A stretch of 64,000 nt of DNA from Syntrophomonadaceae bacterium (lineage in GTDB: Bacteria > Bacillota > Dethiobacteria > DTU022): the NCBI GenBank assembly GCA_003567725.1, contig PWYU01000086.1, positions 1-64,000 on the forward strand, given 5' to 3'. Under the pieces are notes generated by a model. It had not been told where the DNA came from and made no database searches. It worked only from the letters and a program-made list of their open reading frames with translations. Position numbers and translations under genes: made by a program. Within the stretch, counting starts at the first letter, position 1; each line of letters begins with the position of its first letter. This document shows positions 1-64,000 of this stretch, in pieces.

Positions 1-147
1 ATTATTAAAACAGACGGAGCTGATTTTGAGGTGTTCAGTACTGAAAAACCGCTCCCGGCTTTGCGTTAGCCTTTTTTAACATAAAGGAAATTTGGCCAAA
101 GCTGAAGAATTATTAGTTAGGATGAAGCTGTGCCGGGGAGGAAGAAT

Positions 148-723
148 ATGGAACCTGAAGAGCTGAGAAAACTGGTTAATAAAAGTGACAATGAAGCACG
201 GCGCCAGCTTTTTGAAGCTTATTACAAAAAAACCTTCGCTGTAGCATATAATATTTTGCGCAATCGGGAAAATGCCGAAGATATAACTCAGGATGCTTTT
301 ATAAAAGCCTTTCAAAAGATACATCAACTGCAGGATCAAACCAAATTTGGAGCCTGGCTGGCCGTTATCGCCTCCAACCTGGCCCGCAACTTTCTAAAAC
401 GCGAAAAAAGAATTGATTACACTGATGAAGAAATAATAATTGAAAACTCTTCTGAGGCAAATTATACCGAGGAAATAGCTATGCGCAGCCTTGAAATAGA
501 CCGGGTTCAGCAGGCCATTAAAGCACTGCCCCCTGATCATTACCAGGTTGTGGTCCTCCAGTATTACTACGACCTACGGGTAGAAGAAATAGCTTCCATG
601 CTCAAGTTAAGTCCGGGAACGGTAAAATCACGCCTTCACCGCGCCCGTCAAAGGTTGGCAAAAAATTTGGAACTTGAGAACGATTCTGCTTGTCATAGAG
701 ATAAAGGAAGTGAGCGGGAATAA
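148..723 (+). CDS. RNA polymerase sigma factor, ECF (sigma-70) family
   Basis: ORF 130..723; region 2 (AEDITQDAFIKAF) and region 4 (LPPDHYQVVVLQYYYDLRVEEIASMLKLSPGTVKSRLHRARQRL) motifs. Start probably at MEPEEL (148). Confidence 0.93.
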   Translation: MEPEELRKLVNKSDNEARRQLFEAYYKKTFAVAYNILRNRENAEDITQDAFIKAFQKIHQLQDQTKFGAWLAVIASNLARNFLKREKRIDYTDEEIIIENSSEANYTEEIAMRSLEIDRVQQAIKALPPDHYQVVVLQYYYDLRVEEIASMLKLSPGTVKSRLHRARQRLAKNLELENDSACHRDKGSERE

Positions 724-1502
724 TGATAGATCAACAAAAACCTGAACCATTAAATGATGATCTAATCCGCCAGGCTTTGGTGCGCGATTTTGATTCTATA
801 GAAGCCCCTCCCGCAGATAGATGCTGGCGCCAGATTGAAGCAAAGCTGCAAGATGAAATTGCCTATAACCGGAAAAGCCATGCCAAAGGGACCCGTTACG
901 CGGCTCTGGCTGCCGCGGCCCTCCTGCTAATTGTTTTAAGCAGTATTGGGATAATGCAAAGAACTGATCTTGCTTCTCCCATGGTAGAGGAAGAAATTCC
1001 GGCAAGAGCGCCCGAAGAAGAAATAGAGGTTTTAGATACTGAAGTTGTCGAGCCTCATGGTAAAGAGGCAAAAGAGGTCGAGCTATTTGTGGATGAGCAG
1101 GCGGTTAGTGAACAGCCTCCTTTTGAAGCTGTAGTTGATCCATCTCCTCCTCCCTGGCAAGAGGTTATAGACGATAACTTTTTATTCGACCAGGCTATCC
1201 TGTTAAGTGCAGGGGACGGCCCTGATTACCATGGAGCTATCTATCACGGAGAAGAAGAGCAGCTGTTATGGATAAAATCAAAAGTTCAACAGGAAGATAC
1301 AACCAGTTTTATTTTAAATCTTGGCGATCATATCCAGGCTGAGCCCAGCCGGATGGAGGAGGTAAACGGTTATGTTCATTTTGAAACGGCCGGTCAACCG
1401 GGCCTGGCCTGGCATGAAGACGACCATAACCAGGCCCTGGTAGTAATGTCCGGTCCCGTCTCGTTAGAGCAGCTTGAAAGCATTGCTGTTGAAATGGATT
1501 AA
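723..1502 (+). CDS. Putative anti-sigma factor / membrane-anchored sigma-associated protein
   Basis: Overlaps stop of the ECF sigma gene; single TM segment (YAALAAAALLLIVLSSIGIM) after a cytoplasmic N-terminus. Confidence 0.6.
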   Translation: MIDQQKPEPLNDDLIRQALVRDFDSIEAPPADRCWRQIEAKLQDEIAYNRKSHAKGTRYAALAAAALLLIVLSSIGIMQRTDLASPMVEEEIPARAPEEEIEVLDTEVVEPHGKEAKEVELFVDEQAVSEQPPFEAVVDPSPPPWQEVIDDNFLFDQAILLSAGDGPDYHGAIYHGEEEQLLWIKSKVQQEDTTSFILNLGDHIQAEPSRMEEVNGYVHFETAGQPGLAWHEDDHNQALVVMSGPVSLEQLESIAVEMD

Positions 1503-1605
1503 CTACTCAGCTATTGTTCTTGTTAAATGATAAGCGTCCCCTGTGGCTTAGCGGGCTATGCTTGAGTAGTTTCGAAACGGATTAATTTACGCTGGGTCAT
1601 TTAAA

Positions 1606-2598
1606 CTATTGCTCCAGGTATTTCATCATTTTGCGCAGCTTCTGACCAACTTTTACGATCAGATGATTCTCTTCCTTCTTTCGCAATGCTTTAAATTTAG
1701 GCTGGTTAGCCTGGTTTTCGGTTATCCACTCCAGGGCAAACTGCCCATTTTGGATTTCTTCTAGAATGGTTTTCATTTCTGCCCTGACTTTGTCATTAAC
1801 GATGCGAGGCCCCCTGGTAAAATCACCGTATTCAGCGGTGTCGCTTACCGAATAATGCATTTTTTCTAAGCCGCCTTCATAAATAAGGTCGACAATAAGT
1901 TTTAATTCATGAAGACATTCGAAATAAGCTATTTCAGGCTGGTAGCCCGCTTCCACTAAAGTTTCAAAGCTGGCTTTAATAAGAGCTGATGTTCCTCCAC
2001 AAAGGATTACCTGTTCTCCGAACAAATCTGTTTCAGTTTCTTCCTGGAAAGTAGTTTCAATAACACCGGCCCTTGTACAGCCGATACCTTTGGCATAGGC
2101 CAGCGCAAGATCCTTTGCTTTGCCGCTATAATCTTGATGGATGGCCAGCAGACCTGGAACGCCGGCTCCTTCCTGGTGCAGTCTCCTTACCAGATGTCCC
2201 GGGCTTTTAGGAGCAATCATGAAAACATCAATATTTTCTGGTGGTATGATCTGGTTGTAAAGAATATTAAAGCCATGCGAAACCACGATCGCCTTACCTT
2301 CGGTTAGATAGGGTAAAACTGACTCATGATAAACAGCAGGCTGATGGTTGTCGCCAATCAAGATTTGGATAATGTCCGCCTTTTTTGCAGCTTCATCAAC
2401 AGTTGCGACTTCTAAGCCGTCTTTTATGGCCTGATTCCAGCTATTGCTGTTTTGCCTTAGACCGACAATTACATCTAACCCGCTGTCCTTTAAATTTTGA
2501 GCTTGAGCATGCCCCTGGCTGCCGTAACCTAAAACAGCGATCGTTTTGTTTTTCAAAATACTTAAATCTGCGTCCTGGTCATAATACATTTCCGCCAT
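1606..2598 (-). CDS. ilvC: Ketol-acid reductoisomerase
   Basis: [75 protein letters not shown] supports start at MAEMYYDQD (2598) rather than the upstream 2691 start. Confidence 0.96.
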
Positions 2599-2644
2599 TG
2601 TTATAATCCTCCCTAAAAATATAATAACTTGTTTCTGCTCAGCC

Positions 2645-2908
2645 ACACCGGACTGTTGACTAAATTGCCTGCAATTAGAAGCTGTGCGCAAGATTTTTAA
2701 GGCAAAAACTGTAACGTCTTAGCGTCGGCTCTCCGTCCGGGCTTCCCTTACTATAAACCAATCGTAAGCACTCGCTCGGCGGGCAGCTTCCTGCGGCCCG
2801 TTTCGGGCCTCGCCAGTATTTTCAAGCCTTCACTTCATGCTCGTCCGAGTTTTCCTTGCAGACTTGCCAGGTTAATGTTAAACAGGCTAAGCTTTCACAA
2901 TAACTTAA
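2645..2908 (+). repeat. Dispersed intergenic repeat family A, copy 1
   Basis: Shares caccGGaCTGTTGAcTAAATTgCCTGcAATTa...CCGTCCGGGCTT...CTTCACTTcATGC...CTTGCCAGGTTAA...AACAGGCT with the reverse complement of 6055-6322, and the 5' part with 48361-48500. Confidence 0.75.
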
Positions 2909-3201
2909 TAAATTAGATGTTTTTAACAAAATTCCTGCCTTTTTTTAAGTAAAGTTTTACCCTAAAATTAAGTTCATATTTCTTTTTGAGGTAATTGCTG
3001 GTTGTTATCATAATTTAGAAAGCCTGAAAACTAACGAATAAAATTTGCAAAGTGTTTACATATTGCTTTTTATTGCCGCTATCATTGCCTTTGCTCAATT
3101 TCTGCCCGTAGTGGTTGGTTATGCGTATGTTATAATGTCAGCAATACGTTGTTATTAGCGAAAATGACGGTATTTTTTAAAGGAGTATTTAAAAAAATGT
3201 C

Positions 3202-3954
3202 ATGGAAAGGCTACTTGAATTTAGTTTTTTTATTAATCAGTTTTCTAATGTAATAGTGCTCATTGTAACTCAATTTATAAATGGCCTGCTTGTAATCCAT
3301 AAAAATGTAAAAGTTAACTATACCAGAAAAATAAATCATTTTATGCTTTTTTTTGTTCCGATTTTTTTGAACCGGGGATATGCCCATGAAGAAGCTTTTG
3401 GACTCTATGCTTTAGGAGCAATTCTTGCTGTAGCAAAATTTATTTTTTATATCAAGCCCATACGTGACCGGGTGCATTTCATTAGAGTAATGTTTCATTC
3501 TTTTGATCGCCCGGAAGATCGTCCCTATACGCTATTATGGATTGTTACTCAGACAGCAGCAGGATATGTAATACTTATACCTGCCAGCATCATTTTCGCT
3601 TATTACGATCTTTTTCATTTGGTGGTAATTCCTATTCTTATTTATGGTATTGGGGATGGACTGGCCGAACCGGTGGGCGTTCGATTTGGCAAACATGAAT
3701 ACCAAACTTACGCCCTGTTTTCCCGGCGGACCTATATCCGTACCCTAGAAGGCAGTGCCGTGGTCTTCTTAACGAGCCTTGTTGTTGTCGGTGCTTTTTA
3801 TAATTACTTTACCACCCTGCAGTTCGCTGCGGCTATGGCTGTTATACCTCTTCTGCTGACCCTGGTGGAGGCTTTTTCACCTCATACCTGGGATTCGCCG
3901 ACCATATTTTTTGCAGGTTATATTGCTCTTTTTGGCATTATGGTCCTGCTCTAA
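3202..3954 (+). CDS. Membrane protein, phosphatidate cytidylyltransferase / dolichol kinase-like
   Basis: Multiple TM segments; GIGDGLAEPVGVRFGKHEYQTYALFSRRTYIRTLEGSAVVF resembles the conserved C-terminal GD..A...G...G.....R..EGS motif of this family. Confidence 0.65.
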   Translation: MERLLEFSFFINQFSNVIVLIVTQFINGLLVIHKNVKVNYTRKINHFMLFFVPIFLNRGYAHEEAFGLYALGAILAVAKFIFYIKPIRDRVHFIRVMFHSFDRPEDRPYTLLWIVTQTAAGYVILIPASIIFAYYDLFHLVVIPILIYGIGDGLAEPVGVRFGKHEYQTYALFSRRTYIRTLEGSAVVFLTSLVVVGAFYNYFTTLQFAAAMAVIPLLLTLVEAFSPHTWDSPTIFFAGYIALFGIMVLL

Positions 3955-4008
3955 GCTGCTCTTTTATTTCAGGGTTCATTAGTGTTATAGTAATAATGAG
4001 ACTACTAT

Positions 4009-5001
4009 TTGAACAGGGGTATGGTGTTAATGCGCAAAACAATTACTTCTAGGCGAAAGGCCATGGTATTATGCGCAGGTGTGCTGGTTTGCCTATTATG
4101 CGGTGGCTGCCCGGCTGAAGAACCGGTAGAACCTGAGCGGAAGGTTCGTCTTGCTGCCAATGAGCATTTTATTATCGAAGAAGAAGGATTAAACCTGCTT
4201 GAAGAAGAATACGGCCTGATTTTCGATGAAATTCATGAAATGGCTGTTGGGCTAACCCATGAAGCTCTCAAAATGGGGGATGTTGATGTAGCAGTAGGTT
4301 TTACCACCGATGGGAAAATTAAAGAATTAGAACTGGTCAAGCTTAAAGATGATCAGAAAGTTTTTCCCGTCAGCAACCCTGCTCCCCTGGTTCGAGAAAA
4401 TGTTTTGGAACAGTATCCCCAGATTGAGGCAATCATGGCTGAAATATCTTCCAGGCTGGATAACCAAACCATGATCGAACTAAATTACCAGGTCGATTTA
4501 GAAGAAAATGAACCGGTGGATGTAGCAAGAAAATGGCTTCTTGAAGAAGAATTAATTACAAAAAAAGATAGAATTCCACTGGATGGCGATGTGGTTGTTG
4601 TCGGTTCGAAAGAGTTTGTGGAACAAAATATTTTGGGCCAGATTGCCACCCTTGCTTTAGAAGATGCCGGAATTCCAGTTGAGAAAAAAGAGCCTATTGC
4701 CGGAACAGAAGCAATCAGAAGGGCAATCCTGCTGGAAGGTATTGATTTATACTGGGAGTATACAGGTGTTGCCTGGCAGGAAGTTTATGAAAAAGAAGAA
4801 AGGCTTTGCGATCCGGAACAGGTTTTCAAGAAAGTATCTGAAAAAGATGCAAAAATTGGCTTAACCTGGTTGGATTATGCGCCTTTGAATAAAACCTATA
4901 CTCTTATGATGCGCCGTGAAGATGCAATTTCTTATGAAATAGATTCTATCAGCGATTTGTCAAAATGGACTGAGCAGGTTCGCGCGGGAGAGTCGCAGTA
5001 A
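4009..5001 (+). CDS. Lipoprotein with OpuAC-type glycine betaine/choline-binding domain in permuted order
   Basis: Lipobox LLCGGC. N-terminal half matches the canonical C-terminal lobe (GDVDVAVGFTTDGKIKELELVKLKDDQKVFPVSNPAPLVRENVLEQYP..ELNYQVD). C-terminal half matches the canonical N-terminus (VVVGSKEFVEQNILGQIATLALEDAG...YWEYTG). Confidence 0.8.
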   Translation: MNRGMVLMRKTITSRRKAMVLCAGVLVCLLCGGCPAEEPVEPERKVRLAANEHFIIEEEGLNLLEEEYGLIFDEIHEMAVGLTHEALKMGDVDVAVGFTTDGKIKELELVKLKDDQKVFPVSNPAPLVRENVLEQYPQIEAIMAEISSRLDNQTMIELNYQVDLEENEPVDVARKWLLEEELITKKDRIPLDGDVVVVGSKEFVEQNILGQIATLALEDAGIPVEKKEPIAGTEAIRRAILLEGIDLYWEYTGVAWQEVYEKEERLCDPEQVFKKVSEKDAKIGLTWLDYAPLNKTYTLMMRREDAISYEIDSISDLSKWTEQVRAGESQ

Positions 5002-5993
5002 TGGAATTACCTCCTTTATCAGGCAATATATTTTCTACAAATCATAAAATAGAACGAGTATCCCGCTGGTTTTGCTTGTTCTTTATCGTTTTTCTATCTA
5101 TTATTCTTTACCAGTTCTGGTATCCACTTCGTGACACCGAGTTCACCTATTCAATTGTTTCTACTACTGTTTATAATCCTGTGCTGCTGTATTTATTTAG
5201 AGTAATCACTACTCTTGGCAGTGAAGGATTCTTCCTGGTATTCCTGTCTGCAATATACTGGTCGTACAACAAATCCTTAGGTTTTTGGGGTTTAATCTTG
5301 ATGCCCCTGGCAATTTTTGTGACCAGTGAAATACCTAAAGATATCATTAGATTGCCCCGCCCTGATGTGCGTGGTATTACCGTCCCAACTTATACCTTTC
5401 CCAGCGGCCATACTTCAGGAGCGGTGAGTGTTTGGGGTTATATGGCAATTATGCTCAAAAAACGCTGGCTATGGATTTGGGCGGTGGTGATTGTTTTACT
5501 AATTGGCCTTTCCAGGGTTACTTTAGGTTACCATTACCCGGGAGATGTTATCGGTGGTATTGTTACTGGAATGGTTTTTTTGGCCATTTTTCTGATAACA
5601 GGAATAGGCATGATCGAAAGCAGGATTCATGAAAAATTTTCTTTTTCAATGCTTATATTATTAGCTCTGGTTATTCCAATTGGCCTGTCTTTGCTTCCTG
5701 CCACCTATGCTCCTAATTTGATGGGTTATTTAGCCGGAGCAGGGGTTGGGAGGCTTCTGGAAAAAGAAAAATTAAATTTCGACCAGGGCGGTCACTGGTA
5801 CCAGCACCTGGCCAGATCTTTGATTGGCATGTTTGTCATAGCTCTGATCATCCTGGAACTGGGAGCTATTCTTCCGACCAACATACCGGTGTTCACCTTT
5901 ACAATTCATGCTTTATCCACTTTTTGGGCTACCTATCTTGCGCCGCTCATTTTTGTAAAAACCGGTTTGGCCCAAGTAAATAATTATAATTAG
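5001..5993 (+). CDS. PAP2 superfamily phosphatase (membrane)
   Basis: KDIIRLPRPD, YTFPSGHTSGAVSVWG, SRVTLGYHYPGDVIGG: the three-part PAP2 motif. Confidence 0.92.
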   Translation: MELPPLSGNIFSTNHKIERVSRWFCLFFIVFLSIILYQFWYPLRDTEFTYSIVSTTVYNPVLLYLFRVITTLGSEGFFLVFLSAIYWSYNKSLGFWGLILMPLAIFVTSEIPKDIIRLPRPDVRGITVPTYTFPSGHTSGAVSVWGYMAIMLKKRWLWIWAVVIVLLIGLSRVTLGYHYPGDVIGGIVTGMVFLAIFLITGIGMIESRIHEKFSFSMLILLALVIPIGLSLLPATYAPNLMGYLAGAGVGRLLEKEKLNFDQGGHWYQHLARSLIGMFVIALIILELGAILPTNIPVFTFTIHALSTFWATYLAPLIFVKTGLAQVNNYN

Positions 5994-6054
5994 GAAGAAA
6001 GTTCTAAAAAATAGTAACGGGATGCATATATTTGATTATTATTGTATAATAATA

Positions 6055-6322
6055 TCGTGACTGTTCAGCCTGTTTTATCTTAACCTGGCAAGCCTGAAAT
6101 TAATGTTCAGGTTAAAAGCATTAAGTGAGGGTTTGAAATTGCCGCCGGAGCGAAGCCCGAAGCGGCCTGGCTGGCAGAAAGCCAGCCACCGGGCCAGAGC
6201 TTGATATCAGTTTATCGCTAAAAAAGCCCGGATGAAGGAACGAAGCTAAACTGCTGCCATTTCTGCCTGAATGATCTGCGAGCACAGTTTTAATTTCAGG
6301 AAATTTAATCAACAGCCCGGTG
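6055..6322 (-). repeat. Dispersed intergenic repeat family A, copy 2 (inverted)
   Basis: Reverse complement reads ACCGGGCTGTTGATTAAATTTCCTGAAATTAAAACTGTGCTCGCAGATCATTCAGGCAGAAATGGCAGCAGTTTAGC...CATCCGGGCTTTTTTAGCGATAAACTG..., matching copies 1 and 3. Confidence 0.8.
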
Positions 6323-6406
6323 GTGGCTGAGCAGAAGCATAATATCTAATTAACTGACGTGCTGAGCCTACTCAGCAGAATAAACAAAACAGGAGGATGA
6401 TTAACT

Positions 6407-6979
6407 ATGAGTTTGAAAGGAACAAAAACTGAAAAAAACCTTTTAACCGCCTTTGCAGGAGAATCTCAGGCCAGGAACCGCTACACTTATTTTGCCAGCC
6501 AGGCAAAAAAAGATGGTTACGTTCAGATCTCTGCAATTTTTGAAGAAACTGCAAACCAGGAAAAAGAGCATGCCAAGAGGTTGTTCAAGCATCTTGAAGG
6601 CGGGGAAGTAGAAATTCAGGCTGCTTTTCCAGCCGGCGTGATCGGTTCTACCAGGGAAAATTTGAAAGAAGCAGCCGGCGGTGAAAATTATGAGTGGACC
6701 GATATGTATCCCGGTTTTGCCAAAACCGCCAGGGAAGAAAATTTTGCTGAAATAGCTGATATATTTGAAGCCATAGCTGTGGCGGAGAAGCAGCATGAAA
6801 AACGGTACCTGGGTTTGATGGCCAATATAGATAACGGTACGGTTTTCAAAAAAGATCAAGCGGTCAAATGGTTCTGCCGTAACTGCGGTTATGTCCATGA
6901 AGGCAAGGAAGCGCCTGATGATTGCCCTTCATGTAACCACCCCCAGGACCATTTTGAAGTTATCTGCGAAAACTGGTAA
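6407..6979 (+). CDS. Rubrerythrin
   Basis: [38 protein letters not shown]...EEKQHEKRY-type helices and a C-terminal rubredoxin site [22 protein letters not shown]. Confidence 0.97.
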
Positions 6980-6990
6980 AGTTAAACGCA

Positions 6991-7013
6991 AGGGCCCGGT
7001 AAAACCGGGCCCT
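6991..7013 (+). terminator. Strong hairpin 3' of rubrerythrin gene
   Basis: Perfect 10-bp stem AGGGCCCGGT-AAA-ACCGGGCCCT; no T-tract directly after it. Confidence 0.6.
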
Positions 7014-7168
7014 GCCACATGGTGCTTCCGCCGTGGGCGTTAACCTGATGGTTAAAGTCCGTTGTGTCCTGGCAGGGTTAACCATCAGCTGAGGGCAAGG
7101 AGGTCTCCCTCGGGACGGAATCTAAATGAAGTCCAAGGCAAATTCCCGGTTCGATGAACAAGAACCGT
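7014..7168 (+). mobile_element. Probable 5' fragment of a group II intron (domain I), truncated and ORF-less
   Basis: CTGATGGTTA..TAACCATCAG pairing plus ...GTTAAAGTCCGTTGTG...GAGGGCAAGGAGG...GGGACGGAATCTAAATGAAGTCCAAGGCAAATTCCCGGTTCGATGAACAAGAACCG. This resembles domain I of bacterial (class C-like) group II introns from memory; it lies right after a terminator stem. Confidence 0.55.
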
Positions 7169-7231
7169 TTGCTTTAGCTTTTAATGCTTGAAAATTAGCT
7201 CGAAGATAAAGATATTTTACCGAAAATAGTC

Positions 7232-7260
7232 TTGTCTTTAGCACAGTGATCGTATATAAT
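7232..7260 (+). promoter_or_regulatory. Sigma-A-type promoter for the trkA-trkH leader
   Basis: TTGTCT (7232-7237), 17-nt spacer, TATAAT (7255-7260). Confidence 0.7.
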
Positions 7261-7267
7261 AAAATCA

Positions 7268-7412
7268 GATCGTAGGATCGGCAAAAAAATAATCCTTGCT
7301 GTTATAAAAAGGTCAGTTTGATAAAAATATCAAGGATGGGTGCCGATCATAATTAAGTTTAGTATACTTTTTCTCCCTGATGAGGCAGCGTAGCCGCTGT
7401 CTCTTTTTTTTT
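7268..7412 (+). ncRNA. Candidate cis-regulatory leader RNA / riboswitch upstream of trkA
   Basis: P1 GATCGGCA(7276-7283)/TGCCGATC(7341-7348); nested P2 ATCCTTG(7292-7298)/CAAGGAT(7331-7337); followed by an intrinsic terminator at 7382-7412, all before the trkA start. Confidence 0.55.
7382..7412 (+). terminator. Intrinsic terminator inside the trkA 5' leader
   Basis: GAGGCAGCG-TAGC-CGCTGTCTC stem (one G.U) followed by nine T. Confidence 0.8.
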
Positions 7413-7447
7413 CAATACTCTTTTGAGGTGAAAGGAAGGGGTTTTTT

Positions 7448-8854
7448 ATGCACATTATTATTGTCGGGGGCGGGGGAGTAAGCTATGAACTGGCCCGGAA
7501 CCTGTCTGAAAAAAACCAGGATGTTGTAGTCATAGAAAAAAATGCAGAGAAAGCTTTACGTTTTAAAGAAGCCCTGGACGTAATGGTTATTGAAGATAAC
7601 GGCGCCAATGCTGCTATTCTGGAACAGGCAGGAGTTAAGAAAGCCGACATGGTGGTTGCGGTGACCCAGTTTGATGAAGTAAATGTAATTGCCTGCATGA
7701 TCGCCAAACAGTACGATGTCCCGATCACGGTATGCCGAATCCGGAACCAGCAGTATGTCGGTGCTTCATCGGTTCTGACCCCGCAGCAGCTGGGGATAGA
7801 TGTGGTCATTAATCCGGAAAAGGTTGCGGCTATGGAGATTTCCAAGATGCTCCACTTCCCCGAGGCCAGCGAGATAGAATATTTCAACCGGGGCAGGATT
7901 ATGATGGTGGGCATTACCGTGGAAGCAGAAGCAGGAATTGTCGGAGTCCCGCTGCGTAAACTTCCCCAAAATCTTGACATGGTTATTGTCGGAATCAGCG
8001 ATATCGAGGGCAAATTTATCGTGCCTGGCGGCGATGATGTGGTTATGCCTGGTAATAAGGTTTACCTCCTGGGCAAAAGCAAATCTTTGAAGGATATAGG
8101 ATCTCTTTTACACCATGAACAGAAAACAATCAGGCAGGTAACTATCATGGGCGGTGGTTTGATTGGAGTCCAATTGGCTCACCTGCTTGAAAAAAGTAAA
8201 CAGCGCTTTGATGTAAAAATTATTGAAAAAGATATGGAGCGCTGTGAAGAGCTGTGCCGGGATCTGGATAAGACTCTTGTTTTGGAGGGAGATGCCACCG
8301 AAATAGCCATGCTGGAAGAAGAAGATACAGAACGAGCTGATGCGGTGGTTGCCGTAACCGGCGACGACCGCAGCAATATCGTGGTGGCCCTTCTGGCCCG
8401 CCAGTTTGGGGTATCAAAAATTATCTGCGAAGTGATGCGACCTCACTATGTGCCTGTTTATAACACCCTGGGCATAGATAGTGTAATCAATCCCCGGATC
8501 CTGGCTGCATCCCGGATCCTTCGCTTAACCCGCAAAGAGGATGCTGTAGCATTTTCTCTTCTGCAGGATGAAAAAGCTGAAGTGGTTGAAATCGTATTAC
8601 CTGAAAATGCCAGCGTGGTTAATAAAAAAATTGTTAAGGCTCGATTCCCCCGGGGAATGGTTATTGGATCCATCGCCCGCGGCGATGAAGTAATCGTCCC
8701 CACTGGTGATACAATGCTTCTGCCCGGAGATCATCTGGTTATTTTTGCTATTCCCAAAGTAAGCGGTACCCTGGATCGCTTTTTTGCCCCTCCTGAGGAT
8801 AAGGAAAACAAAAGATATCTTAGAAATAAATTGGTGCACAGCGAAGACAGTTGA
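7448..8854 (+). CDS. trkA: Trk system potassium transporter, peripheral subunit TrkA (duplicated TrkA-N/TrkA-C)
   Basis: MHIIIVGGGGVSYELARNLSEKNQDVVVIEK; two Rossmann/TrkA-C modules. Confidence 0.95.
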   Translation: MHIIIVGGGGVSYELARNLSEKNQDVVVIEKNAEKALRFKEALDVMVIEDNGANAAILEQAGVKKADMVVAVTQFDEVNVIACMIAKQYDVPITVCRIRNQQYVGASSVLTPQQLGIDVVINPEKVAAMEISKMLHFPEASEIEYFNRGRIMMVGITVEAEAGIVGVPLRKLPQNLDMVIVGISDIEGKFIVPGGDDVVMPGNKVYLLGKSKSLKDIGSLLHHEQKTIRQVTIMGGGLIGVQLAHLLEKSKQRFDVKIIEKDMERCEELCRDLDKTLVLEGDATEIAMLEEEDTERADAVVAVTGDDRSNIVVALLARQFGVSKIICEVMRPHYVPVYNTLGIDSVINPRILAASRILRLTRKEDAVAFSLLQDEKAEVVEIVLPENASVVNKKIVKARFPRGMVIGSIARGDEVIVPTGDTMLLPGDHLVIFAIPKVSGTLDRFFAPPEDKENKRYLRNKLVHSEDS

Positions 8855-8915
8855 TTTTACCCTTTTATATATGTAGTATTAATAATGTATAAATGAAAAC
8901 CACAAGTAGCAATAG

Positions 8916-10409
8916 TTGAAGGGGATATTATTTTTGCGTAATTTTCGCATTCCATATTTGCTGGGAATCATGCTCCTGTTCCTGGCCCTGGCCATGCTTC
9001 TACCCGCCCTGTGGGCGGTAGCCGAACAGGGGCCGGACCGGCTGGCATTCCTAAAATCGATCCTGCTTACTGCTGTTGCAGGCGGTGCCTTATATTTTTA
9101 TTTTCTCCCTTCGCGCGGCAGTGAACTAAGCATAGTTGAAAATTTTACCGTGGTTACCCTGGCCTGGTTTGTAGCCGGTGTTTTTGGTGCTTTGCCTTTT
9201 CACTTCTATGGAGTTTTTGAAGGAAGTTTTCTCCAGGCTTTTTTTGAAGCGGTTTCCGGGTTTACAACAACCGGGGCCACCTTGATTGAAGATATTGAAG
9301 TACTGCCCCGCGGCCTGCTGCTGTGGCGGAGCTTAACCCAGTGGTTGGGTGGTATGGGAATTATTGTCCTTTTTTTGGCCGTCCTGCCCAAGTTTGGTTT
9401 TCGAAGCATGACCATGTTTAAAGCGGAAATACCCGGCCCGGTGGCTGAAAAGGTTTTGCCCAGGGTGGTCGAAACCGCCCGGCGGCTCTGGTTGATTTAC
9501 GTGGTTTTTACGGCGGTTTTAACTTTACTCTTAATGCTGAGCGGAATCAGTTTTTATGACTCTCTGGCCCATGCTTTTACCACCATGCCTACCGGTGGTT
9601 TTTCGCCATACAATGCCAGCATCGCCGCCTTCAACAACCCAGCCGCAGAAGTAATCATTATCTTTTTTATGCTTTTTGCCGGGATCAACTTTGCAATATA
9701 TTTTCGAATTATGCGTGGCGAATTCAATGTTTTAAAAAATCCGGAGTTAAGGTTTTACCTGGTGGTGATCCTGGTTGGGATCTGTCTGGTAACCGTTAAT
9801 AACTTAGAGCAAGCCGGGCAATCTCTTACTCTTGCCCTGCGGCAAAGTGCTTTTCAGGTAGTATCTATCACTACCACAACCGGTTATGCTACAGCAGACT
9901 TTAACGGCTGGCCTAATTTTTCCCGCCTTTTTTTACTGTTGGTCATGTTTATCGGCGGCTGCGGCGGCTCAACGGGGGGAGCTATGAAACAGGTGCGCTG
10001 GATGCTGATGTTTAAGTATGCCTTCCGTGAACTGTCCCGGGTTATCCATCCTTCCGCCATTTCTTCAGTCAAATTAGGCAGGCAATTTGTCAATGAAGAG
10101 GTGTTGCGGTCGGTGATGGGTTTTGGGTTCTTATATCTTTTACTTACAGTTGGTTCGACTCTGTTCCTGGCCCTGATGGGGCTGGATACTGAAACGGCCT
10201 TTTCAGCGGTAGCGGCTACGATCGGCAATGTCGGGCCCGGTCTTGGAGCTGTGGGACCGGTGGAAACATACCAGGTTATACCGCCTGCCGGCCAGTTTAT
10301 CCTTTCAATCCTGATGGTTATCGGGCGCCTGGAAATATTTACGGTCCTGGTCATTTTTCTACCCGAGTCAAGGCGGCTTTGGACCAGTGCTTTAAAAGGA
10401 AAGAGGTAG
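8916..10409 (+). CDS. trkH: Trk-type K+ transporter membrane subunit TrkH
   Basis: Selectivity-filter-like GFTTTGAT, TMPTGGFS, STTTGYATADF and GNVGPGLG; adjacent to trkA. Non-ATG start likely. Confidence 0.93.
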   Translation: MKGILFLRNFRIPYLLGIMLLFLALAMLLPALWAVAEQGPDRLAFLKSILLTAVAGGALYFYFLPSRGSELSIVENFTVVTLAWFVAGVFGALPFHFYGVFEGSFLQAFFEAVSGFTTTGATLIEDIEVLPRGLLLWRSLTQWLGGMGIIVLFLAVLPKFGFRSMTMFKAEIPGPVAEKVLPRVVETARRLWLIYVVFTAVLTLLLMLSGISFYDSLAHAFTTMPTGGFSPYNASIAAFNNPAAEVIIIFFMLFAGINFAIYFRIMRGEFNVLKNPELRFYLVVILVGICLVTVNNLEQAGQSLTLALRQSAFQVVSITTTTGYATADFNGWPNFSRLFLLLVMFIGGCGGSTGGAMKQVRWMLMFKYAFRELSRVIHPSAISSVKLGRQFVNEEVLRSVMGFGFLYLLLTVGSTLFLALMGLDTETAFSAVAATIGNVGPGLGAVGPVETYQVIPPAGQFILSILMVIGRLEIFTVLVIFLPESRRLWTSALKGKR

Positions 10410-10411
10410 AA

Positions 10412-11497
10412 ATGATATCTTACCAGACTTTACTGAAACAGTTTAAAGAAGAAGATTTTACTTCTGTTTATCTTTTTTACGGAGAAGAAAAATACCTTCA
10501 GCAGGAATTTCTCTTTCGTCTGGCTAAAAACTACCTGGGTTCTGAGGCTGAATTTGGTTTAGAAAAAATAGACGGCCCGGAGCATGATCTGGAAAGTATA
10601 ATAGCCGGCTTAAATGAAAGAGGGCTATTTACCCGGAGGAGAATTGTGGTCATTGAAAATCCTCCTTATCTGGCACCTCCTCGGAAAAAAGAAGACCGGG
10701 AAGAGCACGCAGAAGCATCCGCACCAGATAACCAGGAAGAAAGGAATACCGAGCTGCTAAGAGAATATATGGAGAGCCAGGATTCCGGAGAGCGGGACAG
10801 TATTATTGTTTATTTAAGTCCGGGCGCCGACCGGCGCAGGCGCTTGTATAAATTAATTGATAAAAAGGGTGTGGTTGTGGAGTGCGCTTCCCTTAAAGGT
10901 GAGTCACTTGCTGCCTGGATTCGCAAGAAAGCTGAACAACTGGGCAAAAAGATTGATCGGGCAGCAGTTGAAAAATTGCTCCTTGCAGGGGATCATAATT
11001 TACATTATCTTTCCAAAGAACTGGAGAAATATTGCGCCTATCTGGGCAATGATCATGATACAATAACAATGGATACGGTGGAAACCTTGTTCTCCGGAGA
11101 TTTGCAAGGAAATGTTTTTAAACTGGCCGATGCCCTGGCCGAAGGAAATTTGAATGAAGCCCAGGATTTTTTAAATTTGCTTCTTCAGAGGCGAGAACAA
11201 CCATTACTTATATTTTTTATGCTAACCCGTCATTACAGGATGCTTTTGCAGGCTTACAGCCTGCTGGAAGAAGGACGAAGCGGTGGTGATCTTGCATCCA
11301 TCCTGGGAGTTCAGCCTTTTGTTGCTCGGAAGTTACGGGAACAAACAGCTCTTTATAGCCGGTATACCCTTGAGGAAGCAATGCTGGCTTTGCAGAAAAC
11401 AGATCACCAGATTAAAACCGGTTGCCTTGAACCGGCTCAGGCTTTAAAATTAATATTATACCGGATTGATAATGTTCAAGCAAAGACCAGGGCATAA
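10412..11497 (+). CDS. holA: DNA polymerase III subunit delta
   Basis: MISYQTLLKQFKEEDFTSVYLFYGEEKYLQQEF...; HolA architecture. Start moved to the MISYQ codon. Confidence 0.88.
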   Translation: MISYQTLLKQFKEEDFTSVYLFYGEEKYLQQEFLFRLAKNYLGSEAEFGLEKIDGPEHDLESIIAGLNERGLFTRRRIVVIENPPYLAPPRKKEDREEHAEASAPDNQEERNTELLREYMESQDSGERDSIIVYLSPGADRRRRLYKLIDKKGVVVECASLKGESLAAWIRKKAEQLGKKIDRAAVEKLLLAGDHNLHYLSKELEKYCAYLGNDHDTITMDTVETLFSGDLQGNVFKLADALAEGNLNEAQDFLNLLLQRREQPLLIFFMLTRHYRMLLQAYSLLEEGRSGGDLASILGVQPFVARKLREQTALYSRYTLEEAMLALQKTDHQIKTGCLEPAQALKLILYRIDNVQAKTRA

Positions 11498-11559
11498 TGC
11501 AAAATATAGCTGGCAAAGCAATCCATTTCATATGGAGCATCAATAAAGGAGTGATCGCG

Positions 11560-12096
11560 ATGGCCGAAAGAGCTGCATTTGATAAAGAAAAATTAATTCA
11601 AGAAGTATACCAGCGTGGTTATGAGTTGGAACAGCGCTATTATGGCTGCGCCCAGTGTGTGGTGGGGGCGATCCAGGATTTTTTTCCTTTGAATAATGCA
11701 GTCTTTAAAGCGGCCACTTCCTTTTCAGGTGGAATTGCTTCTTCTATTGAAGGCAGCTGTGGAGCGCTAAGTGGTGGCATACTGGTTCTTAGCTACTTTT
11801 TCGGTAGATCTCGCGAAGAATTTCCCGATATCAGCCTTTTGAGGCGTCCGGGCGTGCTTGTCCAGGAATACTGGGACATGTTTCGCCATAAGTATGGCGG
11901 TGAAACCTGCCGAGAAGTTCAAAACTATTATTTTGGCACTGCTTACCATTTTCTTGATAATGATGAATATTATGAATATGAACGAAGAGGGGGACATAAA
12001 GATGTTTGCCCGGTAGTAGTAGGGGAGGCCAGTGCCTGGTTGGCTGAAAAACTGCTTGAGCGCAAGGTCCCTATCTTGAAAAACAAACCCAAATAG
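11560..12096 (+). CDS. C_GCAxxG_C_C family (redox-active) protein
   Basis: YYGCAQCVVGAIQDFF ... GSCGALSGGILVLSYFFGR ... CREVQ...C. Confidence 0.8.
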   Translation: MAERAAFDKEKLIQEVYQRGYELEQRYYGCAQCVVGAIQDFFPLNNAVFKAATSFSGGIASSIEGSCGALSGGILVLSYFFGRSREEFPDISLLRRPGVLVQEYWDMFRHKYGGETCREVQNYYFGTAYHFLDNDEYYEYERRGGHKDVCPVVVGEASAWLAEKLLERKVPILKNKPK

Positions 12097-12112
12097 TAAG
12101 GAATGTTAAATT

Positions 12113-12159
12113 AAAATCAGCCCCTACTGCCGTCCTGGCGGAATAAAGGCTGATTTTTT
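12113..12159. terminator. Bidirectional terminator between convergent genes
   Basis: AAAATCAGCC ... GGCTGATTTTTT, between the 11560..12096 (+) and rpsT (-) genes. Confidence 0.75.
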
Positions 12160-12212
12160 ATAACATTAAATTCTGTAATTAACCCGGCCGGATTAATTGT
12201 TTAATAAAAAGA

Positions 12213-12482
12213 TTAACCGCTTGCTTTTTGATTAAACCTGCGAGAAAGACTGGATTTTTTGCGGGCCGCATTATTTTTATGAAGAATACCTTTTGCTGCC
12301 GCTTTATCAATCTGACGCACAGCCTGGTAAAGCCTGTTTTTTGCTTCTTCTTCATCTCCTAATTGGAGCGCTTCTTCAAAATTGCGAATTGAAGATTTGA
12401 CCAGGCTCTTTGTCCGTTTATTCCTCAGCTCGCGCTTTTCAGTTTGTCGTGCTCTTTTAGCTGCTGATCTAATATTTGGCAA
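12213..12482 (-). CDS. rpsT: 30S ribosomal protein S20
   Basis: MPNIRSAAKRARQTEKRELRNKRTKSLVKSSIRNFEEAL; KGILHKNNAARKKSSLSRRFN. Confidence 0.97.
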   Translation of the reverse strand: MPNIRSAAKRARQTEKRELRNKRTKSLVKSSIRNFEEALQLGDEEEAKNRLYQAVRQIDKAAAKGILHKNNAARKKSSLSRRFNQKASG

Positions 12483-12672
12483 ACCCTAAACCTCCTTTCA
12501 TTCCTGTAAAACACTAGAATATTATCATCAGCAGGGATAAAAAGCAAGCCTTTGTTTTTCTTGTGGAAAAACTTTTGTAAGTTTCTGCTTAACTTAAAAG
12601 GAGATAAATAATTATATTTGCCATTATAGAAATAAATTTCACTGTTGTGCACTTCTTTGATGTAAAATTATT

Positions 12673-13329
12673 TTAGATCCAATCTAATTTCTTTAGGTGT
12701 TTGTTTTGGCCAATGGCTACTATTATATCTTCTTTTTCAATAAGGTCTTCTGCCACTGGCGAGATTTTAGTTTTATCTCCGTTTTTACGCCTGAGGGCTA
12801 TGACGCTAACTCCATGGCGGGCTCGTAAATCAAGTTCTTTAAGCGATTTATTTATCATATGATCGGGTGCTACGATCTCTACCACGCTGTAATTGTCCGA
12901 AAGCTCAATCATATCGATAATCGAGGGGGCTACCAGGCTACGGGCCAGTTTATGTCCCATTTCTCGTTCTGGAAAAACTACCCGGTTAACTCCTATTTTC
13001 TCAAGCACCTTAGCGTGAAGAGTGTCCTTTGCTTTGGCTACAATGTATTTCGCTTCCAGCTCAATGAGCAAAATTGCAGCCATAATGCTGGCCTGCACAT
13101 CATCTCCAATTGCTATAACCACGGCATTGAAATCCTTGATATCAAAAGCTTTCAGGCAAGCTTCGGAGGAAGCATCCGCTTGTGCCGCATTGGTTACTTC
13201 ATCGCTGATCAGCTGAATTTTTTCTTCATCATCATCGATAACCATTACATCGCGACCCAGATCATAGAGAGTCTTGGCCACGCTTGTCCCAAACCGGCCG
13301 GCTCCAATTACTAAGTACTGCTTGTTCAT
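12673..13329 (-). CDS. Ktr/Trk potassium uptake regulatory subunit (RCK, KtrA-like)
   Basis: MNKQYLVIGAGRFGTSVAKTLYDLGRDVMVIDDDEEKIQ; GGGAGG RBS upstream of 13329. Confidence 0.92.
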   Translation of the reverse strand: MNKQYLVIGAGRFGTSVAKTLYDLGRDVMVIDDDEEKIQLISDEVTNAAQADASSEACLKAFDIKDFNAVVIAIGDDVQASIMAAILLIELEAKYIVAKAKDTLHAKVLEKIGVNRVVFPEREMGHKLARSLVAPSIIDMIELSDNYSVVEIVAPDHMINKSLKELDLRARHGVSVIALRRKNGDKTKISPVAEDLIEKEDIIVAIGQNKHLKKLDWI

Positions 13330-13380
13330 TAAACAACCTCCCAGTAAAGTAGTATCCGTAAATACCATATAGTTTAAAAA

Positions 13381-14718
13381 CTAACCGATCATCAGATGTT
13401 CCTCAGGATATTTTATGGCATCATCTTTTGGTTTTTTCTGAGCTAGGGCTACCAGCAGAGTTACCGGGCCTATCCTCCCGGAAAACATAGTTGCAATCAA
13501 GGTAATTTTACTGGGGTTACTCAGTTCCGGAGTAATCCCTGATGAAAGTCCAACTGTGCCAAAAGCTGAAAACGCTTCAAAAAGCAGGGCCATAAAATCA
13601 TGGTTTTCAAACAAAGTCATTAAAAATGTGGTCATAAATATAAAAGCTGCCGCTGCAATTATAATCGATACAGCCTTCATGATATGATATACAGGTAGGC
13701 GGCGTAAAAAAAGCACCGGTTCATGCCTGCCCTTGATCATACTGATCAGGGTAATTAGCACAACCCCGAAAGTGGTCGTTTTCACTCCTCCGCCGGTGGA
13801 AGTAGGTGAGGCTCCTATAAACATTAATACTATTATAATTAACAAAGATGAATATTTTAGCATTCCTGTTTCCAGGACACTGAAGCCGGCGGTGCGGGCG
13901 GTTGCCGAGGTAAACAGAGCTGTAAATATTTGCGCTCCACCTGGTAGATGACCCATTGTATCCGGGTTGTTATATTCAAGCAGCAGGATCAGGATGGTTC
14001 CGCTGGCCAAAAGGGAGGTGGAAATAATCAGCACCAGGCGGCTGTGCAGCGAAAGAGGGTTGCGGTGAATAAATAGACTGATCAATTCAAGTATAACCGT
14101 GAATCCCAGGCCACCGATAACAAAAAGGATCATGATCGTCCCGTTTACCAGGTAATCAGCAGGGAAAAGGGTCAGGCTGTCATAATTGCCAAATAGATCG
14201 AATCCGGCATTGCCAAAAGCTGATACAGCGTGAAAGAGCGAAAAGAAAATCCCCTGCTTATTTCCAAGGTCCGGGATAAATCGAAAACAGAGCAATACTG
14301 TTCCTATAAAGATGAAAAACAAGGCGATTCGAAATATTGACTTTACCAGTGGGACCAATCCGGCCATAGATTCTTGATGCAGGGTTTCTTTAACAATCAA
14401 GCGATCTCGTAAAGAGATTTGGCGCCCCAAAAAAATAAAAATAAGGGTCGTCATGGTCATGAAACCAAGCGAACCGATAAATATTAGGATCATGATTACA
14501 GCCTGCCCAAAAGGGGAGAAAAAAGTGCCGGTATCAACTACTACCAGGCCGGTTACACATACTGCTGAAGTGGCAGTAAAAAAAGCATCAATATAATTAA
14601 TACCAGCCCCTTCATGGGCCTGCGGCAATCTGAGCAGCATGGAACCGATCACTATTACGCTCAAAAACCCTGAAGCCATAACCCGTGCCGGATTTATCGG
14701 TTTTCGCCTTTTGGACAA
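13381..14718 (-). CDS. Ktr/Trk potassium uptake membrane subunit (KtrB-like)
   Basis: ATSAVCVTGLVVVDTG, SAFGNAGFDLFG, TARTAGFSVLE, SAFGTVGLSSGITPE filter repeats. Confidence 0.93.
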   Translation of the reverse strand: MSKRRKPINPARVMASGFLSVIVIGSMLLRLPQAHEGAGINYIDAFFTATSAVCVTGLVVVDTGTFFSPFGQAVIMILIFIGSLGFMTMTTLIFIFLGRQISLRDRLIVKETLHQESMAGLVPLVKSIFRIALFFIFIGTVLLCFRFIPDLGNKQGIFFSLFHAVSAFGNAGFDLFGNYDSLTLFPADYLVNGTIMILFVIGGLGFTVILELISLFIHRNPLSLHSRLVLIISTSLLASGTILILLLEYNNPDTMGHLPGGAQIFTALFTSATARTAGFSVLETGMLKYSSLLIIIVLMFIGASPTSTGGGVKTTTFGVVLITLISMIKGRHEPVLFLRRLPVYHIMKAVSIIIAAAAFIFMTTFLMTLFENHDFMALLFEAFSAFGTVGLSSGITPELSNPSKITLIATMFSGRIGPVTLLVALAQKKPKDDAIKYPEEHLMIG

Positions 14719-14942
14719 AATTATTTATCTCCTGCCGGTGCTTAATAAAATGCTCTATTAATTTTTACAGGCCCGATTTTCTATAGTTTACTCTTTTTCC
14801 CTGGTTACTTCAATAATTATTTATCTCAATCTGTTTTGCAATTAAAGCGACAGGAAGGAGAAAAATTGATAGTTATCGAAATTATAAATATCCACGAAAA
14901 AATGTAGATTAAAGAGGGTATGCAGAAAGGTGGTACAGTTTA

Positions 14943-16523
14943 ATGAAAGTGCTCAGCGGCGCGGCGATGAAAGAAGCAGACCGCAAAACCATTGAAGAAA
15001 TGGGAATGCCCGGGGCAGTCCTGATGGAAACGGCTGCAATGCGGGTGGTCGAATTGATCAGACACAAGTTGCCCCAGGCCAGGCGTTATGCCGTCCTGGC
15101 TGGGCCCGGCAATAATGGTGGCGACGGCCTGGTTGTAACCAGATTACTGAAAAATGCCGGTTTGTCGGGATCGCTGTGGAGCACTGTAAAGCCGGGTGGA
15201 TACCGCGGCGATGCCGGGATTAACGAGCAGTACCTGGAACGGGACTCTTTTCGGATCAACCGGCTTGGTGAAAGGGAAAGTCTGGATCAGTTCCGGAAGG
15301 AACTAGAATCTGTTGATGTTGTGGTTGATGCCCTGCTTGGAATCGGGGTGAGCCGGGGAGTGGAAGGCCTGTTTGCGGAATTGATAGAAGGCATTAACGG
15401 CTCAGGCCGGCCGGTAGTGGCTGTTGATATTCCTTCAGGCGTAAACGCTGATACCGGAGCGGTAATGGGCTGTGCCGTGCAGGCCGACTGGACGGTAACT
15501 TTTGCTTTTCCCAAGCTGGGCCTGCTTTGCTATGAGGGAGTTGAAAAGGCAGGAGACATATATGTCGGACAGATTAATATTCCACCGGTGCTGGTTGAGA
15601 ACGAACCGGTAGATCTGCTGACGCCGGCCCGGATCCTCGATCTGCTGTCGGCAAGAGAAAAGTCCGCACACAAAGGCAGCCTGGGCCGGGTGCTGATCGT
15701 GGCCGGATCGCCGGGAATGACCGGGGCTGCTGTTATGGCCGCTGAGTCGGCTTTGAGGGGCGGGGCGGGGCTGGCTTACCTGGCAGTGCCGCACAGCCTG
15801 GAACCGGTTGTCAGTGCCCAACTGGTGGAAGTCATTACCCTTTCTTTGGAAGAGGCGCAGCCGGGCATCTTGGGCCTCGCGGCAGCGGAGACAATCGTGG
15901 ACCGGGCTGGTGCCTGTGAGGCTCTAGCCGTTGGTCCCGGGCTGGATGCGGGTAGCGATACGACCGCCGTGCTTGAAAAAGTGATTGTTTCTTCGCCCGT
16001 GCCGTTAGTGATCGATGCCGGGGCGCTGGAAGCATTGAAAGGCCGGATGGACTTGCTAAAGCAGGCCAAGAACCAGGTGGTAATTACGCCGCATCCCGGT
16101 GAAATGGCCCGCCTGTCCGGCCTTTCTGTCCGTGAAGTGCAGGAAAACCGCCTGGAGGTGGCCCGGGATTATGCTTGCAGATGGGACGTCTTTTTACTGC
16201 TAAAAGGTCACAATACGATTATTGCCGCTCCTGATGGTAAAGCCGCTATCAATCCCACCGGAGGCCCGTCGCTGGCTACGGCGGGAACGGGCGATCTTTT
16301 AACAGGACTGGTTGCCTCATTTATAGCTCAAGGGATCGATGTTGAAAATGCTGCTCGAGCCGGGGCTTATATGCACGGTCTTGCCGGCGACCTGGTCCCC
16401 TGGGGCCGGGGCCATATGGCCCGCGAAGTGATGCTCTATTACAAGCAGGCTTTTCAGAGCCTAACGGAAACCGGGGTTTCCAGGTTTATAAACCCTTATC
16501 TGGCCGGAGTCAGGGTTTATTAA
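14943..16523 (+). CDS. nnrDE: Bifunctional NAD(P)H-hydrate epimerase / ADP-dependent NAD(P)H-hydrate dehydratase
   Basis: AVLAGPGNNGGDGLVVTRLL (epimerase) and VVITPHPGEMARL, NPTGGPSLATAGTGDLLTGL (dehydratase). Confidence 0.95.
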   Translation: MKVLSGAAMKEADRKTIEEMGMPGAVLMETAAMRVVELIRHKLPQARRYAVLAGPGNNGGDGLVVTRLLKNAGLSGSLWSTVKPGGYRGDAGINEQYLERDSFRINRLGERESLDQFRKELESVDVVVDALLGIGVSRGVEGLFAELIEGINGSGRPVVAVDIPSGVNADTGAVMGCAVQADWTVTFAFPKLGLLCYEGVEKAGDIYVGQINIPPVLVENEPVDLLTPARILDLLSAREKSAHKGSLGRVLIVAGSPGMTGAAVMAAESALRGGAGLAYLAVPHSLEPVVSAQLVEVITLSLEEAQPGILGLAAAETIVDRAGACEALAVGPGLDAGSDTTAVLEKVIVSSPVPLVIDAGALEALKGRMDLLKQAKNQVVITPHPGEMARLSGLSVREVQENRLEVARDYACRWDVFLLLKGHNTIIAAPDGKAAINPTGGPSLATAGTGDLLTGLVASFIAQGIDVENAARAGAYMHGLAGDLVPWGRGHMAREVMLYYKQAFQSLTETGVSRFINPYLAGVRVY

Positions 16524-16601
16524 CATATTATTGTCTCAGTAACAACCGGGTTTTCAATTAGTACTACAGCGAAAGATTAAGCGTTTAACGGTGCTAAAAA
16601 C

Positions 16602-16645
16602 GGTGCCATCAGTGGTGCCATGAGCGGGTGCCATCAGTGGTGCCA
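16602..16645 (+). repeat. Direct repeat pair, 19 bp with 25-bp period
   Basis: GGTGCCATCAGTGGTGCCA at 16602-16620 and 16627-16645. Confidence 0.9.
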
Positions 16646-16696
16646 GGGGGGGGCGGTTCGAGCGTCCGAAGAAAAGCGTAGGCTGAAGGGTAGACG

Positions 16697-17113
16697 ATGG
16701 AACTGTCCTCCTGGCTTATGATGAATGACGAAGAAAGAAAATTACAGCAAGAAGTGCGCTTTTTTGTGAAGGAAGATGTTGACAGGCGGTTTTTAAAGGA
16801 GATGGACGAAGACAAGGTCCGTTATCCAAGGGAATTCCTGGAAAAAGCAGCAAGCAGGAGCCTTTTGGGACTGCGCTTTCCTGAACAATACGGGGGTAGG
16901 AGCATGCCCTGGGTCTCTGAAATCATTGCTTTGGAGGAAGTTGGGGTTTTGGTGACCTCTCTGGGCTGTCTTTATTCGCTGGTCAGTATAGTTAGGGAAG
17001 CTATAGATAAATTTGGTTCGGAGCATCTGAAAAAGAAATACCTGCAGCCCACCCTTGAAGGTCGCCTGACTTTTGCAGAAGCGGAACAGGAAAACGAAAA
17101 GATTTATGAGTAA
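16697..17113 (+). pseudogene. Truncated acyl-CoA dehydrogenase N-terminal fragment
   Basis: YPREFLEKAASRSLLGLRFPEQYGGRSMPWVSEIIALEEVG... matches the ACAD N-terminal domain but stops after 138 aa; no catalytic C-terminal domain downstream. Confidence 0.75.
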
Positions 17114-17174
17114 AAGCTAAATCGGTTACAGCAATAGTGCTACAATTATATCGGCAAGGGAGAGAAGATAGCAA

Positions 17175-18464
17175 ATGAGTAAAAAAACAGTAAAGTTTGG
17201 TCTGGTGGGAGCAGGAACAATAGGCAAAGGAGTAGTCGATCTATATAAACGCAACGGCAATCTAATTAACAAAAACCTTGATTTTAATATTAGCCTGGAA
17301 AAAGTAGCCGATCGGGATCAAGAACGGCTGCAAGCCCTTGATTTAGAAGCGGCAAAGCTTACCACTGATGCTGCAGACATCATTGATAATCCTGATATTG
17401 ATATTGTTATTGAGCTAATCGGCGGAATTGAACCAGCCCGCAGTTTCATTGCCAGGGCTCTTGAAAATGGTAAACATGTGGTTACAGCCAACAAGGACAT
17501 GATGGCCAGGCACGGTCAGGACTTGATCGATCTGGCTCGAGAAAACACAGTGAATTTATTTTACGAAGCCAGTGTTGGTGGTGCCATTCCTTTGATTCGT
17601 CCTCTTAAACATAACCTGATTGCTGATCGGATCAGCCGGGTGCTCGGTATCGTCAACGGCACTACTAATTACATTTTCACCCATATGGCTCAGGATAATT
17701 TAAGCCTGGATAAGGCTCTTTCTGAAGCGCAAAGACTGGGGTTTGCCGAATCCGATCCTACCAATGATGTGGAAGGCCTGGATGCGGCCTATAAGCTGGT
17801 GATTATGGCTCAACTGGCTTTTGGCAAGAAAGCTGAATTTGATCAGGTGTACATTGAAGGTATAAACGGTGTTACTTATGAGGATATTTCCTATGCCCGG
17901 GAAATAGGCTATACCATTAAACTGCTGGCTATCGGTGAGGATCTTCCTGAAGGTTTGGCTTTAAGGGTCCACCCGGCCCTGGTTCCTTTAGAGCATCCCC
18001 TTGCCTCGGTCTTAAATGAATTAAATGCTGTTTTTATTGAAAGTGAAGCGGCAAAAGAGCTTATGTTTTACGGTCCCGGTGCCGGAGCCATGCCCACGGC
18101 TACAGCCATCCTATCTGATGTTGTTGAAGCCGCTCGCTGTATCCAAGGTAACATCTCCAACGGGGTAGTAGAGAAAAAGCTGGAAGAAACCGGTTTTGTC
18201 CCCATCGGCGCTACAGAGGCCCGTTTTTACTTACGTTTCCTGGTAGAAGACCGGGCCGGCGTATTTGCTTCCCTGGCTAATGCTTTTGCCGATGAGAGAG
18301 TTAGCCTGGATATGATCATCCAAAAGCGGAGTGTCGGCGATTTGGCTGAAGTAGTGCTGGTAACGCATGCAGTAAAAGAAGAAGCATTTCAGCGGGCTTT
18401 GAGTAAAGTAACAGAAATATCAGCCATTAAGCCAGATCCCAGTGTTATCCGCCTGCTTAATTAA
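17175..18464 (+). CDS. hom: Homoserine dehydrogenase
   Basis: FGLVGAGTIGKGVVDLY, VNGTTNYIFTHM, SDPTNDVEGLDAAYKLVIMA, C-terminal ACT domain. Confidence 0.96.
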   Translation: MSKKTVKFGLVGAGTIGKGVVDLYKRNGNLINKNLDFNISLEKVADRDQERLQALDLEAAKLTTDAADIIDNPDIDIVIELIGGIEPARSFIARALENGKHVVTANKDMMARHGQDLIDLARENTVNLFYEASVGGAIPLIRPLKHNLIADRISRVLGIVNGTTNYIFTHMAQDNLSLDKALSEAQRLGFAESDPTNDVEGLDAAYKLVIMAQLAFGKKAEFDQVYIEGINGVTYEDISYAREIGYTIKLLAIGEDLPEGLALRVHPALVPLEHPLASVLNELNAVFIESEAAKELMFYGPGAGAMPTATAILSDVVEAARCIQGNISNGVVEKKLEETGFVPIGATEARFYLRFLVEDRAGVFASLANAFADERVSLDMIIQKRSVGDLAEVVLVTHAVKEEAFQRALSKVTEISAIKPDPSVIRLLN

Positions 18465-18617
18465 GAGATGTTTTTATAATCAAGAGCTGTGCAGGAGAGT
18501 TCATTTAAGGGTAGTTAAATATTGGTTGTCAAGTGTCAAATCAGCCCTATTTAGCTGCACAGAAGGCTTTTCTGGATCATAACAGCACAGGCTGTGTAGT
18601 TACGCTGCCAAAATTAT

Positions 18618-19745
18618 TTATGGAAGAGAGTTTAACTGCCGGTTAAAATAGAGCCTGTTTTGCATTAAATTTGCAATATGACGGGGCATCGATGCGGGGT
18701 AGATCAAGGCCCGGCTGTGCAAAAGGACTGCACCGGCCAGGGTAGGTATAAAGGTTTTTTTAAAATGTAACTTATATAAAAGGTTATAAATACTCCCGAC
18801 TTCTGCCTGCCTTTGCTCAGCTTCCTTGAGGGCCTTAAAAGCCAGGGTGGCGCTTTTAAAGGCATTGAACAAACCTTCTCCTGAAAACGGTTCTACCAGG
18901 CCGGCGGCATCACCGATTAAAAGCAGGTTTTTCCGACCTGCTTTTTTCAATGGCCCTAAAAAAGGTAGGGGCCACCAGGATAACCCGCATCCCGGTTTTC
19001 CTTCCGCAAAAATCTTTAGGTAAGCCTTTTTAAGCAGGGCCGGGTTAAAGAGGCCTCCTACCCCCCGGTTAATCCAGCTGCTGCTGTGAAAAGACCAGCC
19101 CATCCCTCCTAAAAAGGGTAAGGGATAAAAATCTAAAGTTCCCGGCGCTGGATTATCTTTGTCGGACTCAGGTTCAATTGTAACCAGCTCGCTTAATCCC
19201 CGGCCACAGAAGCTAATCGCAGGCTTCCTCAGGCCTGCCAAAACCCCGCATCTTCCCAGGGCTCCATCAGCGCCAACTACATATCGAGCAAAGATATGAT
19301 CAGGTTGGGCCCCGGTTATCCTGAGCCGGTAAGAACCACGGTTTTTAAAATTTTGCTCAGTCCTATCAAGAGTTTGCAGACTTTGTTCCTGCAGGATCAG
19401 GGCTCCTTTTGAAGCTGCATAATTCAGGAAGTGATGGTCGAAATCTGCTCTTTTAACCAGCAGACCCAGGGGTTCTGTGGATTTATATTCATAGTACTGT
19501 TTTTTTCTGAAAACGCGGATGGTATCAACCGGCTGGACCGGTATTTTTCCCGGATCTAGATCGAGGGGAAGAAGGGAAAGGGCCCGGGCAGATATAAAAC
19601 CGCCGCAGGGCTTGAAGCGCGGCATTTTATTTTGTTCCAGGATAACTGTTCTCAAACCGGCTTCTGCTGCCAGGGCAGCCAGAAATGAACCGGCCGGCCC
19701 CCCGCCTACAACTGCCAGATCAAAGGTTCTGCTATTATCCTGCAT
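18618..19745 (-). CDS. FAD-dependent oxidoreductase, geranylgeranyl reductase family
   Basis: FDLAVVGGGPAGSFLAALAAEAGLRTVILEQ; KPCGGFIS; LLIGDAAGLVEPFSGEGLFNAFKSA. Confidence 0.88.
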   Translation of the reverse strand: MQDNSRTFDLAVVGGGPAGSFLAALAAEAGLRTVILEQNKMPRFKPCGGFISARALSLLPLDLDPGKIPVQPVDTIRVFRKKQYYEYKSTEPLGLLVKRADFDHHFLNYAASKGALILQEQSLQTLDRTEQNFKNRGSYRLRITGAQPDHIFARYVVGADGALGRCGVLAGLRKPAISFCGRGLSELVTIEPESDKDNPAPGTLDFYPLPFLGGMGWSFHSSSWINRGVGGLFNPALLKKAYLKIFAEGKPGCGLSWWPLPFLGPLKKAGRKNLLLIGDAAGLVEPFSGEGLFNAFKSATLAFKALKEAEQRQAEVGSIYNLLYKLHFKKTFIPTLAGAVLLHSRALIYPASMPRHIANLMQNRLYFNRQLNSLP

Positions 19746-19814
19746 AATCGGGTTTGTGCCTCCATTGCTTTACTGGTTGCTCTAAATTGATCAAAGTTCG
19801 GACCTGCTCGGTCA

Positions 19815-19895
19815 CTGCCAGGCTGTTTCTAAAATTGTCTGAAATGAATACTTTGCTGGCAGATCACGCGTTCAGTAATGACTTTTTTGGGTGAA
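19815..19895 (+). repeat. Possible diverged family A repeat, copy 4
   Basis: CCAGGCTGTTTCTAAAATTGTCTGAAATGAATACTTTGCTGGCAGATCACGCGTTCAG aligns by eye with CCGGGCTGTTGATTAAATTTCCTGAAATTAAAACTGTGCTCGCAGATCATTCAG (copy 2 reverse complement). Confidence 0.5.
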
Positions 19896-20083
19896 GCTGA
19901 AAGCTCTTGCGCTTCATTATAGCATAAAATGGCTGCATAACTTGACGGGCTTATAGAGATAGATTAAAATTATTGCTGTGGCATTTATAAAATTGCTGCT
20001 GGTAGATCAGGCATTAATATTTACGCCAGGATAAGCCCGGGTTAAGCACAGCGGCCCAATACCCGGCATAGCTACAACTAAAA

Positions 20084-20106
20084 AGGCCGGCTGGCAAAGC
20101 CGGCCT
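20084..20106. other. Perfect 9-bp hairpin upstream of gatC
   Basis: AGGCCGGCT-GGCAA-AGCCGGCCT; no adjacent T-tract. Confidence 0.6.
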
Positions 20107-20166
20107 GATCAATATTTTTGCATAAATGGCTTTCTGATTCGATAGCAGTTTATAGATTAATTTGGA

Positions 20167-20490
20167 GTGGAGGCAAAAACTGTGGCTGTTGATTTTAATG
20201 CTGAAGTTGATTATGTGGCTCGCCTGGCCCGCCTTTTTCTTGAACCGGATGAGAAAAAGCGTATGGCTGGACAGTTAAGCGATATTTTAAAAACTGCCCG
20301 CCGTATTCAAGAATTAGATACCACTGGAGTTGAACCTACCTCACATGTTACTGAAGTTCCGGCAGTATTAAGAGAAGATCAGGTCAAACCTTCACTGCCT
20401 TTAAACAGGATCATGCAAAATGTTCCTCGACGCGATAAAGGATATTTAAAAGTCCCGAGGATTGCTGATTCACAACAAGATCAGGACTAA
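20167..20490 (+). CDS. gatC: Asp-tRNA(Asn)/Glu-tRNA(Gln) amidotransferase subunit C
   Basis: VDYVARLARLFLEPDEKKRMAGQLSDIL; immediately before gatA. Confidence 0.94.
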   Translation: MEAKTVAVDFNAEVDYVARLARLFLEPDEKKRMAGQLSDILKTARRIQELDTTGVEPTSHVTEVPAVLREDQVKPSLPLNRIMQNVPRRDKGYLKVPRIADSQQDQD

Positions 20491-20545
20491 CCGGCTAGAA
20501 TATTCGAATGTGCCGATAATTTATTAAGCGGAAGCGAGGCATGCC

Positions 20546-22027
20546 ATGCATCTTTATGAACAAACAGCGTTTGAGCTGAGCCGAATGCTTAATTCCCGGG
20601 AAGTGAGTTCGGTTGAAGTGGTTCGCAGCTTCCTGGAACGGATCGATGAAGTAGATCCACATTTAAAGGCTTTTATTAATTATACCCCGAATCAGGCCCT
20701 GGAGACTGCCGGAGAAGTTGACAGTAAAAGAATAGGGGGAGAAAAATTGCCTGCCCTGGCAGGTGTGCCCATTGCTGTCAAGGATAATATTTCGACCATG
20801 GGTCTGCAAACTACCTGTGCTTCCCGTATTTTAGAAAACTATGTTCCACCATTTGATGCTACCGTTATTAGTGCTATAAAAAAAGCCAAAATGCCTATCC
20901 TTGGTAAAACTAATCTGGATGAGTTCGCAATGGGCTCTTCTACGGAAAACTCGGCTTTTTTCCCCACCCATAATCCCTGGAACCTGGAAAGGGTCCCCGG
21001 GGGCTCCAGTGGGGGTTCTGTAGTTGCTGTGGCAGCAGGTATGGCCCCTCTGGCTCTTGGTTCCGATACTGGTGGGTCGATCCGGCAGCCGGCCGCAATG
21101 TGTGGGATGACGGGGCTGAGGCCTACTTACGGAAGGGTTTCCCGTTACGGTTTAATTGCTTTTGCTTCCTCTTTAGACCAGATAGGCCCTGTCAGCTTAA
21201 CCGCCCTTGACGGAGCTCTTTTGATGAACTTAATTGCCGGCTATGATCCTCTTGACTCAACTTCTCTCAGCGATGCAGTCCCTGATTACAGCGCAAGGCT
21301 TGAACCGGATTTAAATAATTTGAGAATTGGCGTGATCAGGTACGATCAGGGGGATGGTTTTGATCCAGAAGTAACCGCAGCGGTTTATAAGGCTGCATCC
21401 CTGCTGGAAGAATACGGCGCCAGGGTTGGAGAATTAACCTTACCCTTAACCGATTATGGCTTAAGCGCTTATTATCTCATTGCTCCTTCCGAAGCCAGCT
21501 CAAACCTGGGCCGTTATGATGGGGTCCGTTATGGTTTTAGTGTTGATGCGGACAGTATTGAGGCTATGTTCAGCCGAACCAGGGGCGAAGGTTTCGGTCC
21601 TGAGGTCAAGCGCCGGATTATGATTGGGACTTATGCTCTAAGTGCCGGATATTATGATGCTTATTACCTGAAGGCGATGAAGGTAAGGACAATGATTCGC
21701 AGCGATTATGAAGAAGCCTTTAAAAAGTATGATCTACTGTTAGGCGCGGCCTCACCGACCCCGGCTTTCAGGCTGGGCGAAAAAATTGAAGACCCCCTTC
21801 AAATGTACCTGTCAGACGTCTGCAATATAACTGATGCTTTAGCCGGAGTTCCTTCATTAGCTGTACCTGCTGGACTACACTCCAGTGGTTTGCCTGTGGG
21901 ACTGCAATTGACAGCTCGCCCCCTTAAGGAAAAATTGCTTTTTAAAACTGCGCGGTTTTTTGAAGAGCACCGCAAGCAGGTTCCTCTGCGCCCTGAGCTG
22001 AATTTTTTGGAAGGAAGGGGGCGTTAA
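20546..22027 (+). CDS. gatA: Asp-tRNA(Asn)/Glu-tRNA(Gln) amidotransferase subunit A
   Basis: Amidase signature GSSGGSVVAVAAGMAPLALGSDTGGSIRQPAAMCG. Confidence 0.97.
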   Translation: MHLYEQTAFELSRMLNSREVSSVEVVRSFLERIDEVDPHLKAFINYTPNQALETAGEVDSKRIGGEKLPALAGVPIAVKDNISTMGLQTTCASRILENYVPPFDATVISAIKKAKMPILGKTNLDEFAMGSSTENSAFFPTHNPWNLERVPGGSSGGSVVAVAAGMAPLALGSDTGGSIRQPAAMCGMTGLRPTYGRVSRYGLIAFASSLDQIGPVSLTALDGALLMNLIAGYDPLDSTSLSDAVPDYSARLEPDLNNLRIGVIRYDQGDGFDPEVTAAVYKAASLLEEYGARVGELTLPLTDYGLSAYYLIAPSEASSNLGRYDGVRYGFSVDADSIEAMFSRTRGEGFGPEVKRRIMIGTYALSAGYYDAYYLKAMKVRTMIRSDYEEAFKKYDLLLGAASPTPAFRLGEKIEDPLQMYLSDVCNITDALAGVPSLAVPAGLHSSGLPVGLQLTARPLKEKLLFKTARFFEEHRKQVPLRPELNFLEGRGR

Positions 22028-22029
22028 TA

Positions 22030-23466
22030 ATGAAATATGAAGTTGTCATCGGTCTGGAAATTCATGTTGAACTTTTAACAGCTTCCAAGCTCTTTTGTGG
22101 ATGCAGCACTGCTTTTGGCCGGGAACCGAACTCCCATTGCTGCCCTGTATGTTTGGGCCTGCCGGGTAGTTTACCAGTATTTAACCGCAGGGCTATTGAG
22201 CTGTCTGTAACGGCGGCCCTGGCTTTAAAAAGCGAGGTTCAGCTGCGAAGCCGTTTTGACCGGAAAAACTATTTCTACCCGGATCTTCCCAAGGCTTACC
22301 AGGTATCTCAGTTTGATCAGCCCCTGGCCCGGGGCGGTTACCTGGCCATGGAATATGAAGGCAAAAAAAAGTTGATCAATCTGGAAAGGGTTCATCTGGA
22401 AGAAGAAGCCGGCAAATTGATTCACGCCGGAGATTCTATCATAGGAGCCGGCCATTCCCTGGTTGATTATAACCGGGCCGGGATCCCCTTATTGGAGATT
22501 GTGACTGCCCCCGAACTTCATTCCGGAGAAGAGGCCCGCCTTTTTCTGGAGGATTTAAGGACTGTGCTTCTTTATGCCGGAGTTTCTGATTGTAAAATGG
22601 AAGAAGGATCGCTGCGCTGTGATGCAAATATCTCGCTGCGCCCGGCAGGAAGCAGTGAACTGGGCACTAAAGCGGAAGTAAAAAATATGAATTCTTTTCG
22701 TTCCGTGGAACTGGCTCTTGATTATGAAATTAAGCGTCAGCAGCAGGTCTTATCAGCAGGGGGGGTAGTGAACCAGGAAACCTGCCACTGGGATGAAGAA
22801 AAGAAGCAGACCTTCAGCATGCGCAGTAAAGAAGGCTCCTCTGATTACCGCTATTTTCCTGAACCGGATCTTTTACCCCTGGTCCTGGAAAAATCCTTTG
22901 TGGCAGAACTGGCCCGCACGCTTCCTGAAATGCCTGCAAAGCGCCGGGAAAGATTCCAGGAACAATACAATCTGGAGAAGAAAGAAGCCTTTATGTTTAC
23001 AGGAAACCGGGAGATGGGAGATTTATTTGAAGCAGTGGCTAAAATCTATCGCGATTATCGTAACCTGGCCAACTGGATCCAGGGTGATCTGCTTTATCAG
23101 CTGCGGGAAAGCGGTAAAAAAATAAAAGAAGTGGAGCCAGCTTTGCTGGCCAATTTACTTCGGCTTTTAGATGAAGGGAGAATCAACCGTCCTGTTGCCA
23201 AGGAGCTGTTGGCTGAAATGGTGCAAACCGGAACCGATCCAGTGGATCTGGTTAAAGAACGGGGCCTGGAGCAAATATCCAGCCGGGAGAGTTTACTTCC
23301 ATTACTGGAACAGGTTATAGCTGAGAATCCTGAAGCGGTTGAGAACTACCGCCAGGGCAAAAAGAAAGCCCTTGCTTTTCTGGTGGGTAAAGTAATGGCC
23401 GCAACCAAAGGCCGGGCTGATCCGGCAGAACTAAATCGTTTATTTGAAGAAAAAATCCAGGGTTGA
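22030..23466 (+). CDS. gatB: Asp-tRNA(Asn)/Glu-tRNA(Gln) amidotransferase subunit B
   Basis: EVVIGLEIHVELLTASKLFCGC; DYNRAGIPLLEIVTAPEL; SLRCDANISLRP. Confidence 0.97.
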   Translation: MKYEVVIGLEIHVELLTASKLFCGCSTAFGREPNSHCCPVCLGLPGSLPVFNRRAIELSVTAALALKSEVQLRSRFDRKNYFYPDLPKAYQVSQFDQPLARGGYLAMEYEGKKKLINLERVHLEEEAGKLIHAGDSIIGAGHSLVDYNRAGIPLLEIVTAPELHSGEEARLFLEDLRTVLLYAGVSDCKMEEGSLRCDANISLRPAGSSELGTKAEVKNMNSFRSVELALDYEIKRQQQVLSAGGVVNQETCHWDEEKKQTFSMRSKEGSSDYRYFPEPDLLPLVLEKSFVAELARTLPEMPAKRRERFQEQYNLEKKEAFMFTGNREMGDLFEAVAKIYRDYRNLANWIQGDLLYQLRESGKKIKEVEPALLANLLRLLDEGRINRPVAKELLAEMVQTGTDPVDLVKERGLEQISSRESLLPLLEQVIAENPEAVENYRQGKKKALAFLVGKVMAATKGRADPAELNRLFEEKIQG

Positions 23467-23488
23467 TTATTTTAGACAGGAGTATGTT

Positions 23489-24802
23489 ATGAATAATTTT
23501 GATAGCCTGGTTGTTGTAGGCGCCCAGTGGGGCGACGAAGGGAAAGGCAAAGTCATTGATTATTTGGCTGCTAAAGCTGACGTGGTTGCCCGTTTTCAAG
23601 GAGGGGATAATGCCGGTCATACTGTGGTTTATGGAGCTAATATCTTTAAACTGCACCATATTCCTTCGGGAATTCTTTATCCTGGCTGCTTAAGTTTGCT
23701 CGGTAACGGTATGGTTGTCAACCCCCTGGTTTTGCTAAATGAACTAATAGAATTAGAAAAAAGAAGTATTAGTACAGAAAACCTGAAAATAAGCGATAAA
23801 GCTCATCTTATCATGACCTATCATCAGGTTTATGATCGGGTCAATGAAGAATTATTGGGTGATCATAAAATTGGTACTACCGGCCGGGGTATTGGGCCGG
23901 CTTATGCCGATAAAGCCCTGCGAAGAGGATTGCGAGCCATCGATCTTACTGATATAAATGTTTTCAGGGAAAGGCTCGCACAAATCCTGCCGTTACAAAA
24001 CCGTCTTTTAAAAAGTGCTTATCAACATAAAGGTTACGGTCTTGACCAGCTGGTTGAAATGTATCGTCCGGCTTTAGAAAAGCTGGGCCCTATGGTGGTA
24101 GATACATCAAGATTACTTGCAGATAGCTTTTCTGAAGGTAAAAAAGTTCTTTTCGAAGGGGCTCAGGGTGCTTTACTGGATATTGATCACGGCACTTACC
24201 CTTTTGTCACCTCGTCTTCTACAGTGGCTGCAGCGGCAGGTTCGGGCAGCGGACTGGGACCTCAATATACCTGTCAGGTTCTGGGAGTGATGAAAGCATA
24301 CACTACCAGGGTTGGAGAGGGGCCTTTCCCTTCAGAGGACAACGGGGAAGCAGGAGAACTGTTGAGAGTCCAGGGTGCTGAATTTGGAACCACCACCGGC
24401 CGGCCCAGGCGTTGTGGCTGGTTTGATGCTGTTATCGCCCGTTATGCTGCCCGGATTAACGGTCTCACCGGGCTGGCTATTACCAAGCTTGATGTATTAA
24501 GTGGTCTGGAAACTCTAAATGTAGCCGTTACTTATGAGTGTGATAATAACTCAACCAGGGAGTTTCCTGCCAACCTAATTGAGCTTGAAAAATGTAAGCC
24601 TATTTATGAGGTTTTTCCCGGCTGGCATGAAGATTTGTCCAGAATTAGCACTATGCAGGATTTGCCGGAAGCAGCGAGACATTATTTAGAAGCGCTGGAA
24701 GAAGCGATCGGAGTTCCTATTGAATTGATTTCAGTTGGCCCGGATCGGACCCAGACGATAGTCAGGCCCGGTTCCTTTTTAGCGGGCTGGTATGGGGATT
24801 AA
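23489..24802 (+). CDS. purA: Adenylosuccinate synthase
   Basis: VVVGAQWGDEGKGKVIDYLA; GDNAGHTVV; GTTGRGIGPAYADKA. Start at MNNFDSL. Confidence 0.97.
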   Translation: MNNFDSLVVVGAQWGDEGKGKVIDYLAAKADVVARFQGGDNAGHTVVYGANIFKLHHIPSGILYPGCLSLLGNGMVVNPLVLLNELIELEKRSISTENLKISDKAHLIMTYHQVYDRVNEELLGDHKIGTTGRGIGPAYADKALRRGLRAIDLTDINVFRERLAQILPLQNRLLKSAYQHKGYGLDQLVEMYRPALEKLGPMVVDTSRLLADSFSEGKKVLFEGAQGALLDIDHGTYPFVTSSSTVAAAAGSGSGLGPQYTCQVLGVMKAYTTRVGEGPFPSEDNGEAGELLRVQGAEFGTTTGRPRRCGWFDAVIARYAARINGLTGLAITKLDVLSGLETLNVAVTYECDNNSTREFPANLIELEKCKPIYEVFPGWHEDLSRISTMQDLPEAARHYLEALEEAIGVPIELISVGPDRTQTIVRPGSFLAGWYGD

Positions 24803-24951
24803 AAAAATTATACTTATATTTGAAAATAAGCTTATATCGGGCAGGAATTTTGAACCTTCTAGGAGAATAAGAAAAAACTATCGCCATATACAACAATACC
24901 GCTTTCGAATCTATACTTTATCAGTTAGCATAGTAAATAAGGAGGAGTATA

Positions 24952-25458
24952 ATGAGACAGGGCATTCGGAGTTGGTTAAAAGTAGTAATCGGGTTTGTTT
25001 ACTCGATCACTATAATAATTACATTTTTAACTTTTTCTCTATTTGGAGTAAAAGCGGAAGATACTGTACGTGTTATTGTTACAGAAGCTACCCCTCCCTA
25101 TACTGAAGTACAGCTGCTTACTGTTAATCTGCAGCCTATGGTTATACACAACGTGTTTTGGTTAAGCTTAGCCGGGCTTGGTTTTCTAATGATATTTTTG
25201 TATTTTGTTGATCAAAGATTTAAAGTGTTTTTGGCTCCTGGTTTGATTACCCTGATTATGACAGTCTTTGTGGGCGCCTTAATGCTGGCCTTTTTAGAAA
25301 ATATTTTTGCTGATGTCCAACCCTACCAGGAACTCTATTTAGAGACGGCTATGAACCGTTTCTACCAGGCTACAGCCGGGATGACTATTTTAGGAGTATT
25401 ATTGATCTTGATTTCATATTATGGTGATCAAGTCTTCTCTGTCCTGAAAAAAAGTTGA
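24952..25458 (+). CDS. Hypothetical membrane protein
   Basis: Several TM segments, GGAGG RBS; family not recognised. Confidence 0.6.
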   Translation: MRQGIRSWLKVVIGFVYSITIIITFLTFSLFGVKAEDTVRVIVTEATPPYTEVQLLTVNLQPMVIHNVFWLSLAGLGFLMIFLYFVDQRFKVFLAPGLITLIMTVFVGALMLAFLENIFADVQPYQELYLETAMNRFYQATAGMTILGVLLILISYYGDQVFSVLKKS

Positions 25459-25492
25459 TCCGGGCCTGTTTTTTTAAATCCATTGAACAAAC

Positions 25493-25521
25493 GGGGGGCG
25501 GTTACGGTTATCGCCCCTTTT
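25493..25521 (+). terminator. Intrinsic terminator
   Basis: GGGGCG-loop-CGCCCC followed by TTTT. Confidence 0.65.
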
Positions 25522-25552
25522 ACTATTAGGTTTTCCAAAAGTTGCTTGGAGG

Positions 25553-26635
25553 ATGAGCAAAATGATAAAGATCCTTCACACGGCAGATTTACACTTGACA
25601 GAAAAAGCGAAAAAGCGCTGGGAAGCCCTTGAAGAGCTGGTTTTTCTGGCGCAACGAGAGCAGGTTTCAGCCCTGGTTATTGCCGGGGACCTTTTCGATC
25701 GGGTAGATGTTGCCGAAATAATGCGGGCAAAGCTCAGAACGGTTTTTGGCAAATGCAGTTTTCATACTTTAATATTGCCCGGCAATCATGATTATCAAGC
25801 ATATCGCAGCGGTCTTTATTACGGAGATAATGTTAAGGTGATCCGGGACTGGCGAACGCCGGTGCAAATAGAGGATACTGTCTTCTGGGGTTTGCCCTAT
25901 GATCACAGTAATCCTGGCAATTTGGCTGTTCGATTGCGCGAAATGGCTGGCTTAATGGATCATGGTAAAGACAATATTCTTATTTATCATGGTGAGTTGC
26001 TTGACGCTTTTTTTTCTCGCAACGATTTGGGAAATGAGGGTGGAAAGCGATATATGCCTGTCCGCCTTTCTTTTTTTGATGCTTTACCTGTTCTTTATAT
26101 TTTAGCAGGGCACTTTCATTCCCGGTATGCGGCCTGGCAACTTTCTAATGGGAGCCTCTTTGTTTATCCAGGCTCGCCGGTTGCTGTAACCAGGCGTGAA
26201 ACAGGACGTCGCAAAGCCAACCTGGTGTTTCCTGGAGAAGCTCCTCGTGAAATAGTTTTGGAAAGCTTTCATTTTGAAGAACTGATCATCACCCTCAATC
26301 CTTTCACGGCCCACGATCCCCTGGAAGAACTGGCCCGGAAACTGGTCGATCTGCATACCAATGCTGAAGCCCTGCTTACTGTGGAAGGCTTATTCGATGG
26401 TTCAAAGCTTGACCGGAGTGAAGCCAGGCTGGCAGCTGAGATCAGGAAAATGGTGGACGGGGTTTGTGCTGCCGAGCCGGTTTTTAATTTTGTTGATGTC
26501 AGCCATGTCCTGGAGGATGACTTGTTTAAAAAATTTAAAACTGCCTTAGAAGAAACCGTCTATCCATTAGAAGGTAAAAGAAAACTGGAAGAGATGGTAA
26601 TACAGGCATTCAGGGGGGGCAAAGAGTGTTCTTAA
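25553..26635 (+). CDS. DNA repair exonuclease, SbcD/YhaO-type metallophosphoesterase
   Basis: ILHTADLHL, IAGDLFDR, LPGNHDY, IYHGEL, LAGHFHS motifs. Confidence 0.9.
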   Translation: MSKMIKILHTADLHLTEKAKKRWEALEELVFLAQREQVSALVIAGDLFDRVDVAEIMRAKLRTVFGKCSFHTLILPGNHDYQAYRSGLYYGDNVKVIRDWRTPVQIEDTVFWGLPYDHSNPGNLAVRLREMAGLMDHGKDNILIYHGELLDAFFSRNDLGNEGGKRYMPVRLSFFDALPVLYILAGHFHSRYAAWQLSNGSLFVYPGSPVAVTRRETGRRKANLVFPGEAPREIVLESFHFEELIITLNPFTAHDPLEELARKLVDLHTNAEALLTVEGLFDGSKLDRSEARLAAEIRKMVDGVCAAEPVFNFVDVSHVLEDDLFKKFKTALEETVYPLEGKRKLEEMVIQAFRGGKECS

Positions 26636-28944
26636 AAGAATTTGCCATTACCCGTTACGGCCCCCTGGAAGGAAAAGCAATAAAAGAACTGGGTTATTTT
26701 ACCCTTTTTCTATCCCCTAATGAAGAAGGAAAAACTCTGACTATAGATGCCCTTTTAAAGATGATGTTTGGCAAAAGAGCACTAAAGCCATTTGCCGGAA
26801 TAAAGCGGGTAAAAGAACCTCCTGAAGGCTACTTGATTTTAGAAAGGCAAAATAAAGATTTTAATCTTCCCCGCTCTGGGTTTTTATCTGATCTATTTGG
26901 CATAAATGCGCTGGACTTTAGAAATATATTTCTCATTCGCGACAGCGACCTTGGCCTAACCGATGAAGCAAAGTATTATCAAAGTTTAACCGGCCGCCTT
27001 ACCGGCATGAGAACAGATCAGATCAGTTTTATAAAAGAAAACTTAAAAATGTTGGGTGGAATCACCGGCGGTGGCGACTTTATAAATACAGCGCCGGAGA
27101 AGCTTAAAGATAAATATGACGATGCGCAAGAGCTCCTGGAAGAGATTGAGGCCCTACTTGACGAGCTGGAAAAAGAAAAGTTCAGCTCTTTTGAAGTCCG
27201 GTTAGCCCGGCTTCAAGAACAGCAGCAGGAAACAAAGACGCTGCTTGAGAGCTACAATCAAGCTTACAGCAGGGAAATATACGAAAAAGCTTATAAGGCT
27301 CTGGAGAGTTTACAAAATGCAAAAGTAAGGCTTTCAGCTTTGGATAAAGTTAACAGGATAGATTATGAGACCTGGCAGCGGGCCGAGTCAAATCTTAATT
27401 ATCTGATCAGCGAAGTTGAACAGCTAAAAAAAGAAAAAGCTGATCAGAAAAAGCAGTTGCAGGAAATTAGCACCCGTATAGGTCAGGAAAAAGAGAAATA
27501 TAGGAAACTGGAGTATCTTTCCAGCCTGGTTAAAGAAAAAATTGCACCGCAATTAGAGCAGGACAGTAAGCTGACCGCTAAAATTAAAAAAGAAGAGGTC
27601 ATACTTGCAGCACCTTTAGCTAAAGGGGCGGCTGTATTATCTACTCTGGTCTTTGTCATTGCGCTGACTGGCAGTATGGCTGCTGCTGAATGGTGGTTGA
27701 TCCTGATTTTATTCGGATCGCTAACTATCACCCTGGCTTATGGGTTTTTTCGTTTTCAATTGATCCGTAAAAAAGCCCTTTTGGAGCAAAGTAAAGCTGA
27801 AATCTATGCCGCTGCGGAGAAACTGGAGCTGCCTGCTAATGATTTGAAGGCAGTGAGAGCCTCCATAGGCCGCCTGGACAGGGATTTGGAGCTGGGTTTA
27901 GAAATACTTAATGAATTAGAAAATGAAAAACGCTGGTTGGAAAAAGAGGTTGGAAGATTAAACCAGGAATTGCAAAACCGCAATGATAAAATCAAACAAG
28001 AGGAAAGCAGGATTACTGCAATCAGCCTTGATAAAGGGATAAAAACGCTTTCTGAATTCTTTTTAATGCTGGAGGAAAAGCAGGTTTTAAAAGGAGAAAT
28101 TGAAAAACAGCAAGGCATTCTTTTTAGTCATTTTGGACCTGAGGCAAGCTCTGCTGAGGTGGAGATAACGCTGCCGTACTGGCAGGAAAAGCTCGAGCAG
28201 CTAAAAAGTTATGCTTCAGCAAAGAGCGAATTGCGTTATGATCAGGCTAAAGTAAATTATTTAAAAAGAGAATTAAGCAGGTTAGAAAAAGAAATAGAAC
28301 AAGGGCATAAGGTAATGACCTGGTGTGGCGATCAGCTCAGAGATCTGGAAAAGAGATATAATGGGCTGATGCAGGATGATGATTATTTGCTTTGTCAGAC
28401 TACTGCCGATTTAGAAACTGCCCGGCAGAAAATAGTACAATGGCAAAATAAGCTTGAATCAAGACGCAGTAACGCCCTGCTGGCCCTGGATATATTTGAA
28501 CGCATAGGCCTTGAGGAAGAACAAAAAGTGAGCGCCCTTTTTGGAGCGGGTCAACCGGTAAGCGACTATTTTGAATCGATTACCGCCGGCCGTTATAAGC
28601 AGGTGCTATTTGACAGTGATGAGAAGCGAATCAAAATATTATGCGATAACGGACAAACTTTAGATGCCGGCTGTCTTTCCGGTGGGGCTTATGATCAGCT
28701 TTATTTTTCTATCCGTTTGGCGCTGGGGGAGCATCTGCTTAAGGGGGAAAAGGGTTTTTTTATTCTTGATGACCCTTTCATTAAGGCTGATAAGGAACGT
28801 CTGGAAACAATGCTTGCCTTGCTTGGCTCAATCAGTCGAAAAGGCTGGCAAATAATATATTTTAGCGCTAAAGAAGAAGTCAGGGCAGCTCTTAAAGACG
28901 ATCTGGAAAAAGGGCGCGTCCAGGCCTGCACGTTATCAATATAA
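26626..28944 (+). CDS. SbcC/YhaN-type AAA ATPase with coiled coil
   Basis: Overlaps the SbcD-like gene; LSPNEEGKTLTIDALL Walker-A-like segment, long coiled coil, CLSGGAYDQLYFSIRLAL signature and FFILDDPFIKAD Walker B. Confidence 0.88.
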   Translation: MFLKEFAITRYGPLEGKAIKELGYFTLFLSPNEEGKTLTIDALLKMMFGKRALKPFAGIKRVKEPPEGYLILERQNKDFNLPRSGFLSDLFGINALDFRNIFLIRDSDLGLTDEAKYYQSLTGRLTGMRTDQISFIKENLKMLGGITGGGDFINTAPEKLKDKYDDAQELLEEIEALLDELEKEKFSSFEVRLARLQEQQQETKTLLESYNQAYSREIYEKAYKALESLQNAKVRLSALDKVNRIDYETWQRAESNLNYLISEVEQLKKEKADQKKQLQEISTRIGQEKEKYRKLEYLSSLVKEKIAPQLEQDSKLTAKIKKEEVILAAPLAKGAAVLSTLVFVIALTGSMAAAEWWLILILFGSLTITLAYGFFRFQLIRKKALLEQSKAEIYAAAEKLELPANDLKAVRASIGRLDRDLELGLEILNELENEKRWLEKEVGRLNQELQNRNDKIKQEESRITAISLDKGIKTLSEFFLMLEEKQVLKGEIEKQQGILFSHFGPEASSAEVEITLPYWQEKLEQLKSYASAKSELRYDQAKVNYLKRELSRLEKEIEQGHKVMTWCGDQLRDLEKRYNGLMQDDDYLLCQTTADLETARQKIVQWQNKLESRRSNALLALDIFERIGLEEEQKVSALFGAGQPVSDYFESITAGRYKQVLFDSDEKRIKILCDNGQTLDAGCLSGGAYDQLYFSIRLALGEHLLKGEKGFFILDDPFIKADKERLETMLALLGSISRKGWQIIYFSAKEEVRAALKDDLEKGRVQACTLSI

Positions 28945-28988
28945 GGACCCTCAGTTTGAAAAAATTATAGGAAGGAGGTGTAGAATAG

Positions 28989-29729
28989 ATGCATTTAACT
29001 GTTCTGGGCTGCTACGGCCCTTATCCGCCGGCAGGGGGAGCATGTTCAGGTTACTTGCTGCAGGAAGAAGGCTATAACCTTTTGATTGATTGCGGCAATG
29101 GTGTCTTGAGCCGTTTACAGGAACATCTGGATTTTGTAAATTTGAATGCAGTCATGCTTTCTCATCTGCATCCAGATCATTATTCGGATATCTTGATCAT
29201 GCGTTACGGACTGGTAATGGCCCGCAATAGCGGCCGCCGCAGTGAGCCGTTGAAAATATATGCCCCGCCTGAACCGGAAAGTGAATATAAACGCCTGCCT
29301 TACAAGGATAACTATTCGATTGAGCCGGTTGGTCCAGGCCAGAATTTTAAATTAGGTCCTTTTAATATTGAAACCGAGTCAGTTGTGCACGCTATACCGG
29401 GAATAGCTATAAAAATCGGCTCTGCATCAGGGACCCTGGTTTATTCCGGAGATACAGAATACTTTAGTGGACTAAAAGATTTTGCTTTTGGGGCCGATCT
29501 CTTTTTATGTGAAGCCAATTATCTTGATCCAGACATCAAGGCGAACCTGCCTAATCATCTCAGCGCTTCTCAAGCTGCTCAGATTGCTGCCGGGGCAGAA
29601 GTAAAACGGCTGCTCTTAACCCACCAGCATCCGGACCGGGACCGGGAGTTAACCCGGATAGAGGCAAGGCAATATTATCCAGAAGTAGAGTTGGCCGTTG
29701 AAAGCGAAACATATGTTATAGCTCCTTAA
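28989..29729 (+). CDS. MBL-fold metallohydrolase
   Basis: LIDCGNGVLSRL, LSHLHPDHYSDI, LVYSGDTEY, LLTHQHPDRD. Confidence 0.9.
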   Translation: MHLTVLGCYGPYPPAGGACSGYLLQEEGYNLLIDCGNGVLSRLQEHLDFVNLNAVMLSHLHPDHYSDILIMRYGLVMARNSGRRSEPLKIYAPPEPESEYKRLPYKDNYSIEPVGPGQNFKLGPFNIETESVVHAIPGIAIKIGSASGTLVYSGDTEYFSGLKDFAFGADLFLCEANYLDPDIKANLPNHLSASQAAQIAAGAEVKRLLLTHQHPDRDRELTRIEARQYYPEVELAVESETYVIAP

Positions 29730-29745
29730 TATTTGAAAAGGATGA

Positions 29746-30309
29746 GTGAAAATGGCAAAAAGCAAACAATCTACTCAACTCTTGTTGGGACCGACTCCGG
29801 CTGCATTGATTGCCAGCGGTTACGGTGCAGTACAAAATATTATTACCCTGGCCTGGGTGGGAGTAGTTAATTCTTCACCGCCTATGGTCTCCATATCGGT
29901 ACGTCCCAATCGTCATTCCTATGACATGATCAAAAAGAGCGGGGAGTTTACTGTTAATATTCCGCGTGAGGACCAGGTGGATATTGTTGACGGTTGCGGT
30001 ACTGTTAGCGGCCGCAATTTGAATAAATTTGAACATTATAATTTAACGGCGGCATTAGGTACTTTGTCGTATGCTCCCATGATTAAAGAATGCCCCATCA
30101 GTATGGAGTGCATCCTTAAACATACCCTTAATTTAGAAAGCCACGCTGTTTTTATTGGCCAGGTCATATCCTCCTACGTGGAAGAAGAAATAGTAACTGA
30201 AAAAGGGGTGATTGATTTTGAACGCTGCCGGATTTTAGGATTTTGCTCCGGCAGCTACCTGAGAACAGTCCCTCTAAATCTTAAACTTGGCTATACTTTA
30301 AAAAAATAG
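29746..30309 (+). CDS. Flavin reductase family protein (FMN-binding)
   Basis: NIITLAWVGVVNSSPPMVSISVRPNRHSYDMIKKSGEFTVNIP. Confidence 0.88.
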   Translation: MKMAKSKQSTQLLLGPTPAALIASGYGAVQNIITLAWVGVVNSSPPMVSISVRPNRHSYDMIKKSGEFTVNIPREDQVDIVDGCGTVSGRNLNKFEHYNLTAALGTLSYAPMIKECPISMECILKHTLNLESHAVFIGQVISSYVEEEIVTEKGVIDFERCRILGFCSGSYLRTVPLNLKLGYTLKK

Positions 30310-30451
30310 GGATATTCCATTGTTTTTATCAAAACAAGGTGCTTATTTTGCCTTAAAGTTGTCAACCTGTACTCTAAATTGTTATAATTAGCATGGTCTT
30401 AAGCTGTACTTGCTTAAATGAAAGAATCTGAACAATAGGAGAGTAAAACCA

Positions 30452-31879
30452 TTGTCTGATTATAGAGCTCTTCTAAGGGAGCTGCCGGCAGTTGATCGAT
30501 TGCTTCGCGAACCGGTTTTAATAAACAAAATGCAGCACCTCCCGCGGCGCCTGGTGCTGCAGGCAGCCCAGGAAACAATTTCTGCTTATCGCCAAAGATT
30601 GAGCGGTTATGCCGGGCTTGCGCATCCGCCGGAATCAGCGGTTCATATTGATCTTTCACCTTCTATCCTGGCCGAAGAAGCGGCTTACCTGGCTGAAAAG
30701 AAAGCCGGAATGAATCTTAAGGCTTTGATCAATGCTACCGGTATTGTTATCCATACCAACCTGGGAAGGGTTCCTCTGGCTTCTAAAGCTATTGCGGCTA
30801 TCAACGATGTTGCTAATAATTACAGCAACCTCGAAATTTCTTTAGATACCGGTGAACGGGGCTCCCGCCAGGAACACCTGGAAAAGCTGCTTTGCGATTT
30901 GACGGGAGCTGAAGCGGCTGTGGTGGTTAACAATAATGCAGCAGCTGTGTTTTTGACTTTGAATGCCCTTGCTGCAGGTCGTGAAGTTGTGGTTTCAAGG
31001 GGGCAGCTGGTTGAAATCGGCGGGTCCTTTAGGATCCCTGAGATTATGGCTGCCAGTGGAGCTGCTTTGATCGAAGTCGGCACAACCAATAAAACTTATC
31101 TAAAAGATTATGAAGCAGTGGTTAATGATAACACGGCTGCTTTTTTAAAAGTCCACACCAGCAATTACCATATGATCGGTTTTACGGCCGAAGTCGAAAC
31201 TACAGAACTGGCTTCTCTGGCCAATAAATACCGGTTACCCCTGGTTGAGGATCTGGGCAGCGGGGTTTTAATGGACCTTAGTGCTTTTGGCCTGCCTGCT
31301 GAACCGCTGATCCAGGAAAGCATAACCGCCGGGGCCGATCTGGTTACTTTTAGCGGGGATAAAATGCTTGGGGGCCCACAGGCTGGAATTATTGTGGGAC
31401 GCGGTGATCTGGTTTCACTAATTCGCAAGAACCAGCTAGCCAGGGCTCTGCGGGTTGACAAATTTACTATAGCGGCCCTGGAGGCAACCTTGCGGCTTTA
31501 CCTGGATCCAAAAAGAGCGCTGCAAGATATACCGGTATGGCGTATGCTTACTGTATTACCAGATGATCTGCAGCGCCGGGCTGAAAACCTGGCTGAACAA
31601 TTAGCCGGCCGGCTGGATAGTGTCAGCATAGAAGTGATAGAAGGTATTTCCAGGGTAGGGGGAGGGGCTCTTCCCGCGGCAGAACTACCTACTTATTTAG
31701 TGGCCCTTAAGCCTTTGGAAGGTATAGCGTCTTCCGCAGTGGTGGCTAACCTCAGGCGAGGTCAACCGCCGGTGATTTTGCGTCTTCAGCAGGATCGGCT
31801 GTTAATCGATCCCCGGACGATCAGGGAAGAAGAGGAAACCGCGCTGATTGATGCTGTTGCTGCGGCCTGGCAGCAATAA
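30452..31879 (+). CDS. selA: L-seryl-tRNA(Sec) selenium transferase
   Basis: INATGIVIHTNLGRVPLA; EDLGSGVLMDL; VTFSGDKMLGGPQAGIIVGR (PLP lysine). Confidence 0.97.
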   Translation: MSDYRALLRELPAVDRLLREPVLINKMQHLPRRLVLQAAQETISAYRQRLSGYAGLAHPPESAVHIDLSPSILAEEAAYLAEKKAGMNLKALINATGIVIHTNLGRVPLASKAIAAINDVANNYSNLEISLDTGERGSRQEHLEKLLCDLTGAEAAVVVNNNAAAVFLTLNALAAGREVVVSRGQLVEIGGSFRIPEIMAASGAALIEVGTTNKTYLKDYEAVVNDNTAAFLKVHTSNYHMIGFTAEVETTELASLANKYRLPLVEDLGSGVLMDLSAFGLPAEPLIQESITAGADLVTFSGDKMLGGPQAGIIVGRGDLVSLIRKNQLARALRVDKFTIAALEATLRLYLDPKRALQDIPVWRMLTVLPDDLQRRAENLAEQLAGRLDSVSIEVIEGISRVGGGALPAAELPTYLVALKPLEGIASSAVVANLRRGQPPVILRLQQDRLLIDPRTIREEEETALIDAVAAAWQQ

Positions 31880-32004
31880 TACACACTGAAAGCAGGGTTT
31901 TTTTGAAGATAGAAATCAAATACAAAACCAGCCAGCCTGGCCTGGTTAAAGGCACCAGCAACTAACCAGGGCTATTTGAGCGAGGCTTTTAGGAGCATTA
32001 AATC

Positions 32005-33951
32005 TTGGAGCAGTTAATTATTGGTACAGCCGGGCATGTTGACCACGGCAAGACAGTTTTGATTTCTGCGCTAACCGGGGTAGACACAGATCGCCTGCAG
32101 GAGGAAAAGCAGCGCGGTATTTCTATTGATCTCGGTTTTGCTCCCTTTAAGTTACCCGGGGGCAGGCTTGCCGGTGTAGTGGATGTTCCAGGCCATGAAA
32201 AATTTATTCATAACATGCTGGCCGGAGCGGCCGGTTTAGACCTGGTAATGCTGGTGGTTGACGCTACTGAAGGAGTGATGCCCCAGACCAGGGAGCATCT
32301 CGATATTCTTCAGCTTCTTGGTATTTCCAATGGAATCGTTGTTATTACCAAGATAGATTTGGTGGAAGAAGAATGGCGTGAACTGGTTGAAGATGAAATC
32401 AAGGATGAACTGAAAGGTTCATTTTTGGAAGACGCCCCTATTCAAGCTGTTTCTGCGGTCAGCGGGCAGGGAATAGAAGAGCTGAAAACAATAATTGATC
32501 GCATGACCGAGGACTTAGAACCGCACAATACCAGTGGACCTTTGCGACTGCCTGTTGATCGCGCTTTTGTTATTTCCGGTTTCGGGACTGTAGTGACCGG
32601 AACCCTGGTTCAGGGAACGGTTCGAGTGGGCCAGACTGTTGCCGTAGTTCCACCGGGCCTGGAAGCCAGGGTGCGAAACATTCAGGTTCATGATCAAGAT
32701 GTAGAAGAAGCGCTGGCCGGTAGCAGGGTGGCTTTAAATCTTTCCGGAGTGGGAAAAGGCGAGATCATGAGGGGCAGCGTAGTCAGTACTCCAGGCTATT
32801 ACAGGCAGACCGGTCTGTTAGATGCCTGGGTAGAATTACTGCCAGGATCGCCGAGATCTCTGAAAAACCTCGATCCGGTCCATTTTTTTCTGGGAACGGT
32901 CCGCACCGTAGCCCGGCTGCTTTTGCTGGATCGTGATCAGCTTAAACCCGGGGAAAACGCTCCGGTGCAATGCCGCCTGGACAGGCCGCTGGTGGCCGAA
33001 CGCGGTGATTCTTTTGTTATTCGCTCTTATTCGCCGATGACTACAATTGGTGGCGGCCTGGTTTTAGATCCTTACCCGGCAAAGCATCGCCGCTTTCGCC
33101 AGGATGTTATCAGTCACCTCCGGGAATTGAAGCAGGACCCGGCACAAGGAGGTGACGCCGCTTTTGTGCGCAGCAAGCTGGAAGAGTTGATTGCTGCCGA
33201 TCCGGCCCGTTTGATGAAAGAAACTCGCCTTGGACAGGAGAGAATTAACGTTATTTTAGAGGATTTTTCTGCTCAAGATCAGGTAAGTAAGATCGGAGAT
33301 GCTTTTATTCTTTCTTCCACCTGGCAGGAATTAGAAGAAAGGTTGTTAACTGAATTGAAGCGTTATCACAAACAATATCCGCTGTCTCCGGGTATTTCTA
33401 AGGCCCGTCTCCGTGGATCCCTGCCCAGTGATTTTGGTCAACGTGAGTATGATGCCTTTTTGACTCGCCTCCAGAAGGAGAATATAATCAATGTAAAAAA
33501 CGACCTGGTCAGCCTTTCTAGCTTCAGCCCGGAGCCATCTGCCAAAGAACAAAAGATTATTGACAGCCTGGCTGCGCTATATCTCACCGGAGAGCTTCAA
33601 CCGCCCTCGGTTAAGGAAACTTTTGATAAAGCTGGAGCGGATCTAAACCGAAAAGATGAGTTTTACAATTATCTGCAGAACAATGCTGTTGTGGTTAAAG
33701 TCAGTGAAGATCTTTATTTTCATCGTGTGGCGTACGATCAAGCAGTAGAAATGTTACGTAACCATTTTAGTGAACAAAAAACCCTAACCCTGGCCCAGTT
33801 TCGGGATCTTGCGGGCACCTCTCGCAAATTTGCCCAGGCTTTGCTGGAACACTTTGATCAGCAAAAGTTGACCAGGCGGGTGGAAGACCACCGTGTGGCT
33901 TTAAAGCTTAATCAAAAACAGGGCAGTGATACAGGAATAGAAGGGAAGTGA
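32005..33951 (+). CDS. selB: Selenocysteine-specific elongation factor
   Basis: [40 protein letters not shown]; winged-helix C-terminus; TTG start. Confidence 0.97.
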
Positions 33952-33955
33952 AGCG

Positions 33956-35005
33956 ATGAACAGCCGGGAAATCAAATTGACGGCGATGACTAAGAGTGCC
34001 GGTTGAGCAGCGAAAATCGGTCCTGAAGACCTGGCGCAGGTTCTGCGTCAATTGCCAGTTTTTGATGATCCAAACTATTTAAACCGGGATCAGCATTTTG
34101 CCGATGCCGGCATATATCGGATTTCTGAGCATCAGGCCTTGGTACAATCGGTTGATTTTTTCACACCCATCGTTGACGACCCTTATGATTTTGGCCGGAT
34201 TGCGGCAGCTAACTCCCTGAGTGATCTATATGCCATGGGGGCCAGTCCGCTTACGGCTCTGAACATCATCTGTTTTCCTGTATCGTGCCAACCGCTTGAG
34301 ATTATGGAAGCGATTTTAAAAGGCGGCTATGATAAGGTGATCGAGGCCGAAGCAGTTGTGGTGGGAGGACATAGCGTTGAAGATCCTGAACCAAAGTACG
34401 GCCTGGCTGTTACGGGGCTGGTTGACTTACAACAGATCGTTACCGGCCGAGGTGCTGTTACTGGAGATATCCTGGTTTTGACCAAGCCGGTGGGAACGGG
34501 TATTATCAACACCGCTGTTAAAGGAGAAATGATCGACTTTGCAGATGCTGTACCGGCCATTCAGGGTATGGCTGAGCTAAATAGCCATGCTTCCCGGGCC
34601 ATGCTTGAAACGGGGGGGTCTGCTGCTACAGATATTACTGGTTTCAGTTTCCTGGGTCACCTGCATGAATTGTTGATGACCAGTACTGTTTCAGCAGAAA
34701 TAGATCACCGCAAAATCCCTCTTTACCCAAAGGTTAATGAAATGGTGGCCATGGGTATGATTCCTGGTGGTGCTTACCGCAATCTTGACTATGTTCGTCC
34801 TCACATAGCCTGGACCGGCAAGGAAGAAGAAAAAGATGATGCCCTGATTATTCTGGCCGATCCTCAGACTTCGGGCGGACTTTTGGTGGCGATGGGTGAA
34901 AGCAAAGTCCAGGCTTACCTGGATCGTTTAAAAACCGGGGGCAGGGAAGGATCTGTAGTCGGAAAAATCACTGACGATAAAGCCGGCAGGATCACAGTTT
35001 TTTAA
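33956..35005 (+). CDS. selD: Selenide, water dikinase, selenoprotein with in-frame UGA (Sec17)
   Basis: ATG at 33956 reads MNSREIKLTAMTKSAG-(TGA)-AAKIGPEDLAQVLRQLPVFDDPNYLN in one frame with the 34052..35005 ORF. TGA at 34004-34006 occupies the catalytic Cys/Sec position of SelD. Confidence 0.95.
34033..34049 (+). promoter_or_regulatory. Bacterial SECIS-like hairpin in selD mRNA
   Basis: GGCGCAG-GTT-CTGCGTC stem-loop 27 nt after the UGA; resembles the E. coli fdhF apical hairpin GGUUGCAGGUCUGCACC. Confidence 0.7.
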
Positions 35006-35031
35006 ACTCTTTTATTTTTAAAACGACCCTT

Positions 35032-35110
35032 AAAGCATAGCTTTAAGGCCGAAGGGGAGACGGTGGAACCGTCCCCTGTGGCTTAGCGGGCTGCGGCTTA
35101 GTAGTAACGA
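35032..35110. repeat. Hairpin repeat family B (GGGGACGGT-type), copy
   Basis: CTTAAAGcatagCTTTAAG hairpin followed by GGGGAgACGGTggaACCGTCCCCTGTGGCTTAGCGGGCTGCGGCTTAGTAGT; shared with 1535-1572 and 50541-50575. Confidence 0.7.
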
Positions 35111-35399
35111 TTAGTTTAGCTTTAATTGAGAGCACCTAAAATTATGAAATAAACACTGCCAGCATTATTTGCAGCCGTTAAGTATTAATGAATGACTAAA
35201 ACAGGAAGGATTATAGGCTGATATGTCGAATTCTAATAATAAAGCTTGATTCTATAAAAGTTGTCTATCTATTTATTCAACAAATCCAACAGTTTGAATA
35301 AAATGATTTATCTTTTGGCAGGGAGGTGATTGTTAAAAGACTGGGTTTTAATTGTACTACTGAGCTGGCAGTTGCCCTTCAGGGTATCTGCTGAAAATA

Positions 35400-36575
35400 A
35401 TGCAGGACAATAATTCAATGATGATGCGGGGTATGATAATGACTACAGAAAGCCAGACTTTCACGGAAAAATATGATCTGCTGGGCTGTATCCAGTGCGG
35501 GCGATGCACCGGTGGCTGCCCTGTAACCGTCCGGGCCGACTTAAATGTACGCCAGTTTGTCGACGATGCTTACGATGAAGAAAAACTGGATGAATTGGCC
35601 AGGCTGGCGGAAATATGGGATTGCACAGCCTGTCATACCTGTGCTGTACGCTGCCCCAAAGGTTTGAAGCCCCTGGAGGTGTTGATCGGTTTACGATCCT
35701 TGATTGTAGAAAGTGGAAAAGTTGAGCCCACGGTTCGCGACGCCCTGCAAAGTGTGCTTCTTGAAGGCAACCCCTGGGAAAAATCCAGGGCCACCCGCCA
35801 GGATTGGATGGAAGGGCTTGATGTGAGAATTGCGGAACCGGGTGAACATGTTAAAAACCTCTTTTTTGTTTGTTGCACCAACGCTTACGATCCACGGGTG
35901 CAGGTAACGGCCAAGAACATGATTAAAATTTTAAACAAGGCCGGAGTTGATTATGCGTTTCTTCCCGAGGATGAAAGCTGCTGCGGCAGTGAAGTTTTTA
36001 CCATCGGTGAAGAAGGGCTTTTTGAAATGATTGTGGAAGACAACACCGAGTTTTTAAATGAATTTAGTGCTGACCGGATTGTTACCCTTTCGCCGCACTG
36101 TTTCACAACTTATAGAACTCATTTTCCCGATCTAAAACTGCCGGTTATCCATTACACCCAGCTGCTTGATGAGCTGATTGAGGAAGGAAAACTGGCCTGG
36201 ACAGGGGAGTTGCCCAAAAAAGTTGTCTACCACGACCCCTGTTACCTGGGTAAGCAAAGCGGTGTTTTTGATGAACCGCGCCGCATCCTGAAAAGTATTC
36301 CAGGAGTGGAACTGCTTGAGTTTGATCGGAGCCGTGAGCGCAGTTTATGCTGTGAAGGCGGCGGAGGCAAAATGTGGGTGGAATCGGAATCAAAGAAGGA
36401 GCGGTTAGCTGAAACCAGGATAAAGGATGCCAAAGTATTGGAAGCAGATATAGTAGCTGCAGCTTGCCCGTTCTGTGTTTTGACACTGGAAGACGCTATG
36501 AAAGGTTTGGGTTATGAAGAAGAAATGCGTGTAGCTGAAATCATGGAGCTACTGGGAGAATTAATCGAAGACTGA
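35400..36575 (+). CDS. (Fe-S)-binding HdrC/HdrB(D)-like oxidoreductase with two CCG domains
   Basis: CIQCGRCTGGCP and CTACHTCAVRCP clusters; CC...CCGSEVF and DPCYLG...CCEGGGGKMW CCG domains. Start likely at MTTESQ or nearby. Confidence 0.88.
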   Translation: MQDNNSMMMRGMIMTTESQTFTEKYDLLGCIQCGRCTGGCPVTVRADLNVRQFVDDAYDEEKLDELARLAEIWDCTACHTCAVRCPKGLKPLEVLIGLRSLIVESGKVEPTVRDALQSVLLEGNPWEKSRATRQDWMEGLDVRIAEPGEHVKNLFFVCCTNAYDPRVQVTAKNMIKILNKAGVDYAFLPEDESCCGSEVFTIGEEGLFEMIVEDNTEFLNEFSADRIVTLSPHCFTTYRTHFPDLKLPVIHYTQLLDELIEEGKLAWTGELPKKVVYHDPCYLGKQSGVFDEPRRILKSIPGVELLEFDRSRERSLCCEGGGGKMWVESESKKERLAETRIKDAKVLEADIVAAACPFCVLTLEDAMKGLGYEEEMRVAEIMELLGELIED

Positions 36576-36610
36576 TAGGTTCTTAATATCGTAGGAGGTG
36601 GAAAAGTATA

Positions 36611-37399
36611 ATGAAGACGATTGTTTGTATCAAGTACGTGCCCGATACTTCTGAAGCTGAAGTTAAGGTCAACCCAGATGGCAAAACAGTTGATGACGCT
36701 AAATTTTCATTCGATATCAACGATGCCGACAACTATGCCGTAGAAGAATCAGTCTTAGTTAAAGAGGATAAGGGTGGCGAGGTTGATGTTCTTTCTATCG
36801 GCCCTAAGCAATCCGAAGTGATGATTCGTATGGCTATGGCCAAGGGCTGTGACCGGGCGACCCGGGTTGAAGATGACAGGATTGCCGATCATGATCCGCT
36901 GATGGTAGCTAAGGTGCTGGCCGGGGCACTTAAAGATCAAGAGTTTGATCTAATCTTTACCGGTTGCTGGGCTGAAGATGACGGCCATATGTCAACCGGA
37001 GTAGCTCTTGCCGAGTATTTGGGAATAAACCATGCTTCCATGGTAAAAAAAGTGGAAGTGTTGGATGGTAAAGTTAAAGCTCATCGCGAGCTTGAAGGCG
37101 GTTTGATGGAAGTAGTGGAACTGGAATTGCCTGCTGTTTTAACTATCCAAACCGGGATTAATGAGCCTCGCTATGCTCCGATCCGCGGGATCAGACAGGC
37201 CCAGAAAAAAGAATTAAATGTAGTTAACCTTGATGATTTAGGCCTGGATCCTTCAGAAGTTGGCAGCGAAGCTTCTCTGGTGGTTTTAGAAAACCTCTAC
37301 ATTCCTGAAGTAGAATCGGCTGCTGAATTCATCGAGGGCGAAGCTGATGAAAAGGCTGAAAAACTGGCGTCCATTTTGGTTAAAGGAGGCTTAGTATAA
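36611..37399 (+). CDS. etfB: Electron transfer flavoprotein beta subunit
   Basis: MKTIVCIKYVPDTSEAEVKVNPDGKTV..FDINDADNYAVEESV; followed by etfA. Confidence 0.95.
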   Translation: MKTIVCIKYVPDTSEAEVKVNPDGKTVDDAKFSFDINDADNYAVEESVLVKEDKGGEVDVLSIGPKQSEVMIRMAMAKGCDRATRVEDDRIADHDPLMVAKVLAGALKDQEFDLIFTGCWAEDDGHMSTGVALAEYLGINHASMVKKVEVLDGKVKAHRELEGGLMEVVELELPAVLTIQTGINEPRYAPIRGIRQAQKKELNVVNLDDLGLDPSEVGSEASLVVLENLYIPEVESAAEFIEGEADEKAEKLASILVKGGLV

Positions 37400-38373
37400 T
37401 GGGTGATGTATTAGTACTGGCTGAACACCGTCAGGGATCATTAAGAGATATCTCTTTTGAAATGATGGCTATTGCCCCCAGGATAGCTGAAGCTATGAAC
37501 GGAGAAGTTAAAGTCCTTTTAATGGGCAGTGGCATGGATGATATGGCCAAGAAAATGAGTGAGTACGGGGCTAAAGTGATCGTAGTTGACGATCCCCTCT
37601 TTGAAAATTTCAATGCTGAAAAGTACCAGAAAGCCCTGTCTGCTTTACTGGATGATCTGAAACCGGCTGTATTCATGACCGGCCAAACTGCCCAGGGGGT
37701 AGATTTTATGCCGGCCCTGGCTGTAGAAAAGAAGCTGCCTTATGTTGCAGAAGCGATCGACTTAAACTTTGAAGATGGGACCCTGAAGGCAACCCGGAAT
37801 CTATATTCAGGCAAGGTCAATGCCATAGTTTCATTTAAACCGGCCGATACCTGCCTGGTAACGATCCGGGAAAGTGCGGTCGAAGCTCCTGAACCGGCTG
37901 CTTCCGGTGATGTTGAGAAAATAGATTCTCCTCTTACAGAAGATATCCCATACCGTAAATTCGTTGAGTATATCGAAGCTGAAGTGGGAGATGTTGATAT
38001 TACCCAATCTGATATATTAGTTTCTGTTGGCCGTGGGCTTAAGGAAGATAAAAACTTGCCCGTTATCGAGGAGCTGGCCAAAGCTATGAAAGCTGATATC
38101 TCAGGTTCAAGAGCGGCGACTGATGCCGGTTGGATCCCCCATGATCGCCAGGTAGGGACCTCCGGCAAAACAGTTAAGCCCAAATTGTATCTGGCTCTGG
38201 GGATTTCCGGCGCTTTCCAGCACCTGGCCGGAATGAAAGGGGCCAAGACTATTGTTGCTGTTAATAGAGATCCCGAGGCTCCGATCTTTTCTGTGGCAGA
38301 TTATGCCATAGTAGATGATATTTTTAAGGTCGTGCCCGCATTGACAGAAAAAATGAAAGAGCTCAAAGGCTAA
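37399..38373 (+). CDS. etfA: Electron transfer flavoprotein alpha subunit
   Basis: DILVSVGRGLKEDKNLPVIEELAKAM, GSRAATDAGWIPHDRQVGTSGKTVKPKLYLALGISGAFQHLAGM. Confidence 0.95.
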   Translation: MGDVLVLAEHRQGSLRDISFEMMAIAPRIAEAMNGEVKVLLMGSGMDDMAKKMSEYGAKVIVVDDPLFENFNAEKYQKALSALLDDLKPAVFMTGQTAQGVDFMPALAVEKKLPYVAEAIDLNFEDGTLKATRNLYSGKVNAIVSFKPADTCLVTIRESAVEAPEPAASGDVEKIDSPLTEDIPYRKFVEYIEAEVGDVDITQSDILVSVGRGLKEDKNLPVIEELAKAMKADISGSRAATDAGWIPHDRQVGTSGKTVKPKLYLALGISGAFQHLAGMKGAKTIVAVNRDPEAPIFSVADYAIVDDIFKVVPALTEKMKELKG

Positions 38374-38414
38374 ATATTTGCAAGGGCTAATATTAGCGGG
38401 AGGATGAAAACCAG

Positions 38415-40415
38415 ATGACTGATAAGCCTAAAATCGGTGTCTATATCTGCCACTGCGGTATTAATATCGCTTCAACGGTGGATGTAGAGACGGTTGAAGA
38501 ATATGCGCTTAAACTTCCAAATGTAGAAGTGGCGCGCACCTATTCATATATGTGTTCCGATCCCGGGCAGGCCCTGATCAAGGAAGATATTAAAGAAAAT
38601 GGGCTGAATAGGATTGTAGTTGCATCCTGTTCACCACGTATGCATGAAATGACGTTCCGGAAAGCAATCCAGGAAACGGGACTTAATCCTTATTTCCTTG
38701 AAATGGCTAACATCCGGGAGCAGTGTTCATGGGTGCACGAGGAAACGGAAGAAGCCACAGCCAAGGCCAAGAAGCTGATAGCTGCTTCAGTGGCCAAGGT
38801 CAGGCTGCTTGAAGCGCTTGAATCAAAAGAAGTTGATGCAGAACCGGCTGCCCTGGTAATCGGGGCCGGTATTGCCGGTATCCAGGCTGCGCTTGATATA
38901 GCCGATGCTGGATTTAAAACCTATCTTGTGGAAAAAACACCTTCTGTAGGGGGGCGAATGGCACAGCTTGATAAAACCTTCCCTACTCTTGATTGTTCGG
39001 CCTGTATCTTAACCCCTAAAATGGTCGACTGTGCCAACCATCCTAACATTGAGCTGCTCAGCTATTCCGAGGTAGAGGAAATCAATGGCTTTATCGGCAA
39101 CTTTGATATTAAGGTCCGAAAAAAAGCGCGCTATGTTGATTTTGACAAATGCACTGGCTGTGGAGACTGTGCCAAAGAATGCCGGGTAGCCGATCGTTTC
39201 CCCAGTGAATTTGATCAGGGTATGGGTAAGCGTTCAGCCATATACCTGCCTTTCCCCCAGGCTGTTCCGGCAAAGTATACTATTGATCCGGAAAACTGCC
39301 TTTACTTGAAGCGGGGTAAATGCGGTAAAGGTCCTAAATGTCAGGAGGCTTGCGGGGTCGGGGCCATCGACTTTGAACAGCAGGATGAATTCGTCGAATT
39401 CAGAGTTGGAGCAATTATTGTAGCTACCGGGTTCGATCCTTTTAACCCATCTCGCAAACCCGAATACGGTTATGACGATTACCCCAATGTCATTACCGGT
39501 ATGGAGATGGAAAGGCTTGTATCTGCTTCCGGGCCAACCGGAGGAAAGGTCGTTATCGATAACGGTGAAGAGGAAATCGAACCTAAAGAAGTAGCTTTTA
39601 TTAAATGTGTCGGCTCTCGCGATGAAAGTGTGGGCAATGAATATTGTTCCCGGGTGTGCTGTATGTATACGGCCAAGCAGGCCCATCTAATCAGGGAAAA
39701 GCTGCCTGATGCTAACATCAGAATCTATTACATGGATGTTCGGGCTTTCGGCAAAGGCTATGAAGAGTTTTACGACCGCGTTCGCCGGGAAAATGTCCGC
39801 TACATCAGGGGCAACCCTTCCGAGATTTTTAAGCGCGGTAATAAGCTGATCGTAAAAGCTGAGAATACTCTCACTTCTACCCCTGTGGAAGATGAAGTCG
39901 ATCTGGTGGTTCTGGGTGTAGGTCTTGAACCGCGTGCAGAAATGCGCCAGATCATGGATCTGCTGCGGCTGTCTCAGTCGGGAGACCGCTTTTTCCTGGA
40001 AGCCCATCCTAAATTACGACCGGTCGACACCGCTACTGAAGGTGTTTACCTGGCTGGATGCTGCCAGGGGCCAAAAGATATTCCGGATACTGTTGCTCAG
40101 GCCAAAGGGGCTGCTTCGTCGGCCATGATTCCACTGGCCAAAGGTAAAGTTACTATTGATGCCCAGGTAGCCGAGGTAAATGAGGCTACCTGTAGAGGTT
40201 GTGGTTTTTGTGTTGAAATATGCCCATACACAGCCATCGAGATGGTTACCGTCAACCGTTTTGGCCACGAAATCGAAGTGGCCCGGGTTAATGAAGCCCT
40301 GTGTAAAGGTTGCGGTTCATGCTCGGCGGCCTGTCTATCTGATTCAATACAGCCAAAATCGTTTCGCGATCGCCAGATATTACCGCAGATAGCAGCATTG
40401 GGGGTCATTAAATGA
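38415..40415 (+). CDS. hdrA: Heterodisulfide reductase subunit A-like protein
   Basis: IGVYICHCGINIASTVDVE, VIGAGIAGIQAALDIADAGFKTYLVEK, CTGCGDCAKEC, GYDDYPNVITGMEMERL, CRGCGFCVEICPY. Confidence 0.95.
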   Translation: MTDKPKIGVYICHCGINIASTVDVETVEEYALKLPNVEVARTYSYMCSDPGQALIKEDIKENGLNRIVVASCSPRMHEMTFRKAIQETGLNPYFLEMANIREQCSWVHEETEEATAKAKKLIAASVAKVRLLEALESKEVDAEPAALVIGAGIAGIQAALDIADAGFKTYLVEKTPSVGGRMAQLDKTFPTLDCSACILTPKMVDCANHPNIELLSYSEVEEINGFIGNFDIKVRKKARYVDFDKCTGCGDCAKECRVADRFPSEFDQGMGKRSAIYLPFPQAVPAKYTIDPENCLYLKRGKCGKGPKCQEACGVGAIDFEQQDEFVEFRVGAIIVATGFDPFNPSRKPEYGYDDYPNVITGMEMERLVSASGPTGGKVVIDNGEEEIEPKEVAFIKCVGSRDESVGNEYCSRVCCMYTAKQAHLIREKLPDANIRIYYMDVRAFGKGYEEFYDRVRRENVRYIRGNPSEIFKRGNKLIVKAENTLTSTPVEDEVDLVVLGVGLEPRAEMRQIMDLLRLSQSGDRFFLEAHPKLRPVDTATEGVYLAGCCQGPKDIPDTVAQAKGAASSAMIPLAKGKVTIDAQVAEVNEATCRGCGFCVEICPYTAIEMVTVNRFGHEIEVARVNEALCKGCGSCSAACLSDSIQPKSFRDRQILPQIAALGVIK

Positions 40416-40843
40416 GTGCTAATAACGAACCTAACATCGTAGCTTTCCTCTGTAACTGGTGTTCTTATGCCGGGGCGGACCTGGCTGGCACCAGCAGGAT
40501 GCAATACCCTTCCAATATTAATGTCATCAGGGTTATGTGCACCGGCCGGGTTAACCCTCTCTATGTGGTCAATGCTCTCCAGCAGGGAGCGGATGGGGTC
40601 CTGGTATCCGGTTGCCATCCCGGCGATTGCCATTACATGGAAGGTAATTATTTTGCCCGGCGCCGCCTGGGTATGTTAAAAGATCTGCTGGAATATGTTG
40701 GGGTAGATCCCCGGCGTTTCCACATGAGCTGGGTATCTGCTTCCGAAGGTCACAAATGGAAAGAAGTAGTGGAAAAAACCGTCGAAGATGCGCGTGAAGC
40801 CGGGCCTTTTGAAGGTTTCAGGCGCCGGCAGATCGACTGGTAG
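40412..40843 (+). CDS. MvhD/FlxD-like hydrogenase iron-sulfur subunit
   Basis: AFLCNWCSYAGADLAGTSRMQYPSNINVIRVMCTGRV, GADGVLVSGCHPGDCHYMEGN. Confidence 0.93.
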   Translation: MSANNEPNIVAFLCNWCSYAGADLAGTSRMQYPSNINVIRVMCTGRVNPLYVVNALQQGADGVLVSGCHPGDCHYMEGNYFARRRLGMLKDLLEYVGVDPRRFHMSWVSASEGHKWKEVVEKTVEDAREAGPFEGFRRRQIDW

Positions 40844-40859
40844 GAGGTATTTTAAAACA

Positions 40860-41840
40860 ATGGACTTGGATAAATTACGTGAAACCGCTGCCGAGGTAGC
40901 AGCCCGTGATGATGTAAAATACCTGATCGGTTGGGAAAAAGGAAGCTATGGTTACCGGGTAGCGCCGGCTTTTGCTGAAGACGCCGACGGTACTGCAGAT
41001 ATGATTTTCTCTCCTCTTTGCACCGCCAACCTGGCTACTTACCTTACCCTGGTGGAAAAGCTACCCCTGCCGCGCGGCCAGGAACCAGATAACCGCAAGG
41101 TAGCCTTGATGGTTAAGGGTTGTGACAGCCGGGCTGTAGCCCAGTTGCTGGTTGAAAAGGGTATCCATCGTGATGAAGTAGTCGTTATCGGCTGTCCCTG
41201 CCCGGGGATGGTCGACCCGGCTTTGCTTAGCGAGAAATATCCTGAAACGGAAGAAATAGCAGAACTCAAATGGAGCGATGATGGTTTTATTATAGTAAGA
41301 AATGGAGAAGAAACCGCCGTTCCCAGGGAAGAACTGCTGGCTGAAAAATGTCGGCTTTGCCGTTATCCCAACCCGGTCGTGAGTGATATCATGCTGGACG
41401 AACCGGTTGAATCCTGGGAACCGGCTGAAGATGAAGAAGTTACCGAAATAGAAGGCAAAGAAGTGGAGGGACGCTGGGATTACTGGCAGCAAGAGTTCTC
41501 AAATTGTATTCGCTGCTATAGCTGCCGTAATGTCTGTCCGCTCTGTTACTGCCAGGATTGTATACTCGATCGCATTAATCCGAGCTGGGTTTTTCGCTCG
41601 GTCAACTTTTCAGAGAATACTGCTTTCAACATTGCGCGGGCCTTTCATCTGGCCGGACGCTGTATAGAATGTGGTGAGTGCGAGCGGGTTTGTCCGGCAA
41701 ATATTCCCCTGGGCAAGATAAACCGCAAATTGGCCCGGGAAGTTCGGGATAAATACGGCTTCGAGCCAGGTCTGGATCCGGAGTCTGAACCATTCCAGGC
41801 CAGCTATAAGCCTGATGATCCCGAGGACTTCATACTTTAG
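40860..41840 (+). CDS. 4Fe-4S ferredoxin-type protein, FlxC-like
   Basis: MDLDKLRETAAEV start with GGAGG RBS; CIRCYSCRNVCPLCYCQDC and CIECGECERVCPANIPL. Confidence 0.85.
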   Translation: MDLDKLRETAAEVAARDDVKYLIGWEKGSYGYRVAPAFAEDADGTADMIFSPLCTANLATYLTLVEKLPLPRGQEPDNRKVALMVKGCDSRAVAQLLVEKGIHRDEVVVIGCPCPGMVDPALLSEKYPETEEIAELKWSDDGFIIVRNGEETAVPREELLAEKCRLCRYPNPVVSDIMLDEPVESWEPAEDEEVTEIEGKEVEGRWDYWQQEFSNCIRCYSCRNVCPLCYCQDCILDRINPSWVFRSVNFSENTAFNIARAFHLAGRCIECGECERVCPANIPLGKINRKLAREVRDKYGFEPGLDPESEPFQASYKPDDPEDFIL

Positions 41841-41842
41841 AG

Positions 41843-42865
41843 GTGGGTGATATGTCAGCGATGCTGTTAAATAAAGAAAAATGGCCGGATTTTGTTGAAA
41901 AGTTGGCCGGTAAAACAATCTGGGCTCCACAGGGGGAAGAAGCTGAAATGCGCTTTGCCCCGGTGACTGAAGGAGAAGCGCCCGCCCTTGAATACGGCAA
42001 TACCAGGGTGCCTCCCAAACAGGCGGTATTTCCCCAGACTGAAACAATGTTTCGCTTTCAGCTTGGCGGGGAAGAACTTGAAATACCAAAGCTGGAAGAA
42101 GAAGCTGTTTTACTGGGAGTGCGTCCTTGTGATGCCCGCTCTATGGCTATAGTGGACAATTTGTTCAGCTGGGATGAAAATGATCCTTACTATTTTAAAC
42201 ACCGGGAGCTGCTAACTCTGGTTGGCCTAACCTGTACTGAACCGGGGTTGAACTGCTTTTGCACCTCTGTAGGCGGAGGGCCGGCCTCCAAAGAGGGCCT
42301 GGATCTTCTGATGACCGACCTGGGCGATCAATACCTTTTGGAAGCGATAACTGAGAAGGGCGAAGCTCTGCTTAAAGCAGCAGGTGAAGTTTTGGAAGAC
42401 GCCGGTGATGAGCAAATTAAAGAAAAAGAAAGATTAACCGAAGAAGCTGCAGCGAATATCAAACGTAACGTGAACCCGGATGGTATCCCCGAAGGGTTGC
42501 CCGGCTTGTGGGAAGATCCCTTATGGCAGAGGGTATCTGCATCCTGCCTTGGTTGTGGAACCTGCACCTATCTATGTCCCACCTGCCACTGCTTTGATAT
42601 TCAAGATGAAGTAGAAGGTTTTTCCGCCAGGCGCTGCAGAACCTGGGACTCCTGTATGTTTAATGAATATACCATGCATACCTCGGGGCACAACCCCAGG
42701 CCGTCACGCCGGGAGCGGACCAGGAACCGGATTAATCATAAATATAGTTACTATGTCGACAAGTTTGATGTAATTGCTTGTGTCGGGTGCGGCCGCTGTA
42801 TTAACCTTTGCCCCGTGAACATCGACATTGTTGATATTTTAAGGCAGGTGAAGGAGGCGCTATGA
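41843..42865 (+). CDS. 4Fe-4S protein, FlxB / hydrogenase-sulfur reductase beta subunit-like
   Basis: LLGVRPCDARSMAIVDNLF; CLGCGTCTYLCPTCHCFDI; CVGCGRCINLCPVNIDIV. Confidence 0.87.
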   Translation: MGDMSAMLLNKEKWPDFVEKLAGKTIWAPQGEEAEMRFAPVTEGEAPALEYGNTRVPPKQAVFPQTETMFRFQLGGEELEIPKLEEEAVLLGVRPCDARSMAIVDNLFSWDENDPYYFKHRELLTLVGLTCTEPGLNCFCTSVGGGPASKEGLDLLMTDLGDQYLLEAITEKGEALLKAAGEVLEDAGDEQIKEKERLTEEAAANIKRNVNPDGIPEGLPGLWEDPLWQRVSASCLGCGTCTYLCPTCHCFDIQDEVEGFSARRCRTWDSCMFNEYTMHTSGHNPRPSRRERTRNRINHKYSYYVDKFDVIACVGCGRCINLCPVNIDIVDILRQVKEAL

Positions 42866-43710
42866 AAACCAACGAAAACCCCTACATTCCGTATTATGCA
42901 ACAGTAGAAGATACCTGGTTTGAAACCGGCGGTGAAAGGGCAATTAAAACTTTTAAAGTTGTTTTCGATGATGAAGAGGTTCGCAAAAACTGGAACCACC
43001 GCCCGGGTCAGTGTGCTATGATTGGCATACTTGGGGTCGGAGAAAGCATGATCTCAATTTCCTGCTCTCCCACCGAGGGCGATTTTCTACGTTTTTCGGT
43101 AATGAGAATGGGTAAAGTGACTCAGGCCTTGCACCAGCTTGAGGCAGGAGATAAAATGACCGTTCGTGGGCCTTATGGCAACAGTTTCCCCTTAGAAGAA
43201 TGGGAAGGGAAACATGTTATAACTATAGGTGGCGGTATCGGTCAGGCGCCAATGCGCCCCGTAGTAGAATATGTCAAGGCCAACTATCAAAAATACGACG
43301 GCCTGACCATGATCTATGGGGCTAGGACTTCCGGTGACCTTTGCTTCAAGGGTGAATTCGAAGCGATGGCGCAAAATGAAGATCTTTCCTGCCACCTGAC
43401 CATTGATATCGAGGAAGAGCAATGGGATCACAACGTTGGTTTTGTGCCTCAGGTATTGCTGGATGTAAAGCCATCACCGGATAATACTATTGCCGTTACC
43501 TGTGGCCCGCCGATTATGATTCGCTTTGTCCTGGAAAACCTTAAAAAACTGGGTTTTGAAGATGATCAGATCTATACTACCTTAGAAAACAGGATGAAGT
43601 GTGGCATCGGTAAGTGTGGTCGCTGTAATGCCGGGAATATGTATGTTTGTAAGGATGGTCCGGTCTTCAATTATGCTGCTCTAAAAGAGATTCCGGAAGC
43701 TTTTTCTTGA
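42862..43710 (+). CDS. FAD/NAD(P)-binding oxidoreductase, FlxA / hydrogenase gamma-like
   Basis: NHRPGQCAMIGILGVGE, VITIGGGIGQAPMRPVVEY, MKCGIGKCGRCNAG...VCKDGPVF. Confidence 0.9.
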   Translation: MKTNENPYIPYYATVEDTWFETGGERAIKTFKVVFDDEEVRKNWNHRPGQCAMIGILGVGESMISISCSPTEGDFLRFSVMRMGKVTQALHQLEAGDKMTVRGPYGNSFPLEEWEGKHVITIGGGIGQAPMRPVVEYVKANYQKYDGLTMIYGARTSGDLCFKGEFEAMAQNEDLSCHLTIDIEEEQWDHNVGFVPQVLLDVKPSPDNTIAVTCGPPIMIRFVLENLKKLGFEDDQIYTTLENRMKCGIGKCGRCNAGNMYVCKDGPVFNYAALKEIPEAFS

Positions 43711-43750
43711 TCAATTACCTTTTTAATTAATCACATCAGAGATCTAGCAC

Positions 43751-43786
43751 AAAGAGGCACGGCCGCTTCGAACGGGGTGCCTCTTT
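43751..43786 (+). terminator. Terminator after the Hdr-Etf-Flx cluster
   Basis: AAAGAGGCAC...GTGCCTCTTT hairpin. Confidence 0.7.
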
Positions 43787-44003
43787 GTATGTCTTAAAAT
43801 CACCCACTGGTTCATAGCATTTAAGTTTTAAAGAATTCTGTCCGGATCTATTTAAAACTTACGAATAAGGACATTTTTCGAATCCCTGATTATAATTTCA
43901 CGATATCTTGTTAGTTCAGGCTGGTTGTGCTAAGCTTTATAAATAAGTCTTTGCCACCAGAACTGGTTGAAACGGCGAATGAATTACCCGGGAGGGTTTT
44001 TCT

Positions 44004-44471
44004 ATGGAACAATACGGATTGATTACCGAGAATAAAGGTGAGACAGCGATTGTCACCCTGCAGAAGCACTTATCCTGTGAAAAATGTGGTCGCTGCGGTA
44101 TATTAAGCGGCGCTGGAAAACGCGATGTTGCAATAGAAGCTTCCAACCCCATCAGAGCTGAAAAAGGGCAGCGCGTACTGCTTGAAACTGATGACCGCCG
44201 CCTGCTTTTTGTATCTTTTATGCTTTATATAGTTCCCCTGTTCGGCCTGATAGCAGGCATATTTTCCTGGCTGGCGCTTGCGGAGCATTTCGCTTTTCAG
44301 CGTAATCAGGAACTATATGCAGTCGGGACTGGATTTGGCTTAATGGCAGTTATCTTTTTCTTTATTCGGGTTTGGGATAATAAAGCCAAAAATAATCCTT
44401 ATTACAGGCCGGTTATCACCGAAATAATCAATGAGTCAGGATCGAAAGCAAAGTGTGAAAATCCGGAATAA
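44004..44471 (+). CDS. SoxR-reducing system RseC family protein
   Basis: GETAIVTLQKHLSCEKCGRCGI Cys cluster, two TM helices. Confidence 0.85.
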   Translation: MEQYGLITENKGETAIVTLQKHLSCEKCGRCGILSGAGKRDVAIEASNPIRAEKGQRVLLETDDRRLLFVSFMLYIVPLFGLIAGIFSWLALAEHFAFQRNQELYAVGTGFGLMAVIFFFIRVWDNKAKNNPYYRPVITEIINESGSKAKCENPE

Positions 44472-44525
44472 AGATATGGCCCAGGATCATAACCTGATCA
44501 ACTACAGATAACCAGGAGGTGTACT

Positions 44526-45548
44526 ATGTCAAAAATTATTAATGTAGCGGTGGTTGGAGCGACTGGAATGGTAGGTCAAAAAATGATCGAAGTTTTATCT
44601 GAGCGCCGGTTTCCTTTTTCAGGACTTAAATTATTAGCTTCTTCAAGATCTGCAGGGCAGGTTATGCCGGTAAATGGAAAAGAATACCAGGTAGAAGCAG
44701 TTACACCTGCTGCTTTTGAAGGTGTTGATTTTGCTTTTTTTAGCGCCGGTGAGGCCATCAGCAAGGAATACGGCCCGGAAGCGGCCCGGAGAGGAGCAGT
44801 GGTTATCGATAATAGTAATGCTTTCCGTATGGATAGCAATGTGCCGCTGGTAGTGCCGGAGGTCAACCCCGCTGAGGCAAAAAAACATCAAGGGATTATT
44901 GCCAATCCGAACTGTTCAACGATTCAGATGGTAGTTGTGCTTCAACCTTTACAGAACCAGATGCCGTTGAAAAGAGTTGTTGCAGCTACGTACCAGGCTG
45001 TATCAGGGGCGGGTAAAGAAGCCGTTGATGAATTAAAACAGCAATGTCGTGATTATCTTGAGGGTAAAAAGATAAAAGCTGAATTTATTCCCCAAAAAGG
45101 TGCCAGGCGCAATTACCAGATTGCTTTTAATATGGTCCCGCAGCTCGATGTTTTTGTTGAAGATGGTTATTGTAAAGAAGAAATCAAAATGGTCAATGAA
45201 AGTAGAAAAATAATGGGGCTGCCAGATCTGGCGGTTACAGCTACCACAGTGCGGGTTCCGGTGATGAACGGCCACTCCATTGCTCTTAACGTAGAACTAA
45301 AAGGCAAAATGAGCGCTCTTGAAGCTCGCAATATTTTAAATAGTGCCCCCGGTGTTAAGGTAATTGATAACCCTGAAGAACTTGAATATCCCATGCCTTT
45401 CTATTCAGATGGTGATGATGCTGTTTACGTTGGACGTATTAGACCAGATTTTTCAATTGAAAACGGTTTAAACCTCTGGGTTGTGGCTGATAATATCCGT
45501 AAAGGCGCTGCCACCAATTCAATTCAGATTGCCGAACTGCTGCTTTAA
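44526..45548 (+). CDS. asd: Aspartate-semialdehyde dehydrogenase
   Basis: VAVVGATGMVGQKMIEVL, IANPNCSTIQMVV, YQAVSGAGKEAVDEL. Confidence 0.96.
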   Translation: MSKIINVAVVGATGMVGQKMIEVLSERRFPFSGLKLLASSRSAGQVMPVNGKEYQVEAVTPAAFEGVDFAFFSAGEAISKEYGPEAARRGAVVIDNSNAFRMDSNVPLVVPEVNPAEAKKHQGIIANPNCSTIQMVVVLQPLQNQMPLKRVVAATYQAVSGAGKEAVDELKQQCRDYLEGKKIKAEFIPQKGARRNYQIAFNMVPQLDVFVEDGYCKEEIKMVNESRKIMGLPDLAVTATTVRVPVMNGHSIALNVELKGKMSALEARNILNSAPGVKVIDNPEELEYPMPFYSDGDDAVYVGRIRPDFSIENGLNLWVVADNIRKGAATNSIQIAELLL

Positions 45549-45581
45549 ACAGAAAGTGTTTAACAGAAAGGAGTTTAAATT

Positions 45582-46595
45582 ATGATTGTAGTTATGAACC
45601 ATGGCGCATCTGAAGAAGATGTTAGCAAGGTTACAGATAAGCTTAAGAAGATGGGCTATGGTGTTCACCTTTCAAGTGGAGAAAACCGCACTATTATTGG
45701 GGTTATCGGACAGCGCCGGGAAGAAGCAGCCCAGACACTTGAAGCTATGCCTCAGGTAGAACGGGTGGTCTTTATTACCCGGCCGTTCAAACTGGCCGGT
45801 AGAGAATTTCATCCTGATGATACAGTGATCAAAATTGGCAATACCTCAATTGGAGGGCCAGAGCTGATCATTATGGCCGGGCCTTGTGCTGTCGAAAGCG
45901 AAGAGCAGTTGATGGAGGCTGCCAGCGTTGTTAAAGAAGCAGGGGCCCGGGTATTTCGGGCAGGAGCTTACAAACCGCGCACCTCTCCTTACAGTTTTCA
46001 GGGACTGGAGGACAAAGGCCTTCATTATTTGAACAAGGTGCGCTCTGAGACTGAACTGCTGATAGTAACCGAGGTTATGGATCAATTTACCGTTAATGAC
46101 ATAGCACAGTGTGCTGACATCCTTCAGGTTGGAGCCCGTAACATGCAAAACTACTTTCTTTTAAGGGAACTGGGCAAGATTCGTAAGCCGGTCTTGCTTA
46201 AGAGGGGTCTTTCGGCCACCATAGAAGAGTGGTTGATGGCGGCAGAATACATCTTGAGTGGTGGTAATTATGATGTAATACTATGTGAACGGGGTATTCG
46301 CACTTTTGAACCTTATACCAGGAACACTCTTGATTTAAGTGCGGTTCCTCTGGTTAAACAGCTAAGCCATTTACCGGTGCTTGTTGATCCCAGTCATGGG
46401 ACCGGCCATTCAAACCTGGTCCCGGCTATGAGTAAAGCAGCCCTGGCTGCAGGAGCAGACGGCCTTATGATTGAAGTGCACCCCAAACCTGAGGAAGCTC
46501 TTTCAGACGGGCCGCAGTCGCTAAACCCTGATCAGTTTAAGGCCTTAATTAAAGAATTAAAAGGGGTGGCTCTCAGTGCTGGCAGGCTCCTCTGA
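45582..46595 (+). CDS. aroF: 3-deoxy-7-phosphoheptulonate synthase
   Basis: [65 protein letters not shown]. Confidence 0.96.
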
Positions 46596-47700
46596 TAGCG
46601 GTTTTTTTTATAATCAGGTGGCTTTGATCGGTACTGGCTTGATCGGCGGAAGTATTGGTATTGCTCTTCGAGAAAGACGCCTGGTGAAAAAGATTACCGG
46701 CTTTGATCAAAACTTGCAAGCTTTAGAGGAGGCAATGAAAAGGGGGGCAATTGACAGGGCTGCCAGTTCTCCTGCAGAGGCAGTACAGGAATCCGACCTG
46801 GTGATCCTGGCTGTTCCCGTTTTAAATACCCTTGAGCTGCTAAAGGGTATACTGCCCTTTTTAAAGCAGGATGCAGTTGTTACCGATGTGGGCAGCACTA
46901 AAGCTTCGATTATGAAAGAGACTGCAGGCCTTTTCCCTGAAGCGGTGCATTTTATTGGCGGCCATCCTATGGCCGGTTCTGAAGAAAGCGGTATTACAGG
47001 TGCTGATCCAGCCTTATTAGAGAATGCTATTTACGTTCTCACCCCCAATCCTGACTGCCCGCAAATAATTGTTGACAAGCTAAAGCAGGTTCTAAAAGAA
47101 ACCGGAGCCGAACCACTCATTCTTGATCCAGAAGAACATGATCGGGTGGTTGCTTCCGTCAGTCATCTCCCCTATGTGGTAGCAGCGGCTTTAACCAGTA
47201 GCGTGGCTGGCGCTGAAAATATGGAGCTGGTTCGAACACTGGCTGCAGGGGGGTTTAGAGATAGTACCAGGATTGCTTTAAGCAATCCAGATCTCTGGCG
47301 GGGTATTTGTTTAAGCAACCGTGAAGAATTGGGCAAAGCACTTTCTTCTTTCCAGGACAGCCTTGAAAGAATTCAAAGAAAACTGGCTGATTGTGATCAA
47401 GATGCTATCGAAGAATTTTTCAGGGAGGCCCGTGATTACAGATCAAATATCCCTTATCGCGGCCGGGGGATTTTACCGGAGCTTTATGAAGTAATTGTTT
47501 TAATTAAAGATACACCGGGTGCTATAGGGCACCTGGCTACCTTGTTGGGAGAGTCAGGAATAAATATTGATGCTATAGAGATTCTCCATGTTCGTGAACT
47601 GGCCGGTGGTAGTATCCGCCTTGGTTTTAGAAATATTGAGCAAAAGCAAAAAGCCTTAAAAGTGCTGGATGAAAAAGGTTATTCTTCTTACAGTAAATAA
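46576..47700 (+). CDS. tyrA: Prephenate dehydrogenase with C-terminal ACT domain
   Basis: [38 protein letters not shown]-like C-terminus. Confidence 0.93.
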
Positions 47701-47738
47701 GGTAGTTGGCACTTTGGTATTAATAAAACTGGTAATAA

Positions 47739-48191
47739 TCAATTTTGGCTAAGGTAGAGGTTCCCCTGTTCGCCGGCCAGATCGGCCAGGCTTTTGGCCT
47801 GCAATTCATATTTCATGGCGTCCTTTACTCGTTGCCATACCAGACGGGTCACGCACTTATCCCATCTCTCGCAGGCTTGATCATCAATGCAGATTACCGG
47901 CGAAATCGAACCTTCCACGCTTTCTACAATATCATACAAAGTGATTTTATGCGGGTCTACCGCCAGGTGGTAACCGCCGCGGCTTCCCTTCTGGGTGCGG
48001 ACATAACCCCTGGCTCGCAGTGGCGCCATAATCTGTTCCAGATATTTAACTGAAATATCCTGCTTGCAGGCAATATCATTAAGTTGAACAGGTTCCGAAT
48101 TATTATAGCAGAGGGCTAATTCGATCATGGCCCGTGCGGCATAGCGCACCTTAGTAGAAATTTGCAGTTTCATCGACCTCCCTTGAATCAA
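47739..48191 (-). CDS. Rrf2 family transcriptional regulator
   Basis: MKLQISTKVRYAARAMIELALCYNNSEPVQLNDIACKQDISVKYLEQIMAPLRARGYVRTQKGSRGGYHLA; Cys-bearing C-terminal region. Confidence 0.94.
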   Translation of the reverse strand: MIQGRSMKLQISTKVRYAARAMIELALCYNNSEPVQLNDIACKQDISVKYLEQIMAPLRARGYVRTQKGSRGGYHLAVDPHKITLYDIVESVEGSISPVICIDDQACERWDKCVTRLVWQRVKDAMKYELQAKSLADLAGEQGNLYLSQN

Positions 48192-48360
48192 TTATAGTAT
48201 ATCTATTTTATTTATAGCTATAATATAATATTACCTTTCTTAATAGGGGTTGTCAAAAGAAATTTTCTTTTAAGGCCAAAACTTTATAGTTCTTACCTGT
48301 AAGGGTAGTGCAAGACAGCATAATCATACATAATGCATCACTTTTTGTTCCTGTTTCGAC

Positions 48361-48500
48361 CCGGCCGGGCTGTTGGTTAAATTGCCTGCAATGAAACTGT
48401 GCTTGCAGAACGTTCAGGCAGAAAAAGCAGCGGTTTAGCTTCGGCCCTTCGTCCGGGCTTTTTTAGTCGATAAGCTCATCTTTTGTTCTTGCCCGGTGGT
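48361..48500 (+). repeat. Dispersed intergenic repeat family A, copy 3
   Basis: CCGGGCTGTTGGTTAAATTGCCTGCAATGAAACTGTGCTTGCAGAACGTTCAGGCAGAAAAAGCAGCGGTTTAGCTTCGGCCCTTCGTCCGGGCTTTTTTAG, close to copy 2 (reverse complement). Confidence 0.8.
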
Positions 48501-48596
48501 TGTCTTCCTGCAGCACAGCCCGCGTACAAAAGAAAGTGGCGCTTTAAAAGCACCTCTTTCTTCAGGAGTATATGCTGTCTTAGCAAATTAATGCGC

Positions 48597-48803
48597 TTAT
48601 TCTCCCTGGTACTTAAATGAGACGTTCATTTTAACCCTGAAAACAATATTCCCTTCTTCTATCTTAATATCCATTTCCTTTACTTCAGCTACCCTCAAGT
48701 CGCGAAGTGTTTTTGAGGCAGTGGTTACCGCTACCCGGGCAGCTTCTTCCCATGACTTTTCACTGGTACCGATTAGCTCGACTACTTTATAGACGCTTTC
48801 CAC
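48597..48803 (-). CDS. Dodecin family protein
   Basis: VESVYKVVELIGTSEKSWEEAARVAVTTASKTLRDLRVAEVKEMDIKIEEGNI; GTG start at 48803 after AGGAGG. Confidence 0.92.
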   Translation of the reverse strand: MESVYKVVELIGTSEKSWEEAARVAVTTASKTLRDLRVAEVKEMDIKIEEGNIVFRVKMNVSFKYQGE

Positions 48804-48989
48804 AGTGATCCTCCTTTCACAGAAGAAATTCTTTATAAACAGTATACGCATAATTTAGCTATATGTCAATATTGCGTCAATTTACCAACATCGCTTCTTG
48901 TTTAAAAATTAACCGGACTTCAAAGTGCGAAATCCGGTTAAAGATGCTTAGCTTTAAGCTGGTTTTTCTTGCAAAATAAAACAGAGCTA

Positions 48990-49850
48990 TCATTTTAGCA
49001 GGGTTTCAAAAGAGGGTTGGATCATTAAACCTACCGCACCGGGGCCAATATGGGCGCCAATAGCCGGACCGACCATACCAATATGCAGATCTTCAATCTG
49101 GTAATGATTTTTCAATTCCTTAAGCAATTTATGAGCACTGTCTTCAGCTCCGGTATGGACTACGGATAGGTTGATCGGCCGGTCAGGGCTGACTTTTTTT
49201 AAAGCGGCATTGACCAGGCTGGGGATGACCTGAGAGCGGCCGCGCACTTTATCATAAGGTGCTACCATCCCTTCAGGGTCGGCATAAAGAATTGGTCTGA
49301 TCTGTAACAGAGAGCCCAGCAGGGATGCGGCTTTACCGATACGGCCATTGCGTTGTAAAAACTCCAGGGTGTCGACAGCGAAAACGCTGAAAGTTTGAAC
49401 GATGGATTTATTGACTACTTCCATAATCCTGTCAAGTTCTAATCCTCTTTGAGCAGCCTCTGCAGCAACCAGAACAGAGCGGCCTACTCCCTGGGAAGCC
49501 GTTTTAGTATCCACTAAAACCACTTTAGGTTCTACCATTTTGGAAGCTAACTCTGCTGAATTAAGGGTCCCACTCAGCTTGCCTGAAATGTGAGCGCTGA
49601 TGATAATATCATCAGCAGCGCTTTGTTCATATGTTTGGCGGAACATTTCTGGAGAGGGTTGAGTAGTTTTGGGCAGTTCAGTGCCGGAGGTAAGTTTCCG
49701 GTAAAACTCTTCCGGTGAAAGATCTACACCATCAGCGTAACTTTCTGTCCCAAAAGTTACTTGTAAGGGGATAACATTAATACTGTATTTTTCAATTTGC
49801 TCTTTAGATAGATCGGCCGTGCTATCTGTGACAATCTTTACATTTCCCAT
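48990..49850 (-). CDS. DegV family protein (fatty-acid binding)
   Basis: VKIVTDSTADLSKEQIEKYSINVIPLQVTFG; ISAHISGKLSGTLNSA. Confidence 0.95.
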   Translation of the reverse strand: MGNVKIVTDSTADLSKEQIEKYSINVIPLQVTFGTESYADGVDLSPEEFYRKLTSGTELPKTTQPSPEMFRQTYEQSAADDIIISAHISGKLSGTLNSAELASKMVEPKVVLVDTKTASQGVGRSVLVAAEAAQRGLELDRIMEVVNKSIVQTFSVFAVDTLEFLQRNGRIGKAASLLGSLLQIRPILYADPEGMVAPYDKVRGRSQVIPSLVNAALKKVSPDRPINLSVVHTGAEDSAHKLLKELKNHYQIEDLHIGMVGPAIGAHIGPGAVGLMIQPSFETLLK

Positions 49851-50079
49851 AAATATATCTCCTTTATTTTTATTGATAATAATTATGACTTTATAGAATA
49901 ATATATCACATCTAAGCCTTTTTGTGGGTTAAACCAGGCAGATAAATTTTTGGCAGCACAATCATAATCGCTGCTTAATCATATTTGCTTATAAAGGAGT
50001 TATCATAAATAGGCTGCTCTCGCACGGTTTAATGATTAAGTGATCTATGATAGAATACAGAAAAGTGAGTTGAGAGGGG

Positions 50080-50523
50080 ATGTTGGTTTTGATTAAAATG
50101 GAGGTAAAAACAGTTACAGCTGATCAAGGCGGAAATTTTCTGGTCTTACTGATGGATGATGAAGAGAAAAAGGTTTTGCCTATCTCTATCGGACCTCTGG
50201 AAGCGCAGGCTATCGCCATTGTCCTGCAGGGTGAAACACCTCCCCGTCCGTTGACTCATGATCTATTAAAATCTGTTTGTGAGAATCTTGGTGGAGAGAT
50301 GGAAAAGGTAGTCATAACAGATATCAAGGAAAGCACTTTTTATGCAGAAATTTACTTTAATCAGAACAGTGAATCTTTAGTAATTGATTCCAGGCCCAGT
50401 GATGCGATCGCCCTGGCTTTAAGATTTGAAGCACCTATATTTATGGCTACCAGGCTGATTGAATTTACCTATGATTACCAGGATATTATTGCCAGAGAAG
50501 GTGGCGACGAAGAGTTGCATTAA
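50080..50523 (+). CDS. Bifunctional nuclease family (DUF151) protein
   Basis: LPISIGPLEAQAIAIVLQGETPPRPLTHDLL; SRPSDAIALALRFEAPIFM. Confidence 0.93.
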   Translation: MLVLIKMEVKTVTADQGGNFLVLLMDDEEKKVLPISIGPLEAQAIAIVLQGETPPRPLTHDLLKSVCENLGGEMEKVVITDIKESTFYAEIYFNQNSESLVIDSRPSDAIALALRFEAPIFMATRLIEFTYDYQDIIAREGGDEELH

Positions 50524-50540
50524 GGTTTACCCACCGTATA

Positions 50541-50640
50541 TAAGCCACAGGGGACGGTTCCACCGTCCCCTGTGACGCCGCTTATCATTCAACAAGGCCA
50601 ATAGGCTGAGTAGTTACACCTAAAATTACTAAAGCGAAAA
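50541..50640. repeat. Hairpin repeat family B (GGGGACGGT-type), copy
   Basis: Perfect 13-bp hairpin CACAGGGGACGGT-TCC-ACCGTCCCCTGTG (50546-50574) plus downstream TGAGTAGTTACACCTAAAATTA, similar to 35051-35150. Confidence 0.75.
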
Positions 50641-50703
50641 AGTGCCTTCCTCCATGATCTTAAAAGGGTTTGTTTGCTGCTAAGATGGCAAACAGGCCCT
50701 AAC

Positions 50704-50734
50704 ATTTGTACAAATTACTTTAATTTGTACAAAT
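50704..50734. promoter_or_regulatory. Tandem palindromic operator candidate
   Basis: ATTTGTACAAAT twice (50704-50715 and 50723-50734), centre spacing 19 bp, upstream of the MATE gene. Confidence 0.6.
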
Positions 50735-50863
50735 ATTTTAAAGGTCTTTTCCCGGTTCCAACTTGATCCGGGTTTTCGGCAACCGGCATAGGTGGCAGCG
50801 GTTTAACAGGATCTTAACTACAGCTATAGAAATATAAACCAGAGCGAGAGGAAAAAGCAGGCT

Positions 50864-52239
50864 ATGAAAAAACTAGTATCCCTGGAAAAAGAAAAGATCT
50901 ATCATGATTTGTGGCATCTTTCCTGGCCGGTAATGATGTTTATGGTTTTTCAGACTACTCTAGAGCTGGTTGATTTTTTCTGGGTAGGTATGCTGGGGGC
51001 AGAAGCTTTGGCCGGCCTTTCTCTTTCCCATAATATCTTCTGGGTGCTCTTTACCCTTTCCCAGCTAATCACCGTTTCTACCCTTTCATTAAGTTCCCGC
51101 TACCGGGGCAGTGGAGATCTCAAAGGGGTAAGTCTTGTAGCCCGGCATACTTTTTGGATGGCGGGTGCTTTATCTGTTCTGGTTATAACCTTCATTTTTA
51201 CTATGGGTGATTATGTCCTTTCTTTATACCAGGTTGAACCAGAAGTGCACCGCAATGCCTTGCTTTATTTACAGGTAGCGGGGGGTAGTTTCATCTTTCT
51301 TTATGGCAGCGTGGGCCTGGCTTTCTGCCTGCAGGGGGTGGGCGATTCATTTACCTCCATGGGGATTTTAGTGTTTACCAATATCATCAATATTGTTCTC
51401 GATCCCTTCTTAATCTTCGGGTGGCTTTTTTTCCCGCCCCTGGGCATTTTGGGGGCGGCTTTGGCATCACTGCTGGCCCGGGCGGTGGGCTTTTTCTTAA
51501 TCCTTTACGTGGTTTTAAGCGGTAAGATTTCGCCCAGCGGCTTAAAGGTGCCCGGATTGTTCAGCCTGCGTTTTTCAGGAAGCATTTTTATACAAATGCT
51601 TATTATTGGTTTACCGGCCAGCCTGCAGGGTATGACCAGGCCGGTGACCGGGGCGATTATGATGTGGATTGTTGCCCTTTTCGGCACAGAAGCGGTAGCC
51701 TCTTTCGGGATCGGCCTGCGTTTGCTCAGTTTTTGCTTTATTCTCATTACCGGATTGAATATGGGCACTGCCACCATGGTGGGCCAGAGCCTGGGGGCGC
51801 GCTTGAAAGATTTAACCCAGGAAGTTATCAAAAGAGCAATGAAGCTGGCCCTGACTATTCAGACTGCCATGGGTTTAATTGCATTTTCTTTAGCCCCTTC
51901 AATCATGGGGGTTTTTACCGATGATTCGCAGGTAATGGAGATGGGTATTTCCTATATACGCCTGATCGCTCCGGCCCTGGTAGTCATGGGCCACTGCATG
52001 TTATATCAGCTGTTTTTAAAGGAGCGGGGTACACTTTCCCTCACCTGGTTAGCGCTGTGATTGCAAACTGGCTGATTAAAATCCCCCTGGCTATGCTTTT
52101 TGCCCTGCTAATGAACCTTGAAACAGACGGGGTTTGGCTGGCTATTACCCTTTCAATTTTTGCTGAACTGGCCATCCTGTACCTATGGTACCGGAAAAGA
52201 AAGTGGCTTTACCGGGGCATGGCCATCCGTGTGCAGTAA
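50864..52239 (+). CDS. MATE family efflux transporter, interrupted by a -1 frame change near 52015-52021
   Basis: ORF 50864..52060 (WPVMMFMVFQTTLELVDFFWVGMLG...) continues in the -1 frame as ...KGAGYTFPHLVSAVIANWLIKIPLAMLFALLMNLETDGVW to 52239. Confidence 0.85.
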
Positions 52240-52401
52240 AAAACTGTCTGATTGTAACCTGCAAGGCATTATTAAGTGATTCAGGTGCAGTCATTTATTA
52301 TATTCTAAGATCCGGCACAGTCTTAAAATACTACTGGGAATTTCAGAAAAAACAGGTTTTAAAAGAGCTGATCAGTCAGTTAAGCCCGGGGAAACGATCA
52401 A

Positions 52402-52432
52402 AAAGAGGCTGCCTTAAAAAGGCAGCCTCTTG
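52402..52432 (-). terminator. Terminator of the peptide-binding protein gene
   Basis: AAGAGGCTGCC...GGCAGCCTCTT; on the minus strand it is followed by a T run. Confidence 0.75.
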
Positions 52433-52456
52433 CGTAATTATTCCAGATAGGGATGC

Positions 52457-54016
52457 TTATTCTTCAATATACACATCCTGGAGCATAAACATGCTGGCAG
52501 GAGTTACCCAGAAGTTTTTAACATTGTCGTTTAAGCCGACCAGATCTTCGTTGTAAACGAGGTAAAGCATTGGCGCATCTTCAATCAGGATTTCCTGGAG
52601 TTCACTGTAGATCTGCTGACGCTCCTCGGGATCTGGTTCCTGGCGGCCCCTGTCGAGAAGTTCGTCTACTTCGTCGTTGGCATAGTAGGAGCGGTTTCCG
52701 GGATCGCCGATATTGTTAGAGTGGAAAAGCGCGTATACGGCATAGTCTGCATCGAGGGTCGGGGTGGACCAACCAAGGATGTACATGTCGTGTTCACCGG
52801 CAGCGGTATTTTCAAGGTAGGCGCCCCATTCCAGGACTTCTATTTCTACGTCAATATTGAGTTCTCCCAGTTCTGACTGAATGTATTCCGCAGCCATGAT
52901 CCGGACGGGGTTGTCGTTAGTCCAGATGGTAGTGGAGAAGCCGTCTTCATATCCTGCTTCAGCCAGCAGTTCCCTGGCTTGATCAATGTCATAAGGCAGG
53001 CCCTGGAGATCTTCATCATGTCCAAATACACCCGGTGCAATCGGGCCTTCGGCGGGGATGGCCGTTCCTTCATAGGCACCTTCAATAATATCTTCTTTGT
53101 TGATGGCCATGGAAATAGCCTGGCGAACCCTGACATCGTCATAAGGTTCTTTTTCGCAGTTGTAGCCCACGTAAGCCATAACTGTTACCGAAGTAATTTC
53201 CATAGAGGCGTTGTCCATGTTGTCTACACGGTTCATATCACTGGGCTCAACCGGATCAGCGATGTGGGCAGATCCTGTTTCCAGCTCAGAAATTCTGGTC
53301 AGACTTTCAGGGACAACTTTGAAAGTTACGCTGTCAAGCCTGGCATTTTCACCCCAGTAATCATCATTACGGGTAAGTTTTAACTGGTCGCCCGGAACCC
53401 AGCTTTCCAGTTTAAAGAAGCCGGTACCAACCGGGTTAGTAGCCAGGTAAGATCCGGGTTCATTGCCGGCTGCCATTTCTTCGTAATCGGTTTCAATAGC
53501 GTCCGGGCTGATAATCGCTCCACCGTTGTGGGCCAGGTGGGCGGGCAGTGGGGCAAAAGGAAATTCGGTTACAAATTGAACAGTGTAATCGTCCACGACT
53601 ATTACGTCTTCAAGCATCTCAAAGAGGAATAAGCGGGGTGAACCAATATCAGGATCGAGTAAACGTTCAAACGAAGCTTTAACCGCCTCAGCTGTAAATT
53701 CAGTCCCGTCGTGGAATTGCACTCCTTCACGCAGGGTAAATTCCCAGGTTAAATCGTCTACTGCTTCCCAGTCTGTGGCCAGTAAAGGCTGTAGCTCGCT
53801 GTTTTCATCAAAATATAACAACGATTCATAAACATTGTAAGCAACTTTTGCTGAAGGCACATCATTGGATCCGTGGGGATCAAGGGAAACTGCATCAGAA
53901 AGGCTGGCAATAACCAGATCTCCTGCACCATCTTCTTCAGCTGTTTCGCAGCCGATAAAAAGTAAAGGGACCAGCATTAAAACTACCAGCAACCAAAACT
54001 TGCTTTTAAACTTCAT
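52457..54016 (-). CDS. ABC transporter substrate-binding protein (dipeptide/oligopeptide type, SBP_bac_5)
   Basis: Lipobox LLFIGC; SDAVSLDPHGSNDVPSAKVAYNVYESL; WEFTLREGVQFHDGTEFTAEAVKASFERLLDP. Confidence 0.93.
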   Translation of the reverse strand: MKFKSKFWLLVVLMLVPLLFIGCETAEEDGAGDLVIASLSDAVSLDPHGSNDVPSAKVAYNVYESLLYFDENSELQPLLATDWEAVDDLTWEFTLREGVQFHDGTEFTAEAVKASFERLLDPDIGSPRLFLFEMLEDVIVVDDYTVQFVTEFPFAPLPAHLAHNGGAIISPDAIETDYEEMAAGNEPGSYLATNPVGTGFFKLESWVPGDQLKLTRNDDYWGENARLDSVTFKVVPESLTRISELETGSAHIADPVEPSDMNRVDNMDNASMEITSVTVMAYVGYNCEKEPYDDVRVRQAISMAINKEDIIEGAYEGTAIPAEGPIAPGVFGHDEDLQGLPYDIDQARELLAEAGYEDGFSTTIWTNDNPVRIMAAEYIQSELGELNIDVEIEVLEWGAYLENTAAGEHDMYILGWSTPTLDADYAVYALFHSNNIGDPGNRSYYANDEVDELLDRGRQEPDPEERQQIYSELQEILIEDAPMLYLVYNEDLVGLNDNVKNFWVTPASMFMLQDVYIEE

Positions 54017-54245
54017 AACTTTTGTCTTCCCCCTTTAAATTATTAGGTATGGTTATGCCGAATATTGCAGCAAAATAATCAAAAAAATTCTTTTAAAATG
54101 TTAAATTTGGTCTATATTTATTCAGCATAATTGCTTATACTATACATATTGTTGCTAGAAAAAACAAGATATATTTATAAAAATGTTTGAAGTTCAATTA
54201 AATTATCTTTGCAATATTTTAGTATTAAAGGAGCAAATTCACAGA

Positions 54246-55139
54246 ATGAGCGATCTGGTAAACGGAACAAAGGGAGTAGAATCACAGGCCTTAAAACATA
54301 CAACTTACTGGAATGTAATTTATAAAAGGCTGAAAAAAAATAAAACTGCTCTCATCGGCGGATATTTAATTGTATTTTTTATCATTGTGGCTATCTTTGG
54401 CCCTTTGTTTACGGTTCATGATCCGCTTAGAGTCGATTATTCTACCAGGCTAATAGCCCCTTCAGCCGACTTTTGGTTGGGAACTGATCACAACGGCCGG
54501 GATATTTTTACCCGCCTCATTCACGGCATGTCGATTACTTTATATATTGGCTTTCTTTCAGTTTTAGTAGGATTGGTAATTGGTTTGCCTATGGGCATTT
54601 TATCCGGTTATTACGGCAAAATCATCGATACGCTTACTATGCGGATTGTAGATGTACTCCTGGCTTTTCCAGGTATATTACTGGCTATTGCCCTGGTCAG
54701 CGTACTTGGAGGCAATATTACCAACGTTATTATAGCTGTAGGCATTTTTTCCATTCCCGGCTTTGCCAGGGTAGTCCGGGGTTCCACCCTGGCTGTAAGC
54801 AAGCTTGAATATATTGAAGCTGTCCGTGCCCTGGGGGCAAGCGACCTGCGGATCATATTTTTACATATCCTGCCGAATATTGTTTCGCCGATTATTGTAC
54901 AGGCCACGATTAGAATTGCTATTGCCATCTTGATTGCCAGTGGATTATCTTTCCTGGGGCTTGGCGCTCAACCGCCCATTCCTGAATGGGGGGCCATGTT
55001 AAGCCAGGGGCGTAGCTATATGTTCGATCATCCCCATGTAGCGCTTTTCCCAGGGTTGGCTATCGTTATGGTAGTGCTGGCTTTCAATCTTTTCGGCGAC
55101 GGTTTACGGGATGCTTTTGATCCCCGGGCGAAAGATTAG
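54246..55139 (+). CDS. Peptide ABC transporter permease (DppC-like)
   Basis: LGTDHNGRDIFTRLIHG; EAVRALGASDLRIIFLHILPN EAA motif. Confidence 0.93.
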   Translation: MSDLVNGTKGVESQALKHTTYWNVIYKRLKKNKTALIGGYLIVFFIIVAIFGPLFTVHDPLRVDYSTRLIAPSADFWLGTDHNGRDIFTRLIHGMSITLYIGFLSVLVGLVIGLPMGILSGYYGKIIDTLTMRIVDVLLAFPGILLAIALVSVLGGNITNVIIAVGIFSIPGFARVVRGSTLAVSKLEYIEAVRALGASDLRIIFLHILPNIVSPIIVQATIRIAIAILIASGLSFLGLGAQPPIPEWGAMLSQGRSYMFDHPHVALFPGLAIVMVVLAFNLFGDGLRDAFDPRAKD

Positions 55140-55156
55140 AAAAGGGGTGCCGTTAT

Positions 55157-56077
55157 TTGTTACAGTTTATTGTTAGAAGGTTTATCCAAACCATCCCTGT
55201 AATTCTCGGGGTAACCCTGCTGGTATTTTCTTTAATCCACCTGATTCCCGGTGACCCTGCTCAGATTATGGCCGGGGAAGCAGCTCCAGAAGCAACCGTA
55301 GAAGCGATGCGTGAGAGGCTGGGTTTAAACGATCCTCTTCATGTTCAGTACGGTCGTTATATGAGTAACTTGCTCCAGGGAGATTTGGGTCAGTCGGTGC
55401 GCAGCAGCCGTTCCGTAGTGGATGAGATTCAGCCCCGAATCATGATCACCATCCGGTTGGCTGTCTACAGCATGATAATAAGTATGATCCTGGGGTTGAT
55501 AGCTGGAGTTGTTTCGGCGGTTCGCCGGTATGGCATTTTGGATGCAGTTTTAATGCTGGTAGCCTTGTTTGGTTTTTCAATGCCAAATTTTTGGCTTGGA
55601 TTGATGCTGATAAAGCTGGTATCAATTGATCTGGCTCTTTTGCCGCCTTCAGGGTGGGGGACCTGGCAGCAGGCTATTTTGCCAATTATTACCCTTGGTA
55701 CTGGCGGGGCAGCTATAATTGCCAGAATGACCCGGTCCAGCATGCTTGATGTGATCAACCAGGACTACATCAGGACGGCCAGGGCCAAGGGTTTGAAAGA
55801 AAGGGTAGTTATTTACAAACACGGCTTAAAAAATGCCTTAATTCCGGTGGTAACAGTAGTCGGGATTGAAATGGGCATGTTACTTTCAGGAACAGTCCTG
55901 GTTGAAACTGTTTTTGCCGTGAACGGTATGGGCAGGCTGGCTATTGATGCTATCAGGGCCCGTGATTTTCCCCTTGTCCAGGGTATCGTGTTGATTTTTG
56001 CCTTGATTTTTGTCGGTGTCAATTTATTGGTAGACATATCTTACCGCTACCTGAACAAGAGGATTGAACTTAATTAA
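55157..56077 (+). CDS. Peptide ABC transporter permease (DppB-like)
   Basis: IVRRFIQTIPVILGVTLLVFSLIHLIPGDPA; YIRTARAKGLKERVVIYKHGLKNALIP. Confidence 0.94.
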   Translation: MLQFIVRRFIQTIPVILGVTLLVFSLIHLIPGDPAQIMAGEAAPEATVEAMRERLGLNDPLHVQYGRYMSNLLQGDLGQSVRSSRSVVDEIQPRIMITIRLAVYSMIISMILGLIAGVVSAVRRYGILDAVLMLVALFGFSMPNFWLGLMLIKLVSIDLALLPPSGWGTWQQAILPIITLGTGGAAIIARMTRSSMLDVINQDYIRTARAKGLKERVVIYKHGLKNALIPVVTVVGIEMGMLLSGTVLVETVFAVNGMGRLAIDAIRARDFPLVQGIVLIFALIFVGVNLLVDISYRYLNKRIELN

Positions 56078-56104
56078 TCATTTAGGTTAAAGAGGTGTTG
56101 TGAT

Positions 56105-57115
56105 TTGACTTCATTGGAACCTATTCTTCAAATAAAAGGCCTTCAGACCTCTTTTTTTACTGAAGCAGGAGAAGTGAAAGCGGTAGACGGGGTTACCGTT
56201 GATGTGCCAAAGGGCGGAACCCTGGGAGTGGTTGGCGAGTCGGGTTGTGGAAAAAGCGTTATGGCTCTATCCATACTGCGGCTTCTCGATCAGCCGGGTA
56301 AGATTGTCGGCGGAGAGATTATTTTTAACAATGAAGATCTTCTCAAAAAAAGTGAAAAAGAAATGCGTGAGATCAGAGGCAATAGTATCTCAATGATTTT
56401 CCAGGAACCGATGACCTCTTTAAATCCGGTTTACACCATCGGGGAACAGATCAGTGAGTCTTACAAGGTTCACCAGAACATGGGTAAAAAAGAAGCCTTT
56501 ATTAGATCACTGGAAATGCTTAAACTGGTTGGTATTGCCTCACCAGAAAAAAGATTGCATCAGTATCCTTATGAACTCTCCGGAGGCATGAGGCAGAGGG
56601 CGATGATTGCCATGGCCCTGGCCTGCCGGCCTGCCTTACTGATTGCAGACGAGCCGACTACGGCTCTTGATGTGACTATCCAGGCCCAAATTTTGGATTT
56701 GATCAAGGAACTGCAGGAAAAGCTTGGAATGTCGGTGATCACAATAACGCACGACCTGGGTGTTGTTGCAGAAACCTGCTGTCAGGTGGCCGTTATGTAC
56801 TGTGGTAGTATTGTTGAACAGGCCAATACTGAAGAGTTGTTTGAAAACCCCAGGCATCCTTATACGGCAGGATTATTTAATTCCCTGCCTCGCCATGATT
56901 TGGAAAAGGAAGAGCTAGAAGCCATTGATGGCTCGGTGCCCAGCCTTACCAATATGCCCCCAGGTTGCCGGTTCTCTCCCCGCTGCCCCTATGTTGAAGA
57001 GATTTGTTCGCAGCAATACCCGGAATTGAGACCTCTGGGTTCTGGCAGACTGGTGCGATGCTGGATTTACACCGATGGCTGGAAAGGCGCCAAAGAGGTG
57101 GCATATTATGTCTAA
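56105..57115 (+). CDS. Peptide ABC transporter ATP-binding protein (DppD-like)
   Basis: [49 protein letters not shown]. Confidence 0.95.
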
Positions 57116-58106
57116 AAAAGAACTGCTGAGAGTAGAAGATCTCAAACTCTATTTTCCGATCAAAGGCGGTTTTCTTGGTCGCACGGTTAATCATGTCAAA
57201 GCTGTCGACGAGATTTCTTTTTCTGTTTTTGAGGGAGAAACAGTTAGTTTGGTTGGTGAATCGGGCTGTGGTAAGTCTACCGCCGGCCGGGCTATTTTGC
57301 GCCTGGAAAAACCGACTGGCGGCAAAGTATTTTTTAATAATCTTAACATGGGTTCGCTCAATAAAATGGAACTGCGCTCTCTACGTAAGGATCTGCAAAT
57401 TATATTTCAGGATCCTTTTGCTTCTATTAACCCTCGCCAGACTGTAATTCAAGTACTGGAAGAAGCGCTTCTGATTCAAAACATAGTACCCCGGGTGCAG
57501 CGCCGGGAAAGGGCTCTTGAGCTGCTTGAGACTGTAGGGTTGAAAGAACATCAAGCCGATCGTTATCCACACGAGTTCAGCGGGGGACAAAGGCAAAGAA
57601 TTGGCATTGCCAGGGCACTGACATTAAATCCGAAGCTGATTGTATGTGATGAAGCCGTTTCAGCTCTGGATGTTTCAATCAGGGCCCAGATTTTAAACCT
57701 GCTAAAGAGGCTCCAGAGAGAGTTTCAGCTGACTTATCTCTTTATTTCTCATGATTTAGGTGTGGTTAGACATATCTCCGACCGGGTAATCGTGATGTAC
57801 CTGGGGCGGATCATGGAGGTTGCCGACAAAAAATCGCTGTTTGAAAAAGCCAGGCACCCTTATACCAAAGCCCTGTTATCTGCCATACCGGTCCTTAAAC
57901 CCAGCCAAAAAAGAGAAAGGATTGTGCTCACCGGGGACGTTCCGTCTTCGATTAATCCACCTGAAGGATGCCGTTTTCATACCCGCTGCCCCTATGTTGA
58001 GGATCTATGTAAAAGAGAAATTCCTGAGCTGCGCTCAACTGGAGCTATGGAAAAAGGGCACGTTGCAGCCTGCCATTTCTTTGAAGATATTTTTAAAGAT
58101 GTTTAA
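57108..58106 (+). CDS. Peptide ABC transporter ATP-binding protein (DppF-like)
   Basis: [52 protein letters not shown]. Confidence 0.95.
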
Positions 58107-58174
58107 GAAGAGGCAGCCGCTGGGCAGCAACTTTTTTAAAAAAATAGATGCCAATATAAATTAGAAAGGTTTTT

Positions 58175-58360
58175 ATGACTATGAATAAAGCCGGATCAGA
58201 TCAAAAAGCCACTCAATCTTTTTTAAGTAAGAATGGATCCGTGAAAGCGGAAGAAAAACAGGGCAAAAAGAAAAAGGTTCCCGGCATTTTAGAAGAAGGC
58301 CTGGTATACAGCTGCGCGGGTCCAAGGGTTGGGCCTGATGAAGCCTGCTCTGACCGCTAA
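58175..58360 (+). CDS. Small hypothetical protein (about 60 aa)
   Basis: Positioned between dppF-like and aminotransferase genes; Lys-rich middle and SCAGPRVGPDEACSDR C-terminus. No family recognised. Confidence 0.4.
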   Translation: MTMNKAGSDQKATQSFLSKNGSVKAEEKQGKKKKVPGILEEGLVYSCAGPRVGPDEACSDR

Positions 58361-58387
58361 TAAAATATGATTAACGAGGTGAAGATA

Positions 58388-59719
58388 ATGAACGGACAGG
58401 ACTCTATTATAGAACAATACAAAGCTCAGCGCCGGCAGTCGGCACAGTGGCATGAACGGGCCAGAAAAGTTTTTCCATCAGAAGGTGCCACCCATTTTGC
58501 CCGTATATTTAACCCTTATCGGCCTTATATAACACATGCCAGCGGGATCAATAAATGGGATCTGGATGGTAATAAGTACATTGATTATGTCCTTGGGCAC
58601 GGCGCTTTACTGTTAGGGCATAATCATGAAGATATAGTCGAAGCAGTGCAGGAACAGATAACCAGGGGAGTTCTTTATGGTGAAAACCATACCCTTGAAG
58701 TAGAATGGGCGGAATTAATCCGAGAAATGATGCCTGGCGCTGAAAAGATTATGCTTTTCCCCTGTGGTAATGAAGCTAACATGATGGCTGTGAGGCTGGC
58801 CCGGGTCCATACCGGGAGAAGCAAAGTTTTACGTTTTGAAAAGCACTATCACGGCTGGTCGGATGAACTGGCCTCCCCTGCAGAATCTGGAGTAAACCAG
58901 AACCAGGTAACCATTATTCCGCAAAACGATCTGGAAAGGCTTGAAGAAGAACTGTCCAGTGAACAGTATGCTGTCCTTTTTACCGAGGCAGGCGGCGCAT
59001 TCCTGGGTGGTAGGACACCGATAGATCCCGATTTTGTTCGGCAAATCCCCACCTTAACCCGTAAATACGGCACTCTCTGGGCCCTTGATGAAGTGGTCAC
59101 CGGTTTCCGGGTCGCTCCCGGAGGCTGGCAATCTGTAATAGGCGTCAAACCAGATCTGACTTCCCTGGGCAAATGTATAGGTGGAGGCTTGAGCGCCGGT
59201 GCCCTGGTGGGCAGGCCTGAAATTTTTGAACCACTTAAGCCCGGTGGAGTTCCCGGGCGGCAGGTAATGCATGGCGGAACCTGGAATGCCAACCCATTAA
59301 CAGCTGCCGCCGGTATTGCAGCTTGTAAGCTTTTAAAAACCGGGGAGCCGCAGAAAAAAGCGGCCGAAAGTGCTGCTTATCTGCGCCGGGAGGGTAATAA
59401 AATCCTTAAAACAAAAGGTATTAATGGGGCTTTCTATGGGAAATCTTCCATTGCCTATTTATATCTTGGTCCGGTTGATTCTGATTTCTCAGATGATACT
59501 CTGCCTCCCGTTAAAGATTTGGATAAACTGACTGATCCGGCTATGATGCCTGTTTTTAACCGGCTTTTACTTCATTTGCTGCAGCGCGGAGTATCTAATC
59601 TAATCGGTTCTGTCTATATCTTTTCTTACTTACATACTGAAAAAGATATCGACCAAACTCTCCATGCTCTAAAGGATGCTCTGGAAACTATGCTTGCAGA
59701 AGGCACCCTGAAATCCTGA
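58388..59719 (+). CDS. Class III aminotransferase, glutamate-1-semialdehyde aminomutase-like
   Basis: DLDGNKYIDYVLGHGALLLGHNHEDIVEAV; LWALDEVVTGFRVAPGGWQSVIGVKPDLTSLGKCIGGGLSAGALVGR. Confidence 0.9.
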   Translation: MNGQDSIIEQYKAQRRQSAQWHERARKVFPSEGATHFARIFNPYRPYITHASGINKWDLDGNKYIDYVLGHGALLLGHNHEDIVEAVQEQITRGVLYGENHTLEVEWAELIREMMPGAEKIMLFPCGNEANMMAVRLARVHTGRSKVLRFEKHYHGWSDELASPAESGVNQNQVTIIPQNDLERLEEELSSEQYAVLFTEAGGAFLGGRTPIDPDFVRQIPTLTRKYGTLWALDEVVTGFRVAPGGWQSVIGVKPDLTSLGKCIGGGLSAGALVGRPEIFEPLKPGGVPGRQVMHGGTWNANPLTAAAGIAACKLLKTGEPQKKAAESAAYLRREGNKILKTKGINGAFYGKSSIAYLYLGPVDSDFSDDTLPPVKDLDKLTDPAMMPVFNRLLLHLLQRGVSNLIGSVYIFSYLHTEKDIDQTLHALKDALETMLAEGTLKS

Positions 59720-59976
59720 TTGATTTTTTAATGGCTTGTCTCTTTACTCCTTTTCTTCCTTCACCGTGTCAGATGAGAAAATTATTGCACAATTTATTTA
59801 AATATTTACAAGGAATTCAAAAAAGTATGACGAAGTAAAAACTAGTGATTCTTATTTTTTAACCGGGCGATTGATTTTAGTTAGTAGCTATGAACAATGA
59901 AACATAATCATACTAATATTTATGGCAACAACAGTACAAAAATTTTATTATAAGGTTAAGCTAAGGAGTGAAGATA

Positions 59977-60084
59977 TTGATAGATATAGGGATGTATATT
60001 AATGCAATAATATTTATTGGCATAGTCTTTTTTACTTTTATAAGCATATATGTTCTTTTTGTAAGGAATTTCAGGGATAAATGA
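59977..60084 (+). CDS. Small (35 aa) single-TM protein candidate
   Basis: TTG start 8 nt after AAGGAG; reads MIDIGMYINAIIFIGIVFFTFISIYVLFVRNFRDK*. Not in the supplied ORF track. Confidence 0.4.
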   Translation: MIDIGMYINAIIFIGIVFFTFISIYVLFVRNFRDK

Positions 60085-60160
60085 TTGATATTATTGGTTA
60101 AGCAAAGCTTATTGCTGCTGATGAAGATTAAACCCAGCCTGGTTTGACAGGCATTTTTGC

Positions 60161-61219
60161 TTAATGCTCCTCCATATAGCGCCTTGGGTTGACTGGAGAA
60201 CCCTCATAATGTACCTCATAGTGAAGGTGCGTTCCTGTAGTTCGCCCGGAAGCTCCCATGAATCCAATGGTTTGGCCTTTTTCTACAACGTCTCCTTTTT
60301 TAACTGCGAAACTATCCAAATGAGCATAGTAAGTTGCATAACCGTAACCGTGGTTAATAATTATTAGGTTACCCAGACTTCCTCGGTAACCCAGGAAAGT
60401 AACTTCACCATTGGCGGTAGCTCTAATCTTTGAGCCGTATGAGCCGGAGATATCGACACCGGTATGAAATTGATAGCCACCGGTATAGGGGATACTTCTT
60501 GTGCCAAAACCGGAGGTAACTCGACCTCTTGCCGGCCATAAGGAAGGCTTGGACTTGATCTGTTCAAGCTTTGTTTCGATCTTTCCGATATATGATTCAA
60601 CTTCATCAAGGGTCTCCAGTTGTTCAGGGATTACTCCATGTAAAGTGGCAATATTTTCAACTGCTCGATTAAGAACCATGTTTGAACTTGAATAATTATC
60701 GTATGATTGTGTAAAGCTGGCAAAACTATTATACGGTTGTTCTGGAATGCTGTATTCTGTTGATGTAACTGAGTTGCTATAAGCATTAGTGGGTTTATTT
60801 TCATAAGAATAATTTGAACGATTTGAATCAAGCAAACTTTTTCTGGTGGTGGTGACCCGGGCTTGAATGCTTTCTACATTTTCCAAAATATCAACGTCAT
60901 CAACTTTTATTGTTATCTCTTCAATTAATTCATCCAGTCCAATAATCTGAATCATTGCTTTTTCAGTTTCCACGGCCAGGGCGTCTATTTCTTGCTGCTG
61001 AGCCCGATTAATTTGACGCAGTTCCTCCACTTGCCTTGCTTCTGCTGAGGTTTTTAAATATGAGTAGCCTAAAAAACCGGAAGCGGTAACTATTACTAAT
61101 AAAAGCATGATTGCAAGCTGAATACCATAAAATGGTAAACATAGGCTAACGGTAGATTCCTCTGAATGAGGGATAACCATAATTGTAAAACAACGGTTTT
61201 TCTTCTTCTCAGGTGCCAT
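60161..61219 (-). CDS. M23 family metallopeptidase (membrane-anchored, coiled coil)
   Basis: FHTGVDISGSYGSKIRATANGEVTFLGYRGSLGNLIIINHGYGYATYYAHLDSFAVKKGDVV; GRTTGTHLHYEV. Confidence 0.95.
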   Translation of the reverse strand: MAPEKKKNRCFTIMVIPHSEESTVSLCLPFYGIQLAIMLLLVIVTASGFLGYSYLKTSAEARQVEELRQINRAQQQEIDALAVETEKAMIQIIGLDELIEEITIKVDDVDILENVESIQARVTTTRKSLLDSNRSNYSYENKPTNAYSNSVTSTEYSIPEQPYNSFASFTQSYDNYSSSNMVLNRAVENIATLHGVIPEQLETLDEVESYIGKIETKLEQIKSKPSLWPARGRVTSGFGTRSIPYTGGYQFHTGVDISGSYGSKIRATANGEVTFLGYRGSLGNLIIINHGYGYATYYAHLDSFAVKKGDVVEKGQTIGFMGASGRTTGTHLHYEVHYEGSPVNPRRYMEEH

Positions 61220-61594
61220 AATTCCTCGTATGTTTTCTTTTATAAGCTCTAAAAATTGACAATATTACTATTGCTATAATAAAATGATATTCCCTGCAAC
61301 CCTTAGCTCCAGTTCGTTTCAGTTTACAGCTTTAATAGCTGAATACTAAACATACTGGAAGGATTTTATAACTAAAGAGAAGATCATTTACATTCATTTT
61401 ATCTCTTTAATGTTACAATAGAATTACAGAAAAGCCAAGTCCATCATTATAAAGTTCTCATTGCATTAGGGTTCGCATAAAATAATATTACTTTAGAATC
61501 CTTTTATGTTATCTTTAATTAGTAGAGAAGTGATGTTAAGAGCTTTTGTGAGATGATTAAATAAATGATCAGCTTATAGCAAAGGGGTAGGATT

Positions 61595-62344
61595 ATGGCA
61601 GAAAATAGCAAGAAAGAGTGCCCGTATTGCAGAGAAGAAATAGATAACGAGGACGTTAAATGTAAATACTGCGATTCTTTACTTAATGCTGAGGCTTCTT
61701 CTGAGATAGAACCTGACAGAACAGAAAGACCTGCCCAGAAGATAATAGTTGTTAAATCTTCCAGGAAAAAATGGCTTTTATGGGTGCCGGTTTTGTTGAT
61801 TCTGATAGTTTTTCTTATCTTTTTAGGAGAATCATTAGCAACATCGGATAATGATCTAATTATAGATGATTCCGAAGCTGAATTAGAAGCTGAGCAAACT
61901 GAAGAAGATGTTTTGAGAGAAGAGAGAGAAACAATCGAATCCGATCAACCTGAGCATAAAGAATGGGAAGCTGGATCCGAAGAAGATACAGTAACAGTTG
62001 AAAGCATTACTAGTAAATATGAACCTAAATTTGAGGCGTTAGAAGAGGAAATAACTGCTGAACTTGTAACACTTTTTAATGCTGCGATGCAAGAATACGA
62101 ACAGGCTAACGGTGGTTTTCTATTTCAGATCCAATTGGTAAACAAATATATGAGAAAGATTCAACAGCTTGAGGACAGAGCGGATGAAAGATTTTACAGG
62201 CTCCTTGATCAGATGGAAGAAGAACTTCTAAAGCACGATTTGCCTGCCGATGTTATTTCTGAAATAGAAGAGGATTATTTAAGAGATAAGCAGGAAAAAA
62301 AACGCGAGCTAACCAACTTCCTTAAAAAGCCTGGTAACTGGTAA
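61595..62344 (+). CDS. Zinc-ribbon membrane protein, hypothetical
   Basis: CPYCREEIDNEDVKCKYCDS zinc ribbon, one TM, acidic region. Confidence 0.7.
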   Translation: MAENSKKECPYCREEIDNEDVKCKYCDSLLNAEASSEIEPDRTERPAQKIIVVKSSRKKWLLWVPVLLILIVFLIFLGESLATSDNDLIIDDSEAELEAEQTEEDVLREERETIESDQPEHKEWEAGSEEDTVTVESITSKYEPKFEALEEEITAELVTLFNAAMQEYEQANGGFLFQIQLVNKYMRKIQQLEDRADERFYRLLDQMEEELLKHDLPADVISEIEEDYLRDKQEKKRELTNFLKKPGNW

Positions 62345-62352
62345 AAAACTGG

Positions 62353-62874
62353 GTGACATTTATGGCCAAATCCGGTGAAAATACGGTTAAAAGTTTTCTA
62401 GAAAGTAAAAGTCTACAGGTTGTAAAAATTCCTGAAGGGGCTATCAAGTCGGTTGACTTTAAAGTTTATAATAATGGTAAACTGCTTTGCTTTCTTGAAG
62501 AAAAAACTAGCGATTTTACCCTGCCTAAATGGAATGATGAAATGACTTTATATAATTCAATGGCAAAGCATATTTACGAATCCATAAAACAGTTTAAAAG
62601 TATTAATCCCGGTAAAATTGTTCCCAATGTTTTATCTTTAACGAATATGGCCCCGTCCAGATCATTAAATGATTTATTCATTACATTGAGCGGATACATC
62701 ATAACTCCAAAAGGTAAAATGCGCTCTATCGATAACATGAAGCGACTAGAAAAAGATCTTGACCTCATTGATCTATATCTCTGGTTTGACCACGATCAAT
62801 ACTCCGGTCACATTTGTGAAGAAGATCATTTTTCGCCAGGGCAAAAGCTTGTCCGTATTATTGGGCTTGAATAG
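62353..62874 (+). CDS. Hypothetical protein, possible PD-(D/E)xK-like fold
   Basis: KSVDFKVYNNGKLLCFLEEKTSDF has a D...ExK spacing; otherwise unrecognised. Confidence 0.5.
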   Translation: MTFMAKSGENTVKSFLESKSLQVVKIPEGAIKSVDFKVYNNGKLLCFLEEKTSDFTLPKWNDEMTLYNSMAKHIYESIKQFKSINPGKIVPNVLSLTNMAPSRSLNDLFITLSGYIITPKGKMRSIDNMKRLEKDLDLIDLYLWFDHDQYSGHICEEDHFSPGQKLVRIIGLE

Positions 62875-62949
62875 AGTTTTATAAAATGTGATTTTACTGT
62901 AAAGAGAAGATCTAAATGGGTTCTTATATTTATCACTAATAACTGAAGT

Positions 62950-63576
62950 CTAATTGGGTTCATAAAGTATATTATGCTCAAGAGAAGGTTGATCATCCAT
63001 CTCCAGATCCCACCAATCTTTTCCAAGTTTACTGTCATAAATGACTCCAAATTCGCTTTTCAGCCCTCTTATGATCTGGTTATAGCGGTTCATTAATTCA
63101 ATTTTTCTTTCCTTATTGGCACTGCTGTACTCCTCTTCGATCGCCTGTAAAGCTTCTTTAGCTTTTTTCACATCTTCATCTGCAGAAGGATCTAGATCAT
63201 TGTGGTCTAAGCCCTCATTAGTTGAAGGAGCTTCTGATTCCTGGGGCTTTAGTTTTTGGTCGGGATCTGCAATAGGTAGTTCTCTATCATTAACAGTATT
63301 TAGTTCTGGGCCGGCTAATGCTGTAGATGGATCAGATTCCTGTTCAGAAGTTTCCTCTCCAGCTGTATCCACTTCATCATCATCATCATCATCATCATCA
63401 TTCTCAGGCGCTACTACAGCGCGATGGCTCATGAGCAGCCACTCAGGAACACCTCTCTTAGCAGTAAGCTCTTCCGTTTCGGATTTTTTTGCGTTTTGGG
63501 AAATGAAATCACAGCCGCTTGTTATAATAAGCAATATTATTAAGGTTAAAGATACCCTTTGCTTAAATGTAACCAT
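62950..63576 (-). CDS. Hypothetical lipoprotein with poly-Asp tract
   Basis: Signal peptide with lipobox ITSGC; NDDDDDDDDEVD acidic linker. Confidence 0.6.
   Translation of the reverse strand: MVTFKQRVSLTLIILLIITSGCDFISQNAKKSETEELTAKRGVPEWLLMSHRAVVAPENDDDDDDDDEVDTAGEETSEQESDPSTALAGPELNTVNDRELPIADPDQKLKPQESEAPSTNEGLDHNDLDPSADEDVKKAKEALQAIEEEYSSANKERKIELMNRYNQIIRGLKSEFGVIYDSKLGKDWWDLEMDDQPSLEHNILYEPN
63373..63402. repeat. (CAT)n trinucleotide microsatellite inside the lipoprotein gene
   Basis: ttCATCATCATCATCATCATCATCATCATtc; encodes the Asp run on the minus strand. Confidence 0.95.
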
Positions 63577-63878
63577 GGCATTTCCCCCTTATTCTCTAAA
63601 GAATAATATCGCTTTACTGCACAGGGAAACATGATAATAAAATTATACCAATTAAGGCTCATAAGTAAAGCACCGGACTCTCATTTTTTGCCAGTTTCCT
63701 TAATGATATAGAGAATTTATTTATACAATAAATTAAACCTTAGAATGAAGTCATGTATTGCTGAATGCCCTGGAAATGGAAGGATAGCCAATAGTTTCTT
63801 AGCTGATAATAATCTAAATCTGTACAAAACAATACAGGGTAAGCTATTTGAAAAGATTTAATTTAGATTATAGACAAT

Positions 63879-63998
63879 TTAATTTAAGATGCTTACAAGC
63901 CATTCAATAAAATCAAATGCATCCCTGTAATCACAGCCTGTTAAAAACAGCGAACCGAACAACACTACAAAAATTGCAAATAACCAGGTTTTTTTCAT
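63879..63998 (-). CDS. Small lipoprotein candidate (39 aa)
   Basis: Manual translation: MKKTWLFAIFVVLFGSLFLTGCDYRDAFDFIEWLVSILN*, with signal peptide and lipobox LTGC. Not in the ORF track. Confidence 0.5.
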   Translation of the reverse strand: MKKTWLFAIFVVLFGSLFLTGCDYRDAFDFIEWLVSILN

Positions 63999-64000
63999 CT

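Follow-up and report, generated by a model that had tools for sequence, protein, structure and literature searches.

The element is located on the forward strand of the window (the whole stretch of 64,000 nucleotides that was analysed), where a promoter, a nested stem and an intrinsic terminator precede the potassium uptake genes trkA and trkH and, behind these, holA (Table 1). The promoter, the 8-bp stem P1, the 7-bp stem P2, the terminator with its T9 and then trkA are all present where a preliminary description of this DNA had placed them; the RNA start is an estimate, set 7 nt 3' of the -10 box. TrkA is identified with confidence (NF007039; score 466.8 bits, cut-off 293), and given the gap of 35 bp between the T-run and its start codon, the gene is probably expressed through read-through of the terminator. 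The leader folds more stably than its dinucleotide-shuffled versions (z = -3.25; 1 of 200 shuffles as low) and its layout recurs in relatives, which bears out the earlier view of a real, structured leader with the architecture of an attenuator and shows it to be conserved.

Table 1. Features of the leader and of the genes that follow it, in window coordinates
Feature	Position	Strand	Remarks
Promoter, sigma-A-type, TTGTCT-17-TATAAT	7232..7260	+	read directly in the sequence
-35 box TTGTCT	7232-7237	+	followed by the 17-bp spacer
-10 box TATAAT	7255-7260	+	
Terminated RNA, predicted, ~145 nt	7268..7412	+	inferred from promoter and terminator
P1 5' arm GATCGGCA, closing stem	7276..7283	+	8-bp stem; first five pairs covary, 29 members
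Decayed interior, formerly c-di-GMP-I-GGC aptamer	7284..7340	+	RF03167 at the homologous position in G020, G021, G027, G034, G066
P2 5' strand ATCCTTG	7292-7298	+	7-bp stem inside the decayed interior; lineage-specific
P2 3' strand CAAGGAT	7331-7337	+	
P1 3' arm TGCCGATC	7341..7348	+	same strand serves the antiterminator in aptamer-bearing relatives
3' module UUUUUCUCCCUGAUGAGGCAGC-loop-GCUGUCUC-U(7-9)	7368-7412	+	
UUUUU + CUCCCUGAU, candidate C-rich seed	7368..7381	+	predicted single-stranded
CUCCCUGAU	7373-7381	+	exact in 30/30 members
17-nt core CTCCCTGATGAGGCAGC	7373..7389	+	invariant
Intrinsic terminator GAGGCAGC-GTAGCC-GCTGTCTC-T9	7382..7412	+	hairpin -13.9 kcal/mol
Terminator hairpin GAGGCAGCGTAGCCGCTGTCTC	7382-7403	+	
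T9	7404-7412	+	
trkA, 468 aa	7448..8854	+	ATG at 7448; downstream gene in the window
trkH	8916..10409	+	
holA	10379..11497	+	

On its upstream side the promoter adjoins a match to the group II intron domain model RF02001 (7106-7219; 25.2 bits, below the gathering score of 32), which has no reverse transcriptase there and is read as an intron remnant. Similarity of this remnant DNA starts at about 7022; like DNA is found at three places in one relative (G001, 71-78% identity), the best of which has no reverse transcriptase ORF nearby. A second K+ uptake pair at 12673-14718 on the minus strand encodes short TrkA-like and TrkH/KtrB-like proteins, and 4009-5001 encodes a glycine-betaine-binding-like protein, which fits a salt-adapted host.

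The comparison with Rfam proposed in the preliminary description was run, and the window sequence itself gives no clean match to a known family. With cmscan against all 4227 families the leader has no match at gathering score, the Na+-I, Na+-II, nhaA, ydaO and M-box models included; at E<=10 the region 7100-7600 has no riboswitch-like match, and the leader gives weak, unrelated matches only. The c-di-GMP-I-GGC model (RF03167, gathering score 59 bits) is likewise below its threshold in the window copy, with no match at E<=10 in 7100-7600, and the 3' module has no family in Rfam as searched here.

Relatives were found by seeking TrkA homologues in 80 genomes and reading the regions upstream of the orthologues. 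Most orthologues in the window's family (f1) share one layout, in which a promoter close to TTGTCATC-TATAAT is followed by a closing stem close to GACCG/CGGUC, then by an interior that varies, and last by UUUUUCUCCCUGAUGAGGCAGCGUAGCCGCUGUCUC and a T-run; the exact 27-mer CTGATGAGGCAGCGTAGCCGCTGTCTC is present in 19 loci retrieved through trkA homology, where the motif was not used as a key. A motif search allowing 3 mismatches returned one copy per genome, all in this family, with the exception of G034, which has two matches, one at the end of each of two short contigs. A search for the 17-mer core with one mismatch allowed, over 98 genomes of the class (43 of the family and 55 others), found the exact core once per genome in 30/43 family genomes and in 0/55 of the others, where one chance match with 1 mismatch was seen. 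In the 13 family genomes without the module the holA loci mostly stop at contig edges, so some of these genomes may have the module after all. A scan of 85,462 species yielded 27 contigs with the module, and those that could be matched to comparison genomes belong to the same family. One record, L107 (JAGUZX010000037.1), is titled Desulfovibrio sp. DeMMO6_25, and its gene neighbourhood is the same as that of contig C121 of G027 from the window's family; it is probably a mislabelled MAG. A DNA search with the whole leader gave chance matches only, because the interior is not conserved.

Conservation, invisible from one sequence, is seen in the promoter and the closing stem P1 and most of all in 7368-7412; roughly the last 36 letters hardly vary among the 30 members, irrespective of the gene behind them. 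In 30/30 members the 8-nt 3' stem GCTGTCTC and the 17-nt core are identical, against a mean recA third-position identity of 44% in the same genomes; the core was the search key and its invariance is thus partly by selection of the set, a point answered by the trkA-anchored loci and by the 3' stem, which lies outside the key and was free to vary. Twenty-four genomes share the terminator loop GTAGCC; the other six have different loop sequences, two of them also of a different length. A -35/-10 pair with 17-bp spacing lies 5' of the element and a U-tailed terminator is predicted in all 30, with predicted transcripts of 54-157 nt. The terminator stem (7382-7403 and homologues) keeps the same G-U wobble in 30/30, though G-C would pair more stably, a sign that both strands are constrained at the level of sequence.

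The interior behaves differently from this module. Among the 22 members with a decayed interior, mean identity is 38% in the interior, 39% in the upstream spacer and 35% in the downstream spacer. The expectation that the stems would covary is borne out for P1, whose pairing is kept through two-sided changes in three of five pairs (97.9% of cells paired, against 55.7% for the best slid control), but not for P2 or the interior; conservation of the P2 sequence was sought in the relatives and found absent. On this sequence evidence, selection acts on the 3' module of the decayed window element.

The origin of the interior is indicated by relatives in which RF03167 scores above its gathering threshold at the homologous position: G034 (72.1 bits), G020 (70.5), G027 and L107 (69.4), G021 (68.9) and G066 (63.7). 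G064, at 58.8 bits, falls just below the cut-off, and G032 was counted as aptamer-bearing by sequence judgement. The 30 members thus comprise 7 with the aptamer, 22 with a decayed interior, the window among them, and one (G018) that has nothing between promoter and module and a predicted RNA of 54 nt. Traces of RF03167 are kept in G017 and G019 (24.1 and 19.9 bits); the remaining members, window included, have none. RF03167 is over cut-off in 104 of 120 genomes of the phylum and, being this common, the aptamer is taken as the ancestral state. In a recA tree G018 and 24 others of the derived set form a supported clade (99/96), inside which the aptamer-bearing G064 and G066 adjoin the decayed group g9 (92/92); if aptamers only get lost, this implies at least three losses, on a tree of one gene with many weak forks. 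Riboswitch ancestry followed by aptamer loss is very probable. The riboswitch-like character proposed earlier therefore stands as to ancestry, given RF03167 at the homologous position, and is not supported as to a novel aptamer. Decay through lost c-di-GMP signalling was considered and is ruled out for the window genome (G000), which has 11 RF03167 matches and 26 GGDEF matches; GGDEF is missing in G011 only. The RF03167 matches in G000 include some on contigs C93 and C78, two of them about 70 nt apart (C93:663-754 and 828-914).

The aptamer-bearing members are predicted to switch. Pairing of the 3' aptamer strand with CCUGAUGAGGCAGC is found in 7/7 of them at -17.0 to -20.7 kcal/mol (predicted), and ranges from -20.7 to -0.7 kcal/mol, mostly weaker, in members without the aptamer (Mann-Whitney P = 0.0005). 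G013, G015 and G025 have no recognised aptamer yet a strong antiterminator partner; in the window copy the duplex is weak (-10.1 kcal/mol; 10% of shuffles as strong). The probability of the terminator stem, 0.00 to 0.24 in five of the seven aptamer-bearing members, rises to 0.98-1.00 in that group when P1 is enforced, and members without an intact aptamer are predicted to form the terminator by default (mean probability 0.96). CUCCCUGAU is more exposed in the latter, with a mean P(unpaired) of 0.66 vs 0.32 in aptamer-bearing members (P = 0.003).

In the c-di-GMP riboswitch class ligand binding usually stabilises P1, and c-di-GMP should cause termination here if it does the same. The ancestor would have had a strong promoter giving an RNA of ~138-157 nt; with P1 unformed, the aptamer 3' strand GCUGCCGGUCAGG would pair with CCUGAUGAGGCAGC, resulting in antitermination, and with P1 formed, as favoured by c-di-GMP binding, the GAGGCAGC..GCUGUCUC terminator would fold and the RNA would end. 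The lineage of the window appears to have lost the aptamer core and kept the closing stem as a 5' hairpin, with termination predicted by default; read-through transcripts would express trkA-trkH-holA.

The gene behind the RNA is not constant. In most members the RNA is flanked by FAH or rubrerythrin on one side and by trkA-trkH-holA on the other; in G013, G018 and G025 it lies directly 5' of holA, in G001 5' of an antiporter-trkA pair, and probably likewise in G002, judging by similarity of layout. In G020, G021, G027, G032 and G034 a convergent DUF1957/GH57-like gene follows and there is no close co-directional gene; these are five of the seven aptamer-bearing members. With a downstream gene that varies and a module that does not, the window element is therefore read from the sequences as a decayed c-di-GMP riboswitch with a selected 3' module, a descendant of c-di-GMP-I-GGC and not a new potassium sensor.

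The most likely reading of the released RNA, to which we assign a probability of roughly 0.6, is that of a trans-acting small regulatory RNA with a C-rich anti-Shine-Dalgarno seed. Selection would then act on UUUUUCUCCCUGAUGAGGCAGC-loop-GCUGUCUC-U9 since the released RNA acts in trans; the single-stranded C-rich UUUUUCUCCCUGAU beside the U-tailed terminator would pair with AGGGAGA-type ribosome-binding sites, probably with Hfq, which is encoded in 42 of the 43 family genomes. Antitermination alone is not the explanation, because CUCCCUGAU does not vary even in members that have lost the antiterminator partner; a terminator role does not account for this invariance, CUCCCUGAU being outside the stem; and a leader role does not account for the module, as the neighbouring gene changes. 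A trans-acting sRNA would account for all three alike. Two features expected of an sRNA are found: a predicted promoter of its own and a predicted intrinsic terminator, which together would yield a short transcript, and a conserved, accessible pairing region (CUCCCUGAU, at the exposure given above). In the window, read-through probably feeds trkA as a cis effect alongside the putative trans role. More tentatively, we suggest that the small RNA was the real output of the c-di-GMP riboswitch, in which the ligand would complete the terminator and free the C-rich seed; the sensor would later have been lost and the tail kept letter for letter in one family, giving a constitutive trans-acting sRNA.

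The alternative that survives best, though doubtful, is an attenuator acting in cis only, in which the module binds an antiterminator protein or a trans-acting RNA, or the terminator is tuned for read-through into trkA, holA or the antiporter. The architecture and ancestry are of attenuator type, the 35 bp before trkA are too short for a second promoter, and the retained G-U wobble could tune terminator strength; wherever trkA follows, as in most members, the terminator is bound to act on it in cis, and a cis-only role there is conceivable. Against it, five genomes have no close co-directional gene, the downstream gene varies elsewhere, and CUCCCUGAU stays invariant outside the terminator stem even without an antiterminator partner. 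The convergent gene in those five genomes would suit an antisense-acting riboswitch, which at low c-di-GMP would read through in the deep lineages into an antisense RNA to the GH57-like gene, the derived copies being relics without strong function; antisense orientation is most enriched among c-di-GMP riboswitches (PMC9943018). This is unlikely, as it leaves unexplained the invariance of the module in 25 genomes with other neighbourhoods, and G018 as well.

Less likely still is a replacement, within the genus of the window, of the c-di-GMP aptamer by a new class that binds K+, Na+ or c-di-AMP, the ligands suggested in the preliminary description. The P1 stem persists in G000, G001, G002, G004 and G011, where it has grown to 7-10 bp, and K+ transport genes lie downstream in most genomes. 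However, the interior between the P1 arms is no better conserved than the flanking spacers, P2 is unshared, G018 has no interior, the Rfam families of known riboswitches for ions or c-di-AMP give no match, and where relatives have a recognised aptamer at the homologous position, it is always c-di-GMP-I-GGC; a K+-linked sensor is further disfavoured by the same RNA without a K+ gene behind it in some genomes. A leader peptide encoded by the module (ATGAGGCAGCGT..., MRQRSRCLFF) was rejected, as the ATG within the core and a frame that stops shortly past the T-run in many members are offset by the lack of a Shine-Dalgarno sequence (the upstream bases are CUCCCUG), by a 5-nt loop in G021 and G032 that shifts the frame, by changed residues in G027 and G034, and by hairpin pairing that accounts for the conservation.

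The direct ancestor of the element would be the c-di-GMP-I-GGC riboswitch of the GEMM clan, as the aptamers of relatives score over or at the gathering threshold and show the expected antiterminator/terminator arrangement; the window copy differs in having no aptamer core and no match to the model, and its selected 3' module lies outside that model. Listeria provides examples of transcripts that end at a riboswitch and act in trans, namely the SAM riboswitches SreA and SreB, and Rli55 (PMC8079631); these keep working aptamers, whereas here the aptamer is decayed or deleted and the tail unchanged. The Brt RNAs of Bartonella are ~200 nt long and genus-restricted, are most conserved at the 3' end, lie 5' of a poorly transcribed gene and have been proposed to have a dual cis/trans role (PMC5387305); likened to the present element by description, they differ in being multi-copy, in having no known riboswitch ancestry and in the constant type of their downstream gene. 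In the Firmicutes sRNAs IsrR, FsrA and RsaE/RoxS a single-stranded C-rich motif can bind Shine-Dalgarno sequences (PMC9410917), and the likeness to these is one of motif.

Few riboswitches acting in trans are known, and the origin of sRNA genes is an open question; if the trans-acting reading is true, the family holds a step-by-step record of a riboswitch becoming a constitutive trans-acting sRNA. Because the 30 related genomes combine an unchanged 3' module with aptamers that are intact, decayed or deleted, such a conversion from sensor to sRNA is directly testable. The case is also a caution against assuming that the ligand of a structured leader is the substrate of the transporter operon behind it.

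Targets of the putative seed were sought with the anti-seed TCAGGGAGAA near start codons; this crude and partial search gave no recurring orthologue among the 20 sites fetched. The anti-seed resembles a ribosome-binding site, so its specificity may be limited; the reversed-pattern control is biased for the same reason, and the counts support no inference. Several repeated anti-seed sites lie inside coding sequence, for example in a stretch of recA. In a single case (L320; contig C264 of G031, near 5429) an 11-nt sequence that matches the anti-seed exactly, ATCAGGGAGAA, is located 4 nt 5' of the point where a protein with an HD-GYP-like N-terminus begins.
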